A stretch of 64,000 nucleotides of DNA from Erysipelotrichia bacterium. GTDB lineage: Bacteria > Bacillota_I > Bacilli_A > Erysipelotrichales > Erysipelotrichaceae. Under the pieces are notes generated by a model. The model ran no database searches. It was given only the letters and a program-made list of their open reading frames with translations, and was not told the origin of the DNA. The DNA is taken from contig JAGXSD010000030.1 in assembly GCA_018333955.1 (NCBI GenBank), positions 62,001 through 126,000 on the forward strand. The letters run 5' to 3'. A program made the translations under genes and the position numbers. Below are positions 1 through 64,000 of the stretch, one piece after another (position 1 is the first letter of the stretch; each line of letters begins with the position of its first letter).

Positions 1-312
1 CACAAAGGCTTTTTCTCCACCCCATTCAAGTCCATGTCTTAACAAAGCAACACTAATACCACTTTGTTTAATATGAACTTTGCCTTCATTTGTTCCATGA
101 GGAATGGCTAATGAATTTCCAATATACACTGAAAGTTCACGATTACGCTCATGCATACTTGCAACATATTCTTTCTCTACATACCCAGTCTTGACTAACA
201 TATGTCCGACTAAGTCAATGGCTTGATCAATACTGATAGGATCTTCGACCCACTTAATGTTCTCTTCCTTAAGTAATGGCAATGCTTTTGATTTGAATAA
301 ATTGAATTTCAT
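1..312 (-). CDS. mtlF: Mannitol PTS EIIA component, 3' end cut by window edge
   Basis: Partial gene; 104 codons are visible, beginning MKFNLFKSKALPLL. It resembles the EIIA domain of the mannitol PTS, which passes phosphate from HPr to the EIIB domain of MtlA. The phosphorylated His should be the one in SLAIPHGTNEGK, a motif typical of mannitol/fructose EIIA. The start ATG lies 9 bp after the mtlR stop codon, so it is probably co-transcribed with mtlR. The order mtlA-mtlR-mtlF matches the Bacillus/Geobacillus arrangement, so mtlD is expected just beyond the left edge (inference). Confidence 0.85.
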   Translation of the reverse strand, partial: MKFNLFKSKALPLLKEENIKWVEDPISIDQAIDLVGHMLVKTGYVEKEYVASMHERNRELSVYIGNSLAIPHGTNEGKVHIKQSGISVALLRHGLEWGGEKAFV

Positions 313-321
313 ATGGTGCTC

Positions 322-2424
322 CTATCCAAGTATGTGTTGTTTTGTTTGTGTGGTGAGCCAAGTTTGGCATAGACGTTGGACACTTTCACGAATTCGACTT
401 TCATTTTGGCTTTGAATGTCCATAATGAATCGCTCATCATCAATTAAACTTTGATTAATCATTGAGAGCAACGATTTTTGAACCGTGAGTGGATGCTCTT
501 GAATAAGCATAAAGACTACAGCTTTAATATTGGCTTCTTTGAGGAATGTTAGTGGGGTTTCACTTAGGAAGATTTTGAATTCAAACTGCTTTGTTGCTTT
601 TGATTTCGCATGAAGCAACATAATGCCCGCATCTTCTAAAATAATACTTCCCATGCTTTCACGATGAAGGATGTCTGATGTGGCTAAGGTTGCCCGATCT
701 GTTTCTTCAAAAACTAACTTACAAAGCATTTCTATAAAGTTTTCTTTTTTATTAGGGGGTTTAATTCTTTCAATTCTTAACTGGGCTACCGCATGCAAGA
801 CTGTATTTTGTATATTGGCCATATGAAGGAGTTGATCATCTAAGGATAAAGATTGATGTAATTGATCATTGCGAGGTTGAACTTGATGAATAGCTTTATC
901 AATTTTCTTGATATCTTCATCAAGTAATAGTGGATGAACAAATACAAAATCACGTCCAATATGCTTCAAATCAAGGGTTGAAACTAGTAAATCAACCTCT
1001 TTCATTTGCGCAATATCATCAACTGATAATGGAATAACACTCTTAAGTGTTGGGAACAAGTTCATAATTCTTGTGGAAAGAAGAGATGAGATTCCTATCC
1101 CTGAAGCACACACAACACCGACTTTAAGTGATGGTTTAGCACTCACATTCGATTTAGCTCGCTCTATCGCCGCTCCAAAGTGAATAGCTAAGTAACCAAT
1201 TTCATCTTCAGGTAGATTAATATGAAGGAACTTTTCAATGGGAACCACAGCTTGAGTGGTCCATGTGAAGACTTGCGCGTAGTTTTTCTTAATTTGATCT
1301 AGAAGTGGATTTCTTATTTCAAGTTGATAATGTAGTCTTGTGAGTGTCGGTCTTAAGTGAGTCATTAAGCCCATATGAAGCTGATCATCCATAAGAATCA
1401 TGCCACTTGCTGCTTCAAAGTGTGAAATTAACTGTTGTACTATAGATTGAATTTGCGCATCTTTGGATAAGTTCTCAAGAGCTTGCGATGACTGATCTAA
1501 TACACGTCGTTTTGCACCTTTCAAATGCATTAAGATATACGCTACTTCCGCTTTTGGAAATGGCATATTGAACTCTACTTCCATAATTTGAGCCACTCGT
1601 CTTGCCATTTCAAAGTCTTCATCCTCTTTGAGTTGATCTAATATGAAAGGTTGAATTGTAATAATCTCTTTCTTCGCAAGACGTTCTAGGGCAATCGTTA
1701 AGTGAATGATAAGTCCAATAATTGAACTTTGTGCATAAAGGAGCAAGATATCATTCGCATGAAATCTTAAAGCTTGAATGACTTTTTTAAGAATTGCTTT
1801 GTTGAGTAAATTTAAAATTGAACTCTCTTCTTGAGATTGAAAGTATTGTTCCAATGCTTCATGAGAATTCGCATGAATCACAAATGCCCAATCATTGTTT
1901 TCATCGAGTTGTGTGTGAACAAAGTCAGTCATAGCTTTACGAACATCATCTTCACTTCCAATGACATTCACTCCAACTCCTGGCTTTCTTTCAATGACTA
2001 AGTGATATCGTTTAAACCAATCCTCAATATCATCGATATCATTCGAAATAGTTCCTTCGGATACATCAAAGAGTGTAGAGAAACTCGATAACTTGAGTAG
2101 TTCTCTACTTTTTAGAAGTTCCGCAACAAGCATGGATTGTCTTTGTTGTTTATTTACGAATGATGATTTCTGGGCATCAAGGACTTTCTTAAGATTGTCC
2201 TTAGCAAATTGAGTTCCACTTAACCATAAACCTTTGCCTGTTTTTGTTTCTAAAACAAGATCAAAAGGTTTGAGTAGTCGATTGCATCCACTTATTTCTC
2301 TAAATAAGGTTCGCTTACTAATACCTGTGATTTGAGCTAATGCGGACGCAGAAAGAGGCTCTTCAACAACTAGAAGTGCTTTTAGAATGACAATGAGTCT
2401 TGGAGACAACAAATGTTTGTTCAT
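322..2424 (-). CDS. mtlR: MtlR-type PRD-containing transcriptional activator
   Basis: 700 aa, the usual length for MtlR. Order: N-terminal helix-turn-helix domains (about 1-170, including an Mga/DeoR-like HTH near 20-60), two PRD domains (about 190-420) with conserved His residues, an EIIB-like domain starting near VGVVCASGIGISS with its Cys, and a C-terminal EIIA-like domain (about 560-690). In this family PTS phosphorylation of the PRD and EIIB/EIIA-like domains controls activation of the mannitol operon. A terminator separates it from mtlA, so it probably also has its own promoter. No SD precedes the ATG, and a TATAAT box ends only 6 nt upstream, so the mRNA may be leaderless. Confidence 0.9.
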   Translation of the reverse strand: MNKHLLSPRLIVILKALLVVEEPLSASALAQITGISKRTLFREISGCNRLLKPFDLVLETKTGKGLWLSGTQFAKDNLKKVLDAQKSSFVNKQQRQSMLVAELLKSRELLKLSSFSTLFDVSEGTISNDIDDIEDWFKRYHLVIERKPGVGVNVIGSEDDVRKAMTDFVHTQLDENNDWAFVIHANSHEALEQYFQSQEESSILNLLNKAILKKVIQALRFHANDILLLYAQSSIIGLIIHLTIALERLAKKEIITIQPFILDQLKEDEDFEMARRVAQIMEVEFNMPFPKAEVAYILMHLKGAKRRVLDQSSQALENLSKDAQIQSIVQQLISHFEAASGMILMDDQLHMGLMTHLRPTLTRLHYQLEIRNPLLDQIKKNYAQVFTWTTQAVVPIEKFLHINLPEDEIGYLAIHFGAAIERAKSNVSAKPSLKVGVVCASGIGISSLLSTRIMNLFPTLKSVIPLSVDDIAQMKEVDLLVSTLDLKHIGRDFVFVHPLLLDEDIKKIDKAIHQVQPRNDQLHQSLSLDDQLLHMANIQNTVLHAVAQLRIERIKPPNKKENFIEMLCKLVFEETDRATLATSDILHRESMGSIILEDAGIMLLHAKSKATKQFEFKIFLSETPLTFLKEANIKAVVFMLIQEHPLTVQKSLLSMINQSLIDDERFIMDIQSQNESRIRESVQRLCQTWLTTQTKQHILG

Positions 2425-2430
2425 AATTTC

Positions 2431-2436
2431 ATTATA
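2431..2436 (-). promoter_or_regulatory. Candidate -10 box of mtlR, very close to the start codon
   Basis: TATAAT on the minus strand, with only 6 nt between it and the mtlR ATG at 2424. No good SD is present. Transcription would start at or next to the A of ATG. The -35 is unclear (a TTATTA-like hexamer lies about 17-19 nt upstream). Confidence 0.5.
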
Positions 2437-2504
2437 TAGTACTTTCTTTTAATTATTTAATAAGTTATACAACCTAAGGTCTTAAAAGATAGTGCCAAAA
2501 CTAA

Positions 2505-2528
2505 AAAAGAGCCTGTTTTATCAGGCTC
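2505..2528 (-). terminator. Intrinsic terminator downstream of mtlA
   Basis: On the minus strand, GAGCCTG and CAGGCTC form a stem, followed by TTTTTTAGTTTT, just after the mtlA stop at 2536. It would uncouple most mtlR-mtlF transcription from mtlA. Confidence 0.8.
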
Positions 2529-2535
2529 ATTGTTT

Positions 2536-3879
2536 TTATTGTGCTAAACGCTCAACAAGTGAATCGTATTCAGGTGCGCCAACAAAGTTAGTAATACTAA
2601 TGACTTCAGCATTTTGTGCTACTAATTTTGCACGTGATGCTAAACTATCATGAGTGACGACTAAGACACTGTCTGCAGGAATATCTTCGATTGAAGTGTG
2701 AATGACTTTAACGTCTAAGCCTTTCGCAACAAGTTTCTTACGTAGAGTGGTTGCACCCATTGCGGATGAACCCATTCCAGCATCACATGCGAAGACGATT
2801 TGTTTAACACTTACTTGCCGAAGTGACCCCTTTTGCGCTTTTGATTGCGCTTGAGCAGCCTCAAGATCTTGTGATCCTTCAGTAAACTTGAGGATCAATG
2901 ATGAAACGAAGAATGAAACCCCAGCTGCTGCGAAGATACCCGCTAAAACTGGAAGTAATCCACCACGAGGAGCCATTGCCATTAAAGCAAAGATACTTCC
3001 TGGGGACGGTGTAGCCACAAGACCTGCACCAAGTAAACCAAATGTTAAGACTCCAGTTGCGCCACCAGCAATAACTGCTAAGACAAGAAGTGGATTCATT
3101 AATACATATGGGAAGTAGATTTCATGGATACCACCGAAGAAGTGAATGATCACTGCTCCAGGAGCTGATTGTTTAGGAATTCCTTTACCAAACATCCATA
3201 CTGCAAGAAGTACACCTAAACCTGGACCAGGATTAGTTTCGATTAAGAAGAAGATTGAACGTCCAGCTTGAGTCACTTGTTCAACGCCAAGAGGACCAAA
3301 GATACCATGATTTAAAGCGTTATTTAAGAATAAGACTTTTGCAGGTTCAACAAGGATTGAAACTAATGGAAGTAATCCAAGATTAACAACCGCTTGTACT
3401 GCAGCACTAATTGCATCAGATCCAGCTTGTACAGCAGGTCCGATTACTAGGTATGCACCTAATGCTAAGAATAATCCAGCAAACCCAGCTGAGAAGTTGT
3501 TCACTAACATTTCAAATCCTGCAGGAACTTTGCCTTCTAAAGCTTGGTCAACTTTCTTCATGACCCAGCCCCCTAAAGGACCAGCAATCATACCACCAAT
3601 AAACATTGGAATAGATGACCCAACGATAACCCCCATAGTAGCCGTAGCACCAACAACCGCACCACGTTTACCATGAACTAAGCTACCTCCTGTATAACCA
3701 ATAAGCACTGGAAGTAGGTAAATAATCATTGGACCTACTAAAGCGGATAAATTTTCATTTGGTGTCCAACCGGTCGGAATAAATAAAGCTGTAATGAAAC
3801 CCCATGCAATAAAGGCTCCAATATTTGGCATCACCATCCCAGATAGGAAGCGACCAAAGCGTTGAATGTTATCTTTCAT
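2536..3879 (-). CDS. mtlA: Mannitol PTS transporter, EIICB
   Basis: 447 aa membrane permease that imports mannitol and phosphorylates it to mannitol 1-phosphate. The EIIC domain (about 1-335) has several hydrophobic segments and the GGIHEIYFPYVLM motif of mannitol permeases. After a linker, the EIIB domain (about 355-447) carries the phosphocysteine in FACDAGMGSSAMG. EIIA is absent and is supplied by the separate mtlF gene, as in Bacillus-type systems. The ATG follows a purine-rich SD (GAAAGGGG). An intrinsic terminator follows the stop codon. Confidence 0.93.
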   Translation of the reverse strand: MKDNIQRFGRFLSGMVMPNIGAFIAWGFITALFIPTGWTPNENLSALVGPMIIYLLPVLIGYTGGSLVHGKRGAVVGATATMGVIVGSSIPMFIGGMIAGPLGGWVMKKVDQALEGKVPAGFEMLVNNFSAGFAGLFLALGAYLVIGPAVQAGSDAISAAVQAVVNLGLLPLVSILVEPAKVLFLNNALNHGIFGPLGVEQVTQAGRSIFFLIETNPGPGLGVLLAVWMFGKGIPKQSAPGAVIIHFFGGIHEIYFPYVLMNPLLVLAVIAGGATGVLTFGLLGAGLVATPSPGSIFALMAMAPRGGLLPVLAGIFAAAGVSFFVSSLILKFTEGSQDLEAAQAQSKAQKGSLRQVSVKQIVFACDAGMGSSAMGATTLRKKLVAKGLDVKVIHTSIEDIPADSVLVVTHDSLASRAKLVAQNAEVISITNFVGAPEYDSLVERLAQ

Positions 3880-3960
3880 AACAAACCCCTTTCTTGTGTG
3901 TACTCACACTCTTTGATTCTATTGTATAGCACAAACCCACAATTTCACATGAAGTAACAT

Positions 3961-3987
3961 AAAAGTGGCACCACTGCTCGTGCCACT
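3961..3987 (-). terminator. Intrinsic terminator after the polysaccharide deacetylase gene
   Basis: Stem AGTGGCAC/GTGCCACT (3964-3971 with 3980-3987), 8-nt loop, then TTTT on the minus strand, just past the stop at 4001. Confidence 0.75.
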
Positions 3988-4000
3988 TATTGAAGAATGA

Positions 4001-5314
4001 TTATTGAGAAGAATCCGTTGGTTTTCTAACTCCATAGACTGTTTTGGTGTGAAGTTGGCGATGTTCAATGAGTTCACTGACCGTAACTAGTTGAATCCCA
4101 CGTGAGAGTTGGTATTGAATGAAAGGTTCTACTGCTAGATGGGTATTGTAAAATACGTCATGCATAAGAATAATATCCCCATCTTTACTATTCATCAGTG
4201 GAGTGAGCACTTCATCTTTTCCAAGATTTTGCCAATCCACTGTATCTAAGTTCCATCGTATCACACGATGATCAAAATGATTCAAATCTTCATGGTTGAT
4301 AAGTCCATATGGAGGTCTCATGATATTTGGTCTAAATCCTACCACTGACTCTATGATGTCATCACACATTTTGATTTCATTGAGAACATCACTTAATGTC
4401 ATCTTACTTAAGTCTGGATGATGATAAGTATGATTCCCTATCTCATGCCCATGTTCCACAAACAACTTGGCAATGTTAGGATTATTCTTAACTTCTAACC
4501 CAATCCAGAAGAAGGTCGCTTTAGTTTGGCTTTGTTCAAGGATATTAAGTAGATTTAAGGATATCTTTTTAGGACCATCATCAAATGTTAATGCCATCAT
4601 AGGAAGTGACGCATCAAGACGAGGATCAGATTTGAATAGTCCTGTTACAAGTGGATCTTTCCATTGATGCTCGGGGACTAGCGAAGGTTCATGAATAAAT
4701 CCTAAATCAATCGTTTCATTAAAGTTTCCATCACTGCACCAGAACTCTTGACATACCTCTGAAATAATACTGAGGCCATTTGCTCCTAAACTTAAGGTTG
4801 TGGTGTCGTGTTGAATGAATCGTTTCAGTTTTAATACATTCACAATCACACCGTTTTCTTTTGAATGAAGATGCTGGTGCAGTGCTTGAGCTAAAATCAA
4901 GGCTTGATTTTCTTGTTTTAGAGCATGAACTGGATATTCAATGTTTTGCATACGATGGATGACCACTTTCCTATGGGTTTGTTTTTGATTTAAAGTCTCT
5001 TTGTGAGTGACTCGAGTTTGAATGATGAGTTCTACCCATTGTTGTTGAATAGGATGGGCCGAAACTAAGAAAACAAAGGAATAATCTGACGTTGATAATC
5101 CATAATTTTGTTTCTGGGTGGCTTTAAATTCATTAAACCACGTCAGTTGTAACTCATTTAAGGATTGCGAATCACTTTCATATGGAATATAGATAAATAA
5201 TTCATCATGGTGTTGATGAAAGAATTTTTGGATCGGATTAATCAGTAACACAAAAATCATGGCGACATTCACCATGATTAGAAAGTAATCTTTAAATGAA
5301 CGCTTAGGAATCAT
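4001..5314 (-). CDS. Membrane-anchored polysaccharide deacetylase (NodB domain, PgdA-like)
   Basis: 437 aa. An N-terminal signal anchor lies near residues 10-27. A region of about 200 aa that I cannot assign follows. The NodB homology domain fills the C-terminal half: motif 1 ALTFDDGP (two Asp), motif 2 HEIGNHTYHHPDL (metal-binding His), motif 3 RPPYG, then WNLDTVDW and ILMHDV. Such enzymes remove acetyl groups from peptidoglycan GlcNAc or similar polymers and often give lysozyme resistance; the substrate here is not proven. It starts 6 bp after the NYN gene and is followed by a terminator, so the two form an operon. The amino-sugar genes nagA/nagB are divergent neighbours. Confidence 0.82.
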   Translation of the reverse strand: MIPKRSFKDYFLIMVNVAMIFVLLINPIQKFFHQHHDELFIYIPYESDSQSLNELQLTWFNEFKATQKQNYGLSTSDYSFVFLVSAHPIQQQWVELIIQTRVTHKETLNQKQTHRKVVIHRMQNIEYPVHALKQENQALILAQALHQHLHSKENGVIVNVLKLKRFIQHDTTTLSLGANGLSIISEVCQEFWCSDGNFNETIDLGFIHEPSLVPEHQWKDPLVTGLFKSDPRLDASLPMMALTFDDGPKKISLNLLNILEQSQTKATFFWIGLEVKNNPNIAKLFVEHGHEIGNHTYHHPDLSKMTLSDVLNEIKMCDDIIESVVGFRPNIMRPPYGLINHEDLNHFDHRVIRWNLDTVDWQNLGKDEVLTPLMNSKDGDIILMHDVFYNTHLAVEPFIQYQLSRGIQLVTVSELIEHRQLHTKTVYGVRKPTDSSQ

Positions 5315-5320
5315 TTATTA

Positions 5321-6067
5321 TTAAGCCACCTTATTACGTATGTAGACGTGTCGTGTATTATTATTTGGATACTTTCGCTCATCAATCTCGAATCCGTTTT
5401 TTAAGGATTTCACAAGATGAGTCAACTTCATAAATCCATAGTTACGTGAGTCAAAGTCAGGATTATTCTTAATCAAGTGATTCCCCACATCACCTAAGAA
5501 GGCCCAGCCTTCTTCATCAGCCACATCATCAATCGCTTCGGATAAAGACTTAATGAGTTTTTCTTTGACTTCTCCAGTAAATTTAATCTTTGAGTTATTT
5601 GATTTCTTAAGTTCATCTTTATCAATGACTTCAATATAGACAAACTTATCACATGCAACAATAAATGGATTAGGTGTTTTACTTTCCCCCATCCCTATGA
5701 CACGTTTTCCTGCCTCACGAATTCTTATCGCAAGTCTAGTGAAATCGGAATCAGAAGAGATGATGCAAAATCCTTCAACGGTATTCCCATAAAGGATATC
5801 CATAGCATCAATAATCATGGCCGAGTCTGTCGCATTCTTTCCACTCGTATAACCATATTGTTGGACTGGGGTAATTGCATGTTCAAGAAGCACAGGTTTC
5901 CACCCACTTAAATTAGGTTTAGTCCAATCTCCATAAATACGCTTAATCATTGGTGTACCGTAGCGAGCGACTTCAGTTAAGATTCCTTTAATGTTAGCAT
6001 ATGGGACATTATCCGCATCAATTAATACCGCAAGACGTAATTCTTTGGAAGGTTCGTTCATAATCAT
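5321..6067 (-). CDS. NYN-domain RNase-like protein with C-terminal OST-HTH/LOTUS-like domain
   Basis: 248 aa, cytoplasmic. The N-terminal NYN/PIN-like domain (about 8-150) has acidic residues at LAVLIDADNVP, GKNATDSAMIIDAMD and IISSDSDFTRLA, the usual metal site of this nuclease fold. Residues about 165-240 look like a winged-helix OST-HTH/LOTUS domain (DDVADEEGWAFLGDVG ... RNYGFMKLTHLV). This pairing is common in bacteria and is presumed to act on RNA. AGAGGGA sits 5 nt before the chosen ATG; a second ATG two codons later is less well placed. Confidence 0.8.
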   Translation of the reverse strand: MIMNEPSKELRLAVLIDADNVPYANIKGILTEVARYGTPMIKRIYGDWTKPNLSGWKPVLLEHAITPVQQYGYTSGKNATDSAMIIDAMDILYGNTVEGFCIISSDSDFTRLAIRIREAGKRVIGMGESKTPNPFIVACDKFVYIEVIDKDELKKSNNSKIKFTGEVKEKLIKSLSEAIDDVADEEGWAFLGDVGNHLIKNNPDFDSRNYGFMKLTHLVKSLKNGFEIDERKYPNNNTRHVYIRNKVA

Positions 6068-6136
6068 GGTTCCCTCTTTCTTTATAAAAATATTGGGATT
6101 ATTTATACTTTACTCAATGAAGATTGCATTTTATTC

Positions 6137-6150
6137 TGAAAGCGTTACAT
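6137..6150. promoter_or_regulatory. cre-like site upstream of nagA
   Basis: TGAAAGCGTTACAT matches the Bacillus cre consensus TGWAARCGYTWNCW except at one position. It lies about 175 bp upstream of nagA, between the divergent NYN and nagA genes. CcpA control is inferred. Confidence 0.35.
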
Positions 6151-6324
6151 TAAACATGAACTCACTTGGGAGGTGGCATTTTATTTCACAAACATTGAAA
6201 TTTAATGAAAATTCTACCAAGTTTCATTTTGAGTTATTCACACATCAATGAGTGAGTCAAACAAGACTTTAATCTATGATATGATTAAATTACTAAGTAC
6301 ATAATACCATAGAAAGAGGTGTCT

Positions 6325-7476
6325 ATGATTATTCAAAGCCTACGAGTTTGGATTAATCAACAGTTCATTCCTGCTCAAATTCATCTTCACCATCATCAAA
6401 TTATCAAGATTACACCTTACAATGAATTCTTAGCCGATATTGATTATGGAAATTATCGTATAGTGCCTGGGTTTATAGATACCCACATTCATGGAGCCTA
6501 TGGTTTTGATACCAATGATGCGGATCCTGAAGGATTAAAAGCGATGATGAAAGGACTTGTGAATGAAGGCGTGACTTCTTTTTGTCCAACCACAGTGACT
6601 CAACATCGAGATGTACTTAATAAAGCATTGAAGAATGTGGCTAGTGTTGCGAATGAAAAAGTTCAAGGAGCATCCATTGTGGGTATCCATCTTGAAGGTC
6701 CATTTCTCAATGCAGCTTATAAGGGAGCACAGCCATATGAACACATCATCCCCCCATCCATCAAGCAATTTGATGAATTTTATGCTTCTTCAAATCATCT
6801 TATTAAAATCATCACCATGGCCCCTGAACTTGATCATGATTTTGAACTGATTAAGCACTGTAAAGCACTCAGTGTCGCCGTGTCGATGGGACACTCAGGA
6901 GCAACCTATGATGAAGCCAATCTTGCGGTGGCTCATGGAGCATCCAGTATGACCCACGTCTTTAATGGGATGAGTGGCCTCCATCATCGTAGTTACAATC
7001 TAGCAGGAGCAGCACATCGACTTCAAGGAGTATATGGTGAAATCATCGGGGATGGCAATCATGTGGTGTGGCCTGCCATCTATACCCTCATGCTTGCGAA
7101 AGGACCGCTTCATAACATCCTTATTACTGATGCCTTAAGTGTTAAAGGTCATCCTCAAGGAGATTATGAACTTGGAGGACAAAAGATTGAAGTTAAAGCC
7201 GATGGAAGTGCCTACTTAAAAGGCACGAATACCTTATCAGGAAGTACTCTAAAGATGAATGAAGGACTAAGAAATCTTGTGGAATATGCACAAGTACCCA
7301 TGCATTATGCCATTAATGCGACCAGCTTAAACCCTGCATCGTTGTTAGGTCTGTCCCATAAAAAAGGCAAAATTGCCTATCAATATGATGCGGATTTAGT
7401 GGTTCTTGATGATCAATATCACGTCATGGCCACTTATGTATTAGGAACATGCTGTTTTAAAAATGAAGGAAATTAA
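6325..7476 (+). CDS. nagA: N-acetylglucosamine-6-phosphate deacetylase
   Basis: Hydrolyses GlcNAc-6-P to glucosamine-6-P and acetate in the cytoplasm. Family hallmarks: metal-binding PGFIDTHIHGAYGFD, GIHLEGPFLN with the metal-ligand Glu, SMGHSGATYDEA, MTHVFNGMSGLHHR and the catalytic Asp in LITDALSVKG. The length (383 aa) is normal. The ATG at 6325 is chosen because AGAAAGAGG lies 5 nt before it; the in-frame GTG at 6319 overlaps that SD. nagB starts 2 bp after the stop, so the pair is co-translated. Together with glmS this sets the balance of amino-sugar catabolism and synthesis. Confidence 0.94.
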   Translation: MIIQSLRVWINQQFIPAQIHLHHHQIIKITPYNEFLADIDYGNYRIVPGFIDTHIHGAYGFDTNDADPEGLKAMMKGLVNEGVTSFCPTTVTQHRDVLNKALKNVASVANEKVQGASIVGIHLEGPFLNAAYKGAQPYEHIIPPSIKQFDEFYASSNHLIKIITMAPELDHDFELIKHCKALSVAVSMGHSGATYDEANLAVAHGASSMTHVFNGMSGLHHRSYNLAGAAHRLQGVYGEIIGDGNHVVWPAIYTLMLAKGPLHNILITDALSVKGHPQGDYELGGQKIEVKADGSAYLKGTNTLSGSTLKMNEGLRNLVEYAQVPMHYAINATSLNPASLLGLSHKKGKIAYQYDADLVVLDDQYHVMATYVLGTCCFKNEGN

Positions 7477-7478
7477 TC

Positions 7479-8216
7479 ATGAATATTATCCGATGTCTAA
7501 ATGCCCATGATGTTGCACTAAAGGCTTATGAAATTTTTAAACATCAACTTCATACTAAACCTCATAGTGTTTTAGGTCTTGCAACGGGGTCTAGTCCTAT
7601 TCTTTTATACCAAGAACTTATTCTTGGAGTTCAAAACAAAGAACTATCGTTTAAGGATGTTTCCACATTTAATCTTGATGAATATGTAGGGATGGATTCA
7701 ACTCATCCACAAAGCTACGCGTATTTTATGAAAACACAATTGTTTGATCATGTTGATATTCAACTTCATCACACACATATTCCTCATGGTTTGGCTCATG
7801 ATTTAGATTTAGAATGTAAACTATACAATGAAGCCCTGGATCAATATCATGTCGATATTCAACTCTTAGGTATCGGATCAAATGGTCATATTGGATTTAA
7901 TGAACCATTCACTCCTTTTGAAAGTGTTACCCATGTCGTAAAACTCAAAGAAAGTACTCGTCAAGATAATGCGATTTTCTTTAATACGCTTGAGGAAGTA
8001 CCGACCCATGCCATTAGTATGGGTATTCAAAATATTCTTAAAGCCAAAAAAATTGTGTTATTAGCCATTGGAAAGAAGAAGGCTCATGCCATAAAAGCCA
8101 TGGTTGAGGGTCCAATTCATGAGTCTTGTCCAGGTTCTATACTTCAAACTCATCCCGATGTAACACTCATCATCGATGAAGAAGCTGCTTCACTATTATC
8201 GCAATATAAAAGCTAA
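7479..8216 (+). CDS. nagB: Glucosamine-6-phosphate deaminase
   Basis: 245 aa. Converts glucosamine-6-P to fructose-6-P and ammonia, the step after NagA. Motifs: GLATGSSPILLY (phosphate loop), FNLDEYVGMD with the catalytic Asp, and LGIGSNGHIGFNEPF with His and Glu of the active site. The length fits the short Gram-positive form, which lacks the extended allosteric C-terminus of the E. coli enzyme. It lies 2 bp downstream of nagA; the SD GAAGGAAA overlaps the nagA end. A perfect hairpin terminator overlaps its stop codon. Confidence 0.94.
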   Translation: MNIIRCLNAHDVALKAYEIFKHQLHTKPHSVLGLATGSSPILLYQELILGVQNKELSFKDVSTFNLDEYVGMDSTHPQSYAYFMKTQLFDHVDIQLHHTHIPHGLAHDLDLECKLYNEALDQYHVDIQLLGIGSNGHIGFNEPFTPFESVTHVVKLKESTRQDNAIFFNTLEEVPTHAISMGIQNILKAKKIVLLAIGKKKAHAIKAMVEGPIHESCPGSILQTHPDVTLIIDEEAASLLSQYKS

Positions 8217-8237
8217 ATCGATTCGATTTAGCTTTTT
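8211..8237. terminator. Bidirectional terminator between nagB and an M20 hydrolase
   Basis: Perfect 10-bp stem AGCTAAATCG/CGATTTAGCT (8211-8220, 8224-8233) with a 3-nt loop. T-rich tracts flank it on both strands, and the nagB stop codon lies in the left arm. It serves the convergent genes. Confidence 0.8.
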
Positions 8238-8243
8238 AAGTCC

Positions 8244-9404
8244 TTATTTTAATGCATCCAAGGCACATTGTGCCAATCCACATCCTAGCGGAATCATGTT
8301 GTGATCATCCCAAGCAAATGATGGATGATGGTGGATAATATCTTTATCTTTCTTAATCCCTACATAGATAAATGATGAAGGAACGACCTGAGAGATATAG
8401 GCAAAATCTTCTCCCCCCATATTAGGTTCTTCTAGATAATGCACATTGTCATCTCCGACAATCTTTTTGAATGAAGCAGCACTATGATGGACCGCGAGTT
8501 CATCATTGATTAACACTGGATATTTTGGTTCATATATGAACTCAACATCGCCGCCATATCCTTTTGCGATGCCTGAAGCTAAATCGTGAAGTTTCTTAGG
8601 TATTAAATCTCTCACTTCTTGAGAGAAAGTACGAATCGTTCCGATTAATGTCACTTCATTAGGAATAACATTAAAGGCACTCCCACCATGGATTTGTCCA
8701 AACGTAAGTACAGCTTGATCAAGTGGATTCAATGATCTAGAAATGATGGACTGTGCATTCACAACAATTGAGGAAGCAATCACAATTGGATCAATGCACA
8801 TGTGAGGCATAGCCCCATGACCTCCTCGCCCCTTCACCACAATCTTAAAAGCATCAGGAGCTGCCATCATTGCTCCCACTTTCACTTGCACATGATTCTC
8901 TTTGAGTGAACCCCATAAGTGAGCTCCAAAAGCCATATCTACACCTTCTGTGACTCCCGCATCAATCATCGGTTTTGCGCCACCTAAAGTTTCTTCTGCC
9001 GGTTGAAACATCAATCTTACTTCACCATGAATATGATCTTTATATTCATTGAGTAGAGCTGCGGCTAAACATAATCCTGCTGTGTGTCCATCATGTCCAC
9101 ATGCATGCATTTTCCCTTGGACTTTTGATTTTAATGAATGTGATGGATCTTGATCGAGTGCTAAAGCATCCATGTCTGCCCTAAGTAATATGGTTTTCCC
9201 TGGATATTTTCCTTTAATGGTTGCGACAACTCCAGTGATTGCCACTTGATCTTGATAAGGGACTCCGATTGAATCAAGAAAAGCTTTGACTTTGGTTGCG
9301 GTTTTGAACTCTTCAAATCCTAATTCTGGTTCTTCATGAATATCATGACGAAGTGCTTTGATTGTCTCAAAATACTTTTGGGCTAATAAAGGTAAAGTTG
9401 ACAT
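8244..9404 (-). CDS. M20 family metallo-amidohydrolase (hippurate hydrolase/YxeP-like)
   Basis: 386 aa cytoplasmic peptidase of the M20D type, which removes acyl groups from N-acyl amino acids or related amides. Metal ligands are visible in LLRADMDAL, MHACGHDGHTAG, LMFQPAEET and AHLWGS; GRGGHGAMPH belongs to the lid/dimerisation domain, and MGGEDFAY lies near the C-terminus. The substrate cannot be told from sequence; N-acetyl amino acids, or N-acetyl-diaminopimelate as in DapL-like relatives, are options. GGAG lies 9 nt before the ATG. It appears monocistronic. Confidence 0.85.
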   Translation of the reverse strand: MSTLPLLAQKYFETIKALRHDIHEEPELGFEEFKTATKVKAFLDSIGVPYQDQVAITGVVATIKGKYPGKTILLRADMDALALDQDPSHSLKSKVQGKMHACGHDGHTAGLCLAAALLNEYKDHIHGEVRLMFQPAEETLGGAKPMIDAGVTEGVDMAFGAHLWGSLKENHVQVKVGAMMAAPDAFKIVVKGRGGHGAMPHMCIDPIVIASSIVVNAQSIISRSLNPLDQAVLTFGQIHGGSAFNVIPNEVTLIGTIRTFSQEVRDLIPKKLHDLASGIAKGYGGDVEFIYEPKYPVLINDELAVHHSAASFKKIVGDDNVHYLEEPNMGGEDFAYISQVVPSSFIYVGIKKDKDIIHHHPSFAWDDHNMIPLGCGLAQCALDALK

Positions 9405-9442
9405 AATAAATCTCCTTGAAATTGATTATACTCTTTTTAAGA

Positions 9443-9470
9443 CAAAAGAAAATAAGGCTTTCGCCTTATT
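9443..9470 (-). terminator. Terminator of the queuosine-precursor transporter gene
   Basis: Stem AATAAGGC/GCCTTATT (9451-9458, 9463-9470) with a 4-base loop, followed on the minus strand by TTCTTTTG. The stop codon at 9466 lies inside the hairpin. Confidence 0.75.
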
Positions 9471-10155
9471 CCACAAAGTTTAATGGAGTAATCTTTTTCG
9501 CAAGATACACAAATGGGGTATCAAGCAATGCAATGATGGCTTTTAAAACATACGTTGTGATCATAATTTCAATCAGTGAATATGAAGTCCCAAAGAATGC
9601 AATAAGCACAAATATGGCCGTATCCACCCACTGAGAAACAAGTGTAGATCCATTATTTCTTAACCATAAATATTGATCAGAAGGTAGTTTTGATTTAATC
9701 CATGAATATAAACGAATATCAATGGATTGAGAAATGAAGTAAGCCACTAAACTTCCTAATACAATACGTCCTGAAAATCCAAAGATTAGTTTAAAGGCAT
9801 CATGCACTAACAAGGCAAACTCATCATTTAAAGGAGTAAACCATAAGGCAAGATTCATCGTAATCATAAAAAAAAGTATGGAAAAGAATCCAATATATAC
9901 TGAACCTTGAGCACTTTTCTTTCCATACTTCTCAACCAAAATATCTGTCGCAAGAAAGATTGATCCATATAATGTATTCCCTAGGGTAGCTTGTAATGAT
10001 AATAATTCAATCCCTTGAAGCACTTGTATGTTCGCAAGTACGGATGCAACTCCAATCCATACGAATAATCCTAGTTTTCCAAACATCTTATAAGCTACCA
10101 TAACTAATGTGAAATGGATGAGTAAAAACCCTAATCCATATAATTCATTAAACAT
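9466..10155 (-). CDS. yhhQ: Queuosine precursor transporter, YhhQ/VUT family
   Basis: 229 aa integral membrane protein with about six hydrophobic segments. The stretch GNTLYGSIFLATDILVEKYG, with NTLYG and TDxLxExYG signatures, is typical of the VUT/YhhQ family, which imports preQ0/preQ1 for queuosine synthesis. The SD AGAGGTGA precedes the ATG. A sigma-A promoter is visible, and its leader is only about 20 nt, so no preQ1 riboswitch fits. It is a single gene closed by its own terminator. Confidence 0.85.
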   Translation of the reverse strand: MFNELYGLGFLLIHFTLVMVAYKMFGKLGLFVWIGVASVLANIQVLQGIELLSLQATLGNTLYGSIFLATDILVEKYGKKSAQGSVYIGFFSILFFMITMNLALWFTPLNDEFALLVHDAFKLIFGFSGRIVLGSLVAYFISQSIDIRLYSWIKSKLPSDQYLWLRNNGSTLVSQWVDTAIFVLIAFFGTSYSLIEIMITTYVLKAIIALLDTPFVYLAKKITPLNFVE

Positions 10156-10182
10156 ACGTCACCTCTTTTAACTTCCGCATGT

Positions 10183-10211
10183 ATTATAATGGATAGCTCA
10201 CTTAAAAACAA
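10183..10211 (-). promoter_or_regulatory. Sigma-A promoter of the queuosine-precursor transporter gene
   Basis: Minus strand TTGTTT (10211-10206), 17-nt spacer, TATAAT (10188-10183). The predicted leader is about 20 nt. Confidence 0.65.
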
Positions 10212-10281
10212 CCTAATACCCTTGTATTGAATCCAGCTTTAAAGTAAACTTTATTCATTTAGTTGTGAAAGGAACCTTACT

Positions 10282-11604
10282 ATGAACCGTAGTATTCAAG
10301 CCCTACAAGATGCCTTATCTTTTCCTACCATATCCTATAGCCAGCGCTCACTCATGGATAGTGCTGTATTTGAAGGTTTTGTAAAGAGACTACAGTTTCA
10401 TTATCCCCTAATCTTTAAACACGCACACATCACAAGGTTTCATCAACATACCCATCTCTTCCATTTTAAAGGAGAAAATGACACTCATCCTATCGCACTG
10501 ATGGGGCACTACGATGTGGTTCCTGTTTCATCCACATGGAGTGTACCTCCTTTTTCAGGACACATTCAAGATAATTACATTTATGGTCGTGGAGCTCTTG
10601 ATATGAAAGGTCACTTAATCGCAGTGTTTGAATCCATTGAGCGACTCCTTGAACAAGGCTACAAATTTAATCAAGATTTGTACATTATGATGGGGCATAA
10701 TGAAGAAACGGGAAGTGATGAAGCTGATTCTGGAGCAGAAGCAATGATGAATCATTTGAAATCGTGCGGGATTAAACTTCACCTTGTGATTGATGAAGGA
10801 GGGAATTATATCTCTAAAGAACAACTGCATGTGAATCAAGATTTAACGCTCATAGGAATTGGAGAAAAAGGCTACATGGATGTGAGAGCGATTGTGAATG
10901 ATCCTGGGGGACATTCATCAACTCCTCCAAAACACAGTGCTCTAGTGGAACCCATGAAACTAGGAGTTCATGTGGAAACTCATAAATTCAAACCTGTTCT
11001 TAATCCGGCTACCGTCGCAATGTTTAAAGCATGCGCACCATTTGCCTCTTTTCCACATAGTTTATATTATCGCTATCCTCAAATATTCAAATGGTTTATT
11101 TTGAACGATTGTCTTCAAGATCCAAAACTAGCCGCACATTTTAGAACTACTGCGGTAATGACGATGGTCAGTGGTGCTTCATCGATGAATGTTCTTCCTC
11201 AAGTTGGACTTGTGAATCTCAATGTGAGGATTGCTCCACATCAAACAAGTCAAGATATTTTAAAGGCTTTTAACAATGTCAAAGGGTCCAATGTACGACT
11301 TGAAGTGGACTTTGCGAATGAACCAACTCCTATCTCACGATTGGATGATGGTGTGTTTGATGACGTCGTCTCATGTCTACAAAGTGTCTACCCTTCTATG
11401 AGCTTAGTTGTACCTTCACTCATGGTTGCTGCAACCGATGCACGATACATGCACGAGATTAGTGATCACGTATTTCGCGCTTGTCCATTTGAAAGTATGA
11501 AAGAGGATCGTCATACCGTTCATGCGGATAATGAACGTTTATCTTTAGATTCTTTTGAAAAGGGAATTCTATTCTTTACGAAAATAATCAAAACCTTCGC
11601 GTAA
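10282..11604 (+). CDS. M20 family peptidase (carboxypeptidase S/desuccinylase-like)
   Basis: 440 aa zinc peptidase of the CPS1/ArgE-DapE side of family M20, distinct from the M20D enzyme at 8244-9404. Motifs: LMGHYDVVPV, GRGALDMKGH (bridging Asp), MMGHNEETGSDE (catalytic and metal Glu), DEGG, and PGGHSSTPP in the lid domain. Such enzymes cleave dipeptides or N-acyl amino acids; the substrate is not evident. The SD GAAAGGAA precedes the ATG. No terminator was seen before the next gene, so it may be read through into the small membrane protein gene at 11675. Confidence 0.8.
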   Translation: MNRSIQALQDALSFPTISYSQRSLMDSAVFEGFVKRLQFHYPLIFKHAHITRFHQHTHLFHFKGENDTHPIALMGHYDVVPVSSTWSVPPFSGHIQDNYIYGRGALDMKGHLIAVFESIERLLEQGYKFNQDLYIMMGHNEETGSDEADSGAEAMMNHLKSCGIKLHLVIDEGGNYISKEQLHVNQDLTLIGIGEKGYMDVRAIVNDPGGHSSTPPKHSALVEPMKLGVHVETHKFKPVLNPATVAMFKACAPFASFPHSLYYRYPQIFKWFILNDCLQDPKLAAHFRTTAVMTMVSGASSMNVLPQVGLVNLNVRIAPHQTSQDILKAFNNVKGSNVRLEVDFANEPTPISRLDDGVFDDVVSCLQSVYPSMSLVVPSLMVAATDARYMHEISDHVFRACPFESMKEDRHTVHADNERLSLDSFEKGILFFTKIIKTFA

Positions 11605-11648
11605 ATCATTGGTGTAATTGATTAAAATACAATACAATAAAGAAAAAT

Positions 11649-11670
11649 AAGGTTTTCATAACCTTGGAGG
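11649..11670 (+). promoter_or_regulatory. Hairpin abutting the SD of the first small membrane protein gene
   Basis: AAGGTT/AACCTT stem (11649-11654, 11660-11665) with a 5-nt loop, directly followed by the SD GGAGG at 11666-11670. A similar arrangement precedes the paralogue at 12194. It may set translation efficiency; this is speculative. Confidence 0.3.
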
Positions 11671-11674
11671 TCCT

Positions 11675-11944
11675 ATGCCTATTCCTATGTTAGTCAGTTT
11701 TGTGATTGGAGCAGCACTCTTTGGGCTATTCTATCTTATAAACTTCAAGTTTAAGTTTGATTATGTCTTTGGTGTTTATGGTTTAGCCATTGTGGTCTTA
11801 GGTTTCTTTGCCATGATGTATGTCCCGGACCCATCAAATTCTTTTGCATCCTTGGGTTATCTTATTATGCTTATTCTTTCTGTATTCGCATTACTTGGAT
11901 ATGTAACAACATGGTTTTTAGTCAAAGGTGTTTTTAAGAAATAG
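11675..11944 (+). CDS. Small integral membrane protein, paralogue 1 of 3
   Basis: 89 aa with three hydrophobic segments (about 5-22, 30-52 and 60-82). I see no known catalytic motif. It resembles the 91-aa product at 12194-12469 along its whole length: both have a VxGAxLF start, a short Phe/Lys-rich loop, a DPxN segment, GY.IM..LS..ALLGY.TTWF.VK and a basic end. It is vaguely like the short YesK-type membrane proteins of Bacillus, but I cannot confirm that. A strong SD (GGAGG, 4 nt spacing) shows it is translated. A strong terminator follows. Confidence 0.7.
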   Translation: MPIPMLVSFVIGAALFGLFYLINFKFKFDYVFGVYGLAIVVLGFFAMMYVPDPSNSFASLGYLIMLILSVFALLGYVTTWFLVKGVFKK

Positions 11945-11980
11945 TTTCTCACACTAAACCAATACGATACAATGATTAAG

Positions 11981-12015
11981 GATTAAGTTCAGTGACTGAA
12001 CTTAATCTTTTTTTA
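11981..12015 (+). terminator. Strong intrinsic terminator after small membrane protein 1
   Basis: 12-bp perfect stem GATTAAGTTCAG/CTGAACTTAATC (11981-11992, 11996-12007) with loop TGA, followed by TTTTTTTATTT. Confidence 0.9.
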
Positions 12016-12125
12016 TTTCGATGTGATTTTCTAGACTAAAATGTTTAATTTAGGTCAAGTTTTCACATGAAATAGGAAAAAAACACAAAAAAACACAAAA
12101 AATTAAACTTTTTGTATTAAATGTC

Positions 12126-12153
12126 TTGACTGTATTATTTAATATGATACAAT
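12126..12153 (+). promoter_or_regulatory. Sigma-A promoter of the second small membrane protein operon
   Basis: TTGACT (12126-12131), 16-nt spacer, TACAAT (12148-12153). The leader of about 35 nt contains a GAAAGG/CCTTTC hairpin (12160-12165, 12176-12181) just before the SD GGAGG. Confidence 0.65.
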
Positions 12154-12193
12154 TCATTCGAAAGGAATCAAATCACCTTTCACGGAGGAACTC

Positions 12194-12469
12194 ATGGAAC
12201 TATTCATGCCTTTATTCATCAGTGGTGTGGTTGGAGCAAGCCTTTTCGCAGTCAACTATGCTTTAAACAAACGCTTTAGTCTCAGTTTAATGAGCGGAGT
12301 GTTCATCATATCCAGTGTCATTCTATTCTTCTTCATGATGTTATTTACTTTCGATCCTGACAATGTCTATGCTGGTATAGGATATACGATTATGGTAGTC
12401 CTCTCAACTGCTGCATTACTTGGTTATGGAACGACATGGTTTGTTGTTAAACGCCTCATTAAAGGCTAA
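12194..12469 (+). CDS. Small integral membrane protein, paralogue 2 of 3
   Basis: 91 aa with three hydrophobic segments. It shares GxxLFxxNYxxNxxF, FDPDN and GYTIMVVLSTAALLGYGTTW with the protein at 11675-11944, so a tandem duplication is likely. It has its own promoter and SD (GGAGG, 5 nt before the ATG) and lies 18 bp before the third member, with which it should form an operon. Function unknown. No transporter or toxin motif is visible. Confidence 0.7.
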   Translation: MELFMPLFISGVVGASLFAVNYALNKRFSLSLMSGVFIISSVILFFFMMLFTFDPDNVYAGIGYTIMVVLSTAALLGYGTTWFVVKRLIKG

Positions 12470-12487
12470 GAAAGGATCCTGTAAAAT

Positions 12488-12769
12488 ATGGATACAACTC
12501 TACGAATTTTAGGTTTAGCATTAGCATTCGGTTTCATTACCGCGCTCGTCGTCTTCGTCGTTACCAAGTTCAAAGTCACTAAGCTTATCTATGGTGCTTA
12601 TATTCTATTCGCATTAGCTCTGCTAGCGGCATTCTGGTCATTTGTAGGACCTAATACTAATGGATGGGATGATCTCATCTTCATGGTCAACGCCATGATT
12701 CTTGCGGCTGCTGGGGTGTTATACCTCATTGGTCTATGGATCTTTAACTTAATTCGTCGTAAACGCTAA
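12488..12769 (+). CDS. Small integral membrane protein, paralogue 3 of 3
   Basis: 93 aa with three hydrophobic segments and a basic C-terminus (NLIRRKR). It is more diverged than the first two but keeps the same plan: a hydrophobic start, KF.VTKLIYG after helix 1, an acidic/aromatic stretch (PNTNGWDD), and a final MILAAAGVLYLIGLWIF helix. It is co-transcribed with the gene at 12194. SD AAAGGA lies rather far (about 11 nt) from the ATG. It ends at a bidirectional terminator. Function unknown. Confidence 0.65.
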   Translation: MDTTLRILGLALAFGFITALVVFVVTKFKVTKLIYGAYILFALALLAAFWSFVGPNTNGWDDLIFMVNAMILAAAGVLYLIGLWIFNLIRRKR

Positions 12770-12773
12770 AATA

Positions 12774-12800
12774 AATACTCACCAACAGGTGAGTATTTTT
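12774..12800. terminator. Bidirectional terminator between small membrane protein 3 and an esterase gene
   Basis: 10-bp stem AATACTCACC/GGTGAGTATT (12774-12783, 12788-12797) with loop AACA. T-rich on both outer sides. Confidence 0.85.
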
Positions 12801-13708
12801 TAGTTACTAATAACCTTATCAATGATTTGAAGGACATAATTAGATTCTTTAAAAGGAAAGAACATGAAATCATGGAACATGCCTTCAGCTTCTAAATATT
12901 CTACACTGATTCCTTGTGACTGAGCTAAATTCACAAGAGACTTTGCTTGATTAAGGAATACCTCGTGGGTCCCTGTAAAGATATGAAGCCTTTGCATCTG
13001 GAGTATTGAAGTATCTAAATTAAATCCACTGGGATGTTCTTTTTGATTCCACATCTCTCCAATCGTTTGTAGTCCTTCATGACTAAGAATTGGATCAAGC
13101 TTTTCAAATCTCAAATCTTTATTCTTCATACTCAGATCACACCATGGTGATAAAAGAATTAGATCCTTAACATTAATGTTTAGTTCCTTTTTAAGTATGC
13201 TCGCAAGTGATAAAGCAAGCCATCCTCCTGCGGAATCTCCCATTAAAACAATTGATTTTGATGGATAGGTTTGATGAATATGAATCATGAACTCTTTCAG
13301 TTCTTCAAGTGTGTTGTGTGCATTGGAATAAGGTAAACGCGAATATGTCAAAACAAAAATCGAAATCTCATTTAGATACGAAATACGATCACAAAATTGC
13401 ATGTGCATTGGTTGAAGTGGTTCTACAAATGCTCCACCATGAAGATAGATCATAATACTTGAGTGATTCGCCTGTGAATTTAATACTATATAAGGTCTTT
13501 CATTGAAAGATGAAATTTGAATTTTAGATTTAAAGTTTAAAACGCTTGGTAATGGATAATCTTGATTATGCTTTTGTCCTTTTGATTGAATGTACAACCT
13601 AGATAAATGAGCAGTCTTAAATCGAGCCTTCACATTTGAAAAACGAATTAATGATCGGATAAAGGCTGCAGCTGGTTTTGAGGTCATGGATAGGTTCATA
13701 TACAACAT
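12800..13708 (-). CDS. Alpha/beta hydrolase, HSL (hormone-sensitive lipase) type esterase
   Basis: 302 aa. The oxyanion-hole motif YLHGGAFV and the nucleophile elbow GDSAGGWLA place it in the HSL/family IV esterases; the family's usual Asp position may be taken by Glu in FTGTHEVFLNQ, and the catalytic His is in GMFHDFMFF. It would hydrolyse short acyl or acetyl esters, possibly from decorated carbohydrates, but no link to the glucan genes is shown. No signal peptide is visible, so it is probably cytoplasmic. The ATG at 13708 has no clear SD; an in-frame ATG three codons later is an alternative. Confidence 0.8.
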   Translation of the reverse strand: MLYMNLSMTSKPAAAFIRSLIRFSNVKARFKTAHLSRLYIQSKGQKHNQDYPLPSVLNFKSKIQISSFNERPYIVLNSQANHSSIMIYLHGGAFVEPLQPMHMQFCDRISYLNEISIFVLTYSRLPYSNAHNTLEELKEFMIHIHQTYPSKSIVLMGDSAGGWLALSLASILKKELNINVKDLILLSPWCDLSMKNKDLRFEKLDPILSHEGLQTIGEMWNQKEHPSGFNLDTSILQMQRLHIFTGTHEVFLNQAKSLVNLAQSQGISVEYLEAEGMFHDFMFFPFKESNYVLQIIDKVISN

Positions 13709-13762
13709 CTTATCATAGGATTATGATCAGTAGGGTATGAGTTATTGATTCTTTATAAGGAT

Positions 13763-13791
13763 AAATAAAAACTCACTTCATGAGAAGTGAG
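13763..13791 (-). terminator. Terminator of the tRNA-Leu transcript
   Basis: Stem CTCACTTC/GAAGTGAG (13772-13779, 13784-13791), 4-base loop, then TTTTTATTT on the minus strand, about 15 nt after the tRNA 3' end. Confidence 0.85.
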
Positions 13792-13806
13792 CTATGTTGA
13801 GTACAA

Positions 13807-13889
13807 TGGTGCACCAGATGGGACTCGAACCCATACGGTCTCCCACACGCCCCTCAAGCGTGCGCGTCTGCCAATTCCGCCACTGGTGC
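13807..13889 (-). tRNA. tRNA-Leu, anticodon GAG
   Basis: 83 nt including encoded CCA. The acceptor stem is GCACCAG/CTGGTGC, the anticodon stem CACGC/GCGTG encloses loop TTGAGGG (anticodon GAG), there is a class II variable arm, and the T-arm contains GTTCGAGTC. It reads CUC/CUU codons. It is flanked by its own promoter and terminator. Confidence 0.95.
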
Positions 13890-13900
13890 AGTGCTTATAA

Positions 13901-13928
13901 ATTATACACAATTTTAAAAGGATGTAAA
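13901..13928 (-). promoter_or_regulatory. Promoter of tRNA-Leu
   Basis: Minus strand TTTACA (13928-13923), 16-nt spacer, TATAAT (13906-13901), about 10 nt before the mature 5' end. Confidence 0.65.
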
Positions 13929-13993
13929 ACATTTTTAATAAGACTTCCTGGAAAAGATAGTTAAAATATCGAAGGTTACACGTTTTAGCCACA

Positions 13994-14022
13994 TTGAAAC
14001 TAAGGGGTTATTGTGATATTCT
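13994..14022 (+). promoter_or_regulatory. Candidate promoter of the glmS ribozyme-glmS transcript
   Basis: TTGAAA (13994-13999), 17-nt spacer, TATTCT (14017-14022), with an extended -10 TG one base before the hexamer. It would start transcription about 35 nt before the ribozyme cleavage site. Confidence 0.45.
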
Positions 14023-14059
14023 TAACATACGAAAGGAGAACCTAATTTAGTACAATTGA

Positions 14060-14172
14060 ATCAAGCGCCAGACTAATGTAGTGACGAGGAAAGAGGAGTA
14101 TCGAAATATTCGGCGGATGCCTCTTCGGGATGCATACTCGATAGCCCGTGGTCAAATCCACAATATCATAGG
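14060..14172 (+). ncRNA. glmS ribozyme (GlcN6P-activated self-cleaving riboswitch)
   Basis: The leader of glmS holds the conserved glmS ribozyme core: AAGCGCCAGACT with cleavage expected between A14064 and G14065, then GTGACGAGGAAAGAGG, TATCGAA, TTCGGCGGATGCCTCTTCGG and a closing segment near CCCGTGGTC. Known family behaviour: glucosamine-6-phosphate serves as coenzyme for self-cleavage, and the cleaved mRNA is degraded, lowering GlmS when amino-sugar phosphate is ample. Distance and orientation to glmS are standard. End points are approximate. Confidence 0.95.
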
Positions 14173-14198
14173 GCAATGCAATGAAAGGACATTTTTTT

Positions 14199-16025
14199 AT
14201 GTGCGGAATTGTCGGATATATTGGTCATCGACAGGCCACTGATGTTTTAATTAATGGATTATCAAAACTTGAATATAGAGGTTATGACTCTGTTGGAATT
14301 TCTTTATTTAGAGAAAACCAAATTCTAACTGAAAAGACAAAAGGCCGTATTGCGGATATGGTCTCAAAAGTTAATTTTGATGTGTATGCTTCATCTCATG
14401 TCGGAATAGGGCATACACGTTGGGCCACTCATGGAGAGCCAAGTGATATTAACTCTCATCCTCATGGAAGTGCTCGTGTTTCATTAGTACATAATGGGAT
14501 TATTGAAAATTATGCTGCAATTAAAGAACGTATGATTCGTAAAGGTTACACCTTTGAATCAGAAACAGATACAGAAGCAGTAGCTAAGTTATTAGATTAT
14601 TACTACGTTCAAAAGGAAGATCCTATTGCGGCGATATTAAAGGTATTAGAGAAGATTCGTGGTTCCTATGCTTTAGGCATGATGTTTGTGGATCATCCAA
14701 ATACGTTATATGCAATTCGTCATGACTCTCCACTCCTTATTGGTTTAGGTGAAGAGGAAAACTTCATTGCCTCTGATATGACGGCATTACTTAAGTACAC
14801 AAAACGTTACATGCTTCTTGAGCATGATGAGATTGCAATCATTACCCAACACGATGTAGTGGTGTTAAATAAAGAAAAGGAAGTTGTTTCAAAAACGATT
14901 AATGTGGCCGATTGGGATGAACAAACCGCTGAAAAAGAAGGTTTCCCTCATTTCATGTTGAAGGAAATTCATGAACAACCTAAAGCTTTCTTAAAAACAT
15001 TAAATCCTCGTCTTAAAGGTGACCTCTTTGATTTTAGTGAAGAAAAGATTCCTCATCACTTCTTTAATGACATTAATAAAATCCATGTGGTTGCATGTGG
15101 TACTGCGATGCATGCTGGGATGTTAGGAAAATATTACTTTGAAAAGTTTGCACGCATTAGTGTTGATGTGGATGTGGCTTCTGAATTTAGATATCGTGAT
15201 CCACTACTTCATAAAAATGATTTAGTACTTATCATCTCTCAATCAGGTGAAACAGCTGATTCATTAGCTGCGCTTCGCTTGGCAAAATCAAATGGCATTA
15301 AAACCATGGCCATTGTCAACGTGGTTGGATCTTCGATTGCTCGTGAGGCTGATATTGTATTAATGACTCATGCAGGTCTTGAGATTGCGGTCGCCAGTAC
15401 AAAAGCGTATTTTGTGCAATCAGCGTTACTTGCTGCATTATCTTTATATGCCTCACAATATAGAGAGACATTAAGTCTTGATGATGTGAAGCGTCATGTT
15501 CAAACGTTACTGGATGTTGCTCATCATATTCAACCCATGATTGATAAGAAAGATGAAGTTCAACACCATGCATCATTATTCATGAATGCTCGTAGTTTAT
15601 TCTTTATTGGTCGTGGAGTGGATTATCATGTTGCATTAGAAAGTTCACTCAAACTTAAAGAAATCTCTTATGTTCACTCCGAAGCTTATCCTGCAGGAGA
15701 ACTCAAACATGGAACCATTTCATTGATTACTGATGATGTTCCTGTGATTGCGATTGCCACTTCAGATAATATTGTTGAGAAAACTATCTCAAATATTAAA
15801 GAAGTTAAAGCTCGTAAAGCTAAAGTCTTAGTCATCAAAAAAGAAAACACACCACTCTCAAGTGATGTGTATGATGAAGTCTTAAATCTTCCAAGTCTTG
15901 AAGATTGGGTGATGCCATTTGTAAGCATCATTATCACTCAACTCTTTGCTTACTATACAGCCGTGCTTCGTGGATGTGATGTTGATAAACCACGAAACTT
16001 AGCTAAATCAGTCACCGTCGAATAA
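14199..16025 (+). CDS. glmS: Glutamine-fructose-6-phosphate aminotransferase (isomerizing)
   Basis: 608 aa. Makes glucosamine-6-P from fructose-6-P and glutamine, the first step of peptidoglycan amino-sugar synthesis. The start ATG at 14199 is chosen so that Cys2, the glutaminase nucleophile, follows Met (MCGIVGYIG); an upstream in-frame ATG at 14181 would bury it and sits on the SD. The N-terminal glutaminase domain has GHTRWATHG and HNGIIENY; two SIS domains follow (CGTAMHAG, SQSGETADS; GRGVDYHVALESSLKLKEIS, EAYPAGELKHG), ending with KSVTVE. Control by the upstream ribozyme is expected. Confidence 0.97.
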   Translation: MCGIVGYIGHRQATDVLINGLSKLEYRGYDSVGISLFRENQILTEKTKGRIADMVSKVNFDVYASSHVGIGHTRWATHGEPSDINSHPHGSARVSLVHNGIIENYAAIKERMIRKGYTFESETDTEAVAKLLDYYYVQKEDPIAAILKVLEKIRGSYALGMMFVDHPNTLYAIRHDSPLLIGLGEEENFIASDMTALLKYTKRYMLLEHDEIAIITQHDVVVLNKEKEVVSKTINVADWDEQTAEKEGFPHFMLKEIHEQPKAFLKTLNPRLKGDLFDFSEEKIPHHFFNDINKIHVVACGTAMHAGMLGKYYFEKFARISVDVDVASEFRYRDPLLHKNDLVLIISQSGETADSLAALRLAKSNGIKTMAIVNVVGSSIAREADIVLMTHAGLEIAVASTKAYFVQSALLAALSLYASQYRETLSLDDVKRHVQTLLDVAHHIQPMIDKKDEVQHHASLFMNARSLFFIGRGVDYHVALESSLKLKEISYVHSEAYPAGELKHGTISLITDDVPVIAIATSDNIVEKTISNIKEVKARKAKVLVIKKENTPLSSDVYDEVLNLPSLEDWVMPFVSIIITQLFAYYTAVLRGCDVDKPRNLAKSVTVE

Positions 16026-16047
16026 AAGCGCTCACGCGCTTTTTTGT
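16026..16047. terminator. Shared terminator of glmS and the convergent MFS gene
   Basis: AAGCGC/GCGCTT stem (16026-16031, 16036-16041) with loop TCAC, then T5 on the plus strand and TTTTATT on the minus strand. The MFS stop codon lies in the loop. Confidence 0.8.
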
Positions 16048-17171
16048 TTGATAATAAGAACTTGGATGCTTGCACCTAGAAGACCACCAATGACACAAAT
16101 CCAAATCATAAGTGAGAATCCACCCAGTTGATAAACCCATGCTCCTGCTAAGGTCGTAACCACATTGGTAAAGGCCATGACTAAGGATATCAATGTAAGA
16201 AAAGTAGCAGCATAATATGGAACGAGTGTGCTTGCATAAGGGAATACCATTCCCCATGTTGCATCGAAAAATAACCCAAAGGATAATCCTAAGATAGGAT
16301 ACCACATCATGTCCTGGGAAATAAACAGCGCAAGCATGATGGCAGGAATCCAAAGGAATACCTTTAGTAATGAAGACAATTTAAACTTCGAAGTGATGAA
16401 CACTATAAGTATTCCCCCTAAGACACTTCCAAAGGCCGTCAACGTGTATTGTTGAGTGATGGCTTGTCCAGTCCAACCTAATTCATTAAGATAAATACTG
16501 AGATAATTAAAAAAGAAAATCGCCGGTAATGCATTAAAGAATACCGCCACTAACCAACCAATAACAACCTTTTGATTTAAAGTGTGAAGTAAATCTTTTA
16601 AAGATCGTTGTGTGTTTAGATCTTGTATCTCATGGGCAAAACTTGTGAGTGCTAAGGTTATTATTCCGATAATACTAAGAATGTTATATAGAATTTGCAA
16701 TGAACCCGAAGTCACAAGCACTTGTCCTAACCACGGGGATGCAAAGACACCCAAGGCAAAGACAATACGATGCATTCCACTTAATGGACCTGCATGGTGT
16801 GGGGCTGTTTTAATAATGTAGGTTTGTGTCATTCCAAGAATCGTAAAGAACGACAATCCAAGTAATGAGCGACCCATGATATATCCTGTAATGTTTTGAA
16901 CACTGGCCACCATCATTGATCCTAACACAAATAAACTTAGTGCTCCTAAAAGCATTTTTTTGATGCCATACTTATCTGCGTTATAACCCAGTAGAGGAGC
17001 AAGTACACCAAAAAGCGCAAAGCCAATATTGAGGAGTATGGCATAAACTGCTTCAATACCATAGGCTTGCGCAATAAATGGGGCTAATGGCATCACGATG
17101 CTCATTTCCACAGTTGCGATAAATTGAATCCATAGTGCAATAAATATTCCAAAAATCATTTTTTTGTCCAT
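16032..17171 (-). CDS. Major facilitator superfamily permease
   Basis: About 379 aa with about 12 hydrophobic segments; the loop FGVLAPLLGYNADKYGIKKM after TM2 is an MFS motif-A-like signature. The substrate is unknown. It is the last gene of a run with an ECF-type importer and overlaps the upstream ATPase gene, so the two transport systems may act on the same or linked compounds. The start is uncertain: a TTG at 17201 is unlikely, ATGs at 17183 and 17171 are possible, and an ATG at 17159 forms an ATGA overlap with the ATPase stop. None has a strong SD, which suggests translational coupling. Confidence 0.78.
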   Translation of the reverse strand: MDKKMIFGIFIALWIQFIATVEMSIVMPLAPFIAQAYGIEAVYAILLNIGFALFGVLAPLLGYNADKYGIKKMLLGALSLFVLGSMMVASVQNITGYIMGRSLLGLSFFTILGMTQTYIIKTAPHHAGPLSGMHRIVFALGVFASPWLGQVLVTSGSLQILYNILSIIGIITLALTSFAHEIQDLNTQRSLKDLLHTLNQKVVIGWLVAVFFNALPAIFFFNYLSIYLNELGWTGQAITQQYTLTAFGSVLGGILIVFITSKFKLSSLLKVFLWIPAIMLALFISQDMMWYPILGLSFGLFFDATWGMVFPYASTLVPYYAATFLTLISLVMAFTNVVTTLAGAWVYQLGGFSLMIWICVIGGLLGASIQVLIIKQKSA

Positions 17172-17944
17172 AATGCTATCCATTCTTGGCGTGTAGTACA
17201 ATAAGGTAAATCTAATGCTTTACATAGTTTCACTATGTCAGGCAGCTCAATATGCACTTGATTAAAAAGTGATTCTTGAGCCATAGCATCTTTTATACCC
17301 CCACTATATAGGCATTGATTCTCATGAATCATCATAAGTTGATCACAATGCTCAGCGACAAAGTTTATGTCGTGAGATACCATAATAATCGTTTTGCCTG
17401 CATTTTTCAAGAAATCCACAACGTTTCCAACGACTTGTTGCGATAAGTTGTCAAGTCCTGAAGACATCTCATCCATGAGAATAATATTTTGAGGTCGAGC
17501 ACATGCACAAGCAAGTAAGACAAGCTTCTGTTTTGAATAAGAAACTTCATAGGGATGAAGATGTCTAAGGTGAGTGAGTTGACATAAATCAAGAATGTCC
17601 TCTAGTTTCTGTTTCCAATCATGTGGATGGTTTTGTTTTAATGTGAATATAATCTCTTTCTCAATGCTTGATTGAAATAACTGATCTTGAGGAAACTGTA
17701 ATACACTACTTAAGATTTTGCTTCTTTGGGCAATATCTTTCCATTCTAAGTCAACACCATCAACACTGATGGTGCCATGTTGTGGCTTTAGAATTCCTGC
17801 TAAGCATTGTATGAGTGTGCTCTTACCCGATCCATTGCGCCCAATGATTCCTAAGGTAGTGCCTTTTGGGATAAGTACTGAAAGGTGATCTATTCCTTTT
17901 GATTGATTAGGATATGTATAAGAAAGTTCTTTGATCTCAATCAT
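17156..17944 (-). CDS. ECF transporter ATPase subunit, second of two
   Basis: 262 aa ABC ATPase. Walker A is GRNGSGKST, the Q-loop lies in SVLQFPQDQLFQ, Walker B is IILMDEMSSGLD, and the switch His is in VSHDINF. The ABC signature is abnormal: EVSYSKQKL replaces the usual LSGGQKQR. FPQDQLF resembles the Q-loop region of EcfA proteins. It follows the first ATPase with an ATGA overlap. As it keeps Walker A, Walker B and the H-loop, it probably binds ATP, but the degenerate signature may alter the partner site. Confidence 0.82.
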   Translation of the reverse strand: MIEIKELSYTYPNQSKGIDHLSVLIPKGTTLGIIGRNGSGKSTLIQCLAGILKPQHGTISVDGVDLEWKDIAQRSKILSSVLQFPQDQLFQSSIEKEIIFTLKQNHPHDWKQKLEDILDLCQLTHLRHLHPYEVSYSKQKLVLLACACARPQNIILMDEMSSGLDNLSQQVVGNVVDFLKNAGKTIIMVSHDINFVAEHCDQLMMIHENQCLYSGGIKDAMAQESLFNQVHIELPDIVKLCKALDLPYCTTRQEWIALWTKK

Positions 17945-18762
17945 AACTTTAATCTCCCTGCTAGTATTCTTGTCGCCTCTTCAATGGTATAAACACCTTG
18001 TGATGTTGTCACAACATCATTGACAAGGTGATGAATATGATGATCAAGAAGATAATGAGAGTTAATCATTTCATCCACAGGTCCATTATGGACAATCTTT
18101 CCTGCTTCGAGTATAACGATTTGATCAGCAATCTCATGATAAGGAACTAATGAATGATCTAGAATAATTAGCGTTTTACCTTGTTTTTTAAGATCTTGAC
18201 AAAGTTTTATGAAGAATTGTTGCCCTGCTTGATCAAGATGAACACGAGGTTCATCAAAGATAATGACATCAGGATCTAATACTAGCATGGATGCAAGCGC
18301 TACTCTTTGAAGCATCCCAAGTGAACAAGATTCTAGTGTAGAATGTAACAATGGTGTAATCTCACATAACCTCGCCATGGCTTTAACTCTAAAAAGGGTC
18401 TCCTCACGATCAAAATTGAGATTCTCACATGAGAAAGCAATCTCATCTAATACTGTCTCTTTCAACATGGACATCTGACTATTTGGATGAGTGAAAAGAT
18501 ACCCTATCTTGAGAACTTGTTCTTTAAGGCTTAATAAGGAGAGTGGTTGATGATTAAATAATATCTCCCCTTTTAAGGTACCCAAGTTGATGTGAGGCAT
18601 CAGACCTTTAAGTATCATTCCCATGGTAGATTTTCCTGCATCATCATGTCCGCATATCACAATACAATCGTTTTTTTGGATTGTCATATTAATGTTTTCT
18701 AATGCAAGTTTTTTTGCTCCATGATATTGAAATGACACATCATTCAATTTATATAAACTCAT
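17941..18762 (-). CDS. ECF transporter ATPase subunit, first of two
   Basis: 273 aa ABC ATPase. Walker A is GHDDAGKST, Walker B is VIIFDEPRVHLD, and the H-loop is IILDHSL. As in its neighbour the signature motif is degenerate (ESCSLGMLQRVALA, without the GG pair). It overlaps the T-component gene and the next ATPase gene by 4 bp each, a tightly coupled operon. The two would form the heterodimeric motor of an energy-coupling-factor importer. Unlike the common genome-wide shared EcfA1A2T module, this one has its own S-component and so looks dedicated (group I). Confidence 0.82.
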   Translation of the reverse strand: MSLYKLNDVSFQYHGAKKLALENINMTIQKNDCIVICGHDDAGKSTMGMILKGLMPHINLGTLKGEILFNHQPLSLLSLKEQVLKIGYLFTHPNSQMSMLKETVLDEIAFSCENLNFDREETLFRVKAMARLCEITPLLHSTLESCSLGMLQRVALASMLVLDPDVIIFDEPRVHLDQAGQQFFIKLCQDLKKQGKTLIILDHSLVPYHEIADQIVILEAGKIVHNGPVDEMINSHYLLDHHIHHLVNDVVTTSQGVYTIEEATRILAGRLKL

Positions 18763-19523
18763 AAGAACACCTTGAACCCAAGAATCACTCCTGTTAGTAA
18801 AACAAGTAGCATTTCAAACATCTGCTCCTTCTTCGTTTTAATGCATGGGTGAAGAAGTGTTTGTGACATTTGAATATCATACCCTCTTACGAGATAAGTA
18901 CGTTGTCGCTGTTGGTTCATCATCATATTACGAATCACTAATGGCACCATAAGCGGCCATAAACTTCGTATTCTATTAATTATGCTTCCTTGTGTCACTA
19001 CCCCCCGTGTTTGTTGTGCAATCATGATTGCTTTTGCTTGTTTTCGTGAAGTTTGTAAGTTCACTAACACCGAAGTGATCAAAAATGCAATCGAAGCCTT
19101 CCATGAAGGAGTTGGATATGCAGCCAAGATATCTTCTTGTGGAGTGTGAACGACGATGGTGGAAATCAGAAAAATGAGAGCGATGATGGATTTCACTCTC
19201 ATTAAGACATACATCAAACTTTCTGAATTAAAACCAAATGATCCAAAACTGAACCATAAAGGTTGACTACTTTGAAATGTAAATCCCGAGATAAGGGTCA
19301 ACATCATCATATATGGTAAAGCAAAAGACCATGATATCCACCATGTTTTTAATGAATGATGAGTCAAGTGAATAAGACCACATAATGGAATAATGAAAAG
19401 AAAAGTAAAGCGAGCATCAAACACAAAACTTAACACGATAAGCATGAATGCAGTCATTAGTTTTGTGTTTGGATGGATGTTTTTAAGTTTCATAGAACTC
19501 CTGGGTTTAAAAGCCTTAATCAT
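18759..19523 (-). CDS. ECF transporter transmembrane T-component
   Basis: 254 aa membrane protein with about five hydrophobic segments. In the cytoplasmic coupling region two short motifs, QQTRGV and YLVRGYD, correspond to the paired x-R-G (Ala-Arg-Gly-like) motifs by which T-components dock on the ATPases. KLKNIHPNTKL near the N-terminus is also typical (the HPxxKL type). It lies 6 bp downstream of the S-component gene and overlaps the ATPase gene by 4 bp. Confidence 0.82.
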   Translation of the reverse strand: MIKAFKPRSSMKLKNIHPNTKLMTAFMLIVLSFVFDARFTFLFIIPLCGLIHLTHHSLKTWWISWSFALPYMMMLTLISGFTFQSSQPLWFSFGSFGFNSESLMYVLMRVKSIIALIFLISTIVVHTPQEDILAAYPTPSWKASIAFLITSVLVNLQTSRKQAKAIMIAQQTRGVVTQGSIINRIRSLWPLMVPLVIRNMMMNQQRQRTYLVRGYDIQMSQTLLHPCIKTKKEQMFEMLLVLLTGVILGFKVFL

Positions 19524-19529
19524 GGAACA

Positions 19530-20111
19530 TTAGTTTTCTAAAGGAATATAAAGTGTTCCTAATGGATATTGATATAACAAGCGCTTTGGAAGTGCTTTAA
19601 TCATACCATACGCAAGGATGACTGAAATCACTTTATCAACTGACTCTGTCATGATATTGGTCGTAATAACAGCTTCAAGCAATCCTTGACCTACCGCAAG
19701 TAAATACAACGTGATAAAGCTTGAACCACTTCCTGAAGTTCCTCCAAAGATATAAATAGTAATAGGGATTGCAGTGATCTGAGTCACTAACCAAACCACC
19801 ATAGTGACGATGATTAAGCCAAAATAAGACTTAAATGCTCCTTTGATGGCACAATAACCGACACTCAATCCAATAGCCATTTGCACAATAGCATAGGCAA
19901 ACCAAATGGGATTTTGTAGCCCTAAGATAATGTTTGTAAAGAGTCCTGTAAGCATGCCTAACCAAGGCCCCGCAAGAGCACCCACTAGAATAGTTCCAAT
20001 AACATCGAGAAAAATCGGTAAGCGAAGCTGCATCGGAATCTGTGCCAACACAATATTTAGTACTACCCCAAACCCTATTAAACCTAAGTGAATAGTGGTT
20101 AATTTCCTCAT
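19530..20111 (-). CDS. ECF transporter substrate-binding S-component
   Basis: 193 aa, about six transmembrane segments, first gene of the operon. The arrangement IFLDVIGTILVGALAGPW, then GMLTGLFTNIILGLQNP, is typical of small S-components, with an N-terminal stretch that would contact the T-component. I cannot name the ligand: the sequence is not clearly the thiamine, biotin, riboflavin or folate type. The divergent LacI-family regulator hints at a sugar- or nucleoside-related ligand rather than a vitamin under riboswitch control, and indeed no riboswitch is visible in the short leader. Confidence 0.75.
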   Translation of the reverse strand: MRKLTTIHLGLIGFGVVLNIVLAQIPMQLRLPIFLDVIGTILVGALAGPWLGMLTGLFTNIILGLQNPIWFAYAIVQMAIGLSVGYCAIKGAFKSYFGLIIVTMVVWLVTQITAIPITIYIFGGTSGSGSSFITLYLLAVGQGLLEAVITTNIMTESVDKVISVILAYGMIKALPKRLLYQYPLGTLYIPLEN

Positions 20112-20152
20112 TTTGACTCCTTACTGGGTAAAAACATTCTCCTATTGTTCAA

Positions 20153-20182
20153 ATTATAAACTAATTTTCACAAATTTGTTAA
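20153..20182 (-). promoter_or_regulatory. Promoter of the ECF operon
   Basis: Minus strand TTAACA (20182-20177), 18-nt spacer, TATAAT (20158-20153). The leader is about 35 nt with SD AAGGAG before the S-component ATG. Confidence 0.6.
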
Positions 20183-20185
20183 ATA

Positions 20186-20204
20186 TTACACGTATAAGTG
20201 TGAA
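20186..20204. promoter_or_regulatory. Candidate operator between the divergent lacI-type and ECF promoters
   Basis: Imperfect inverted repeat TTACAC-GTATAA-GTGTGAA located between the two divergent promoters. It lacks the central CG of most LacI-family operators, so assignment to the adjacent regulator is tentative. Confidence 0.3.
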
Positions 20205-20210
20205 CATAAA

Positions 20211-20239
20211 TTGTGTTTAATTTGTGTGATTGATACAAT
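20211..20239 (+). promoter_or_regulatory. Promoter of the LacI-type regulator gene
   Basis: TTGTGT (20211-20216), 17-nt spacer, TACAAT (20234-20239), about 18 nt before the ATG. SD is AGGAG. Confidence 0.6.
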
Positions 20240-20257
20240 ACCATTAGGAGATCAAGG

Positions 20258-21271
20258 ATGGTAACTTTAAAAGACATTGCAAAGGCTTGCAACGTTAGCG
20301 TTGCAACAGTTTCAATTGTTCTCTCCAATCGTCCACATCGTTTTTCTTCCGCGACAGTCAATAGAGTCTTAGATACCGCAAAGTCAATGAACTATGTTCC
20401 GAATACCTTTGCACAATCATTAGTGACAAAACGAACCAAGATAATTGGTCTACTTGTTCCAGATGTCAATAATGTTTTCTATCTTGATTTTATTACTGAA
20501 GTTGAGAAGATAGCGAAAAACAGGGGATATACTGTCGTTTTAGTAAACTCTGAGAACGATGCGTTGGAAGAATTAAACAATTACAAGACATTTATTTCGC
20601 GTCGATTTGACGCAACGATTGTTTTGCGTGCATCAATGAATTATGCAGAGGGCACTGATGAACTGACTAAATATGCGAATAAATACAAGATGCCAACATT
20701 ATGTTTATGTCGTAATGTTAAAGGTAGTTCTGTACTTAATGTGTATTCAAATGATTTGCTTGGTTCTTATCTAGCCACAAAACATCTCATTGACATTGGT
20801 CGCAAGAAAATTGGATTTATCAGTGGTCCGTTGGATGTCACCTTTAGTAAATTGCGTCTTGAAGGCTTTATGAAAGCCATCCAAGAGGCACAATTCAAGG
20901 AACATCAATACATGATTGTTGAGAGTGATTACACGTATTATGAAGGATCACTTAAAGCTAAAGAACTTATTAATGCGCAATGTGATGCGATTTATGCTGC
21001 GAATGATATGATGGCTATTGGAGCATATCAAGCCATTGATGAAGCACAACTTTCAATCGGAAAAGATATTGCTGTTGTTGGTTATGATGATATCCGTTTT
21101 GCAGCCATGCTCATCCCTTCACTAACGACTGTTCATCAGCCAATGAAATCTATGGCTGAGGAAGGAGTCACTGCACTTCTTGATTTTGTCGAGGGACTTC
21201 GAGTGGAACCTTTTGAAAAGGAATTTGATCCATTCCTCATTACTAGGCAAAGCACATCCCCTAAACAATAA
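20258..21271 (+). CDS. LacI-family transcriptional regulator, divergent from ECF operon
   Basis: 337 aa. N-terminal HTH (about 2-24) TLKDIAKACNVSVATVS with recognition helix SVATVSIVLSN and a hinge helix with Leu (NTFAQSLVTKRT). A periplasmic-binding-protein-like effector domain follows (IGLLVPDVNNVFY ... IGFISGPL ... DAIYAANDMMAIGA ... DIAVVGYDDIRFA ... LTTVHQP). It lies between the ECF/MFS operon and the GH3 gene on the beta-glucan side, so its target could be either. The divergent position favours the ECF operon. A terminator follows. Confidence 0.88.
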   Translation: MVTLKDIAKACNVSVATVSIVLSNRPHRFSSATVNRVLDTAKSMNYVPNTFAQSLVTKRTKIIGLLVPDVNNVFYLDFITEVEKIAKNRGYTVVLVNSENDALEELNNYKTFISRRFDATIVLRASMNYAEGTDELTKYANKYKMPTLCLCRNVKGSSVLNVYSNDLLGSYLATKHLIDIGRKKIGFISGPLDVTFSKLRLEGFMKAIQEAQFKEHQYMIVESDYTYYEGSLKAKELINAQCDAIYAANDMMAIGAYQAIDEAQLSIGKDIAVVGYDDIRFAAMLIPSLTTVHQPMKSMAEEGVTALLDFVEGLRVEPFEKEFDPFLITRQSTSPKQ

Positions 21272-21280
21272 TCGTCAAAC

Positions 21281-21308
21281 ACTCACTTCATCAAAGTGAG
21301 TTTTTTTA
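21281..21308 (+). terminator. Terminator of the LacI-type regulator gene
   Basis: ACTCACTT/AAGTGAGT stem (21281-21288, 21294-21301) with a 5-nt loop and a T run to 21307. Confidence 0.85.
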
Positions 21309-21310
21309 AG

Positions 21311-21334
21311 AAAAAAGACTGCAATGCAGTCTTT
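21311..21334 (-). terminator. Terminator of the GH3 gene
   Basis: AAAGACTGC/GCAGTCTTT stem (21314-21322, 21326-21334), 3-nt loop, then TTTC on the minus strand, immediately after the GH3 stop at 21336. Confidence 0.8.
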
Positions 21335-21335
21335 A

Positions 21336-24071
21336 TTATATTTTTTTAAATTGAATTCTATGAATATTTAATCCATTTTGCGGGAATGAGAAGGTAAGTT
21401 TCTGAACGCCTGTTGAAAGTTTTAATTGCTTCTCACGCATCATCCAATGACCGTCTGTCCCATTAAACACAAAGGTTGCCACAAACTTATCATTAATGAG
21501 TACATTCACTGGTATTTGCGCTAATGGATTTAGATTTGCGCGTGTATTGAAGTTTAACGCATATAGGCCACCTTCGACCACATCAAGTTCAAAGCTCTTC
21601 TCATTCCCTGATGTAGTATCTACTCCATCCAATGAAATTTGTGTTCCATCCTCAATTCTAATGCTCTTTGCACTGGCTTGTCCCTGTGAAGTTGTCTCAT
21701 CATCAACAATTTCCTCACCTCTTAAAAGACGTGCAAATGCTTCAGATTGAAGCAACACATGACAGATATTCTTAGCACAACGTTGAAGTTCACCACGAGT
21801 GAGTATTCCTTGTTCTAAAGCTTCTAAGGTATTATCTTTATTACTATTTTCTTTCGCATTCTCTACAACCATGTAGACATCATTTTGCGCACGCACCATA
21901 GCCTTTGTATTTTTAACAGTGGCTGGTCCCCCTTCATCATTAAGTTTGGCCCACCAGTCGGTCATGACAAATCCACTGAAACCCCATTGTTTGCGCAAAA
22001 TCGTAGTATTTAAATCATAATTACTTGCAGCCCAGATTCCATTGACTGCACTATAGGAGGTCATAATTGAGCGCGCATTAGCTTGCTTCACAGCCATTTC
22101 ATATCCTTTAAGATATATTTCACGCAGTGCTCTTTCAGAAATAATACAATCAATATCATGACGAGCTGTTTCTTGATTATTCGCAGTAAAGTGTTTCAAT
22201 GTACCACTTGCTCCAACTGAATGCATTCCTTTGGTTTGAGCTACCGCCATTGATCCTGTAAGGAATGGATCTTCTGAGAAGTACTCAAAGTTTCGACCAT
22301 TAAGTGGATTACGATGAATATTGATACCAGGACCTAAGAGGAAATCAACCTTATTAAGTAGTAACTCTTTCCCTTCCATTTGGTAAAGCTGTTCAATCAG
22401 TGGTGTATTCCATGTGCATGCCATCAAAGTTCCATTAGGTAAGCTTGTCGCAATCGTGCCACAGTCCATACGAACGCCTGAAGGACCATCTGCACAACAA
22501 GCAATAGGCAGACCATATCCTAGAAGTTCTTTAGTGACTCCACCAAATGCGGATGCGGTTCCTGGAGTGACTTTAGGGCTACTCATGCCTTCTCCACGAA
22601 CAATATTGGCTAAGTCTTCATCACTCAACTGAGCAACAAACGCATCCATACTTACTTTTCCATCCGCAACGTCACTAAGTTTATAACCTAAATCACCCGT
22701 ATATGGTATTTCTTGAGGTAGTCGCTCTTGCATACGTTGTGATAAATCATAGCTTCGTAGTGGAACATCTTCATAGGTTAGAAGGATTTCACCATCTTCA
22801 AGTTCTGGTTTAATGCGTGTAAATGGTGTAACTGGCGCAAGGGCTGATTCAAGTTTCTCAACCACCACAGTAGTAGGCAGTTTGATGGTTAGTGCCTTAT
22901 TAGTATGACGAACACTATGTCCTACATGGATGTCATATGCTCCTTCTTCTAAGACAAAACAATATGGATGTCCAGTTGCACCACTATCATCAAAGGAAGC
23001 ACATTCTTTAAGATCGAATTCAAATGATAATACTTCAGATTGGTGTGGCTTTAGTAAAGTACTCTTCTTAAAGGACACTAAAGTTTTTAATGGTTTCCCT
23101 AATTTGCCCATAGGAGCACTTGTATAGACTTGAACAACTTCTTTACCTGAACAATGACCTGTATTGGTCACTAAGACATCAATAAGCACACGATGTTCTT
23201 TGTAATGTGAATTTAATACTTCAATATTGAATGTTGTGTAGGATAGTCCATATCCAAATGGATACAGAACGCGATCCTTTGCAAACGTTTCAAAGTATCG
23301 GTATCCTACATAAATATCTTCTTGGTAAAAGTTATAGTCTTTACGTCCAAAATTACGAGTTGAGAAGACATCTTCTAACTCATAAGAAATTGTATTCGCA
23401 AGTTTTCCACTTGGACTTACTTTTCCAGTAAGAACATCCGCAACAGCTCCTCCTCCTTCCATGCCACCTTGCCAGACATAAATCACAGCAGGCACATGAA
23501 GTTCATCAACCCATTTCATATCAATGATGTTGCCTACGTTAAGCACCACAGCACAACGTTTGAAATGTTTTGAGACTTTCGCAATCAAATCAAGTTCAAT
23601 CCTTGTCAGTAAGTAACTGCCCTCTTCATTGCGTGCATCTTGATCTTCACCGGCAGTGCGACCAATGATGACAATCGCAATATCATTTCGCTTTGAAGCT
23701 TCTAAAACAAGTTCATGTGAAACTTCCATTTCTTTTTGAGACCATGGTTCTTGACCCCACCCTGCACCTTTTTCAAACGGATGTTCACTCACCCAAGATT
23801 CATAAACTTGAGCTAAGGTTTCATCCACGTGGACTCGTCCACTTTGTCTTAATCCATCGAGAATATTGATGGTGTAATCAACATTCACCAATCCTCCTGA
23901 ACCGGTACCACTCTTATAGTAACTGTTTTGGATACGTCCAAATACAGCTACTTTTTCGTTGTGGCAGATCGGTAAAGATTGGTGATCATTCTTAAGTAAT
24001 ACTGCCCCTTCTGCCGCAACAATTCGTGCAAACTCTGCAAATCCTTCTAAACGACTTTGATTGTATTCCAT
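21336..24071 (-). CDS. Domain-permuted GH3 beta-glucosidase
   Basis: 911 aa, no signal peptide, so cytoplasmic. The domain order is swapped. The C-terminal-type GH3 domain comes first (about 10-250: EGAVLLKND, VAVFGR, VVLNVG, YVWQGGMEGG), then a fibronectin-III-like domain (about 270-390, after VLYPFGYGLSYTTF), then the catalytic TIM-barrel domain (about 470-790: CADGPSGVR, LGPGINIHRNPLNGRNFEYF, TLKHFTANNQE) with the nucleophile Asp about residue 705 in VMTDWWA. A final beta-rich domain (about 800-911) may bind carbohydrate. Permuted GH3 enzymes of this kind are known from Ruminococcus albus and Butyrivibrio. It probably hydrolyses imported gluco-oligosaccharides. A cre/LacI-type palindrome lies in its promoter region. 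Confidence 0.92.
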   Translation of the reverse strand: MEYNQSRLEGFAEFARIVAAEGAVLLKNDHQSLPICHNEKVAVFGRIQNSYYKSGTGSGGLVNVDYTINILDGLRQSGRVHVDETLAQVYESWVSEHPFEKGAGWGQEPWSQKEMEVSHELVLEASKRNDIAIVIIGRTAGEDQDARNEEGSYLLTRIELDLIAKVSKHFKRCAVVLNVGNIIDMKWVDELHVPAVIYVWQGGMEGGGAVADVLTGKVSPSGKLANTISYELEDVFSTRNFGRKDYNFYQEDIYVGYRYFETFAKDRVLYPFGYGLSYTTFNIEVLNSHYKEHRVLIDVLVTNTGHCSGKEVVQVYTSAPMGKLGKPLKTLVSFKKSTLLKPHQSEVLSFEFDLKECASFDDSGATGHPYCFVLEEGAYDIHVGHSVRHTNKALTIKLPTTVVVEKLESALAPVTPFTRIKPELEDGEILLTYEDVPLRSYDLSQRMQERLPQEIPYTGDLGYKLSDVADGKVSMDAFVAQLSDEDLANIVRGEGMSSPKVTPGTASAFGGVTKELLGYGLPIACCADGPSGVRMDCGTIATSLPNGTLMACTWNTPLIEQLYQMEGKELLLNKVDFLLGPGINIHRNPLNGRNFEYFSEDPFLTGSMAVAQTKGMHSVGASGTLKHFTANNQETARHDIDCIISERALREIYLKGYEMAVKQANARSIMTSYSAVNGIWAASNYDLNTTILRKQWGFSGFVMTDWWAKLNDEGGPATVKNTKAMVRAQNDVYMVVENAKENSNKDNTLEALEQGILTRGELQRCAKNICHVLLQSEAFARLLRGEEIVDDETTSQGQASAKSIRIEDGTQISLDGVDTTSGNEKSFELDVVEGGLYALNFNTRANLNPLAQIPVNVLINDKFVATFVFNGTDGHWMMREKQLKLSTGVQKLTFSFPQNGLNIHRIQFKKI

Positions 24072-24100
24072 GGTTGCTCCTTATTAATTTATTTATTTAA

Positions 24101-24117
24101 ATGATGGTTCCCATCAT
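24101..24117. repeat. Inverted repeat in the divergent GH3/GH16 promoter region
   Basis: ATGATGG-TTC-CCATCAT, a perfect 7-bp inverted repeat 30 bp upstream of the GH3 ATG. It could be a second operator or a leader hairpin; it does not look like the cre/LacI palindromes nearby. Confidence 0.35.
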
Positions 24118-24120
24118 ATT

Positions 24121-24156
24121 GAAAACGTTTTCTTTGACCTCATTATTATGTATAAT
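24121..24156 (+). promoter_or_regulatory. LacI/CcpA-type operator and promoter of the GH16-GH30 operon
   Basis: The perfect 12-bp palindrome GAAAACGTTTTC (24121-24132) overlaps the weak -35 (TTTTCT, 24128-24133), with TATAAT at 24151-24156 after 17 nt. The full sequence TGAAAACGTTTTCT also fits the cre consensus TGWAARCGYTWNCW. It lies between the divergent GH3 and GH16 genes and may control both. Confidence 0.65.
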
Positions 24157-24176
24157 GAAGGAAAGAGAGAATCCTT

Positions 24177-25058
24177 ATGAAAAAATCTATTCCTTTAATA
24201 TTGCTTTTGTTAGCCTCAGCATGTGCTCCTAAGCCCCCTGTTGTGACTCCTCCAAATAACTGTAAATCAACGGGCTATACCTATGATTTAGAAGATCTGA
24301 CTTATGAACTTGTCTGGTCGGATGAATTTGATGTGGATGGAGAACCCGATCCACAGAAATGGTCATACGATGTAGGAGGACATGGTTGGGGTAATCAAGA
24401 ACTTCAATATTACACAAAAGGTGAGAATGTTGAAGTTAAAGATGGAAAACTAGTCATTGAAGCTCGCAAGGAAACTCGAGGTCCGAATGCTTTCACCTCG
24501 ACTCGCTTAGTAAGCAAAAACAAAGGTGATTTCCGTTATGGTAAGTTTGAAGTGTATGCTAAACTTCCAGATACTTTAGGATCATGGTCTGCGGTATGGA
24601 TGCTTCCAACCGTGAACCAATATGGTGGATGGCCAAGATCGGGAGAAATCGATATCATGGAGTATGTCGTCCAAGATTTAAATATCGTTCATGGCACAGT
24701 TCATACTGGTCGATACAATCATATCGATGGCACCCAACAAGGATTCTCACGATCACTTCATGATGTCAGTAATACATTCCACTTATACACAATCGAATGG
24801 CTTCCTGATCAAATACGTTATTATCTCAATGGAGAATTTGTATATCGATTTAAACCTTCTTTATTTATCACTTGTCCAACAAGTCAACATTGGCCATTTG
24901 ATATTCCATTCCACCTTATCTTTAATATCGCCGTCGGTGGTTCATGGGGTGGTGCACGTGGTGTTGCCGAGGAAGGTTGGCCTACAACCATGGAAATAGA
25001 TTACATTCGTGTATATCAAGCTGTGGAAATGAATGACATTATTGAAAACAGAAGGTAA
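24177..25058 (+). CDS. GH16 endo-beta-1,3-glucanase (laminarinase type) lipoprotein
   Basis: 293 aa. A lipoprotein signal peptide ends near LLASAC (Cys16), followed by a Pro-rich linker, so it should be anchored outside the membrane. The GH16 domain begins at LVWSDEFDVDG and has the catalytic GEIDIMEYV (E-x-D-x-x-E, nucleophile and acid/base). WSAVWMLP and FDIPFHLIFNIAVGGSWGG are typical of bacterial laminarinases. It starts beta-glucan breakdown at the cell surface. It is first in a two-gene operon with GH30. A signal-less paralogue lies at 42392-43105. The SD GAAAGAGAG precedes the ATG. Confidence 0.93.
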   Translation: MKKSIPLILLLLASACAPKPPVVTPPNNCKSTGYTYDLEDLTYELVWSDEFDVDGEPDPQKWSYDVGGHGWGNQELQYYTKGENVEVKDGKLVIEARKETRGPNAFTSTRLVSKNKGDFRYGKFEVYAKLPDTLGSWSAVWMLPTVNQYGGWPRSGEIDIMEYVVQDLNIVHGTVHTGRYNHIDGTQQGFSRSLHDVSNTFHLYTIEWLPDQIRYYLNGEFVYRFKPSLFITCPTSQHWPFDIPFHLIFNIAVGGSWGGARGVAEEGWPTTMEIDYIRVYQAVEMNDIIENRR

Positions 25059-25067
25059 AGGAATCCT

Positions 25068-26531
25068 ATGAATATGAAACAACTATTAACTGCAGGTTTA
25101 AGCTCTATGATGGTGGCATGTGTCCCAAATACACCTGAACCAAGTGAACCCGACAAAGTCTATTCGATTGAAGGTCCAGTCTCAGTGTATATGTCTACTG
25201 TCGATCAGACACATCTTTTTACTCAAGTTGAAGATGCTCAGCTCTTTTTAAAACAAGACGCACCCTCATCTGGATTTGATATCACCCTCAATCCAAACAA
25301 GCAATTTCAAACTATTTTAGGCTCTGGGGCATCCTTTACAGATTCTTCGGCTTATCTTATCAATCAGGTGTTGTCCTTAGAAGATAAAGAAGACTTAATG
25401 AAGAAACTTTTCGATCGTGAAGAAGGCATTGGTTTATCCTTTATTCGTCAACCGATGGGAGCTTCTGATTTTGCACGGACCATGTATACCTATAATGATC
25501 GTCCAAAAGGTGAAACTGATGAATCTTTAGAATACTTTTCAATCGATCATGATCGTGCAGATATTATCCCTTTACTTAAACAAGCTTTAGAACTCAATCC
25601 TTCCATTAAGATTATGGCCAGCCCATGGACTGCGCCTGGATGGATGAAGTCTACTGATCATTGGATTGGTGGTCAACTTAATCCTCAAAACTATGAAGTG
25701 TATGGACAATACTTTGCCCGTTTCATTCAAGCCTATCAAGCAGAAGGTCTTGATATTTATGCCATTACTCCTCAAAATGAACCGTTATATGTTCCTGCAC
25801 ATTATCCAGGAATGGGCATGAATGCCATGCAACAAACCAATTTCATACGACGTGGTCTTGTCCCTGCTTTTCAAAAAGCTGGACTAGATACCAAGATTCT
25901 CATTTATGATCACAACTGGGATCGTAAGGACTATCCTTTAGATATCTTACGCACTATACCCGAACTTGTTTCTGGAGTGGCTTGGCATGTTTATGGGGGT
26001 CAAGTGAATGCCATGTCTGAAGTTGTACGTGAATTCCCAAATCATGATGTTTACTTCACAGAAGCTTCTGGTGGAGAATGGGTACCTCCTTTTGAAGCAG
26101 CCTTCCTTGGAGCTATTAAAACCGGTATTGATGTCTTTAGAAACTACTCTAAGACCTATGTCATGTGGAATTTTGCACTTGATGAGAATAATGGACCTGT
26201 AGTCCCTGGATTTGGACGGAGTACCGTTCGTGGTATGGTGACCATTAATCAAGAAACAAAAGAACTTACCTATAATCTTGATTACTATGTTCTAGCGCAC
26301 TTCAGTAAATTCACTCAACAAGATGCGATCCGGATTGACTCTACAAGGGCAGAAGGGAACTTTACAAGTGTTGCATTTCTCAACCCGGATCAAAGCGTGA
26401 ACTTGGTGGTCTACAACATGGCCAACCAATCACGAAATGCTTTAATTCACTTAAATCAACAAACGATTGTCGTCCCTATGCAAGGCAAGGGAGTCGCAAC
26501 CATAACTTTCAAACTACAAAGCGAAGACTAA
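25068..26531 (+). CDS. GH30 glucanase lipoprotein (probable endo-beta-1,6-glucanase)
   Basis: 487 aa. A lipoprotein signal with MMVAC near residue 18 is followed by a Pro/Glu linker. The GH30 (beta/alpha)8 domain shows GSGASFTDSSA, IMASPWTAPGWMKS, the acid/base Glu in ITPQNEP and the nucleophile Glu in YFTEASGG, followed by a C-terminal beta domain. GH30 covers glucosylceramidases, beta-1,6-glucanases and xylanases; the laminarinase partner favours beta-1,6-glucanase acting on branches, which is inference. It starts 9 bp after the GH16 stop; SD AAAGGAA. A hairpin terminator follows the stop. Confidence 0.9.
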   Translation: MNMKQLLTAGLSSMMVACVPNTPEPSEPDKVYSIEGPVSVYMSTVDQTHLFTQVEDAQLFLKQDAPSSGFDITLNPNKQFQTILGSGASFTDSSAYLINQVLSLEDKEDLMKKLFDREEGIGLSFIRQPMGASDFARTMYTYNDRPKGETDESLEYFSIDHDRADIIPLLKQALELNPSIKIMASPWTAPGWMKSTDHWIGGQLNPQNYEVYGQYFARFIQAYQAEGLDIYAITPQNEPLYVPAHYPGMGMNAMQQTNFIRRGLVPAFQKAGLDTKILIYDHNWDRKDYPLDILRTIPELVSGVAWHVYGGQVNAMSEVVREFPNHDVYFTEASGGEWVPPFEAAFLGAIKTGIDVFRNYSKTYVMWNFALDENNGPVVPGFGRSTVRGMVTINQETKELTYNLDYYVLAHFSKFTQQDAIRIDSTRAEGNFTSVAFLNPDQSVNLVVYNMANQSRNALIHLNQQTIVVPMQGKGVATITFKLQSED

Positions 26532-26554
26532 ACAGAAGGAAACTTCTGTTTTTT
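26531..26554. terminator. Bidirectional terminator between convergent GH30 and GH3 genes
   Basis: AACAGAAG/CTTCTGTT stem (26531-26538, 26543-26550), loop GAAA, with T-rich flanks. It closes both the plus-strand GH16-GH30 operon and the long minus-strand operon. Confidence 0.8.
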
Positions 26555-26555
26555 A

Positions 26556-28328
26556 TTATCGTGTTTTTAATCCATAACCAATGTCAAATAAGATTTGATT
26601 CACATCACGTTGAGAGTTTTGCGAACTGATAACATCGGTATTTGATGTTTTTGGCCATGTGAATGGTAATTTCCCCGTAAAATCTAAATCTCCATAGAGG
26701 ACATCGGTAATCCCTGCGGCTTCACTTCCATAAAGCCATGCCATGACAAAGGCATCCCAGTCCTTAAGTTCTTCATGAATAAGTCTTGGACGTCCTGCTG
26801 TTAAAATGGTCACAACAGGTTTATTGCTTGTTTTCGCGAAGTTAATGGCGTCTTGATTATCAGGATGCATCATCGACCCAGTTAATGATAAATCAGTGGC
26901 ATCCCCGACTTCTTCTGCGTATGGAAGTTCAGCCAAGGCTAGAATAACCACGTCAACTTCATTGATTTTGCTTCTATCGGTGGTAATCATCCCACCATGA
27001 GCTGAAGCGACGGCTTCAAAGGCTTTCTTAAGTGTCGTTGCTTGAGGTAAGTTTTGACTTGAATTTTCACCTTGCCAGCTAAATGTCCAACCTCCACTTG
27101 CTAAACCTGCATTATCTATTCCTGGACCAATCAAGAGAATTTTTGCGGTTTTTTGAAGTGGTAACACTTGATTTTGATTTTTCAGTAGGACTAATGATTT
27201 CGCAACGGCTTCTCTTGCTAGGGCTTTGTGTTCATTTGAATTAATAACTGATTCATTGGCCATTTCAAAGGTATTATCAAGAAGTCCAAGTTGAGTCTTA
27301 ACATACATGACTCTCTCATACGCATCATCAATACGCTCACGTGAGATATCATTATTTTTAACTGCTCTAAACATGGTATCAACCACTGACTTCCAATTAA
27401 ATGGTTGCATCAACATATCAATCCCTGCATTCATGGATTGGACAATTTGTTGGTAAAGAGATCCTTCTAATTGATGAATCGCTTCCCAATCACTAATGAC
27501 TAAACCTTTAAAACCAAGTTCTCCTTTGAGGACATCCGTAATCCAATATTTAGATCCATGGAGTTTTTCACCATTGATACTACTATAGGAAATCATCACC
27601 GTTAATACTTCACCTTCTTGGATCGCCTCGTAATATGGGTAAAGATGGATTCTTCTTAACGTTTCTTCATCAAGAGGAGCATCCCCTTGATCTAGTTTGT
27701 ATCCCGAATCTGGATTAAACTTAGTTGCCCCATCAGCTAGGAAGTGCTTTGCGGTGGCTGCAATCCCTGTGGATTGTAGCCCTTTGATATAAGCTAGTCC
27801 TAATGAAGACACAATATTATGGTCTTCAGAATAACTTTCATACGTTCTTCCCCAACGAATATCTTGAGCTACTGCGAGTGTTGGCGCAAAGTTCCAGTGA
27901 ACTCCGGTGGCTGAGACTTCTTTTCCAGTCGCAACTCCAATGCGATAAAGTAGATCCTCATCTTGAGTTGCCCCTAATCCAATATTATGAGGAAAGATCG
28001 TTGCCCCTTTTAGATTATTATGCCCATGCACTGCATCGACACCATAGATGATTGGTGTTGGGGATTGCTTTTGGTATTGAGAGACTAGATTTCTCCATCC
28101 AGCCGCATTATTACTGGTAGGATGAGATCCTCCCCCACTTAGAACTGAACCTAAGGTATATTCTAAGCTATCCACATACGCAAAGTTATTACGCTCAGCT
28201 TGCACAAGCTGCGCAATCTTTTTAAATAATACTTCATCTTCATTAACTTCAATGGGTTTTGGAGCACATCCCGCAATCAACGTAAGTGTTAATAATATGC
28301 TAATCCATTTTTTAAAGTGAGAAATCAT
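26556..28328 (-). CDS. GH3 beta-glucosidase lipoprotein, canonical domain order
   Basis: 590 aa from the ATG at 28328, chosen because GGAGG lies 9 nt upstream and because it gives a clean lipoprotein signal (SILLTLTLIAGCAPKP). Upstream in-frame codons overlap the GH5 gene and are not expected to be used. GH3 features: IYGVDAVHGHNN, FAPTLAVAQDIRWGRTYESY, TAKHFLADG, nucleophile Asp in GLVISDWEAIHQ, then the second domain (SLVLLKNQNQVLPL, GSEAAGITDVLYGDLDFTGK). It would release glucose or short oligomers outside the cell. It is the last gene of a nine-gene operon and overlaps GH5 by 17 bp. Confidence 0.92.
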   Translation of the reverse strand: MISHFKKWISILLTLTLIAGCAPKPIEVNEDEVLFKKIAQLVQAERNNFAYVDSLEYTLGSVLSGGGSHPTSNNAAGWRNLVSQYQKQSPTPIIYGVDAVHGHNNLKGATIFPHNIGLGATQDEDLLYRIGVATGKEVSATGVHWNFAPTLAVAQDIRWGRTYESYSEDHNIVSSLGLAYIKGLQSTGIAATAKHFLADGATKFNPDSGYKLDQGDAPLDEETLRRIHLYPYYEAIQEGEVLTVMISYSSINGEKLHGSKYWITDVLKGELGFKGLVISDWEAIHQLEGSLYQQIVQSMNAGIDMLMQPFNWKSVVDTMFRAVKNNDISRERIDDAYERVMYVKTQLGLLDNTFEMANESVINSNEHKALAREAVAKSLVLLKNQNQVLPLQKTAKILLIGPGIDNAGLASGGWTFSWQGENSSQNLPQATTLKKAFEAVASAHGGMITTDRSKINEVDVVILALAELPYAEEVGDATDLSLTGSMMHPDNQDAINFAKTSNKPVVTILTAGRPRLIHEELKDWDAFVMAWLYGSEAAGITDVLYGDLDFTGKLPFTWPKTSNTDVISSQNSQRDVNQILFDIGYGLKTR

Positions 28329-29328
28329 GGGGTAATACCTCCGCCTCGACGAGCTTTCTAAAGTTCCAATTAAAACTATCGGATGAAATCTTATAGTTCC
28401 AGAAGAACCATCCATAACCACGCTCAAAAGCAAGCAGTTGGTTAGCACTAAAGCTTCTTAAAGCGAGATGAGTATTGAATCGATCAACATCCTTGAAATG
28501 TTGCGGATTAAGTCCAAGTGACCATTCTCCCACAACACAACGAACAATCTTCGATACACGATCAATGACTTCAATCTGTTCTTGAAGTGGATATTTAAGA
28601 TTAAACTCAAGGCTTGATTTATTAAACTTATCATCAAAGCATTGATACAAGTGTAAATCTAGGATGACATTCTCAAGGGGTTGTGTTTTAAAGAAATCTT
28701 CCCACACATCATTTCTAAATGAATCATGAAATACGATGGTGTGATGTGGCTTTAAAATCTTTCTTAAGCGATGATGCACATCGATATAAAACTGCTTAAT
28801 GATATTGATATCAATCGTCCAATGAGGTTCATTGAGTGCTTCTATTCCCCAAAGAGCTGGATGATCTTTATATCGCTCGGCCACTTTTTCAAGAACTTCT
28901 ATGGTCTTTTCAATATTAGCTGGGTCATGATGCCAAGTTAAGACCCCTTCAATTCCACCATTATCAAAACCGTTTTGGCATCCTGGTGCAGTGTGTAAAT
29001 CAAGAAGTACAGGAATTTGATATTTATGAGCCCAATCCATGGCTAAGTCTAGCCATGGTAGGCATGAGAAGTATGGTTCATCTTCACCAAATACCCACCA
29101 AGGAAATGGAAGTCGCACACAATTTATCTTGTGTTTTGCCAACCAGATAAAATCATCTTCAGTAATAAAAGTAGACCAATGATGCTTTAAGAAATCATGT
29201 GCCGAAGGCTTTTGTAGGGAGAATGCGGTTTCATCTTTTCCATTCACCCCTTCAAATAGTTCCTTTGACATCCAACGCTCTAAGACTAACCATCCCCCTA
29301 AATTGACACCACGAACTTTTTCCAACAT
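28312..29328 (-). CDS. GH5 glucanase (exo-beta-1,3-glucanase-like), cytoplasmic
   Basis: 338 aa without a signal peptide. It opens with RGVNLGGWLVLERWM, the start seen in yeast exo-1,3-beta-glucanases of GH5. Acid/base Glu is in GIEALNEPHW, the nucleophile Glu in CVVGEWSLGL; other GH5 marks are CVRLPFPWWVFGE and LLDLHTAPGCQNGFDNGG. It probably acts on imported beta-1,3/1,6 gluco-oligosaccharides. SD GGAG lies 7 nt before the ATG, and the gene starts 2 bp after the permease stop, within the operon. Confidence 0.9.
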   Translation of the reverse strand: MLEKVRGVNLGGWLVLERWMSKELFEGVNGKDETAFSLQKPSAHDFLKHHWSTFITEDDFIWLAKHKINCVRLPFPWWVFGEDEPYFSCLPWLDLAMDWAHKYQIPVLLDLHTAPGCQNGFDNGGIEGVLTWHHDPANIEKTIEVLEKVAERYKDHPALWGIEALNEPHWTIDINIIKQFYIDVHHRLRKILKPHHTIVFHDSFRNDVWEDFFKTQPLENVILDLHLYQCFDDKFNKSSLEFNLKYPLQEQIEVIDRVSKIVRCVVGEWSLGLNPQHFKDVDRFNTHLALRSFSANQLLAFERGYGWFFWNYKISSDSFNWNFRKLVEAEVLPHDFSL

Positions 29329-29330
29329 GT

Positions 29331-30302
29331 TTATTCTCCTGTGATTCCTGTCTTTTCAATACCTTCCACAAACTGTTTCTGAACGAAGATGTACATAATC
29401 ATCATAGGAGCCATCGTGATTAATGTGGCGGCCATCTTAAATGATTCATTAATTCTAAATTGTCCTCCAGGAGCTCCTGGAACACTTGCTGACATCCGCT
29501 CAAAGATGGAGTCAAAGAGTGATAATTGTAAAGGCATCAACTTCATTGCGGAGCGGACAAAGGTTGAGGTGATATAACTTTCATTGTAGTTCCACACAAA
29601 TGAGAACAAGAATACGGTCGCAATAGTGGGCACTGACATCTTAAGGATGATATGAAAGAAGACTTGCCATGAGGTTGCACCATCAATGCGAGCAGCTTCA
29701 TCAAGGCTAATTGGAATCATCTTAAAGAAGTTAAGGAATATGAGGATGAGGATGGCTGAATACACCCCTTGACCTAGAATGGTCATGAGTAATTGTGGAT
29801 ATAACGTTCCAATGATTTTAAATCCTGTTAAGTTTTGAACAGTTGTGAACATCATCCATCTTGGAATTAAAACTAGCGGTACTGGAATCACAAATGACAT
29901 GAGAATCATCAAGAACCAGAAATTTTTAAACTTAAATTGATATCTCGCAAAGGCAAATCCAGTCATTGCGGAAACAAAGGTTTGCGCTAAGGCAAGTGAA
30001 CCAGAGAACCACAATGAATTGAAGATTGTATTGGGCATATCCATGACTGACCATGCCACTCTTAAGTTCATCAATGACCAAGATTGTGGCACCCAATCAA
30101 TTTCAGGATTGATGAGATCGGCAGTAGACATAAAGGTCATTGAAAGCATTCTTAATAATGGATATAGGAAGACATAGGCTATCGCAATGAGCAATACATA
30201 GACTGCAGAGCGATATATCCAACCATCGGTCATATGATGACCCATAAGTTTGCCTTTAATTGCGCTCTCATTCCACACAAACTTTTGTCGTTTAGCTTCC
30301 AT
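29331..30302 (-). CDS. Carbohydrate ABC transporter permease, MalG type
   Basis: 323 aa with six hydrophobic segments. The EAA loop EAARIDGATSWQVFFHIILKM is the ATPase contact of sugar importers. An ATG at 30302 with AGGTGG 5 nt before it is preferred to an upstream GTG at 30311. The C-terminus includes an insertion (SVPGAPGGQFRINESFKMAA) before the last helix. It pairs with the permease gene just upstream (30292-31287), which it overlaps by a few bases. No ATPase gene is in the locus. Confidence 0.88.
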   Translation of the reverse strand: MEAKRQKFVWNESAIKGKLMGHHMTDGWIYRSAVYVLLIAIAYVFLYPLLRMLSMTFMSTADLINPEIDWVPQSWSLMNLRVAWSVMDMPNTIFNSLWFSGSLALAQTFVSAMTGFAFARYQFKFKNFWFLMILMSFVIPVPLVLIPRWMMFTTVQNLTGFKIIGTLYPQLLMTILGQGVYSAILILIFLNFFKMIPISLDEAARIDGATSWQVFFHIILKMSVPTIATVFLFSFVWNYNESYITSTFVRSAMKLMPLQLSLFDSIFERMSASVPGAPGGQFRINESFKMAATLITMAPMMIMYIFVQKQFVEGIEKTGITGE

Positions 30303-31287
30303 GTTTGCCACCTACCTTTCTTAGTCGTAGATTTTGCCACTTTTCTTTACGTTGCATACGTTTGATGCGTTTTTGTTCTTTCTCAGCTTGTTCTTTACGC
30401 TCATCGACGACATATTCATCTTTTGATTTATCTTTTAAGACTGCATAGATGATGCCAATCAAGACAAGGATAGTGATACTGTAGATCCATGCATAGGATG
30501 ATGCGACTCCAAGTCCACCGACTGTATCAAAGATTGCATTTTGAATCATGCCATACACTGGATTAATTGGGAACATTCCTAGTGATACGACTGTGAATAT
30601 GGCTGCCACCAGCACAATAGGACGAATAATCGGCATTGTGATCTTCCAAAGAATTTGCCATGAGGTAGCTCCATCAATTTGAGCCGCTTCATATAAGTTA
30701 GTATTAATCTTTTGAAGTCCACTAAGGAATAAAACAATCGGAATCCCCGTAAACCATAGTACTAAGGCAAAGTTATTAAAGAGGAACACGATAACATCCG
30801 CAAGTTGAGGACTATAACTTTCGATAATCTGATATACAAAGATACGACGCACATTACCAATCTGAACATTACCTGAGCTCATCAACTGATTCATGACTGA
30901 ACCTGAGATGACAATGACTGGTAAGAAATAAATAACGCGGAATGTTGTTCGAAACTTAAACTTACCATTGAGTAACAGCGCAAGAATAAATGAAATAATA
31001 AGGATTGTTGGCACATACACAATCTCAGTTAGGAAGAATTGGATAAGTGCTGGGGTAAAATCAGGATTTCTTAAGAATGCGGTCACATAGTTTTCAATGC
31101 CATTGAAGGACGTACTCCAACCCAAGACATTTAACGTAACTTTATGAAAACTTAAATATACGGTGTAAAGAAATGGGAAGAGTGTAAAGATAAAGAATCC
31201 GATAAGCCATGGTAAGAGGAAGGTATAACCAAGACGATTTTGTTGCTTCTCGAAATATTTGCTTGGTTTATTTTTTCTAGTTTTCAT
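30292..31287 (-). CDS. Carbohydrate ABC transporter permease, MalF/UgpA type
   Basis: 331 aa with about six hydrophobic segments, EAA loop EAAQIDGATSWQILWKITMP, and a highly basic, Glu/Lys-rich tail after the last helix. It starts in an ATGA overlap with the DUF5696-like gene; SD GGAGG. It forms the second permease pair of the locus with the gene at 29331-30302. Whether this pair uses the solute-binding protein at 40561 or that at 37497 cannot be told from sequence. Confidence 0.87.
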   Translation of the reverse strand: MKTRKNKPSKYFEKQQNRLGYTFLLPWLIGFFIFTLFPFLYTVYLSFHKVTLNVLGWSTSFNGIENYVTAFLRNPDFTPALIQFFLTEIVYVPTILIISFILALLLNGKFKFRTTFRVIYFLPVIVISGSVMNQLMSSGNVQIGNVRRIFVYQIIESYSPQLADVIVFLFNNFALVLWFTGIPIVLFLSGLQKINTNLYEAAQIDGATSWQILWKITMPIIRPIVLVAAIFTVVSLGMFPINPVYGMIQNAIFDTVGGLGVASSYAWIYSITILVLIGIIYAVLKDKSKDEYVVDERKEQAEKEQKRIKRMQRKEKWQNLRLRKVGGKHGS

Positions 31288-33650
31288 GGTTGAACCTCCA
31301 TCATGATGGCTTTCGCAGATTGTGCATTCACTGTGGTATTCATCACATTGACGTTTGATTCTGTGTAATTAATGATGACGGCCATGTTATTATCATACAC
31401 GTTCATGATGACGCCATTCTCAAGCACAATGCGATCAATCCATTTCGCATGGGTCACTTGTTTTAAAGCATCATTGACTTCACGATAAATTGATTGAATT
31501 AAATCTTGGTATTGAACATATTCTGTGGAATAGAATCTCGCAGAGTTTGTTAAGGTAAGTTGATAAGAAGGTTCATGAGTTAATACAAATGAAGGTGATA
31601 AGTTGTAGTCAATCATTCGCAGCACATCTTGTTTTGTGTAGAATGAGAAATTGGAATATGGCGCAAACATCTCCATGTTGTTATTGATGACGAGTTGTAA
31701 GAAAGGAACCGTATCGGTTTGAATGAGGAACTGGCTTGAATACACTGGGGCTTGCAGGAATCGATCGACATATTTCCATAGATATTCATTTGGCGTTGTA
31801 GCCGCAATACTCCAGTTCTCATACATCTTCTCAAAGGTTGATTGATATAAATCAATTGTCTTGTGGACTTCAGATCCTTCTTTAGAGTATTCACTCATAA
31901 GGATGTTAGGAATTCCTTCTACTGTGAGTGAATCATACCCAAGACGAGATAATTTTTGGCTTTGTTCAAGTAACCATCGTGCACTCACTGAAGGGCGTGC
32001 ATAACCAAATAAAGTCACTGGCATGGTATCTCTTAATCGATATTCTAGATACCAACCATTCATGTGTTTTGCGGCTGTATTTAAGTAATTCACTTGATCT
32101 CGATGGATTGTGACATAATCTTGCGACATTGAGACATCATATCCAATAGACTTCGCAAAATCATTGAGAGCTTTGAAATCATTTTGTGATCCAATCGCTC
32201 GTTTCCATGTTGTTCTTCCAGGATGTCCACTAGTGATCCCCCCACGTTGCCATCCTAATAATCCACTACTGACATGATTAATTCCTTTATCTTTTATGTC
32301 AGTGAGAATATCTTTCACTTGATTCGCAGTGGTCGCAATCACATCTTCTAATCCAAATACACTGCGTTTAATATCTGACATGACAAAATCAAGTCGAATA
32401 GGAATATCTCCACGACTTCGAGTAGTGGTTGGTAAACCATCATTCGCTTTTAAATAATCACGGTATTTTAAGGCCATTCCCACATAATCAGCTGGATAAC
32501 CATCTTCTTTTCCATCATTAGCTAAAAAATCATATCTCATTGACATATCAAAATGATTCCGATCGTCCATGAGTTTGAAGTATCCATCTCCACGACGGTT
32601 ATAGACTTGATGGAATAATTTATTAATTTCAAAGCGTGGGTAGGCAAAGGTATAGTTAGTTAGATTTTGCTCTGGAGAAACAATAATATTCATGTATTCT
32701 CCACCAGAAGTTGCGTAAGCTACAAATGCCGCTTGACGATTTCCATGCGCAATTCCAAAAACTGGCATCATTGGAGATTTTAATGGCAAGTAGGACGTTT
32801 CTCGTGTGTAATAGAAATCACTTTCCGCAAGGTCTTCACCATAAACATTTCCATTATACGATGTCAAACTAGTGTTATGGTCCACAAAACGGATGAGTGC
32901 ACCTGGTCCATCAGGAACTAAAACATATCCATCAAGTTTTGGATTAGGTACAATGCGTCGATAAGCATATTGTTCTGGATCCCAGAAAGCTTTTGCGCCT
33001 CCGGATGCCCCCATAAATGGTGTCAACATGATTCCCGCAAGTGAGCGAACTCCAGTTCCCGTAATGTCTTCATCACGGATTTCATAACGAATTCCTTCAT
33101 CATCAAAGTAAATATGCATTTTGATTTCAATGCTTAATAATTCGAAATTCACATCAAGGCGGCGATGATTAGGATTGTTATTGACGGTGGCAAGTCTTGA
33201 GGTCACTCCCGCATCAGAAGCACTGGATAAACGACGAATAGACGATGAATTATCGTAGTACTCTACAGTGAGTAATGAATTCGCAATCCCTGTATACGTG
33301 GTATTTAAACGATCTTCAAGTGGTGCGCAATTAATCTTTTCTTCATCAGGAACTAAGTTACATGCCTCTTCTAAATATCGATTAAATTCAATATCAATTC
33401 CTGTTTTCCAAAGATATCCATTTCGTTTATCTTTGATTGCGATAATATCTCGATCTTCACGATAGAAATAACTTAAGTATTCTGTCTCATATAGAAGTTC
33501 AAACTCATCTGGTTGAAGATCATCATAGGTGATCGTTTCTGGTGGTAATCCAGTGTCATGAGAGGTTGGGATATATACTGATGCCATAATCGCTGATACC
33601 GTTAATCCCAACATTAGGATTAATAATACAATGATTTTAGTTCGTGACAT
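31284..33650 (-). CDS. Large exported protein resembling DUF5696 proteins; possible uncharacterised glycosidase
   Basis: 788 aa with an N-terminal signal anchor (about 5-27) and no further membrane helix, so most of it should lie outside the membrane. The N-terminal half is beta-rich. The region from about 400 to 690 alternates helices and strands in a TIM-barrel-like way (IPIRLDFVMSDIKRS, GINHVSSGLLGWQRGG, IGYDVSMSQDYVTI, LGYDSLTVEGIPNIL, APYSNFSFYTKQD). The overall build recalls DUF5696 proteins, which commonly sit beside sugar ABC permeases. Acidic residues in candidate active-site strands are suggestive but unproven. It overlaps the NHL/YIP1-like gene by 14 bp and the next permease by 4 bp. 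Confidence 0.72.
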   Translation of the reverse strand: MSRTKIIVLLILMLGLTVSAIMASVYIPTSHDTGLPPETITYDDLQPDEFELLYETEYLSYFYREDRDIIAIKDKRNGYLWKTGIDIEFNRYLEEACNLVPDEEKINCAPLEDRLNTTYTGIANSLLTVEYYDNSSSIRRLSSASDAGVTSRLATVNNNPNHRRLDVNFELLSIEIKMHIYFDDEGIRYEIRDEDITGTGVRSLAGIMLTPFMGASGGAKAFWDPEQYAYRRIVPNPKLDGYVLVPDGPGALIRFVDHNTSLTSYNGNVYGEDLAESDFYYTRETSYLPLKSPMMPVFGIAHGNRQAAFVAYATSGGEYMNIIVSPEQNLTNYTFAYPRFEINKLFHQVYNRRGDGYFKLMDDRNHFDMSMRYDFLANDGKEDGYPADYVGMALKYRDYLKANDGLPTTTRSRGDIPIRLDFVMSDIKRSVFGLEDVIATTANQVKDILTDIKDKGINHVSSGLLGWQRGGITSGHPGRTTWKRAIGSQNDFKALNDFAKSIGYDVSMSQDYVTIHRDQVNYLNTAAKHMNGWYLEYRLRDTMPVTLFGYARPSVSARWLLEQSQKLSRLGYDSLTVEGIPNILMSEYSKEGSEVHKTIDLYQSTFEKMYENWSIAATTPNEYLWKYVDRFLQAPVYSSQFLIQTDTVPFLQLVINNNMEMFAPYSNFSFYTKQDVLRMIDYNLSPSFVLTHEPSYQLTLTNSARFYSTEYVQYQDLIQSIYREVNDALKQVTHAKWIDRIVLENGVIMNVYDNNMAVIINYTESNVNVMNTTVNAQSAKAIMMEVQP

Positions 33651-35664
33651 TACGAATCACCTCCTTAATAATAGCTTCAAAGAACATATAGACTTGTTCA
33701 GTCATAATAATCACAATGAGTAAGACTAATGCAATGATAAGGATGAAAACAAGGGTTAACACAATGCTTCGAATAGATTCTTTAACTGAATAATTATGTA
33801 CTTCTTGAATCCCCAAGTATAGATTTACTCCAGTCCATAGGATTGCACCTTGTTGGAGGGTTTGTAGTAAGAAGGTTTCATTGTAGGTCAAGACATAACT
33901 TAATCCAATGATAGCCACATAGATAATCATGATTGGAGCTAAACTATATGCCACCATTTTAATAAGTTGAGTGAATGACCCTTCACCATCATTAATTGAA
34001 GATACAAGGTAATTACATAAGATGGCTAGGAAGATAATTGAGAAGAAACCAATAATCACAGATTGCATATCCACGTCTTCAATCGCAATTAATTGATATA
34101 TGAAGCCTTTGCCTAGCATGTACCATATAAAGACCAGGAAGAAGAGTCCTAAGATAATAAGTGCTCCTTTGATTGATCCTTTGCGACTTGTTTTTAAATC
34201 ATAGAATGAATCAATAGGGTGTCTTAAGAATGCGAACATAAACAAGACATCACTTATAATCTTGATTGAGGCAATTTTATGAAGTACATTCTTAACTGGC
34301 CTTAACCAGTCTGATTTTCTACGTGCTTTTCGAGTTATAGCTAAAAGGAAAGCAAGAATGATACCTCCTAATAACACATTTCCTAAGTTAGTTTGAAGCC
34401 ACTTATTTCTAACTTCCCAGAAAGCTTGAGAGTAATAGAAGCGATTGCCTGCAATCTTAAAGTGAAACATGGCTTCATCATATTGTTCGGTATACATGTA
34501 ATTCATGCCTATTCCGTTATGAGCTAAGACTGACATTTGATTCAATCTTAAAACACGCTCCCATAATACGGTGGCTTGTTCATACTCCCCTTGATTAAAT
34601 AAGTTAATTGCCGCGTAGATTTGAGAGGCATATTCAGTAGGTTCAAAGGATTGAAGGAAAGACTTCTCACCATCTAACACCCATAATTGACCTTTCGAGT
34701 CCACTGATATGGATGAAATGCTATCAAAGAGTCCCGCAATATCATAATTCGCATAGGATGAACCAAAACTAAAGATGTATTGACCATCATTGGTATAGAC
34801 AAAGATTAACCCAGATTTTGATGCCCCATAGATAATGCCTTTATCATCTGTGGTCAAGTCAACTAAATCACTAGGTCCCCATGTATATTGGTTCGCAAAC
34901 ATGTTTTGACCTGCTGTATTATGTTTTTTAACCCCATGCATGTTTGTGCCCATGGTGGTGGTGTAAACAATGCCTTTATTATCAAGATATACATTTGTAA
35001 AGGTTGTTGGAACACGTCCTAAAAGTAAAGCTTTTTGAGCTTCTGTAAAGAAGAAGTCTTGAAGCATCTGGACAAGATTTAATCTCACACGATTTGATGT
35101 GAAATATCCTAAGAATTCACCCGCATTAGAAAGTTGAATAACTCCGTTATAGACTCCTTCAGAAACAATGTACATGTTTCGACGATTATCCACTGCTACT
35201 TTAAAGGGCTTATAGTTTGTATCTCCAAATGAAGCTGTGGTTGGTCTTTCAAAGGTTTCAATCAGCTCTCCTGTGCTTGAAAATCTTAATACCATAGCCG
35301 CCGCAGGATCGGCGACATATATATCACCATTGGTTGCGAGAGTGACACCTGTCGGGGTTCTCATCAAAGGATGAGTAATAATTTGAACAACTGTATCCGT
35401 ATTCGTATCATACTCCACAATACGAGCATTATCTTTATCCGCAATAAATAAATGATCACGCGCATCAAACACAGAATCTTGAGGTGATTTTAAACCAAGA
35501 TTAGTCAAGGTACGTTTCGGTAAATAAGCATCTTGGGTCCAAACAATCTCATACTTAGCATTCAATGTACGCGTTCTTGAAGTTGCGGAAGACGCCGCAA
35601 GTGGAGTGATACTAAATCCTAATATAAGGAAGAAGAGAACAATCTTTTTAAGTAGTGATGTCAT
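33637..35664 (-). CDS. Membrane protein with NHL-like propeller, TPR-like helices and YIP1-like membrane domain
   Basis: 675 aa. Signal peptide (about 5-25). NHL/SMP30-like beta-propeller repeats fill about 40-340 (SPQDSVFDARDHLFIADKDN, RTPTGVTLATNGDIYVADPA, KPFKVAVDNRRNMYIVSEG). A TPR-like pair follows at about 355-410 (GEYEQATVLWERVLRLNQ). One transmembrane helix lies near 430, and a hydrophobic region of about five helices (about 490-665) resembles the YIP1 family. So a sensing or binding ectodomain is joined to a polytopic membrane domain. Function unknown. SD AGGAGG. It lies between the two permease pairs, so a role in glucan capture, sensing or export assembly is inferred. Confidence 0.7.
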   Translation of the reverse strand: MTSLLKKIVLFFLILGFSITPLAASSATSRTRTLNAKYEIVWTQDAYLPKRTLTNLGLKSPQDSVFDARDHLFIADKDNARIVEYDTNTDTVVQIITHPLMRTPTGVTLATNGDIYVADPAAAMVLRFSSTGELIETFERPTTASFGDTNYKPFKVAVDNRRNMYIVSEGVYNGVIQLSNAGEFLGYFTSNRVRLNLVQMLQDFFFTEAQKALLLGRVPTTFTNVYLDNKGIVYTTTMGTNMHGVKKHNTAGQNMFANQYTWGPSDLVDLTTDDKGIIYGASKSGLIFVYTNDGQYIFSFGSSYANYDIAGLFDSISSISVDSKGQLWVLDGEKSFLQSFEPTEYASQIYAAINLFNQGEYEQATVLWERVLRLNQMSVLAHNGIGMNYMYTEQYDEAMFHFKIAGNRFYYSQAFWEVRNKWLQTNLGNVLLGGIILAFLLAITRKARRKSDWLRPVKNVLHKIASIKIISDVLFMFAFLRHPIDSFYDLKTSRKGSIKGALIILGLFFLVFIWYMLGKGFIYQLIAIEDVDMQSVIIGFFSIIFLAILCNYLVSSINDGEGSFTQLIKMVAYSLAPIMIIYVAIIGLSYVLTYNETFLLQTLQQGAILWTGVNLYLGIQEVHNYSVKESIRSIVLTLVFILIIALVLLIVIIMTEQVYMFFEAIIKEVIRNVTN

Positions 35665-35674
35665 CTTTGTCCTC

Positions 35675-36544
35675 CTATTTCATTCCAGAATGGCTCATGG
35701 TGTTCATGACCTTCGATTGAAGCGCAATAAAGATGAATAAATTAGGTAAGAACATAATCAAACCTGCTGCTGCCGCCATGCCTACGCCCGCAATCGAGTT
35801 TGAAGCATTGGTTAAAGAACTTAGGTAGAATGCAAAGTTTTTTAATGTTTCATTAGTAATGTAAAGCGCTGAAGCTTCAGTGGCATTCCAGGAAACTTGG
35901 AAAGTTAAAATCCCTACAGTCGCTAAAGCAGGTCTGACTAAAGGTATGACGATTTTTGTAAGTATTTGCCAATCATTTGCACCGTCTAAACGTGCTGCTT
36001 CAATCACCGCATCTGGTACTTGATCCATAAACTGTTTGACTAAAAATAATCCTACAGGTAGTGCTAAAGCAGGAAGGATGTGAGCTAAGAAATTATCTGT
36101 TAATCCTGTTTGTTTAATAATGAGATAGCGAGGAATTGCTACCGCAATCGGAACAAACATCAACGCCACTTGGTTTACACTAAACAACCAATTTTTTGCT
36201 TTGAATTTCTTCTTAGATAAAATATACGCTGCACCTGCGGTTACCATGATTGATAAGAACACTGTTGCGGAGGTTGCCACGATGGAGTTAAACAAATAAC
36301 GTGTCATCGGTACACCCGTTGTGGAGGAAGTACGCCATAAATCCGTGAAATTTTGGAAAGTTGGTTTAATCACAAAAAAGCGTGGAGGAAACATAAATAG
36401 TTCATCCAAAGGTTTGAATGCTTGGTTAATGATATACACCACTGGTAAGATCATGAATAATGCCATCGGAATCAAGAAGAAGTAGAACTTCAACTGTGAC
36501 TTATCAAATCGCTTAGGATTAATCTTTGTGCCTTGAAATGCCAT
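35675..36544 (-). CDS. Carbohydrate ABC transporter permease, MalG type
   Basis: 289 aa from the ATG at 36544, chosen because AGGAGG lies about 7 nt upstream; a longer frame starting at 36586 would overlap the preceding gene. Six hydrophobic segments; EAA loop EAARLDGANDWQILTKIVIP. It pairs with the permease at 36558-37493, 13 bp upstream, to form the first permease pair of the operon, next to the 967-aa solute-binding protein. Confidence 0.88.
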   Translation of the reverse strand: MAFQGTKINPKRFDKSQLKFYFFLIPMALFMILPVVYIINQAFKPLDELFMFPPRFFVIKPTFQNFTDLWRTSSTTGVPMTRYLFNSIVATSATVFLSIMVTAGAAYILSKKKFKAKNWLFSVNQVALMFVPIAVAIPRYLIIKQTGLTDNFLAHILPALALPVGLFLVKQFMDQVPDAVIEAARLDGANDWQILTKIVIPLVRPALATVGILTFQVSWNATEASALYITNETLKNFAFYLSSLTNASNSIAGVGMAAAAGLIMFLPNLFIFIALQSKVMNTMSHSGMK

Positions 36545-36557
36545 ATGTTTTTCCTCC

Positions 36558-37493
36558 TTATCGATCCGAGAATAGGCGATATGCAAGTTTGGAGAAGCCC
36601 CAAACCATTAATAATAGTGCTACTGAAATCGCAGCTGCATATCCCATCTCATAACGTTGAAATCCATAGTCCTCAATATGGTTAATAATCAACTGCCCCG
36701 CATATTGAGGTGTGGGGTTAGACCCCGATAATGCAACACCAATCCAACCACTGTTAAACGCTCCCACAATCGCCATGACTGCACCAAACAACATTTGTGA
36801 GTGCATAGAAGGAATAGTGATATAAATGACTTCTTGAAGTTTGTTTTTGATACCATCCATATAAGCTGCTTCATAAAGCTCTTCATTGGTATTGATAATC
36901 CCAGCCAACATAGCTAAGAATCCAATCCCCATAGCACTCCATAACCCAACAATAATCATGATGTTCATAAGGTAAGCTGGATCTTGTAAGAACTGTAATG
37001 GTTTGGTAATCCAACCCCATTGAATAAGTAAAGCATTGATATAACCAGCTTCATTCCCTGAAAATAACGTTCTCCAAACTACCGCAATAAATACACCTCC
37101 CACCATGGAGGGTGTATAGATAGCTAAAGCTAATACAGTACGTGGCTTAACTTGAATTTGAGCTAACATCCAAGCTAAGAAGAAAGACAAGAAATATCCA
37201 CCTGGGCCTACAATAAGTGAGTACTTAAAGGTGTTAGGTAAAACATATTTTAAGAAGATTTCATCTTGAGTTAAGAGCGTGATGTAATTAAGTAGCCCTT
37301 GAAACTCTGGAAATTGAATTGAGTTAAAGTAAGTTAGTGATAATCCAATGGCTATCGCCACTGGAACAGCCACAAAGAGCGAAAACATTAATGCATATGG
37401 AAGCAACATCCAAAAAATCGCGAACCATTCACCTAAAGTTCCATTTTGATATCGACGAGCAATATCACTAGATATTTTTTTCATTGGTGCCAT
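36558..37493 (-). CDS. Carbohydrate ABC transporter permease, MalF type
   Basis: 311 aa with six hydrophobic segments. The EAA region reads [21 protein letters not shown], somewhat unusual because NKLQE replaces the common TxWQ. It starts 3 bp after the stop of the solute-binding protein gene; GGAG lies about 9 nt upstream. A second Met three codons in is possible. It should form an importer with the next permease and the large solute-binding protein. Confidence 0.87.
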
Positions 37494-37496
37494 CTT

Positions 37497-40400
37497 TTAT
37501 TGCTCCTTCGCTTTTGCAATTTGCTCTTTAATCCAAAATACATCGAAGACTTGGTATGGTCTAATGACCTCTCCATTGCGATCTAAGAAACCAAACTCAA
37601 TCATCTTTCTTCTAATCTCACGATCAATGGTTTGTTTTTGTCTATCAATCGCAATTCTTACAGGTGTTCCATCAAAAACAGTCGTATTCCAAATATCTGA
37701 CATGCCACGCTCAAGCATATATTGTCCTGGTGTTCTTGGTACGTCATTGAGCCACTGTGATTGTTCCAATATGACAAGCTTATCTTCATATTCAATTGGT
37801 GAGTTTGCCACAGCTTCAAGGTTAGCGCTTAACCACACATATTCTGGTCCATAGGTTGATTGAAGATTGTAAGCAAAGTTTGTTTGGGTCTCTGTTTCCA
37901 TCCACCATTTCATGAAATCCCAACTTTGTTGTGGTTTGTCCGTGTTCGCAAACACCATTCCAGATGTTCCGTTCACAATATCCCAACGAACGACTTCACC
38001 CTCACTATTGATAGTTCCAGGATATGGAGCTAATGCCCATTGTCCAGCAAGTTCTGGTGCTGCATTTTTAATTTGTAAATATGTTCCAAAATCCGCTATT
38101 CCCACTGGTAAGGTTCCATATCTGAATGAGTTGTAGAATGATGGAACTTGTTCTGGGATAGAGTATGTGGTAAAGAGTTCACTCAAGAAACGAATACCCG
38201 CAACTGCTTCTGGTGAATCAATCCCTGAGCGATATCCACTACTATCATACAGAGATCCCCCATATTGATAGATAAATGGACTGGTTTGATAGAACCACTT
38301 TAAGCTTCCGCCACCAGCTGTGAGATAGTAGAAATTCATACCATAACGTTGAAGTTCTGGAAGGAGATCAAGTACATCTTGCCAAGTATCAGGCACTCCT
38401 AAATCAAGTCCATTAAAGATATCAGTACGATAAATTAAAGTATGAAAATCAAGTGTCTCTGGTAATGCATATGAGCGACCTTCGTAAAGATATGGCACAA
38501 ATGCTCCTGGAGCCATGGTACTTCCTACCTTCCAATAGTCATCAAAGTCACTCAAAGGATAGGCGGCCCCACGGATTGCAAAGTCAAATGGCATATAGGA
38601 CGGTAATCCTAAAGCCACATCTGGAGATTGATTGGCAGCATTGGCTAAGATAAGTCTATTCACATCAGGCATAACCGAGATTTTAACTTTAATCCCTGTC
38701 TTTTGAGTAAAGTCAGCATCCACAAGTTTTTGCATCGTATCCACATAAGTTATTGAGCGGTTTACCCATACATTTAACATTTCGGGATCTTTTTTAGCGA
38801 CATATTTTTGAGACGTGAACGAAGCAATAAATGATTGAATTCCTGAACTTAATTTAGATAACCAACTTGCTTCCGCAATCATGCTAGTTTCAACATTTGA
38901 TACCGCAATTTCATTGAGGGATAAAGCTTGGTTTGCTAGTTCAGTTAAACTAATCCCAATCATTTCAGTGACTGAACCTTGTTGAGAATATAAATCATCA
39001 AGATACAGAGGAAGTTCATCTGGTTTTTCTCTCATTTTACGTATTTTAAATAATGCTTTTTGTAAATAAGAAAGCGTAGTGGAATTAGCACCATTTGGAG
39101 CATAAATTGCTGTTTGTGCAATGACAGTTTCGATTAATGTTTCATAAGCTTCAAGAACGGACTCAGTTTCAGGTAAGAAACTGGTCAATTTCCATGTTCG
39201 ATTACGGTCGACTTCTTTACCTGTTATTTTTCGTATATCTAAAGCAAATTGATTGATATGATCAATCATTAATTGAAGTGTATCTAATGATGCTTGAATT
39301 GGAGCTGTTTCAGCACGAAGAGTTAACGTTTGTTCTCCTTTTTCAAGATAAAACCAATAAGGATTGCCTTGCGCATCTTTTAGTGTTTCAACACCCCATT
39401 TTGCGGTTCCTGTAGGTTTAAATGCATAATATTCCACTTCTTTGAATGGAATTTGACCATTAATTGAAATAGATCTGAATACAGAGAAATCAGGTCTATC
39501 ATTGACATAATGGAATGATAGTTTATAGTACCCATTTTCTGGGACATTCAATACGAAATCTACAGCTTGTCCAGATTTATTCCATGATAAGCCATCGATA
39601 ATATTAAGTTTTTTATCAACAGGATCATAAGGACTTACTGAGACTGATGGATGTGAACTTAAACGAACAAATGAAGAGTTTTTTGAACTATAGGCTATCG
39701 CATTAATCTTTTCTTCAAATGGAGTATTTTGGTTAACTTGACTTGGTGCAACATAAGAAGGTAGATCCCATGGCGTCGTCGCACGAAGTGCACTGAAATC
39801 AATAGAATCAGAAGAAACGTTTGTAATGGTAATGACATTTTTCCCTTCAGATAACATGTACCCTAAAGGACGGCTTGTGGAGTAGGTATTGTTATAGAAA
39901 TCTAACCATCTAAAAGTGTTATCAGCAACCTGATTAGGAAGTGATTCATCACCATAGCTATCTAAAGTGAAGTTTTTAGATTCATCACGCCAACGAATTG
40001 CAACATCTACTGTAGCTGATTCACGAAACTGAATGACACCATTAATGCTTACTCGTAGGATAGGGTTAATGAGTGTTCTTTCTCTTACGCGTACAAGTGC
40101 TTGTAGGTGTGCTTGTGCTTCTTTATCCGAGTCTAACTCAAATGTAAGTGTTCCCATAGGTTCTAATGTGAACACTTCAGGTAATTGAACTTCAATGTTT
40201 TGTTCTAATTGAGCACTCGAATTAAAACGCCAAAAATCCAAGTGTGTTGTTCTTGGTTGACGTAATGCAGATGATAAACGCTGATATGCTTGTTGTGATG
40301 CAAACTCACTTGGCACTTCATTTATATTCGTTGGTGAACACCCTGAAAGTGTTGATAGAGCTACAAACATTACTATCGAGATTTTAACAAACCATGTCAT
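37497..40400 (-). CDS. Giant solute-binding lipoprotein with long N-terminal extension
   Basis: 967 aa. A lipoprotein signal ends at TLSGC (Cys21). Residues about 50-390 look like two beta-sandwich, carbohydrate-binding-like domains, and about 400-520 is helical. The C-terminal 430 aa (from about KKDPEMLNVWVNRS) form a family-1 extracellular solute-binding domain (FTQKTGIKVKISVMPD, PDVALGLPSYMPFDFA, WFYQTSPFIYQYGGSLYD, GTSGMVFANTDKPQQSWDFM). Ordinary sugar-binding lipoproteins are 400-550 aa, so the extension roughly doubles it. It is first in the long operon and has its own operator-bearing promoter; SD GGAGG. Binding of a long glucan chain is inferred. Confidence 0.85.
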   Translation of the reverse strand: MTWFVKISIVMFVALSTLSGCSPTNINEVPSEFASQQAYQRLSSALRQPRTTHLDFWRFNSSAQLEQNIEVQLPEVFTLEPMGTLTFELDSDKEAQAHLQALVRVRERTLINPILRVSINGVIQFRESATVDVAIRWRDESKNFTLDSYGDESLPNQVADNTFRWLDFYNNTYSTSRPLGYMLSEGKNVITITNVSSDSIDFSALRATTPWDLPSYVAPSQVNQNTPFEEKINAIAYSSKNSSFVRLSSHPSVSVSPYDPVDKKLNIIDGLSWNKSGQAVDFVLNVPENGYYKLSFHYVNDRPDFSVFRSISINGQIPFKEVEYYAFKPTGTAKWGVETLKDAQGNPYWFYLEKGEQTLTLRAETAPIQASLDTLQLMIDHINQFALDIRKITGKEVDRNRTWKLTSFLPETESVLEAYETLIETVIAQTAIYAPNGANSTTLSYLQKALFKIRKMREKPDELPLYLDDLYSQQGSVTEMIGISLTELANQALSLNEIAVSNVETSMIAEASWLSKLSSGIQSFIASFTSQKYVAKKDPEMLNVWVNRSITYVDTMQKLVDADFTQKTGIKVKISVMPDVNRLILANAANQSPDVALGLPSYMPFDFAIRGAAYPLSDFDDYWKVGSTMAPGAFVPYLYEGRSYALPETLDFHTLIYRTDIFNGLDLGVPDTWQDVLDLLPELQRYGMNFYYLTAGGGSLKWFYQTSPFIYQYGGSLYDSSGYRSGIDSPEAVAGIRFLSELFTTYSIPEQVPSFYNSFRYGTLPVGIADFGTYLQIKNAAPELAGQWALAPYPGTINSEGEVVRWDIVNGTSGMVFANTDKPQQSWDFMKWWMETETQTNFAYNLQSTYGPEYVWLSANLEAVANSPIEYEDKLVILEQSQWLNDVPRTPGQYMLERGMSDIWNTTVFDGTPVRIAIDRQKQTIDREIRRKMIEFGFLDRNGEVIRPYQVFDVFWIKEQIAKAKEQ

Positions 40401-40474
40401 TGTTTTCCTCCATTATATTTCAACCATAGACATTCAAAAAAAGATGATAGTTCTATGATGATTGTTATACTCTT

Positions 40475-40515
40475 ATTCTATCAAAGCGCTTACATGATTA
40501 CAAGAAAACGTTTTC
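40475..40515 (-). promoter_or_regulatory. Promoter and twin operators of the nine-gene glucan operon
   Basis: Minus strand -35 TTGTAA (40503-40498), 17-nt spacer, -10 TAGAAT (40480-40475). One operator, TGTAAGCGCTTTGA, fills the spacer with its core at 40484-40491. The second, GAAAACGTTTTC (40504-40515), abuts the upstream side of the -35. Both have a central CG as in LacI/CcpA sites. Binding would block polymerase directly. Confidence 0.7.
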
Positions 40516-40524
40516 GTTAATTCA

Positions 40525-40552
40525 ATAAAAAAGAGACATCCGAAGATGTCTC
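40525..40552 (-). terminator. Terminator after the 536-aa solute-binding protein gene
   Basis: GAGACATC/GATGTCTC stem (40533-40540, 40545-40552), 4-base loop reading TTCG on the transcript strand, then TTTTTT on the minus strand. It separates the binding protein gene from the nine-gene operon. Confidence 0.9.
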
Positions 40553-40560
40553 GCATGAAA

Positions 40561-42171
40561 TTATTCGAAATCTGAAGCTTTACGTCCGTAGAATTGGATT
40601 AATCCTTGGCGTAATGCATTTGAAGATTCATCAAAGCGTTGGTTGAACGCAGTATTCCAATCACCTAATTTAGATTTAACATTGTCTGCCCAGTTAGCAT
40701 CAGTGCGGCTTGCACCAGCAACTTCTGGATTCCACATATTTAACCATTCGTATAGGATTGGTCTACTTGCACCTTCAAAGTTGTAAGTCCATGGGTATGC
40801 TTTGTCAGAGACTGCCCAGAATTGTCCAGCTTCCCAAATACGTAATACTTCGTGGAAACCAGGCATACGGTTAGGATCTTTAAATCTTGCATGGTTTGGA
40901 GTTGAGAACCAAATATCCATTTGTTTTTGGAATTCTTCACCAGTAACTAATGGGAATGAGTCATTTAATGCAGTTTTTAGAATTTCGCCATCTAAGAACA
41001 TTTGATCAGCGCGAGCTTGCATTGAACGAGTATCACCAGCCCAGAATGCTGCGAAAGTATAAGCTAATTTTGTTTTAGCTGTTTCTTCTTCAGTACATTC
41101 AGGATTGCCATCAAGCATACAGTAGTTGTAAACAGCTAGAGGGTCAAGTACTACACCAACAGTGTTTGGTTGATAAGGTGTAGATGGACGAGGATAGATA
41201 TCCCAGTCAGCTGATTTACAAACACCCCAGTGGTTAGGATCTGGATTAGCACAGTCGCCCATCATCCAAGGATCTCCACCATTAGTTAAAATCTTGTTTT
41301 CCATAAAGAATTTGAATGACCACCACCAGTTAGCGTTCATGACTTCGTCAGAAACTAAACCAAGGTCTCTTTGTGGCCAAATAGCTACTCTAGACCAACG
41401 TGGGATATAGTCGATTAAAGCTTTAACTTGATCATTATTCACGTCAACAAATGCACCTGAACCATTATAGTTGAACATTTGTTGTTCAAAAGTAGTAGTT
41501 CCAGTACGGATAAAGTCAAATTCTGTGTCCATTGTTCCCCAGAAATTAACACCATCAGCTTTAGCAATAAAACTTGTATATTGTTCGATTGTCCAAGTAG
41601 GTCCTGGAACGTCAATATTATTGTCTTCTGCTAAGGCTTTATTAATGTAAACTCCCCAAGGTTGTAGGAATTGAGGAACTCCAGCTTGGAATCCATAATA
41701 GTTCATCATACCCATTACGGAAGTGTTGAAGGTTTTGTATAGTGGGTCATCTTTAAATTGTGACAAGTCAGCTACTAAACCTCTAGAAATGTCTCCAACT
41801 AAATCTGTACTAGCATAAACATCAGGGTATTTACCATATTCAGCTTTGAAGTTTTCTAGCTCTTGTTGCCAGCTTACTCCATTGTCGTTTGGTCCACCAC
41901 TCTTAGCAAATACATTAATCTTAACGTTTGGATAAAGTTGATTGAAAGCTTTTGCGACCGCATAAGCAGCTGCATTATTTTGTCCTTTCAAATCTTCCGG
42001 TGCTAATTCTTTACGTCCGATATCTTCCATATAAGTGCCGTCGCCGGACCAAAGCATGATTGTGATTTCACCTTCTACTTTGGAGTCAAGTTGTTTATAA
42101 CTTGGAGCACAGCCTGTCAACATGGAAGAGATTAGAACGATAGAGAATAATAAAACGATTATCTTCTTCAT
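40561..42171 (-). CDS. Extracellular solute-binding lipoprotein (carbohydrate ABC importer)
   Basis: 536 aa from the ATG at 42171, where AGGAGGGA sits just upstream and a typical lipoprotein signal begins (VLLFSIVLISSMLTGCAPS, Cys21). Upstream in-frame codons overlap the promoter and are rejected. Family-1 binding-protein features: EITIMLWSGDG near the start, FNQLYPNVKINVF, YPDVYASTDLVGDISRG, NIDVPGPTWTIEQYTSF. It is transcribed alone between an operator-bearing promoter and a strong terminator, so it can be made in excess over the permeases, as is common for binding proteins. Confidence 0.9.
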   Translation of the reverse strand: MKKIIVLLFSIVLISSMLTGCAPSYKQLDSKVEGEITIMLWSGDGTYMEDIGRKELAPEDLKGQNNAAAYAVAKAFNQLYPNVKINVFAKSGGPNDNGVSWQQELENFKAEYGKYPDVYASTDLVGDISRGLVADLSQFKDDPLYKTFNTSVMGMMNYYGFQAGVPQFLQPWGVYINKALAEDNNIDVPGPTWTIEQYTSFIAKADGVNFWGTMDTEFDFIRTGTTTFEQQMFNYNGSGAFVDVNNDQVKALIDYIPRWSRVAIWPQRDLGLVSDEVMNANWWWSFKFFMENKILTNGGDPWMMGDCANPDPNHWGVCKSADWDIYPRPSTPYQPNTVGVVLDPLAVYNYCMLDGNPECTEEETAKTKLAYTFAAFWAGDTRSMQARADQMFLDGEILKTALNDSFPLVTGEEFQKQMDIWFSTPNHARFKDPNRMPGFHEVLRIWEAGQFWAVSDKAYPWTYNFEGASRPILYEWLNMWNPEVAGASRTDANWADNVKSKLGDWNTAFNQRFDESSNALRQGLIQFYGRKASDFE

Positions 42172-42202
42172 CTTGTCCCTCCTGTGGATTACTTCTAAAT
42201 TC

Positions 42203-42231
42203 ATATTATCATGGTACGAAAACGTTTTCAA
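42203..42231 (-). promoter_or_regulatory. Promoter with overlapping operator for the 536-aa binding protein
   Basis: Minus strand TTGAAA (42231-42226), 17-nt spacer, TAATAT (42208-42203). The palindrome GAAAACGTTTTC (42218-42229) overlaps the -35 and spacer. Confidence 0.65.
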
Positions 42232-42238
42232 CTACTTT

Positions 42239-42283
42239 GTAAAGCGTTTACAACATTTTTTTACGAATTTGTAAGCGCTAACA
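42239..42283. promoter_or_regulatory. Two further cre-like operators upstream of the binding-protein promoter
   Basis: TGTAAAGCGTTTACA (42239-42253) and TGTAAGCGCTAACA (42270-42283). With the promoter-overlapping site this makes three central-CG palindromes in 66 bp, which would allow cooperative binding or looping. Confidence 0.55.
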
Positions 42284-42391
42284 AGTAAAACTGGATTTTT
42301 TTGAGTAATGTGAATTCTTGATTGAGTTTTTTCAAAAAACATTCAAAAAAATTACAGTGTTTTCACAAATTCTAAGCTGATATTCAAAGCT

Positions 42392-43105
42392 TTATTGGTA
42401 AACTCTAATAGATTCAACTTCTAGTGTTGCTGGTAAACATGAGTAGTCAATGGGTCCACCGAATCCTCCACCCATCGCAACGTTTAGTATTAAGTAGTGA
42501 GGTTTATCAAATGGCCATGAATCTGCATAGTCTTTCTTATAGAAGACGCATTGTACAACTCCATCGACTTCAAATGCAATTTTCTCTTCGTCCCAATCTA
42601 AAGCATAATCATGAAATTCTTCACTTACACCTTTATACTTGACCACATGAGTAATCTGAGTACGATCACGATGGTTGTATTTACCAGTATGAAGACTGAA
42701 GTGAAGAGTATCTTGATCACGACCCACATGTTCGATGATATCAATTTCTCCCATGTGAGGCCATCCATGATTCTCTTCATCAATGCCTAACATCCATACC
42801 GCTGGCCAAGTTCCTTGTCCAGCAGGTAGTTTAGCACGAATCTCAAAGCGACCATAAAGCCAATGTTGTTTTCCACGACTTACTAAACGTGTCGAAGTAA
42901 TTGGGCTACCTTTCATTTCTTGTGCACGCGCTGTAATCACTAATTTGCCATCTTTAATGATGACATTATCCGGATTAGCCTTGGTGTAATATTGAACTTC
43001 TCGATTACCCCAACCCTTTCCTCCTACATCATAATCCCAATGATTTTCATTAGGTAAGCCATCTTGTTCGAAGTTCTCTTCAAACACTAAAACACGATCT
43101 TTCAT
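42392..43105 (-). CDS. GH16 beta-1,3-glucanase without signal peptide
   Basis: 237 aa, starting directly with the GH16 fold (RVLVFEENFEQDG). It keeps the catalytic GEIDIIEHV and the substrate-cleft segments WPAVWMLG and LILNVAMGGGFGG. It is a paralogue of the secreted lipoprotein at 24177-25058 (both have VGG.GWGN.E.QYYTK and V.KDGKLVI.AR). The lack of any signal sequence suggests cytoplasmic action on long imported oligosaccharides, or release by an unknown route. SD GGAGG, 9 nt before the ATG. Promoter with two operators. Confidence 0.9.
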   Translation of the reverse strand: MKDRVLVFEENFEQDGLPNENHWDYDVGGKGWGNREVQYYTKANPDNVIIKDGKLVITARAQEMKGSPITSTRLVSRGKQHWLYGRFEIRAKLPAGQGTWPAVWMLGIDEENHGWPHMGEIDIIEHVGRDQDTLHFSLHTGKYNHRDRTQITHVVKYKGVSEEFHDYALDWDEEKIAFEVDGVVQCVFYKKDYADSWPFDKPHYLILNVAMGGGFGGPIDYSCLPATLEVESIRVYQ

Positions 43106-43118
43106 TCTAACATCCTCC

Positions 43119-43164
43119 GAAATCGTTTTCGTAAATATTATATCATGCTGTAAAGCGCTTACAA
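43119..43164 (-). promoter_or_regulatory. Promoter and twin operators of the cytoplasmic GH16 gene
   Basis: Minus strand TTGTAA (43164-43159), 16-nt spacer, TATAAT (43142-43137). TGTAAAGCGCTTACA (43149-43163) overlaps the -35 and spacer; GAAATCGTTTTC (43119-43130) lies just downstream of the -10, next to the SD, a roadblock position. Confidence 0.65.
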
Positions 43165-43183
43165 GACTATATTGAGAATAAAA

Positions 43184-43205
43184 GAAAAAAAGGAGAAATC
43201 TCCTT
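43184..43205 (-). terminator. Terminator of the second LacI-type regulator
   Basis: AAGGAGA/TCTCCTT arms (43190-43196, 43199-43205), then TTTTTTC on the minus strand. It overlaps the stop codon at 43204. Confidence 0.7.
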
Positions 43206-44205
43206 ATTTATCTTTGACTCTTGAAGTGGATGAGCGAACTATAAGTTTTGTTGGAATGAGCGTCTTAACCTCAACTCGCTTATTATTAATCCGTCGATGA
43301 AGTATCTGAGCTAAGGTCTTTCCAATCGATTTACGATCTTGTTTTACTGTAGTTAAAGTTGGGTGAGTATGTTTCGCAAGTTCTATATCATCAAACCCAA
43401 TAACTGAAACATCTTCTCCAACTTTTAGTCCACGCTCACTGATTGCACGATAAGCACCTAATGCTGTTAAGTCACACATAGCAAATACTGCTGTAGGTGG
43501 ATTTGGCAAGTCTAACAACTGCTGCATGCACTCATATCCTGATTGGCTATCATATTCAGGTGCTTCAATCACTAAATTAGGATCATAAGGAATTCCTGCC
43601 ATTTTTAGACCTTCAAGGTAGCCCGATAATCGCTCTGATCCGGCTAATGTTGAAGGTGGACCCGCAATATGTGCTATGCGACGATGACCTAATTGAACCA
43701 AGTGGTCAATGGCTAACATACTCCCATGATGATTATCTGAATATACTAAAGGGATTGAATTGTATGGGACATCTGTGGTTACACACTTAATTTCACTATC
43801 AAATAGTGCTGTTAAATCTGTATCCATCATATCAGCGGTCACCACAAAAACACCATCTACGTTTCTAACTTGACAACGTTTCAAATATCCAATGTCACCA
43901 CCAGAAATAAACACTACATCATAGCCTAAACTTTCAATTTCACGCTTAAATGCCTCAAGAACCCCTGAGAAATAGTTATGTTCAAGACCAATGTTTAAAT
44001 GTTCAGAATAAACGATGCCAATTAGCCATGTGCGTTTGCTACTTAAAGCTCTTGCGCTAGAATTGGGTATGTAGCCAACTTCTTCCACGATCTTTAAAAT
44101 ACGCTCTTTAGTGGCATCGCTTACTTCAGTATAATTGTTTAAGACTTTGGATACTGTCGCTGTAGACACTCCTGCAAGTCTTGCTATTTCTCTTATGTCT
44201 ACCAC
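43204..44205 (-). CDS. LacI-family regulator, probable controller of the beta-glucan locus
   Basis: 333 aa, GTG start with SD GGGGAGG 9 nt upstream. HTH VDIREIARLAGVSTATVSKV, hinge helix with Leu (NSSARALSSKRT), effector domain typical of sugar-responsive members (IGIVYSEHLNIG, HRRIAHIAGP, AVFAMCDLTALGAYRA, VSVIGFDDIELA, LTTVKQD). The hinge Leu fits operators with a central CG, like the palindromes at 24121, 40504, 42218 and 43119. It is adjacent to and points toward the cytoplasmic GH16 gene. CcpA, not in this window, could share some of these sites. Confidence 0.88.
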   Translation of the reverse strand: MVDIREIARLAGVSTATVSKVLNNYTEVSDATKERILKIVEEVGYIPNSSARALSSKRTWLIGIVYSEHLNIGLEHNYFSGVLEAFKREIESLGYDVVFISGGDIGYLKRCQVRNVDGVFVVTADMMDTDLTALFDSEIKCVTTDVPYNSIPLVYSDNHHGSMLAIDHLVQLGHRRIAHIAGPPSTLAGSERLSGYLEGLKMAGIPYDPNLVIEAPEYDSQSGYECMQQLLDLPNPPTAVFAMCDLTALGAYRAISERGLKVGEDVSVIGFDDIELAKHTHPTLTTVKQDRKSIGKTLAQILHRRINNKRVEVKTLIPTKLIVRSSTSRVKDK

Positions 44206-44720
44206 AATAGGACCTCCCCTAAGCTGTGAAGCCGAAGTTGATAAATCATCAATTATTTCCCTTAAAAATAACTGATGAATGTTCTTAAGTTACTTAAATG
44301 ATTGACTAAAACCTTATTACAGTCAATAGGTCACGAATAAAATTTTCCAAAATGGGTCAAATCTTACAATATTAACCATTCAGTAACATTTATGGCAAAC
44401 ATTTAATCTGTATCATTTTAAGATTCTTTCAATCTTTTAATTCAATTGTTCATTTCTTAGAATACTAAATTGAAATTAATACTTCATCATTATCACCCAC
44501 ACTAATTCTAGTTAAATCTATCTTAATTAAATTTAATTGATTAAATTATGTGATAAAAGTGATTATCAACATTATACACCTCTTTATTCGTTTGTATAGA
44601 AGTTTATTAAAGTGAAGGTGCGAATGAAGGGACTCAATTCCACCGTAAAGATACATTATACCGCTTAGACCCAATGAAACAATCTTAAAAATGTCAACTT
44701 ATATGATGAACTAAATAATC
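44206..44720. other. AT-rich intergenic region without clear genes
   Basis: About 515 bp between the LacI-type regulator and a minus-strand terminator. I see no supported ORF, tRNA or riboswitch. It has several small inverted repeats: ATTGACT/AGTCAAT (44301-44307, 44321-44327) and TTAAGT-T-ACTTAA (44285-44297). Promoters for the regulator gene are expected here but none is clear. Confidence 0.5.
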
Positions 44721-44746
44721 AAAAAAACCACCATTGAACATGGTGG
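44721..44746 (-). terminator. Terminator-like hairpin in the intergenic region
   Basis: CCACCAT/ATGGTGG (44728-44734, 44740-44746) with a 5-nt loop, followed on the minus strand by TTTTTTT. No gene ends just upstream on that strand: the tRNA cluster has its own terminator about 110 nt earlier. It may back up that terminator or end a small RNA. Confidence 0.6.
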
Positions 44747-44784
44747 CTGATACAAGGGGGTTGATTTAGGAGTAAGGAAGAAAA

Positions 44785-44859
44785 ATGATAAAGTTAGATT
44801 CTGCCTTGTATATAAATATCATACACAATCATTGTGATATGCGTGTGAAAAGCAAATAA
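44785..44859 (+). CDS. Possible 24-aa peptide gene (weakly supported)
   Basis: The reading frame starts MIKLDSALYINIIH, with a purine-rich SD (GGAGTAAGGAAG) before the ATG, and stops 3 nt before a hairpin with a T6 run on the plus strand. No clear promoter, no homology known to me and no hydrophobic helix. It could be chance. Confidence 0.25.
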   Translation: MIKLDSALYINIIHNHCDMRVKSK

Positions 44860-44887
44860 AAAGTCGAATATTTCGACCGTTTTTTCG
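44854..44887. terminator. Terminator of the tRNA cluster (bidirectional shape)
   Basis: GTCGAA/TTCGAC stem (44863-44868, 44872-44877) with a 3-nt loop. On the minus strand TTTTTATTT follows; on the plus strand CGTTTTTT follows. Confidence 0.75.
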
Positions 44888-44893
44888 TAAATA

Positions 44894-44969
44894 TGGTGGA
44901 GCTGAAGGGGCTCGAACCCTCGACCTCTACGCTGCCAGCGTAGCGCTCTTCCATCTGAGCTACAACCCC
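44894..44969 (-). tRNA. tRNA-Ala, anticodon GGC
   Basis: 76 nt with encoded CCA. Acceptor GGGGTTG pairs with CAGCTCC, D-arm AGCTCAGATGGAAGAGC, anticodon stem CTACG/CGTAG with loop CTGGCAG (GGC), T-arm GGTTCGAGCC. Last gene of a three-tRNA cluster. Confidence 0.96.
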
Positions 44970-44983
44970 ACAACGTAAAACCA

Positions 44984-45060
44984 TGGCGCGCTCGACAGGA
45001 CTTGAACCTGCAACCTTTTGAATCGGAATCAAATGCGCTATCCAATTGCGCCACGAGCGC
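44984..45060 (-). tRNA. tRNA-Arg, anticodon CCG
   Basis: 77 nt with encoded CCA. Acceptor GCGCTCG/CGAGCGC, anticodon stem TTTGA/TCAAA with loop TTCCGAT (CCG), T-arm GGTTCAAGTCC. Reads CGG. Confidence 0.95.
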
Positions 45061-45068
45061 AAATAAGA

Positions 45069-45143
45069 TGGTGGACGCTAAGGGATTTGAACCCCTGACC
45101 CTCTGCACGTCAAGCAGATGCTCTCCCACTGAGCTAAGCGTCC
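45069..45143 (-). tRNA. tRNA-Val, anticodon GAC
   Basis: 75 nt with encoded CCA. Acceptor GGACGCT/AGCGTCC, anticodon stem TCTGC/GCAGA with loop TTGACGT (GAC), T-arm GGTTCAAATCC. First gene of the cluster. Confidence 0.96.
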
Positions 45144-45152
45144 ATCCATAAA

Positions 45153-45193
45153 GTGTGCTATTGAATTTTAGCACACAGATGGTTTTCTTTCAA
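45153..45193 (-). promoter_or_regulatory. Promoter of the Val-Arg-Ala tRNA cluster, overlapping a hairpin
   Basis: Minus strand TTGAAA (45193-45188), 17-nt spacer, TAAAAT (45170-45165). The inverted repeat GTGTGCTA/TAGCACAC (45153-45160, 45169-45176) spans the -10 and could end transcription from the upstream smr gene. Confidence 0.6.
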
Positions 45194-45427
45194 TCACTTC
45201 TTTGCTTTTATAAGATAACTTGTTTGTCCTGGATTAATTGATTTAATGACTCTTTCAATCCGATGATGGCGATAACTTAACACTAAATCTTTAATCACGT
45301 GACCGCCTTGATACCCATGAATTATAACAAGCTCTGTCGTCTCTTTCCCAAGATTGTCTAAGGTATGATCTAAAAGCTTTTTGGCTTCTACTTTAGTGCA
45401 ATGATGTAAATCAAGTGTCGCAATCAT
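45194..45427 (-). CDS. Small Smr-domain protein
   Basis: 77 aa, essentially one Smr domain as at the C-terminus of MutS2. Motifs are ATLDLHHCTKVEAKKLL (the LDLH motif) and LVIIHGYQGGHVIKDLV (HGxxGG-like). Stand-alone Smr proteins are thought to act on nucleic acids as nucleases, with unknown targets. The start ATG overlaps the stop of the upstream membrane-protein gene (ATGA), so the two are co-translated. The tRNA cluster follows. Confidence 0.8.
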   Translation of the reverse strand: MIATLDLHHCTKVEAKKLLDHTLDNLGKETTELVIIHGYQGGHVIKDLVLSYRHHRIERVIKSINPGQTSYLIKAKK

Positions 45428-45735
45428 GTGCGCTTTCTTAATGCATGTGCCGTAATCGCAAAAGCACTATAAGACACAAACGCAGCTAAGACTATAAGGA
45501 AAAATGAAAAGCGATTCACAAATAGTGCACTTGTAGGGGAAAGACCATTTAAGCGCATGGCGAAATAAATCCCTGCAGCCACAAACAATAAGCCACCATG
45601 CCAGTAATGTAATTTCTTAAAGATTCTTTTGAATATTGCCATCAATAAGAAGAATGCAAAACTTATGACAAATGGTGTCACAAAAAGAATGATGTATTCT
45701 TGATATTCTCTGATGTATCTTAGTAATGTGTTCAT
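45424..45735 (-). CDS. Small membrane protein of unknown function
   Basis: 103 aa with three hydrophobic segments (about 13-33, 45-60 and 72-95), a basic loop FKRIFKKLHYWHGG after the first, and a basic C-terminus (ALRKRT). I recognise no family. It is translationally coupled to the Smr gene and lies about 40 bp downstream of the CcdA-like gene, so it may belong to the redox operon. No SD stronger than GGAG. Confidence 0.6.
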   Translation of the reverse strand: MNTLLRYIREYQEYIILFVTPFVISFAFFLLMAIFKRIFKKLHYWHGGLLFVAAGIYFAMRLNGLSPTSALFVNRFSFFLIVLAAFVSYSAFAITAHALRKRT

Positions 45736-45774
45736 AAAAATTCTCCGTGCTAATTATACCACGAGATGACTGGT

Positions 45775-46974
45775 TTAGAAATTAAACATCAACCACTCAG
45801 GTCTAAAGATCATTAGAATTCCTAGGATGACCATAATAGTCCCCCCAATAATTCCTGAGAACTTAGAATATTTAGTGGATAATCCTGTTAAGTGGAATGT
45901 CTTCATCGCAATAAAGAAAACCACTAAATCATCAATGAGGAAGAATAAAACATAAAGTAATAAGTAACCAATCGTTTGAAGAGTATCTAATCCATTTAAT
46001 GCGAGGACTTGGGTAAAGATGATTGGAAGTCCTGCAGAACATAATAACTCAACAAGATTAACTGAAATCGCAAGTCCCATGATCCCAACTATGGCAAGTA
46101 AGAATGTCTTTTCACTTGTGATCGCTTGAATGCGTTTTGATAGTTTTCGACGTTGATCAACATCCACCACTTCACAACCATCATCTGGTTTTTGAGTGAG
46201 TGCTTTTTTAAGGTTCCATCCTCCACCACCAATCGCAACCGCTCCGATTAGAAGTCTTAAATAAATGACTGATCCGAAAAGCAACGTGATATTTAACCAA
46301 CTTAACATGAAGAAGAAATACATGATGGCGGACGTTGCTAAAAAGACTATTCCAAGAGTCCACATCTTCCAACGTTCTTTCACATGCACAAGCATACTAA
46401 TGAGTAGTAATAAAACCCACATCGCACATGGATTGAATCCATCGAGAGTTCCCATGAAGATTGCTAATAATGGTAGTGATACTGTAGCAGCATCCACTTC
46501 ACCAATAAATGGTAATTTAAACTTACCTCCAGAGATGATACTTCCATCTCCTTCACCAGGCTCAACAATCCCTAACATTTCCCCAACAATATCACGAACA
46601 TAATTGTTTTTTGAAAATTCTATGGCTTCTTCAATTCCTTCCACAACACCTTCGTTATACCCAATAAATGATTGTCTTCCCACTATCACATAAGGAACAC
46701 TACGAATGGGTGTTGAAAGAAGATCTTCAACTTTTCGTGCAACTTCTTGACCGTCTTTATCAACACTGATTTCATAACGATGAATGGTGATGAGTGGATC
46801 TTTTTCAAGTTCATCAAAATAAACTTTCATTTGACCACAGTAATAACAGGTTTCAGAATAGAAATAGTAAATATTTACTTTATTTTGATTTGCATAAATG
46901 GTGGTATTCACTTGCAGTAAAATTAAAATGAATACTATGGTATATAGAAACCATGTTGATAGTTTTTTAAACAT
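45775..46974 (-). CDS. Secreted glutaredoxin-like domain fused to CcdA/DsbD-like membrane domain
   Basis: 399 aa. An ATG at 46974 with AAGGAG 7 nt upstream is preferred to a TTG at 46980. An N-terminal signal/anchor is followed by a thioredoxin-fold domain (about 33-125) with the redox motif CYYCGQM and cis-Pro in RSVPYVIVG; it should face outward. Then come six or so hydrophobic segments with GFNPCAMW and LVELLCSAGLP, each with one Cys, as in CcdA-type electron carriers. It would move reducing power from a cytoplasmic thioredoxin to the outer domain. It overlaps the thioredoxin gene by 8 bp. Confidence 0.8.
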   Translation of the reverse strand: MFKKLSTWFLYTIVFILILLQVNTTIYANQNKVNIYYFYSETCYYCGQMKVYFDELEKDPLITIHRYEISVDKDGQEVARKVEDLLSTPIRSVPYVIVGRQSFIGYNEGVVEGIEEAIEFSKNNYVRDIVGEMLGIVEPGEGDGSIISGGKFKLPFIGEVDAATVSLPLLAIFMGTLDGFNPCAMWVLLLLISMLVHVKERWKMWTLGIVFLATSAIMYFFFMLSWLNITLLFGSVIYLRLLIGAVAIGGGGWNLKKALTQKPDDGCEVVDVDQRRKLSKRIQAITSEKTFLLAIVGIMGLAISVNLVELLCSAGLPIIFTQVLALNGLDTLQTIGYLLLYVLFFLIDDLVVFFIAMKTFHLTGLSTKYSKFSGIIGGTIMVILGILMIFRPEWLMFNF

Positions 46975-47227
46975 GGACAAACTCCTTTAGGATGGTATCT
47001 TTGTTTAGCTCCCCACTCATGCGTTTAATAACTTGACCTTCCTCATCTAAAATCATAAAGACAGGAAGAACTTTGAGTGGTTCATATTGGGATGCTAATG
47101 CTTCCTCTTCATCAATATCAATAAATTGTGGTTGAAACATCGGATGATCTTTTTGTATTTTGTGAATGGTGCTCTTCACAATTAAACAAGCTGGACACCA
47201 TATCGCACTCAGGATAATAACTTTCAT
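46967..47227 (-). CDS. Small thioredoxin-like protein
   Basis: 86 aa, shorter than classical thioredoxin (about 105). Redox motif WCPACL near the N-terminus and cis-Pro in VLPVFMIL. No signal peptide, so cytoplasmic. It starts in an ATGA overlap with the cysteine desulfurase gene and overlaps the CcdA-like gene downstream. A plausible electron donor for that membrane protein, or a partner that reduces persulfide on the desulfurase; both are inference. Confidence 0.82.
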   Translation of the reverse strand: MKVIILSAIWCPACLIVKSTIHKIQKDHPMFQPQFIDIDEEEALASQYEPLKVLPVFMILDEEGQVIKRMSGELNKDTILKEFVHV

Positions 47228-48321
47228 TGGATTACCTTCTTTATAACTTGAACAAATGAATCGATATCTGATTCACTTGTAAGATGAGATAATGAAACGC
47301 GTAGTGACGATGTAGCACAATCCATGTTTTCACTTACTGTTAATACAGCTTTTGATACATTTTCTTGACCACTACATGCACTACTTGCACTAACATAAAA
47401 TCCATGATTTGAAAATTGATTTACTAGCTCATGTCGATCATGATGCATGAAAGATAGGTTGCATATATGTGGAACTCCAACATGTGGTGTATTCACATGG
47501 ACTATTTTTAAAGCATCACATTTTTGTGTTAATTGATTTCTCAACTGAGTCACTATAGAGATTCTAACCTCTAAGTCTTCAAGTGCTTCAATCACAGCTT
47601 GCGCAAATCCTACAATAAGAGCATTAGGTGGGGTTCCAGAGCGTAATTTTGACAAGCTTCTTCCACCATAAATTAAGGGCCTTATATCATCCTTCATCAA
47701 AACACATGCTCCTATCCCTTTAGGCCCATAGATCTTATGTGATGAAAAACTAGCATAAGTGACATTATTGAAGTCAACTGGTATTTTCCCGACAGCTTGA
47801 GTCATATCGCTATGAAGTGGAACTCCATAATCATCACAAATGGCTTTGATGGCCTTCAGTGGATGTACAAGTCCTGTTTCACTTTCGACCGCAATGACAC
47901 TTACACATAATGTATCTTCTCGAATTAGCTTTTTAAGTGCTTCAAGATCCAGTTTCCCATGAAGATAAGGAATAAAGTCTAACTCATAGCCTAATTTCTG
48001 TAACTCTCCAAGTGGTGATATAACTGAGTGATGTTCAAGTGACGTAGAAATAATATGTCGCTTATGTGGATTAGACTTCGCAAGTCCAAACAAGATCATA
48101 TTATTCGATTCTGTCGCCCCTGAAGTAAATACTAGGGATTCACTTGGAATATTTAACAGTGATGCCATCTTACTAATATAGCTTAAAACAACTTCTTTTG
48201 AGCGCAAAGCAAAAGCATGCTTGGCATTGATGTTCGCAAAATATTCACGTTCAATACGGTGCATGTGCTCTAAGACTGTTAAAGATGTTGGCGTGCTCGC
48301 ACTATAGTCTAGATAAGTCAT
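47224..48321 (-). CDS. Cysteine desulfurase (NifS/IscS family)
   Basis: 365 aa PLP enzyme that takes sulfur from cysteine as a persulfide. Motifs: TYLDYSASTP, TSGATESNNM, HSDMTQAVGK, the PLP Lys in SSHKIYGPKGIGA, and the persulfide Cys in SASSACSGQENVS. The ATG at 48321 gives the usual start MTYLDYS; an upstream ATG at 48330 adds only three residues. Neither has an SD, and TAAAAT ends 7 nt before 48321, so a leaderless mRNA is possible. It heads an operon with thioredoxin and CcdA-like genes. No iscU-like gene is adjacent. Confidence 0.87.
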   Translation of the reverse strand: MTYLDYSASTPTSLTVLEHMHRIEREYFANINAKHAFALRSKEVVLSYISKMASLLNIPSESLVFTSGATESNNMILFGLAKSNPHKRHIISTSLEHHSVISPLGELQKLGYELDFIPYLHGKLDLEALKKLIREDTLCVSVIAVESETGLVHPLKAIKAICDDYGVPLHSDMTQAVGKIPVDFNNVTYASFSSHKIYGPKGIGACVLMKDDIRPLIYGGRSLSKLRSGTPPNALIVGFAQAVIEALEDLEVRISIVTQLRNQLTQKCDALKIVHVNTPHVGVPHICNLSFMHHDRHELVNQFSNHGFYVSASSACSGQENVSKAVLTVSENMDCATSSLRVSLSHLTSESDIDSFVQVIKKVIQ

Positions 48322-48375
48322 CACACACATTTTAGCAAAGACTCATCAGAATTACTACAAACTATATAAAAGAAA

Positions 48376-48396
48376 GTCTCTTGAACTGTTAAGAGG
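48376..48396 (-). terminator. Weak terminator after the lactonase gene
   Basis: CTCTT/AAGAG arms (48378-48382, 48391-48395), 8-nt loop, followed on the minus strand by ACTTTCTTTTATA. Short stem, so only possible. Confidence 0.35.
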
Positions 48397-49354
48397 ATGT
48401 TAAACAAACACATACCCCTTCAAGAACTTGTGTTTCACACAGATATTCTAATGACCCATTATCTAGTCTTTTAAAAATCACACACCGATCATCATCATGA
48501 TTTAAGACACAAAGGTGCTGTTCTTGATTGATTAGATTAAAATCTCGAGGTTGTTTCCCATAGGTTGATACACGAGATTCAAAATGGAGATGACCTTTCT
48601 CATCCACAAGAAAATGAGTAATTGAATCATGCCCACGGTTTGAGGTATAACAATGTCTTCCATCGTGAGTGATTCTAATCGCTGCAGCCCAAGGAGTTTT
48701 GAACTGTGGAGGATAACTTGAAGTTTTATGTTTAATCACAAGCCCATCTTGACTTAAATCACATGTAAATACTTCACCACTCAACTCTGCTAAGACATAT
48801 AAGATTGGTTTTGTAGGGTGCTTGACGGCATGTCGAGGTCCACATCCTTGTGGAAACTGACTTTCCCAGAGCAATTGATATTGTGTCCCATCAAATCTAA
48901 ATGCACGAACACAATCAAGCCCTAAATCACACATGATTAATGCATCAATGGAAGCTTCATAACCGACATAGTGAGCCTTTGAACCATGCGGGAATTTAAT
49001 TGTTTGAAGATGATTTAAGATATCATGATTATATGATGCAATCATGATGTGTCCTTGATGATAGTTAGCAGTGTAAACATGCTTTATGTGTGAATTAACA
49101 CTGATGTGACAAGGGACCTTCTCTTCAAGTAATAGCATATCCTTGATGACACCATCACTAATGAGCACCATGCCTGCTTGCTCTAGTACTGATCCCACAC
49201 TAAAAACTACGTTTTGATCAACGCATAAGTAAGTAGGATTATCTAACTTCACATAAGGTGAACTTGTGATTGAATGGTTGGATGGATCAAACTCAATCTT
49301 CATGATTCCCGATGAACCACGCTTAGTATAAGATCCACTTAAAAACGAACTCAC
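48389..49354 (-). CDS. Seven-bladed propeller lactonase (6-phosphogluconolactonase type)
   Basis: 321 aa, cytoplasmic. It has repeated propeller blades, with family hallmarks GCGPRHAVKHPTKPILYVL, YTSNRGHDSITHFLVDEKG and GKQPRDFNL typical of the YbhE/Pgl2 lactonase family (PF10282 type). It would hydrolyse 6-phosphogluconolactone in the oxidative pentose phosphate path, or another sugar lactone. It starts with GTG in a GTGA overlap with the pspC stop, so the two genes are coupled. Confidence 0.85.
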   Translation of the reverse strand: MSSFLSGSYTKRGSSGIMKIEFDPSNHSITSSPYVKLDNPTYLCVDQNVVFSVGSVLEQAGMVLISDGVIKDMLLLEEKVPCHISVNSHIKHVYTANYHQGHIMIASYNHDILNHLQTIKFPHGSKAHYVGYEASIDALIMCDLGLDCVRAFRFDGTQYQLLWESQFPQGCGPRHAVKHPTKPILYVLAELSGEVFTCDLSQDGLVIKHKTSSYPPQFKTPWAAAIRITHDGRHCYTSNRGHDSITHFLVDEKGHLHFESRVSTYGKQPRDFNLINQEQHLCVLNHDDDRCVIFKRLDNGSLEYLCETQVLEGVCVCLTSS

Positions 49355-49557
49355 GACAGATCCCCTTTATTTGGTAATGCTATCCATAAGATTAAGTAAG
49401 GAACCACCCCAATTCCACTTAGTCCAATGACAATCGCAACAATTCTAACTAAAGAAACATCAATCTTTAAGTTTTCTGATAAACCTGCACATACTCCACC
49501 GATAATAGCTCCCTCGCTAGTTTTATAAAAGCGAGTATTTGGATCATGATATGCCAT
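49351..49557 (-). CDS. PspC-domain small membrane protein
   Basis: 68 aa, one PspC domain: FYKTSEGAIIGGVCAGLSE, then a hydrophobic helix ending PYLILWIALPNKG. PspC proteins are linked to envelope stress, but small stand-alone forms in Bacillota are poorly understood. SD AAGGAGG. Coupled to the lactonase gene, an odd pairing. Confidence 0.87.
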   Translation of the reverse strand: MAYHDPNTRFYKTSEGAIIGGVCAGLSENLKIDVSLVRIVAIVIGLSGIGVVPYLILWIALPNKGDLS

Positions 49558-49590
49558 AATGAGATCCTCCTTGTTTTCTCTCTCATTATA

Positions 49591-50223
49591 TCAAATTCCT
49601 TTCAACCATGATAAATGAATCGCAAAAACACAACATGTCACATGATATCCTTGATGCTCTAGAATTTCTTTGCATGTAAACAATGAATGACCTGTGGTCA
49701 ACACATCGTCAAAGAGTACAACATGTTTTGATGGAGTTAAAACAGAAGATACGAATTCAAATTGGGTTAAGACTCGTTCTTTCTTTTTCATCTTTTTTTG
49801 ATCTTGACTAGACACTTTGATTAGTAATTCATAAGGGGTAACCCCTATTAGACTCAATGCATGCTTTAAAGGATGAAATCCGCGCTCACTAGTTTTTTGT
49901 TGAGATGAAGGTACTATGATTACAATCTTATTTTTGATAAGTTTTTTGATGTGTTTATGGTATGGGAAAAATAGACATCCCCCTAAAGGTACATCCCTAT
50001 GTTCTTTATATCGAAACATGAGGGACGCAATCTCGGGAGTATATGGGGTTAAGTAATGAATCATATTCTGTTTAATTCTAATCTGTTTTAGTTTTCCACT
50101 TAAACACACCTCATGTTCTTCACACAAGTAATCATGACGAATTAAGAACGAAAAATCATAGGATTGAAGTGGTTTTAAACACCATAGGCAATGCGATTGG
50201 CGTTTTGGAGTGTTTGAATGCAT
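49591..50223 (-). CDS. comFC: ComFC-like phosphoribosyltransferase-fold protein
   Basis: 210 aa. N-terminal Cys cluster (CLWC, later CEEHEVC) suggests zinc binding; the C-terminal PRT-like domain has a PRPP loop HVVLFDDVLTTGHSL and SSQQKTSERGFHPL. ComFC works with ComFA in uptake of transforming DNA. The gene overlaps the comFA end by about 49 bp; GAGG lies 8 nt before the ATG. It closes the comF operon. Confidence 0.83.
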   Translation of the reverse strand: MHSNTPKRQSHCLWCLKPLQSYDFSFLIRHDYLCEEHEVCLSGKLKQIRIKQNMIHYLTPYTPEIASLMFRYKEHRDVPLGGCLFFPYHKHIKKLIKNKIVIIVPSSQQKTSERGFHPLKHALSLIGVTPYELLIKVSSQDQKKMKKKERVLTQFEFVSSVLTPSKHVVLFDDVLTTGHSLFTCKEILEHQGYHVTCCVFAIHLSWLKGI

Positions 50224-51290
50224 GAAGCGACCTCATCACTTTGTTCTGAAACTAGAAAGAATACATCGCCCACTGGAGCGCTCATATGTCGCCCCACTCG
50301 ACCTGCAATTTGAACCAAAGAAGCTTCATCAAATACCTGATGATGAGCCATCAAGACCATCACATGCACATTGTAGAATGTAACTCCACGTTCTAGTATG
50401 GTTGTGCAAACAAGTCTTCCTTCATCATTGTTACTAAAGCGTTGAATGATATCTTCTTTGTTTTGACTCTTGGATGTTAAAGATTCACATCGAAGAAGAA
50501 ATGCTACCCGTTTCGCAAGCGCATGGGTTGGGACAAATATTAACCATTTCTTTTGTCTTTTTAATAAAACCAAAACCCAGAACATCATCCATGATCGATA
50601 TGTTTTAATGACTTGAGGAATCATGAGAGGAACTCTTGTAGGCCTTTCATAACAAAAGATATGTTCTAGTTTTGATTCCTTAATCAATTGGCGGTGTGAT
50701 TGAGGAATGGTGGCACTCATCATGATGCATTGCTTTGAGTATGTTTGCGAAACTAAGTATTCTAAATGAGGATTCCCTTTATAAGGGAAAGCATCCACTT
50801 CATCAAGGATTAAAACATCAAAACTTTGGTGATATCGAAAAGCTTGATGAGTGGTGAATAGCACTAAATCCCCACTTAAATTTTCCGTATATCCCTCACA
50901 CACCGCAATCACTGAAAGCTTTGGAAATACTTTTTGAAGCCGTGCTGTCAGTTCTAGAACCACTTGACGTCGTGGTATAGCCCATCCTACTTTGTGTTGC
51001 TTATTCAGTCGATCTTTAATGAGTTCAAGCACAATCTCAGTCTTTCCCGCACCACATACGGCTTCAAGTAATATGAGTTTTGAATTGGAACAACTCAACC
51101 TATGTGATACTTCTTTTTGTTTAGGAGTTAAATCAAAAGAAAGTTCAATATCCTCAATCAGATGAGTGGGAACACTGACTTCAATGGGTTCACTGACCAT
51201 CACACTTAAACACGTTCGACATTTGATCTCTTGATGAAAGACAAAGAAAAGATCAGGATGACTACTTTGACAACGTTCACATTTCCACAT
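50175..51290 (-). CDS. comFA: ComFA-like DNA helicase/translocase
   Basis: 371 aa, shorter than Bacillus subtilis ComFA (about 460). An N-terminal four-Cys zinc finger (CERC, CRTC), Walker A EAVCGAGKTEIV, DEAD-like box LDEVDAFPY, motif MSATIP, and C-terminal helicase motifs TTILERGVTF and IAGRVGRH. It is thought to pull single-stranded DNA into the cell during transformation. Its SD (AGGAG) lies within the right arm of a 10-bp hairpin, with the ATG just after the T run, so translation or transcription from upstream may be blocked. Confidence 0.87.
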   Translation of the reverse strand: MWKCERCQSSHPDLFFVFHQEIKCRTCLSVMVSEPIEVSVPTHLIEDIELSFDLTPKQKEVSHRLSCSNSKLILLEAVCGAGKTEIVLELIKDRLNKQHKVGWAIPRRQVVLELTARLQKVFPKLSVIAVCEGYTENLSGDLVLFTTHQAFRYHQSFDVLILDEVDAFPYKGNPHLEYLVSQTYSKQCIMMSATIPQSHRQLIKESKLEHIFCYERPTRVPLMIPQVIKTYRSWMMFWVLVLLKRQKKWLIFVPTHALAKRVAFLLRCESLTSKSQNKEDIIQRFSNNDEGRLVCTTILERGVTFYNVHVMVLMAHHQVFDEASLVQIAGRVGRHMSAPVGDVFFLVSEQSDEVASCIQTLQNANRIAYGV

Positions 51291-51322
51291 AAAAAGCTCC
51301 TACGTTAATGTTCGTAGGAGCT
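51291..51322. terminator. Terminator-like hairpin that contains the comFA SD
   Basis: Perfect 10-bp stem AGCTCCTACG/CGTAGGAGCT (51295-51304, 51313-51322) with an 8-nt loop that holds the stop codon of the HAD gene. On the minus strand the right arm carries the SD TAGGAG, then TTTT, then the comFA ATG at 51290. On the plus strand GTATTTTTT follows. Confidence 0.8.
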
Positions 51323-51889
51323 GTATTTTTTCCTGAAATCCCAAGGTTTTATTTCTGAGCCCTTTACAATAAAGGCTTCCTTCGCATGAATGGCCATCGG
51401 GGTATCAGAATAAGAATCTGAATAGAAAGCCTCAATGTCATCAAGTGAAAATTCTTTCGCAAATCGAATTGGTTTCTCTGGTCCATAGCAGTTTTCACTT
51501 AAATGATGGCCAGTGGTTAAATCAATATTTGATGCGATAAGATGCACGTTCAGATGCTTACATATAGGATCTAGTAGAAATGAAGGTGAAGCAGAGATAA
51601 TAACATCTTCTGTGGTCTTTTGATTTAAATACCATGGTTGTATATCTTGTATTCTATCTTTCCAAAACAACCTCACTTCTTCATCAAGATGATCAATCAT
51701 GAGTAATGCCTCATACATGACATTCTTCATTTGTGTTTTACTGCTTTGTTTTAAGACATATTTTAATGCCGCAACCATCATCTTTGGTGTATGTACGATG
51801 AGTTTTGGATGCTTTCTAAAAAGAAAGCGAAAGAATGCTTGGGTACTATCATAGGGAATGATGGTCTTATCAAAATCGTACACATTCAT
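51305..51889 (-). CDS. HAD-superfamily phosphatase (HAD-IB, SerB/PSPase-like)
   Basis: 194 aa. HAD motif I is VYDFDKTIIPYDS (nucleophile and acid Asp), motif II ISASPSFLL, then Lys and Asp in KPIRFAKEFSL and YSDSYSDTPMA. This layout matches HAD subfamily IB, whose members act on phosphoserine-like or sugar/lipid phosphates; the substrate is unknown. It starts 1 bp after the htpG stop without an SD of its own, so translation is probably coupled to htpG and its expression may follow heat shock. Confidence 0.8.
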   Translation of the reverse strand: MNVYDFDKTIIPYDSTQAFFRFLFRKHPKLIVHTPKMMVAALKYVLKQSSKTQMKNVMYEALLMIDHLDEEVRLFWKDRIQDIQPWYLNQKTTEDVIISASPSFLLDPICKHLNVHLIASNIDLTTGHHLSENCYGPEKPIRFAKEFSLDDIEAFYSDSYSDTPMAIHAKEAFIVKGSEIKPWDFRKKYSSYEH

Positions 51890-51890
51890 A

Positions 51891-53753
51891 TTAGCGTACT
51901 TGAGTCAGAAGGTTGGAGAGTTTTAGTGCAAATCCAACTGGATCTTCAATACTTAATCCTTCAATTAAGCATGCTTGATCATATAAAACAGATGCGACAT
52001 CATCTAGTAAATCAGAATGTGACTCATGAAGTGATGTGAGGGTTTGAAGCAGAGGGTGTTCTGGATTGAGTTCAAGAATACGTTTTGCCTTAATGTTTTG
52101 ATCTTTCGCATCAGGCATTTGAGATAAGACTTTTTCCATTTCAAAGGAAACCCCTTCGGTGGAGACTAAGCATACTGGATGTGTCTTGAGTCGAGTTGAT
52201 AAGCGTACATCTTCAACCTTGTCTTTAAGTTTCTCTTTTAGTGCTTCAAGAACATCTTTAGATTTCTCTGAAGCCTCTTTAATCGCTTCTTTCTCCTCGT
52301 CATCATTAAGATCTAAATCTCCTTGATTAATAGACTTAAATGGTTTCTCTTGATAATCACGTACCATTTGAAGCACAAACTCATCAATATCATCCACAAG
52401 ATATAAGATTTCATATCCTTTATCTTTGACTCGTTCACTCGCAGGTAAGCGATCTGCTTGATCGACTGATTTTGCGGATACAAAGTAGATTTCTTTTTGA
52501 TCATCCTTCATTCGAGTAACATACTCAGCTAAGGTCACAAATTTCTTTTCATAAGATGAATAGAAGAGAATTAAATCCATTAGGAGTTCTTTATTCATGC
52601 CATAGCTTTGGTAAAGTCCATACTTGAGTTGGTTACCAAATGCTTGGTAAAACTCTTCATACGTCGCACGATCTGACGTTAATAAACTTACTAATTCACT
52701 CTTAATCTTCTTCTCAATTCTTTGCGCAATACTCTTGAGTTGACGATCTTGTTGGAGTATTTCCCTGGAAATGTTTAAGTTTAAATCAGGAGAATCCACA
52801 AGGCCTCTCACAAATCTAAAGTGATCCCCTAATAGATCTTTAGCTTTATCCATGATAAAGACACCTTTAGAGTACAACTGAAGTCCTTTTTCAAACTCAT
52901 TGGAGTAGAAGTTAAAAGGAGCCTTTTTAGGAATAAAGAGTAAGGATGTGAACGAAAGATTTCCCTCCACATTCATATGAATTACCTTTGCGGGATCTTC
53001 AAAATCATAAAACTTATCTTTATAGAATGCTGTATATTCCTCTTGAGTCACATCAGACTTACTACGTTTCCATAGTGGAATCATCGAGTTAAGTGTTTCA
53101 AGTTCATCACTATCTTCTTTTTTCATCATAATTGGATAGCGAATGTAATCAGAATATTGCTTCACTAATGATTTAATAGAAAATGTTTCTAGGAAATGAT
53201 CGAAATCCTCTTCATCAGCGTTTTCCTTAATATGACATGTGATGATGGTCCCAACATCATCCTTATCTGCTTCATCCACAAAATATCCATCCACGCCACT
53301 TGATTCGAATAGATACGCTGAGGAAGCATTAATCTTTCTAGACACAACACTCACTTTATCAGACACCATAAAGGCTGAGTAAAACCCAACTCCGAATTGT
53401 CCAATAATATCCACATCACTTACTCCCTTTTCAAGGGCTTGTTTGAATGCAAGAGATCCAGACTTCGCAATCGTTCCTAGGTTCTCTTCCATTTCATTAA
53501 GATCCATCCCAATCCCATTATCTTTAATGGTGATGGTTCTTGCTTCTTTATCCACACTCACTTCAATACGAAGATTTGTGCGATCGATTTGAATAGATTC
53601 ATCCTCTAAGGATGCGAAATAGAGCTTATCACATGCATCACTTGCATTAGAGATAAGTTCTCTTAAAAAGATGTCTTTGTTGGTATAAATTGAGTTAATC
53701 ATCAAATCCAACAAGCGTTGAGATTCTGCTTTAAAGGGCTTATTGATTGCCAT
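51891..53753 (-). CDS. htpG: Hsp90-family chaperone HtpG
   Basis: 620 aa. GHKL ATPase motifs: FLRELISNASDACDKLYF, IKDNGIGMD and GQFGVGFYSAFMVSD; middle-domain LYSKGVFIMD and LNISREILQQ; the C-terminal dimerisation region is normal. The ATG at 53753 is chosen because AGGAGG is 6 nt upstream; eight more codons upstream would run into the CIRCE element. Its promoter is covered by a CIRCE operator, so HrcA control is expected. It is followed directly by the HAD gene. Confidence 0.96.
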   Translation of the reverse strand: MAINKPFKAESQRLLDLMINSIYTNKDIFLRELISNASDACDKLYFASLEDESIQIDRTNLRIEVSVDKEARTITIKDNGIGMDLNEMEENLGTIAKSGSLAFKQALEKGVSDVDIIGQFGVGFYSAFMVSDKVSVVSRKINASSAYLFESSGVDGYFVDEADKDDVGTIITCHIKENADEEDFDHFLETFSIKSLVKQYSDYIRYPIMMKKEDSDELETLNSMIPLWKRSKSDVTQEEYTAFYKDKFYDFEDPAKVIHMNVEGNLSFTSLLFIPKKAPFNFYSNEFEKGLQLYSKGVFIMDKAKDLLGDHFRFVRGLVDSPDLNLNISREILQQDRQLKSIAQRIEKKIKSELVSLLTSDRATYEEFYQAFGNQLKYGLYQSYGMNKELLMDLILFYSSYEKKFVTLAEYVTRMKDDQKEIYFVSAKSVDQADRLPASERVKDKGYEILYLVDDIDEFVLQMVRDYQEKPFKSINQGDLDLNDDEEKEAIKEASEKSKDVLEALKEKLKDKVEDVRLSTRLKTHPVCLVSTEGVSFEMEKVLSQMPDAKDQNIKAKRILELNPEHPLLQTLTSLHESHSDLLDDVASVLYDQACLIEGLSIEDPVGFALKLSNLLTQVR

Positions 53754-53766
53754 ATAACCTCCTATT

Positions 53767-53809
53767 TTAGCACTCACTTATTATAAGTGCTAAATTGGGG
53801 GTTTGTCAA
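53767..53809 (-). promoter_or_regulatory. CIRCE operator and promoter of htpG
   Basis: TTAGCACTC-N9-AAGTGCTAA (53767-53793) matches the HrcA-binding CIRCE consensus (9-9-9) with one mismatch in 18 arm bases. On the minus strand TTGACA (53809-53804), 18-nt spacer and TATAAT (53785-53780) form a near-ideal promoter whose -10 lies within CIRCE. Confidence 0.9.
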
Positions 53810-53878
53810 TGTATGAAGTTTAAATGATGAATCTAAAACATTCACAATATAAGATTTGACTCATTTTTTTCAATAATA

Positions 53879-53901
53879 TAACGCATCCTTGAGATGCGTT
53901 A
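53879..53901 (-). terminator. Hairpin after the LTA-synthase-like gene
   Basis: TAACGCATC/GATGCGTTA (53879-53887, 53893-53901), 5-nt loop. The following tract is only TATTATTG, so termination may be modest. Confidence 0.55.
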
Positions 53902-53917
53902 TTAGGTGTTAAATAAA

Positions 53918-55816
53918 CTATTGTTTAATCATAATGAGTTCATTATTATCAGAGCGTATCGCAAATTCAATTTTATACTCACCCTCATAACTACCTTCAA
54001 ACATCATTAAGGTATCACTTATCACTAAAGTGTTATATGCCTTACCATTAATCATAACTACATGACTTGGCAAGAAGTTTTGACCTTCTAGAATAACGTG
54101 TTCAGTGGTAAAGCGAATACTATTGATTCTTGGATGACTTAATCCAAGATTCATCACCATCGGTTGAAACACAGGATCCATGGACACTTTATTGCCCATA
54201 ATCCAATCGTAATGAACCCAATGAGCTAACTCTTTATCATAAGGAGAAACTTGTTGGAGTTGATGAATTAAGGTACCTGGTTGTTGAAGCAGAGATAATG
54301 CTCGTGCTCCTAGTTGAGAAAGTTCAAGATTCTCTTTCACAATCTTTGTTTCAAAGTTAGTCACAATGACATAATCCGTCAAATACTCTTGATTTGAATC
54401 TAAATCAAATTCTATTCCTGGTAAGTGATCACCATATAATACAAGCATAATTGGTTCATCATGTGACTGAACCCACGCATTAAGTACCGCAATCATTTGA
54501 TCCATTTCATGCAATTGATTCAAGAAAAAATTGATTTGATTCATATTCTTTTCATCTGAAGATGGAACATATTCAATCATCCAATCATTTAATGGATCAT
54601 GAGGATATTCTCCATGCCCTTGAACTGAGACCGCAAATATGAAATCTTTCACACTTGATTTTGACATAGCCTCTTGAATGTAAGGAATAAGGTGAATGTC
54701 TTTAGCCCAGCCCATTGGAGTTGTACTCACATCTTTCATGGTTTCCAAACTCACGAAATGATTGAATCCTAAGTTTTTGTACACCACATGACGAGCATAG
54801 AAGTTCGCGACATGGTTATGGATAGCTGTTGTTGAATAACTAAGTTGATTAAAGTAAGAGACTAATGAAGGTAATGTTTGATCTCTTAAGACAGTTTTAT
54901 AAGGATATTCTCCAACCCCAAAATAAGCTAGTTTCATCGATGTTAAGAACTCGAACTCGCTGTTTGCGGTTCCTCCACCAATAGTAGGCACTAATAACTG
55001 ACCTGAACTATATTGTTGTTTGAGTTGAGTGAATGTTGGAATAGGATTTGTTGTTAAGTTGAGGTGCGATAGTCTAGTCACATCAAAGAATGATTCAAGT
55101 TGCACCACAATAACATTCGCATCTTTCGCATAAGTTGAATCTACTTTAATATTTTCTAGCATTTTGAGTAAAGCTTCTTCATCAAATCCACTAGGTTTCT
55201 TAACCCCTTTAGATATCACACTTCTTACAAATGAATATGCAAACCCAAACTCATCATATGTTGTTTTTAAGTTACCATCAGTTTCATCAAATCGTGCCAC
55301 TGACAAGGAGATATTAGGTATCGATAACACTAAACCTAGCACAATTCCAAATCTCACAAAACCCATTTTAATGAGTCGTTGTTGCGGTTTAGTCTTCACA
55401 AAAAACACAACTAAAGCAACAAGCACTAAAATACTTGCGCCAATCACAAGCATAATTTGTGTTGGTCTAAGATAGAGTGGCATGATAGTAGCAATATTTG
55501 ATATAAATTGAACATCATCTAAGGTTAAAGGAGTCATTCTAAAGGTACGAATCACCATATTGATGATACCTAAGGCAATCCATATCCCAGATACAAGGGT
55601 TAATGTATATTTTTGTCTTTTAGTAAAGAAGACTAATGTAAGCGATAACGCAACTAAACAAGCATTATAAAAGAACACCATTGGGTTTTGGAGTGTAAAC
55701 TGAATCATCCCAAGCATTGAACGACGGTTAAGTAACTCTATGAGAAGCACTAATCCCACAGAGATCATCATCCAACCTGTAAAAGATATTAACTTTTTAG
55801 TGGATAAGTTCTTCAT
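53918..55816 (-). CDS. LTA-synthase-like sulfatase-family membrane enzyme with C-terminal Ig-like domain
   Basis: 632 aa from the ATG at 55816. Five transmembrane segments (to about residue 170) precede an outward catalytic domain: LESFFDV, the likely nucleophile Thr in PTIGGGTANSEFEFLTS, RHVVYKNLGFNHF, FAVSVQGHGEYP and the metal site LYGDHLPGIE. This is the polyglycerolphosphate (lipoteichoic acid) synthase or phosphoglycerol-transferase family. A tail of about 80 aa (NSIRFTTEHVILEGQNFLPS) looks like an IPT/Ig-like domain, not usual for LtaS. No SD; TAATAT ends 8 nt before the ATG, so the mRNA may be leaderless. Confidence 0.82.
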   Translation of the reverse strand: MKNLSTKKLISFTGWMMISVGLVLLIELLNRRSMLGMIQFTLQNPMVFFYNACLVALSLTLVFFTKRQKYTLTLVSGIWIALGIINMVIRTFRMTPLTLDDVQFISNIATIMPLYLRPTQIMLVIGASILVLVALVVFFVKTKPQQRLIKMGFVRFGIVLGLVLSIPNISLSVARFDETDGNLKTTYDEFGFAYSFVRSVISKGVKKPSGFDEEALLKMLENIKVDSTYAKDANVIVVQLESFFDVTRLSHLNLTTNPIPTFTQLKQQYSSGQLLVPTIGGGTANSEFEFLTSMKLAYFGVGEYPYKTVLRDQTLPSLVSYFNQLSYSTTAIHNHVANFYARHVVYKNLGFNHFVSLETMKDVSTTPMGWAKDIHLIPYIQEAMSKSSVKDFIFAVSVQGHGEYPHDPLNDWMIEYVPSSDEKNMNQINFFLNQLHEMDQMIAVLNAWVQSHDEPIMLVLYGDHLPGIEFDLDSNQEYLTDYVIVTNFETKIVKENLELSQLGARALSLLQQPGTLIHQLQQVSPYDKELAHWVHYDWIMGNKVSMDPVFQPMVMNLGLSHPRINSIRFTTEHVILEGQNFLPSHVVMINGKAYNTLVISDTLMMFEGSYEGEYKIEFAIRSDNNELIMIKQ

Positions 55817-55824
55817 AATGATGC

Positions 55825-55853
55825 ATATTAGCACTATCATCACATCTTTGCAA
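55825..55853 (-). promoter_or_regulatory. Promoter of the LTA-synthase-like gene
   Basis: Minus strand TTGCAA (55853-55848), 17-nt spacer, TAATAT (55830-55825). The ATG at 55816 lies 8 nt after the -10, leaving almost no leader. Confidence 0.6.
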
Positions 55854-55970
55854 CACAAAGTAGCCAATATACATGAAGTTCACACTAAGTTACATAATAT
55901 TAAGCAAAACTCCCCTAAATAGTGGTTATATTTGAACATTTTCTTGTTTAAAAGAAAATCAAACAATATA

Positions 55971-55992
55971 AAAGCGGCCTTTATAGACCGCT
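55971..55992 (-). terminator. Terminator of the degV-like gene
   Basis: AGCGGTC/GGCCGCT arms around TATAAA on the minus strand (one mismatch), then TTTATATT, just after the stop at 56002. Confidence 0.6.
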
Positions 55993-56001
55993 ATTAATTA
56001 A

Positions 56002-56856
56002 TTAAAGAACTAATGAAGATTGAATACTTACTGCTCTTAATCCAGCATGTGCAGTTAAGGTAGCAGGAAGATCAATGATATCTACATCGACAGGTCCAAA
56101 ACGCTCAACTAAAGCTGATTTTAAACGTAATGCGATATCTTGAGCTTCACACTCACAAATCACGAATTTTGTAACTCCAACCGCAACACCTTTCTCCGCA
56201 AAGTCATCAATGACCATTTTGAAGATACCTGCTTCAGTACGGGAAGTTCCTGCTTTGTCGAAGGTTTTTCCTTTATTTCTTAAAACAGCTAATGTTCTAA
56301 GTTTTAGAAGTGTCGCAACAGTCTTTAATGCTGGAGAAACACGTCCACCACGAACAAGTTGATCTAAGTTTTCAGGAATTAAGAATACTTGAGTCATATC
56401 AATCACAGTTTGTGCCATGGATAAGATTTCTTCTTTTGTTTTGCCTTCTTTAACCATGCTTGCTGCCTTAAAGACGATATCACGAAGTGGTCCCGCAAGT
56501 GTGAAAGTATCGACTAAAGTCACATTAGTCATATCATTATCCATCATTGCTAAGTGGAAGCCTTGGTAAGTTCCAGAAAGGTTTGAAGATAAGGAGAAAA
56601 TAATCACATCATCCCATCCTTCACCTTTCCAACGTTTCATAAGATCATTCACATATCCTAAGTTTGGTTGTGAAGTTTTAGGTGCTGCTTTTTGTTTGAG
56701 TTTCTCACGAAGTTCTGCACCTGTCATATCGAGTTGATCACGATAGACTTTGCCTTCAAGTTCTACTGAAAGAGGTACTATTTCAATACCATGTTGTTTC
56801 GCTACTTCTAAATCAATTGATGCAGATGAATCTGTCACAATTAGAATTTTTGACAT
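56002..56856 (-). CDS. DegV family fatty-acid-binding protein
   Basis: 284 aa, cytoplasmic. It has the DegV layout: ILIVTDSSASIDLEVAKQHG at the start, KTSQPNLGYV, IIFSLSSNLSGTYQGF and GGRVSPALKTVATLLKLRTL. DegV/FakB proteins bind a fatty acid and present it to the FakA kinase for acyl-phosphate formation; no fakA gene is adjacent, and its exact ligand is unknown. The SD AGGAGGAG precedes the ATG. Single gene with a terminator. Confidence 0.9.
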   Translation of the reverse strand: MSKILIVTDSSASIDLEVAKQHGIEIVPLSVELEGKVYRDQLDMTGAELREKLKQKAAPKTSQPNLGYVNDLMKRWKGEGWDDVIIFSLSSNLSGTYQGFHLAMMDNDMTNVTLVDTFTLAGPLRDIVFKAASMVKEGKTKEEILSMAQTVIDMTQVFLIPENLDQLVRGGRVSPALKTVATLLKLRTLAVLRNKGKTFDKAGTSRTEAGIFKMVIDDFAEKGVAVGVTKFVICECEAQDIALRLKSALVERFGPVDVDIIDLPATLTAHAGLRAVSIQSSLVL

Positions 56857-57017
56857 AAAATCTCCTCCTATTAGGGTATGATGCCATTATACGTAAGTGA
56901 TGGTTTGAATGTCAAACCTAATTATTTAGAGCACTAGGTATTTCACACCTTTTTCATTGATATTATTATTAATAATCATATTTACATCATAATGTGAATT
57001 TCGATTTCATATAGATT

Positions 57018-57026
57018 TGGTATACT
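57018..57026 (+). promoter_or_regulatory. Extended -10 promoter of yigZ, 6 nt before its start codon
   Basis: TGGTATACT, an extended -10 (TGn plus TATACT at 57021-57026), then ATTCCT and the ATG at 57033. No SD and no good -35. Transcription should begin at or next to the ATG. Confidence 0.5.
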
Positions 57027-57032
57027 ATTCCT

Positions 57033-57629
57033 ATGAACAAAGTTATTTCGATCGCTTCATCTTCTTCAATCATTAAAAAATCAACCTTCATTGGGTTTGT
57101 TTATCCTTGTGGAAGTAAAGATGAATGCAAAGAGATTGTTTCATCCTTATGGCTTCTTCATCCCAAGGCCACTCATATTTGTGTTGCATTTGTAGGCGAA
57201 CATCATGATGATGTTTGGTTTGATGATGATGGTGAACCTGCTCATAGTGCTGGTAAAGTGATGTTGAATGTATTATTGAAACAAAACTTAGTTAAAAGCG
57301 CAGCCTTTGTCATTCGTTATTATGGTGGGATTCAATTAGGAGTGGGCGGTCTTGTTAAAGCTTATACGAGTAGTGTCAGTGAAACTCTTAAAGTGGCAAA
57401 CATCATCCCTATTACAAAAACACCCATCGTCACATTTACTCTATGTTTTGAACATGCTTTTCCCTTATGGGAAACTTTAAAGCGAAAGAAGATTGGATGT
57501 CATGTCCAGGTGAATGAAACTGATTGTAGTTTTAAAATAGAATCATCGCTTAATGATCTCAATCCATACCTAGCCATGATCTCTTCGCAGTGTCTAAGTG
57601 AAGTGGAAGAAAACTGGATAGAAGTATGA
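57033..57629 (+). CDS. yigZ: YigZ/IMPACT family protein
   Basis: 198 aa. The IMPACT N-terminal domain (about 1-115) has WFDDDGEPAHSAGKVMLNVL and VIRYYGGIQLGVGGLVKAY, both family hallmarks; a ferredoxin-like DUF1949-type domain (about 130-195) completes the protein. Bacterial members are linked to ribosome or translation-related functions, but the role is not settled. No SD; the -10 box is 6 nt upstream of the ATG. The fur-family gene starts 16 bp after its stop, with its own -10 overlapping the end of yigZ. Confidence 0.87.
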   Translation: MNKVISIASSSSIIKKSTFIGFVYPCGSKDECKEIVSSLWLLHPKATHICVAFVGEHHDDVWFDDDGEPAHSAGKVMLNVLLKQNLVKSAAFVIRYYGGIQLGVGGLVKAYTSSVSETLKVANIIPITKTPIVTFTLCFEHAFPLWETLKRKKIGCHVQVNETDCSFKIESSLNDLNPYLAMISSQCLSEVEENWIEV

Positions 57630-57635
57630 TATAAT
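57627..57635 (+). promoter_or_regulatory. Extended -10 promoter of the fur-family gene
   Basis: TGATATAAT (TATAAT at 57630-57635) overlaps the yigZ stop codon. The fur-family ATG at 57646 is 10 nt downstream and has no SD, so the leader would be 0-4 nt. Confidence 0.45.
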
Positions 57636-57645
57636 TTTGTCACTT

Positions 57646-58095
57646 ATGAATAACGCAAGAGAACTATTATCACGAGTTAACCTTAAATACACTAAACAGC
57701 GTGAAATCATCATTGATGCTTTACGTGATTTAAAAGTGCCTGTTTCAGTAGAACAACTTGATGATTATTGTCACTCACATCAACTCCCCATCAATTTATC
57801 CACCATTTATCGAACTATTGATTCTTTATCTCAAGTTAATCTTATCCATAAGACTTACAACTCAATTACTCAAAGTACACTCGTCGAACTTGTTGCTCCA
57901 ACACATAAACATTATTTAGTGTGTATTGAATGTCATGCCATGATTCCAATCAAAATGTGTCCAATGCATGATATCTTAGATACCATTGAACATGATTATG
58001 CCTTTGAAGTATTTTCTCATCAATTAGAAATTTCTGGTTTATGTGCAAATTGTGCTAAACGAAAAGTTCAACCTTCAACAAAACAATCTATTTAA
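57646..58095 (+). CDS. Fur-family metal/peroxide-responsive repressor
   Basis: 149 aa from the ATG at 57646 (a TTG three codons upstream is unlikely). The winged helix carries YTKQREIIIDAL and NLSTIYRTIDSL (the Fur recognition helix TxYRxIxxL). Regulatory region: HKHYLVCIECHAMIPIKMCP and CANCAKRK, giving two CxxC pairs for structural zinc. Whether it is Fur, Zur or PerR is not clear; no metal transporter is adjacent. Confidence 0.85.
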   Translation: MNNARELLSRVNLKYTKQREIIIDALRDLKVPVSVEQLDDYCHSHQLPINLSTIYRTIDSLSQVNLIHKTYNSITQSTLVELVAPTHKHYLVCIECHAMIPIKMCPMHDILDTIEHDYAFEVFSHQLEISGLCANCAKRKVQPSTKQSI

Positions 58096-58120
58096 TTCTT
58101 AATCTAGAAAAACACTTAAA

Positions 58121-58149
58121 AAGCTCAGTTACCTGAGCTTTGTTTGTTT
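58121..58149. terminator. Bidirectional terminator between fur-family and unknown genes
   Basis: AAGCTCAG/CTGAGCTT stem (58121-58128, 58133-58140) with a 4-nt loop. TTTGTTTGTTT follows on the plus strand and TTTAAGTG on the minus strand. Confidence 0.75.
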
Positions 58150-58150
58150 A

Positions 58151-58954
58151 TTATAATCGCCACATTTCTGATAATGGCATAAAAACTAAGGAGTCCGCAT
58201 TAACTTTGGCTTGGTGACGTTGTGCCTTAACATTGTTTTCAAGTTGAGCTAATAATGGTTTGTTGGTCATCGTCATCACATACACAGCTTTTTTAAGCAG
58301 ATACCAAGACACTATCGCATTCGAAATCGTAGAACTACGATCTTCAAGTGAAGGTATGACAGTCACCACATGTTCTTTAATGCTTTGAGATAATGCATAA
58401 CATGCACTCACCGCTTCATCAAGTTTCTTATATACATGATTGTCTAATACTCTTTGAGCGTTCCCAATCGTCATTTGATCTTGCATCACTTTCTTAATGA
58501 GTGACGCATCATACATGGCTGGATCACTGACACATGCCATGACGAAGTTGCGATGATCTTGAAAAATCGCTTCTGGCTCAGTCAGTGCAAAATAGAATCC
58601 TTTAGAAATAAGATAGTCTTCTTTTTTAGTCCCACCAAAGATAAATCCTACCCCTACCTTCTTACTCGTATCTCCATACACAATATATGGTACTGTAATG
58701 GGTCTTTCAGGTAACTTTAAAATATCTTTGTAGCGAATAATCTGATTCGTTACTAAATTAGGATTCACTCCAAAGGAGTAATCCACCATTAATCTAAAGT
58801 TTGGATTAATTTCAAACAATTCTTGGAAATGAGCTACCATAGGATGATCTTCCTCAATCATTGTGAGGTAATCTTCCAAGTAGCCATTAAAGGCGCAACG
58901 TCCGTTCTCCTTGCGAACGTCTGGAATCTGCAATAAAATCTCCGTGACAGACAT
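58151..58954 (-). CDS. Conserved-looking protein of unknown function
   Basis: 267 aa, no signal peptide or membrane helix. I recognise no family. Mixed alpha/beta composition: an N-terminal segment with ENGRCAFNGYLEDYL, a central VPYIVYGDTSKKVGVGFIFGG, and a helical C-terminal third ending MPLSEMWRL. One Cys pairs with aromatic residues early on. Spacing of 22 bp to the EamA gene end suggests co-transcription after that permease. The SD and the length of the open frame support a real gene. Confidence 0.6.
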   Translation of the reverse strand: MSVTEILLQIPDVRKENGRCAFNGYLEDYLTMIEEDHPMVAHFQELFEINPNFRLMVDYSFGVNPNLVTNQIIRYKDILKLPERPITVPYIVYGDTSKKVGVGFIFGGTKKEDYLISKGFYFALTEPEAIFQDHRNFVMACVSDPAMYDASLIKKVMQDQMTIGNAQRVLDNHVYKKLDEAVSACYALSQSIKEHVVTVIPSLEDRSSTISNAIVSWYLLKKAVYVMTMTNKPLLAQLENNVKAQRHQAKVNADSLVFMPLSEMWRL

Positions 58955-58976
58955 GACTGGCCCCCTTTCGGATGGG

Positions 58977-59843
58977 TTAAACTCTCTTCTTATTCAATAG
59001 TGGTATTGCTTCAAGGAAAAAGACAGATCCTAACAACAAAATCCCACCAATCCATGTTTGTGTTGGAATCAATAAACTAAACACTAAGGCTGAACCAATA
59101 ACTCCAAAGATGGCTTCAAAAGTAAGAATAATCGAAGCAACTGAAGACTCTAATGATTTCTGGCCAAAGGTTTGTAGAAAGAAAGCGACTCCACTGCTGA
59201 TTAAACCAATATACAACACATAGTATAAACCAGATGATGTGAAATTTGTATTGGTTATTACCATAAATGTACTAGAAATAGCCGACATTGTAAACAATTG
59301 GATGGTTGTAAGCGATAAACTATCATTAAATCGAGATAATTGGCTGAGTTTTATGATGTGAACGGCAAAAAAGATAGCTCCCGCAAGCAACCAAATATCA
59401 CCAACATTCACTGATAAACTTCCTTGAACTGTAATCAAAGCAACCCCAATGAAGGCGGTAAACGATGTTAAAATAACCCAAATCGAAATCTTGTACTTAT
59501 ACCAGACCGCTCCAATGAGAGGAACAAAGATGACATACATTGCGGTAATAAAGGATGCATTCGCAGGGCCAGATAATGCTTGGCCATAGGTTTGACCAAC
59601 AAATCCAAGAGTTAAGAATACCCCTGCTTTGATGCCTTCCCAGAGCATGGTCTTGTTTTTCCAAAACTTTCTTTTATATGAGAATAGTAAAAGTAAAAAT
59701 CCACCGATGAACCCTCTAGCTGCAAGTAAGGCCATAGGGTGCCATCCAGAAATTAGGGCACCTTCCACCGCTACAAACCCAAAACCCCATAAAAAGGCGG
59801 ATAAAAATAGCGATGACTTCGCAAGTTTGATTTCTTGACTCAT
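58977..59843 (-). CDS. EamA/DMT-family permease
   Basis: 288 aa from the ATG at 59843, where AAGGAGG lies 5 nt upstream (a start at 59873 has none). Ten hydrophobic segments in two EamA repeats; FLWGFGFVAVEGALI at the start and GLISSGVAFFLQTFGQKSL and EAIFGVIGSALVF in the second repeat are typical of drug/metabolite exporters. Substrate unknown. First gene of a pair with the unknown gene at 58151. Confidence 0.87.
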   Translation of the reverse strand: MSQEIKLAKSSLFLSAFLWGFGFVAVEGALISGWHPMALLAARGFIGGFLLLLFSYKRKFWKNKTMLWEGIKAGVFLTLGFVGQTYGQALSGPANASFITAMYVIFVPLIGAVWYKYKISIWVILTSFTAFIGVALITVQGSLSVNVGDIWLLAGAIFFAVHIIKLSQLSRFNDSLSLTTIQLFTMSAISSTFMVITNTNFTSSGLYYVLYIGLISSGVAFFLQTFGQKSLESSVASIILTFEAIFGVIGSALVFSLLIPTQTWIGGILLLGSVFFLEAIPLLNKKRV

Positions 59844-59887
59844 ACAACCTCCTTTATCTTGTATAATATTCACTAGGGGAACACTCT

Positions 59888-62515
59888 ATGAAAATAATCA
59901 TTGCGCCAACATCGACACACGATGCTATCATGAAACAGCTTCTTCAAAATGAACAATCTGTTTTTAATGTTTCAGTATTAACGCTTCATGCTTTTAAGGA
60001 GCGTTTTTTAAATCTTGCATCTAATAATTTAGACATGAAGATTCAAGCAATCCCTATCATATCAAAAACTAGAGAAACATGCACGGTGCTTTCATCTTCT
60101 CTATCCTATTTTGATCATCAATTAAGTTGTTTATCACTTGCCCTAGATTGTCATCATCTTGAAATTCCATTTGAATCACTTCCAGAGGATAGTGATAAAG
60201 AAAAAGATATCAAGAAAGTGTGTCTTGCGCTTCAACCATTATTTAGTTCTTATGATTCCATTAAAACAGCGGTATCAAAGTTATCACATGATTTAGAGAT
60301 TTGGATTCATCCACATCCTGTTTCAGCAATTGACCGTGTTATAGTTCAAACCTTACTTGAAAGCCATGCGAAAGAATACCCAATCAAAGAAGTAAATGGC
60401 GATAGGTATATTCGTCATGCTTTAAATCCAGCTTTAGAAGCTCATGGGATTGCTCAGCATATTGTAAAGAATCCAACACTTAAAACAAGTATTTTGTGTG
60501 CTAATCCTTCAGATGTTTCATTATTAACTCATGCATTGAATCTATATCATGTTTCCTATAAATCAACAATCTCAGCTTCTTTTTCAAATATAGTCTCTGC
60601 GTTGATCAGTGCCCTTGAGTATGCATTGAATCCATGTTTAACATCATTCATCTCTTTATGTAAACATCAATTAATTCCCCATCACTATATTCCATCATTA
60701 CTCAAATACATCGATACCTTTAGACTTCCTTATGAAACACTAGCCCACACTTTCAATCATGTATCTTCATTTACAATTAAGAGTGATTTATTTGACCATG
60801 ATATCCATAACTTCATTCAATTGGAAAAAGAAGCTGAAGAGGCCAGACAAGTCATTATTCCAATTCTATTTAGTTGGTCTAAGTCTTTCTGGGTTGAGGA
60901 TGTGTATGCATATTTGATTCAAAGAGATGATTTAACTCATGATCAAAGAAAATCACTTCTTCACATTAAATCCTTGTGTGAAAATGTTTTAGGATCTACT
61001 CTTGATTCGAAAACACAAATTGAACTACTCATTCATCAACTCAAATCTGTGTCTATTCAATTCAATCAAGCAACATCTCATGTAATGATTCATGATCTTT
61101 CCCAAGTGTTTGTTGGGGAAAATGACCAACTTATCATTATGGGAGGTAGCTCAAAGCATTATCCACCTACTCAAAAAATGAGTGGACTTATTGATGAAGC
61201 TTATCTTGCGAAGCTTCCTCTTTATCCTTCACTGAGTGAGCGTAATCTTGCGTTAGTGGCTTTTGAGAGTCATGTATTCACTCAATCCCCTCTAACCATT
61301 CTTTCTTATCCAAGTGCATCCATGGAAGGTAAGCCCATGGAAGTCGCGATTGATCTTAAAGATCATATGAGTCATAGTCCTATATCTCCTTGGAAAGTAG
61401 CACGTCATGCGATTAAACCCGCTCAAAAGTCTCATGCATTATCACCTCTAACCTCAGCTTCATTATTCTTCAAAGAAGACACCATTAAAGGTTCAGTATC
61501 TTCTATTGAACAATTCTTCAATTGTTCCTACCAGTATTTCTTTAATAAAGGACTTAGATTGTCCAAAACATTGGATGGTGGACTCAATTTGGCTCATATG
61601 GGAACTATGATGCACTTTGTCATGGAAAAATGGGTCGAATTAAAGATGCCTAAACTGAATGAAGATTTCATCATGACATCACTACAAGATTACCAATTTG
61701 ACACCACTCATTTATTTCCATACCATGCGCAAGAGCTTGAGACTATTTTCAAACTACTCACTAAGCAGTTGTTGCTTGCCATGGAAAGATTTAAGCATTT
61801 AGAAGAATTTACTCACTTTAAACCTTTTAAGAGTGAACTAGAACTTAATGAAGAACTTGCGTTATTAGATACAACCCTAAAGTTCACAGGGTTCATTGAT
61901 CGCATTGATCATCATGCGGATGCATTCAGAATTATTGACTATAAATCTTCCGCAAAATCAATTAAGAAGGAAAAATTTCTTGCGGGGCGACAAATCCAAT
62001 TATTCACTTATCAGCATCTTTATGCCAAGAAATCAAAACTAAAACCAACTGGTGTTCATTACTATAATCTAAAGAATTCACCAATTGATGCGAAAGCAAA
62101 GTACGTATTAAACTTTCAAGCGACCAATCCTAGACTCATGATTGAAAAGCTATCCCACAAAGAACTGTTCTTAAGCAAAGCAAAACTGAATGCCATTTAT
62201 GTTAACACACAATCATCAAATCATTATTTCAATGATTTAAAGCGCTATAATTTTAATATAGATGGAAGTCTTAATAAAAAGACCCATTATCTAGAAGAAG
62301 GCATTCAAGAAGCACTTGAAGTGATTTTCACTACATTTATTAAGAATCTAAAAGAAGGGAAGATAGAAAAGAATCCAGCTGAAGCCTCAGTATGTCAGTA
62401 CTGTGATTATCAATCCATTTGTCACTTTTCTAAAGCATTTCCAAAACGACCGCTTTTATATGAAGGGGATGTCACCCCACCAAAGAAAGAAGCCCTTAAG
62501 GAGGAGAAAGAATGA
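59888..62515 (+). CDS. addB: AddB-like nuclease/helicase subunit
   Basis: 875 aa, shorter than B. subtilis AddB (about 1166). The N-terminal helicase-like part is degenerate (no classical Walker A). The C-terminal third has the PD-(D/E)XK nuclease core (LKFTGFIDRID, FRIIDYKSSAKS) and an iron-sulfur cluster set: one Cys in FFNCSYQYFF and three in CQYCDYQSIC. AddAB resects double-strand breaks and recognises Chi. It ends in an ATGA overlap with addA. The short length may reflect a compact clade. Confidence 0.85.
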   Translation: MKIIIAPTSTHDAIMKQLLQNEQSVFNVSVLTLHAFKERFLNLASNNLDMKIQAIPIISKTRETCTVLSSSLSYFDHQLSCLSLALDCHHLEIPFESLPEDSDKEKDIKKVCLALQPLFSSYDSIKTAVSKLSHDLEIWIHPHPVSAIDRVIVQTLLESHAKEYPIKEVNGDRYIRHALNPALEAHGIAQHIVKNPTLKTSILCANPSDVSLLTHALNLYHVSYKSTISASFSNIVSALISALEYALNPCLTSFISLCKHQLIPHHYIPSLLKYIDTFRLPYETLAHTFNHVSSFTIKSDLFDHDIHNFIQLEKEAEEARQVIIPILFSWSKSFWVEDVYAYLIQRDDLTHDQRKSLLHIKSLCENVLGSTLDSKTQIELLIHQLKSVSIQFNQATSHVMIHDLSQVFVGENDQLIIMGGSSKHYPPTQKMSGLIDEAYLAKLPLYPSLSERNLALVAFESHVFTQSPLTILSYPSASMEGKPMEVAIDLKDHMSHSPISPWKVARHAIKPAQKSHALSPLTSASLFFKEDTIKGSVSSIEQFFNCSYQYFFNKGLRLSKTLDGGLNLAHMGTMMHFVMEKWVELKMPKLNEDFIMTSLQDYQFDTTHLFPYHAQELETIFKLLTKQLLLAMERFKHLEEFTHFKPFKSELELNEELALLDTTLKFTGFIDRIDHHADAFRIIDYKSSAKSIKKEKFLAGRQIQLFTYQHLYAKKSKLKPTGVHYYNLKNSPIDAKAKYVLNFQATNPRLMIEKLSHKELFLSKAKLNAIYVNTQSSNHYFNDLKRYNFNIDGSLNKKTHYLEEGIQEALEVIFTTFIKNLKEGKIEKNPAEASVCQYCDYQSICHFSKAFPKRPLLYEGDVTPPKKEALKEEKE

Positions 62516-64000
62516 GTATCGAAACATTAACCCATGAAATCTCAACTCTAAAAGACACCAATATCCTTGTGTCTGCTTCAGCTGGGGCTGGTAAGACGAC
62601 ACTTCTTATTAAACGATTAATGACTAGAATCATGAATGATCGAATTAGTGTCAATCAGATTTGTGCTTTGACATTCTCTGAAGCAGCTGCACATGAAATG
62701 AAAGATCGTTTAAAAACAGAACTATTGAAGGTCTATAAATCTTGTCTTGATGAATCACTTGCTAGTTTTATTAAAGAGCAGCTCTCATTAGTGGATACAG
62801 CCATGATATCAACGATCCATAGTTTTGCACTTTCTCTCATTAAGGATTTTTCATATGTGTTGAACCTTGACCCTGAAATGAGCCGAAATGTATTGGATGA
62901 TGGCACCAAGCAACTTCTATTTGATGAATGCAGTGATAGTGTGATTCAAAATGCTATCAAGAATCACCCTGAAGATTTTCAATCTTTGCAATCTTTAGTC
63001 TCAACTTCAGCCTTTGACTTCACAGATATCAAGAAAGTCATTCAAGAGATTTACCAAGTTCGACGCTTACAACTTAATCCTGAAGATTTTGACTTAAAAA
63101 CTTTAATGCTTCACCAAGACCCTTTATCAATCATCCTACCTATTCTAAGCGAGGAGTTCTCACATAAACTCATTAAAGCGTTAGTTGGTTGTGAAGAAGT
63201 GATTCGACTTGGATCAATGAGTGGGACAAAGATGAATCCCGTATTTGATCTTCAAGAGACATTAAACAAATTCCTTACTCAAGTGAATGAAGGTGAATTA
63301 TTGGAGGTCGTTAGAGCGATTCATGGTGAAGTTTGGTTTCAAGGGATTCCAAAGATTAAAGATCATCCGTCCTATAGTAAAGCAAAGTCTGAACTTCAAG
63401 AATGTCTAAAATCATTGTCCACATCTTTTGATGATATTGAAGCTCATCTGAATGATGTATCTTCTTTAGTGCCACATGTGAGACTTGTTATTGAACTTGT
63501 TAAAGAACTAACTGCTTTAATGCAATCAAAGAAAGAGAAGTTAAAAGTCATTGAGTTTGATGATATGGAGCGCTTAGCCTATAACATTCTAACTCATCCC
63601 GATTTTGATGTTCCTGCATTCTATAGATCTCGCTTTAGTGACATCCTAGTCGATGAATTTCAAGATACTAATGATGTTCAAAATGAAATTATTACTTTGA
63701 TTTCCAATGGGAAAAACGTCTTTAGAGTTGGAGATGTTAAACAATCCATATACCGTTTTAGAGGCGCAAAACCTCAACTGATGAGATCAATGATTAAGAA
63801 TCAAACCCCAAAAGTATATGTTTTACCTCACAACTTCAGATCAAGTGAGCCTATTGTAATGTTTAATAATCTTCTCTTTAACATCCTTATGAATGTGGAT
63901 GGCTTTAGCGATGAATATCGCGAAGATGATCGTGTCACTGTTGGAAAAGATTCACAAAAACTCATCACATCTCCTGTTACTTATTTAAAAGTTAATAAAT
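62512..64000 (+). CDS. addA: AddA helicase-nuclease subunit, 3' end cut by window edge
   Basis: About 496 codons visible, starting MSIETLTHEIS. UvrD-type helicase motifs: Walker A SASAGAGKTTLL, Ia TFSEAAAHEM, STIHSFALSLI, Walker B ILVDEFQDTND, motif III GDVKQSIYRFRGA and motif IV region HNFRSS. It starts within the addB stop (ATGA); SD GGAGG. The C-terminal nuclease domain lies beyond the right edge. Confidence 0.93.
   Translation, partial: MSIETLTHEISTLKDTNILVSASAGAGKTTLLIKRLMTRIMNDRISVNQICALTFSEAAAHEMKDRLKTELLKVYKSCLDESLASFIKEQLSLVDTAMISTIHSFALSLIKDFSYVLNLDPEMSRNVLDDGTKQLLFDECSDSVIQNAIKNHPEDFQSLQSLVSTSAFDFTDIKKVIQEIYQVRRLQLNPEDFDLKTLMLHQDPLSIILPILSEEFSHKLIKALVGCEEVIRLGSMSGTKMNPVFDLQETLNKFLTQVNEGELLEVVRAIHGEVWFQGIPKIKDHPSYSKAKSELQECLKSLSTSFDDIEAHLNDVSSLVPHVRLVIELVKELTALMQSKKEKLKVIEFDDMERLAYNILTHPDFDVPAFYRSRFSDILVDEFQDTNDVQNEIITLISNGKNVFRVGDVKQSIYRFRGAKPQLMRSMIKNQTPKVYVLPHNFRSSEPIVMFNNLLFNILMNVDGFSDEYREDDRVTVGKDSQKLITSPVTYLKVNK

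Follow-up and report, generated by a model that had tools for sequence, protein, structure and literature searches.

A DUF5696 protein with GH129 ancestry as a probable catalytically dead, membrane-tethered subunit of a composite ABC importer in Bacillota

The closest described homologs of the protein analyzed here are the GH129 glycosidases NagBb (PDB 5WZN) and ZgGH129 (PDB 5OPQ/8RZK), with which DUF5696 proteins share the domain layout and, judging from profile comparisons, full-length homology. Unlike these enzymes, DUF5696 proteins lack the nucleophile, the acid/base and the aspartate of the metal-site motif HVDGW, are probably tethered to the membrane and are encoded inside an importer cassette. 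The closest analogs in way of working are the heavy chains of the SLC3 family, 4F2hc/CD98hc and rBAT, in which a fake glucosidase ectodomain is partnered with a transporter (PMC8537225). The likeness consists in one membrane segment and a dead glycosidase ectodomain, and a putative link between DUF5696 and its transporter is indicated by gene linkage and co-divergence. The heavy chains differ in that they belong to GH13 rather than GH129, are eukaryotic and have an SLC7 transporter as partner instead of an ABC importer. The resemblance is thus a functional analogy and does not indicate membership of the same family. The third point of comparison is provided by CUT1 importers of the MalFG/UgpAE type. 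These have in common with the DUF5696 cassette the SBP_bac_1 domain, permeases with the EAA motif and a shared ATPase encoded in trans, whereas the cassette adds four permeases, a long solute-binding protein (SBP) carrying carbohydrate-binding modules, an NHL-TPR-YIP1 protein and DUF5696 itself as fixed parts. No paper describing DUF5696 or its cassette was found in a search of the literature available without subscription.

The locus lies in a window of 64,000 nucleotides from an Erysipelotrichia bacterium (contig JAGXSD010000030.1), and its genes are listed in Table 1. The DUF5696 gene is an open reading frame that runs from ATG to stop exactly over the coordinates given there; the plus strand of the same interval contains many stops and no gene. 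The product has a single N-terminal hydrophobic segment, in agreement with the one signal anchor proposed in the initial annotation, and neither a lipobox nor a second transmembrane segment was found in it. Among 56 relatives, one N-terminal segment is predicted in 49 and internal transmembrane segments are absent from 55. The protein is probably tethered to the membrane by its N-terminus. The resemblance to DUF5696 noticed at the outset is very strong: the Pfam model PF18952 matches residues 158–778 over model positions 6–611 of 612 with E=1.1e-145 and 487 bits, far above the curated cut-off of 25.6 bits that defines family membership. Searches of NCBIfam and a single-sequence search of PDB with the same protein gave no match. 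At its ends, the gene shares 14 bases with that of NHL-YIP1 and 4 bases with that of permease C, which suggests translational coupling of DUF5696 with its neighbors. These neighbors are part of an ABC importer and are followed by GH5 and GH3 genes, bearing out the carbohydrate role that had been proposed from the presence of permeases. Further along the minus strand, at 21336–24071, the window encodes a 911-aa GH3 protein with a reversed domain order, in which the C-terminal and Fn3-like domains precede the N-terminal barrel.

Table 1. Genes of the DUF5696 locus in the window
Feature	Coordinates	Strand	Remarks
GH16	24177..25058	+	divergent; lipobox, exported
GH30 (beta-1,6-glucanase-type family)	25068..26531	+	lipobox, exported
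GH3	26556..28448	-	cargo; no clear signal peptide
GH5	28312..29328	-	cargo; without signal peptide
Permease D	29331..30311	-	
Permease C	30292..31287	-	BPD_transp_1-like; EAA motif
DUF5696 protein, 788 aa	31284..33650	-	TM/signal segment (residues 6-24), beta-rich domain, GH129-like barrel, C-terminal beta domain
NHL beta-propeller/TPR/YIP1 membrane protein, 675 aa	33637..35664	-	Pfam; invariant member, upstream of DUF5696
Permease B	35675..36586	-	
Permease A	36558..37493	-	
Long solute-binding protein, 967 aa	37497..40400	-	lipobox LSGC; CBM35-like N-terminal half (by relatives)
Second, short solute-binding lipoprotein, 556-aa frame	40561..42231	-	PDB SBP family 1, E=6e-7
GH16 beta-glucanase	42392..43105	-	cargo; without signal peptide, predicted cytoplasmic
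LacI-type regulator	43204..44205	-	

Profile comparisons relate the DUF5696 family to GH129. When a profile built from 56 DUF5696 proteins was compared with PDB, it matched ZgGH129 (E=3e-10) and NagBb (E=7e-5), the matches including a separate one within the N-terminal beta domain. Alignment of the DUF5696 profile with four GH129 proteins in hhalign (98% probability, E=3e-13) is collinear over 463 columns, extending through the barrel and the C-terminal beta domain to the C-terminus. The AlphaFold model of the full-length protein, based on 8 sequences, reached a pLDDT of 43 and was left out of the fold search, and that of the barrel (residues 385–788), based on a shallow alignment, a pLDDT of 51 and a pTM of 0.48. 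Searching viral contigs for sequences that would deepen the alignment gained nothing. With this low-confidence barrel model, the fold search against glycosidases suggested in the initial annotation placed GH129 at the top of the Foldseek list (ZgGH129 and NagBb, E=2e-10), followed by GH13 amylases and, lower down, by the CD98 heavy chain (6i9q, E=9e-4). Foldseek scoring includes sequence, so that the GH129 match is taken as support and not as independent proof. Judged by these sequence comparisons, the DUF5696 family is a full-length homolog of GH129, composed of a beta domain, a barrel and a second beta domain, consistent with the original description of a beta-rich first half and a TIM-barrel-like second half.

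Genuine GH129 proteins are also found close to the host of the window. In related genomes, weak matches to the DUF5696 model pointed to four relatives of GH129 alpha-N-acetylgalactosaminidases (L039–L042, ~600–660 aa), which look cytoplasmic and come from genomes of the same family as the window. The L039 protein, the only one of the four that was scanned, matches NagBb (4e-147) and DUF5696 (3e-19) and also DUF6259 and GH101. The weak DUF5696 matches in other genomes that were read proved to be either GH13 amylases (L002, L043) or these GH129 relatives, and we do not count them as members of the family. A search of the phylum with PF11308, the Pfam model for GH129, yielded no match even in the genomes encoding L039–L042, and this negative result was set aside. 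A GH129 search in plasmids found nothing.

In structural work on NagBb, the nucleophile of GH129 is reported to be D435, within the motif YLD, and the acid/base E478, within SEE. The numbering is taken from our alignment, in which YLD and SEE are invariant among the four GH129 relatives. PDB entry 8RZK bears the title of a Michaelis complex with the substitution D486N, as would be expected if ZgGH129 also depends on an aspartate. Where GH129 has the aspartate of YLD, the window protein has a threonine in the strand SLTVEG, and the aligned strand in the 56 relatives reads SLTVE, GLAIQ, SVALA and similar. SEE is replaced by IAATTPNEY in the window protein and aligns with ATTP, LYQP or LSNP in relatives. 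Residues at the two positions are mostly S, T, A, G, L, N, Q and Y, and a conserved carboxylate is found at neither of them across the 56 relatives, although the alignment to GH129 is weaker through the catalytic region than over the first half of the barrel, which leaves some room for a shifted active site. The metal-site motif HVDGW corresponds to GLLGW in the window protein, and its aspartate is absent from all aligned DUF5696 relatives. The window sequence does contain the acidic residues that the initial annotation placed at plausible strand ends, but they do not amount to a catalytic pair conserved across homologs. Neither are two conserved carboxylates, the feature on which that annotation had staked its glycosidase reading, present anywhere else in the barrel across the 56 relatives. 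The most conserved acids of the barrel interchange aspartate and glutamate (24:24 at D421; 25 D versus 31 E at D681), and acids that are nearly invariant without such interchange are limited to D247 in PDGSGA (98%) and D368 (89%), both of which lie ahead of the barrel. As far as alignments can tell, DUF5696 has lost the GH129 catalytic pair, its ectodomain is probably catalytically dead and the glycosidase identity originally put forward is left unsupported.

Gene order around DUF5696 is fixed. It reads long SBP, permease A, permease B, NHL/TPR/YIP1, DUF5696, permease C, permease D in 44/44 loci with sufficient flank out of 48 examined, including two loci with a single gene for permeases C and D. 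The variable elements are a short SBP, which may precede the long one, and the NHL/TPR/YIP1 protein, which is fused or split among loci. Cassettes occur in the Erysipelotrichaceae-like lineage of the window, other Bacilli, Paenibacillus, Butyrivibrio and one genome of Oscillospiraceae. NHL-YIP1 and the long SBP are found in an identical set of 40 out of 295 genomes of the phylum, and strong DUF5696 matches are confined to those 40 and one more. In the sampled genomes, where Clostridia are represented by two loci, linkage of DUF5696 to the cassette is obligate, and there is good support for counting it among the components of the importer. The additional genome (G042, L095:7086–13047) encodes GH30, the 339-aa C-terminal half of DUF5696, permease C, permease D and GH16-CBM6; the long SBP, permeases A and B and NHL-YIP1 were not found nearby. 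This reduced cassette can be read as a remnant or as a minimal version. Several loci at first seemed to lack permease C; the cause was an overlap artifact or, at L083:7271–9178 and L087:10924–12774, fusion of permeases C and D into one protein of 636 or 617 aa. The fusion in two cassettes argues that permeases C and D form a pair.

The components of a CUT1 system are all present, namely, SBP, a permease pair with the EAA motif and a MalK/UgpC-type ATPase, the last on another contig of the genome and 56% identical to a Paenibacillus one. In the long SBP family, CBM35-like regions are recognized by Pfam in 9 out of 22 members, a PDB match covers a region of cycloisomaltooligosaccharide glucanotransferase (8e-10), and the nearest relative of the SBP domain is Listeria Lin1841 (2e-30). 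The absence of signal peptides from GH5 and from the GH16 at 42392..43105 implies import of oligosaccharides, and the GH3 proteins likewise lack a clear export signal. Taken together, the genes would provide for cutting outside the cell, import of oligomers and finishing inside of a beta-1,3/1,6-glucan, the likely substrate judging by the GH families involved.

The genes past permease D vary widely among loci and include GH16/GH5/GH30/GH3, GH144-like PF10091, SOGP phosphorylase, NamZ muramidase, NAGPA, GH13, GH35 and luciferase-like oxidoreductases. The cargo is accordingly of beta-1,3/1,6-glucan, beta-1,2-glucan, peptidoglycan, alpha-glucan or luciferase-like oxidoreductase type, so that the DUF5696 gene belongs to the importer and not to one particular polysaccharide. 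The tie to a glucan operon does not hold, therefore, and we reject a beta-glucan-specific enzyme on the same ground. When families are pooled over loci L048–L087, the peptidoglycan-type NamZ and NAGPA as well as PF10091 recur, which suggests that cell-wall fragments and beta-1,2-glucans are imported by such cassettes. One Paenibacillus cassette (L046:13506–25642) has several luciferase-like (LLM) oxidoreductases and two extra SBPs and no glycosidases; its cargo may be other than a plain glycan.

DUF5696 diverges more than any other part of the cassette, its median pairwise identity being 24% versus 41–43% for permeases A and B. The pairwise identities of NHL-YIP1 (0.96) and permease C (0.93) show the best correlation with those of DUF5696, while permeases A and B correlate with each other at 0.97; since all these values share a phylogenetic background, we use their ranking alone. 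Members more than 40% identical to the window protein all reside in cassettes with beta-glucan-type cargo, although they come from different families and one from a different class, and the other DUF5696 copies compared in those genomes are less than 30% identical to it. By this measure, the beta-glucan clade appears to track cargo across unrelated genomes. The rule is not absolute, as L068 and L084 carry GH16 cargo and fall outside the clade.

A GH129-like barrel without conserved catalytic residues and with a fixed place in the cassette is probably a part of the importer that holds glycans, not a glycosidase. The fold itself could still serve an active glycosidase or transglycosidase whose catalytic site has moved and which trims glycans where they enter the importer, with a substrate that differs by clade. 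Six barrel aspartates (D421, D426, D505, D646, D675 and D681) are invariant in the beta-glucan clade, many members have an acid two residues beyond the old nucleophile position, and fast divergence could mirror changing substrates. However, the family as a whole retains no catalytic-type pair, its barrel acids interchange D and E, the cassettes already possess dedicated hydrolases that change with the cargo, and DUF5696 also stands beside oxidoreductases. We regard such an enzyme as unlikely.

The gene overlaps with permease C and NHL-YIP1, and the tightest co-divergence with the same two proteins, would also fit a structural or trafficking subunit that makes no contact with glycans, i.e., a chaperone stabilizing permeases C and D as 4F2hc does for its light chain. 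In agreement with this, all that the G042 locus has kept of the cassette is permeases C and D and the C-terminal half of DUF5696. Yet the high divergence of DUF5696 and its cargo-tracking clades are more like those of a specificity-bearing part, and a pure scaffold need not retain a complete beta domain and barrel, making a chaperone quite improbable. The adjoining NHL propeller, TPR and multi-pass YIP1 arrangement brings to mind a surface sensor, whose glycan binding would be signaled inward through NHL-YIP1 to control transport or transcription. Pfam finds a signaling domain in neither of the two proteins, and the regulators encoded in the loci are of ordinary LacI or two-component type; a sensor is very improbable indeed.

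We favor, with reasonable but far from full confidence, the explanation that a GH129-like ectodomain, catalytically dead and tethered to the membrane, makes DUF5696 a fixed subunit, probably glycan-binding or scaffolding, of a composite CUT1-type ABC importer with four permeases. The homology to GH129, the loss of its catalytic pair, the obligate place in the cassette in the sampled genomes and the independence of cargo are all read from sequence; glycan binding by DUF5696, complex formation, its docking partners and its role in transport are what we infer from them. In the window locus, the GH16 and GH30 lipoproteins would be the surface enzymes that cut the polysaccharide, and the CBM35-like modules of the long SBP would capture the fragments. 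Docking on permeases C/D and on NHL-YIP1 as a scaffold, DUF5696 would use its old active-site cleft as a non-hydrolyzing binding site that holds or guides the chain. The permeases would then import the glycan, powered by the shared MalK/UgpC-type ATPase encoded elsewhere, and the cytoplasmic GH16, GH5 and GH3 would complete its breakdown.

More tentatively, and with somewhat less than even confidence, the cassette may represent a widespread, previously undescribed glycan importer of Bacillota that combines four permeases, a CBM-bearing SBP, NHL-TPR-YIP1 as the scaffold and, as the receptor, a dead GH129-like protein. It would have converged with the pseudo-glycosidase/transporter pairs of eukaryotes and might be the Gram-positive equivalent of SusCD in taking up long glycans. 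For DUF5696, a large family without a function so far, the descent from GH129, the loss of GH129 catalytic residues and the occurrence within one conserved cassette provide a testable system and a caution against annotating its members as glycosidases. The varied cargo of the cassette is a guide to the glycans imported by uncultured Bacillota, and, if the explanation is true, a dead enzyme on a transporter would be a striking parallel to the eukaryotic SLC3/SLC7 transporters.
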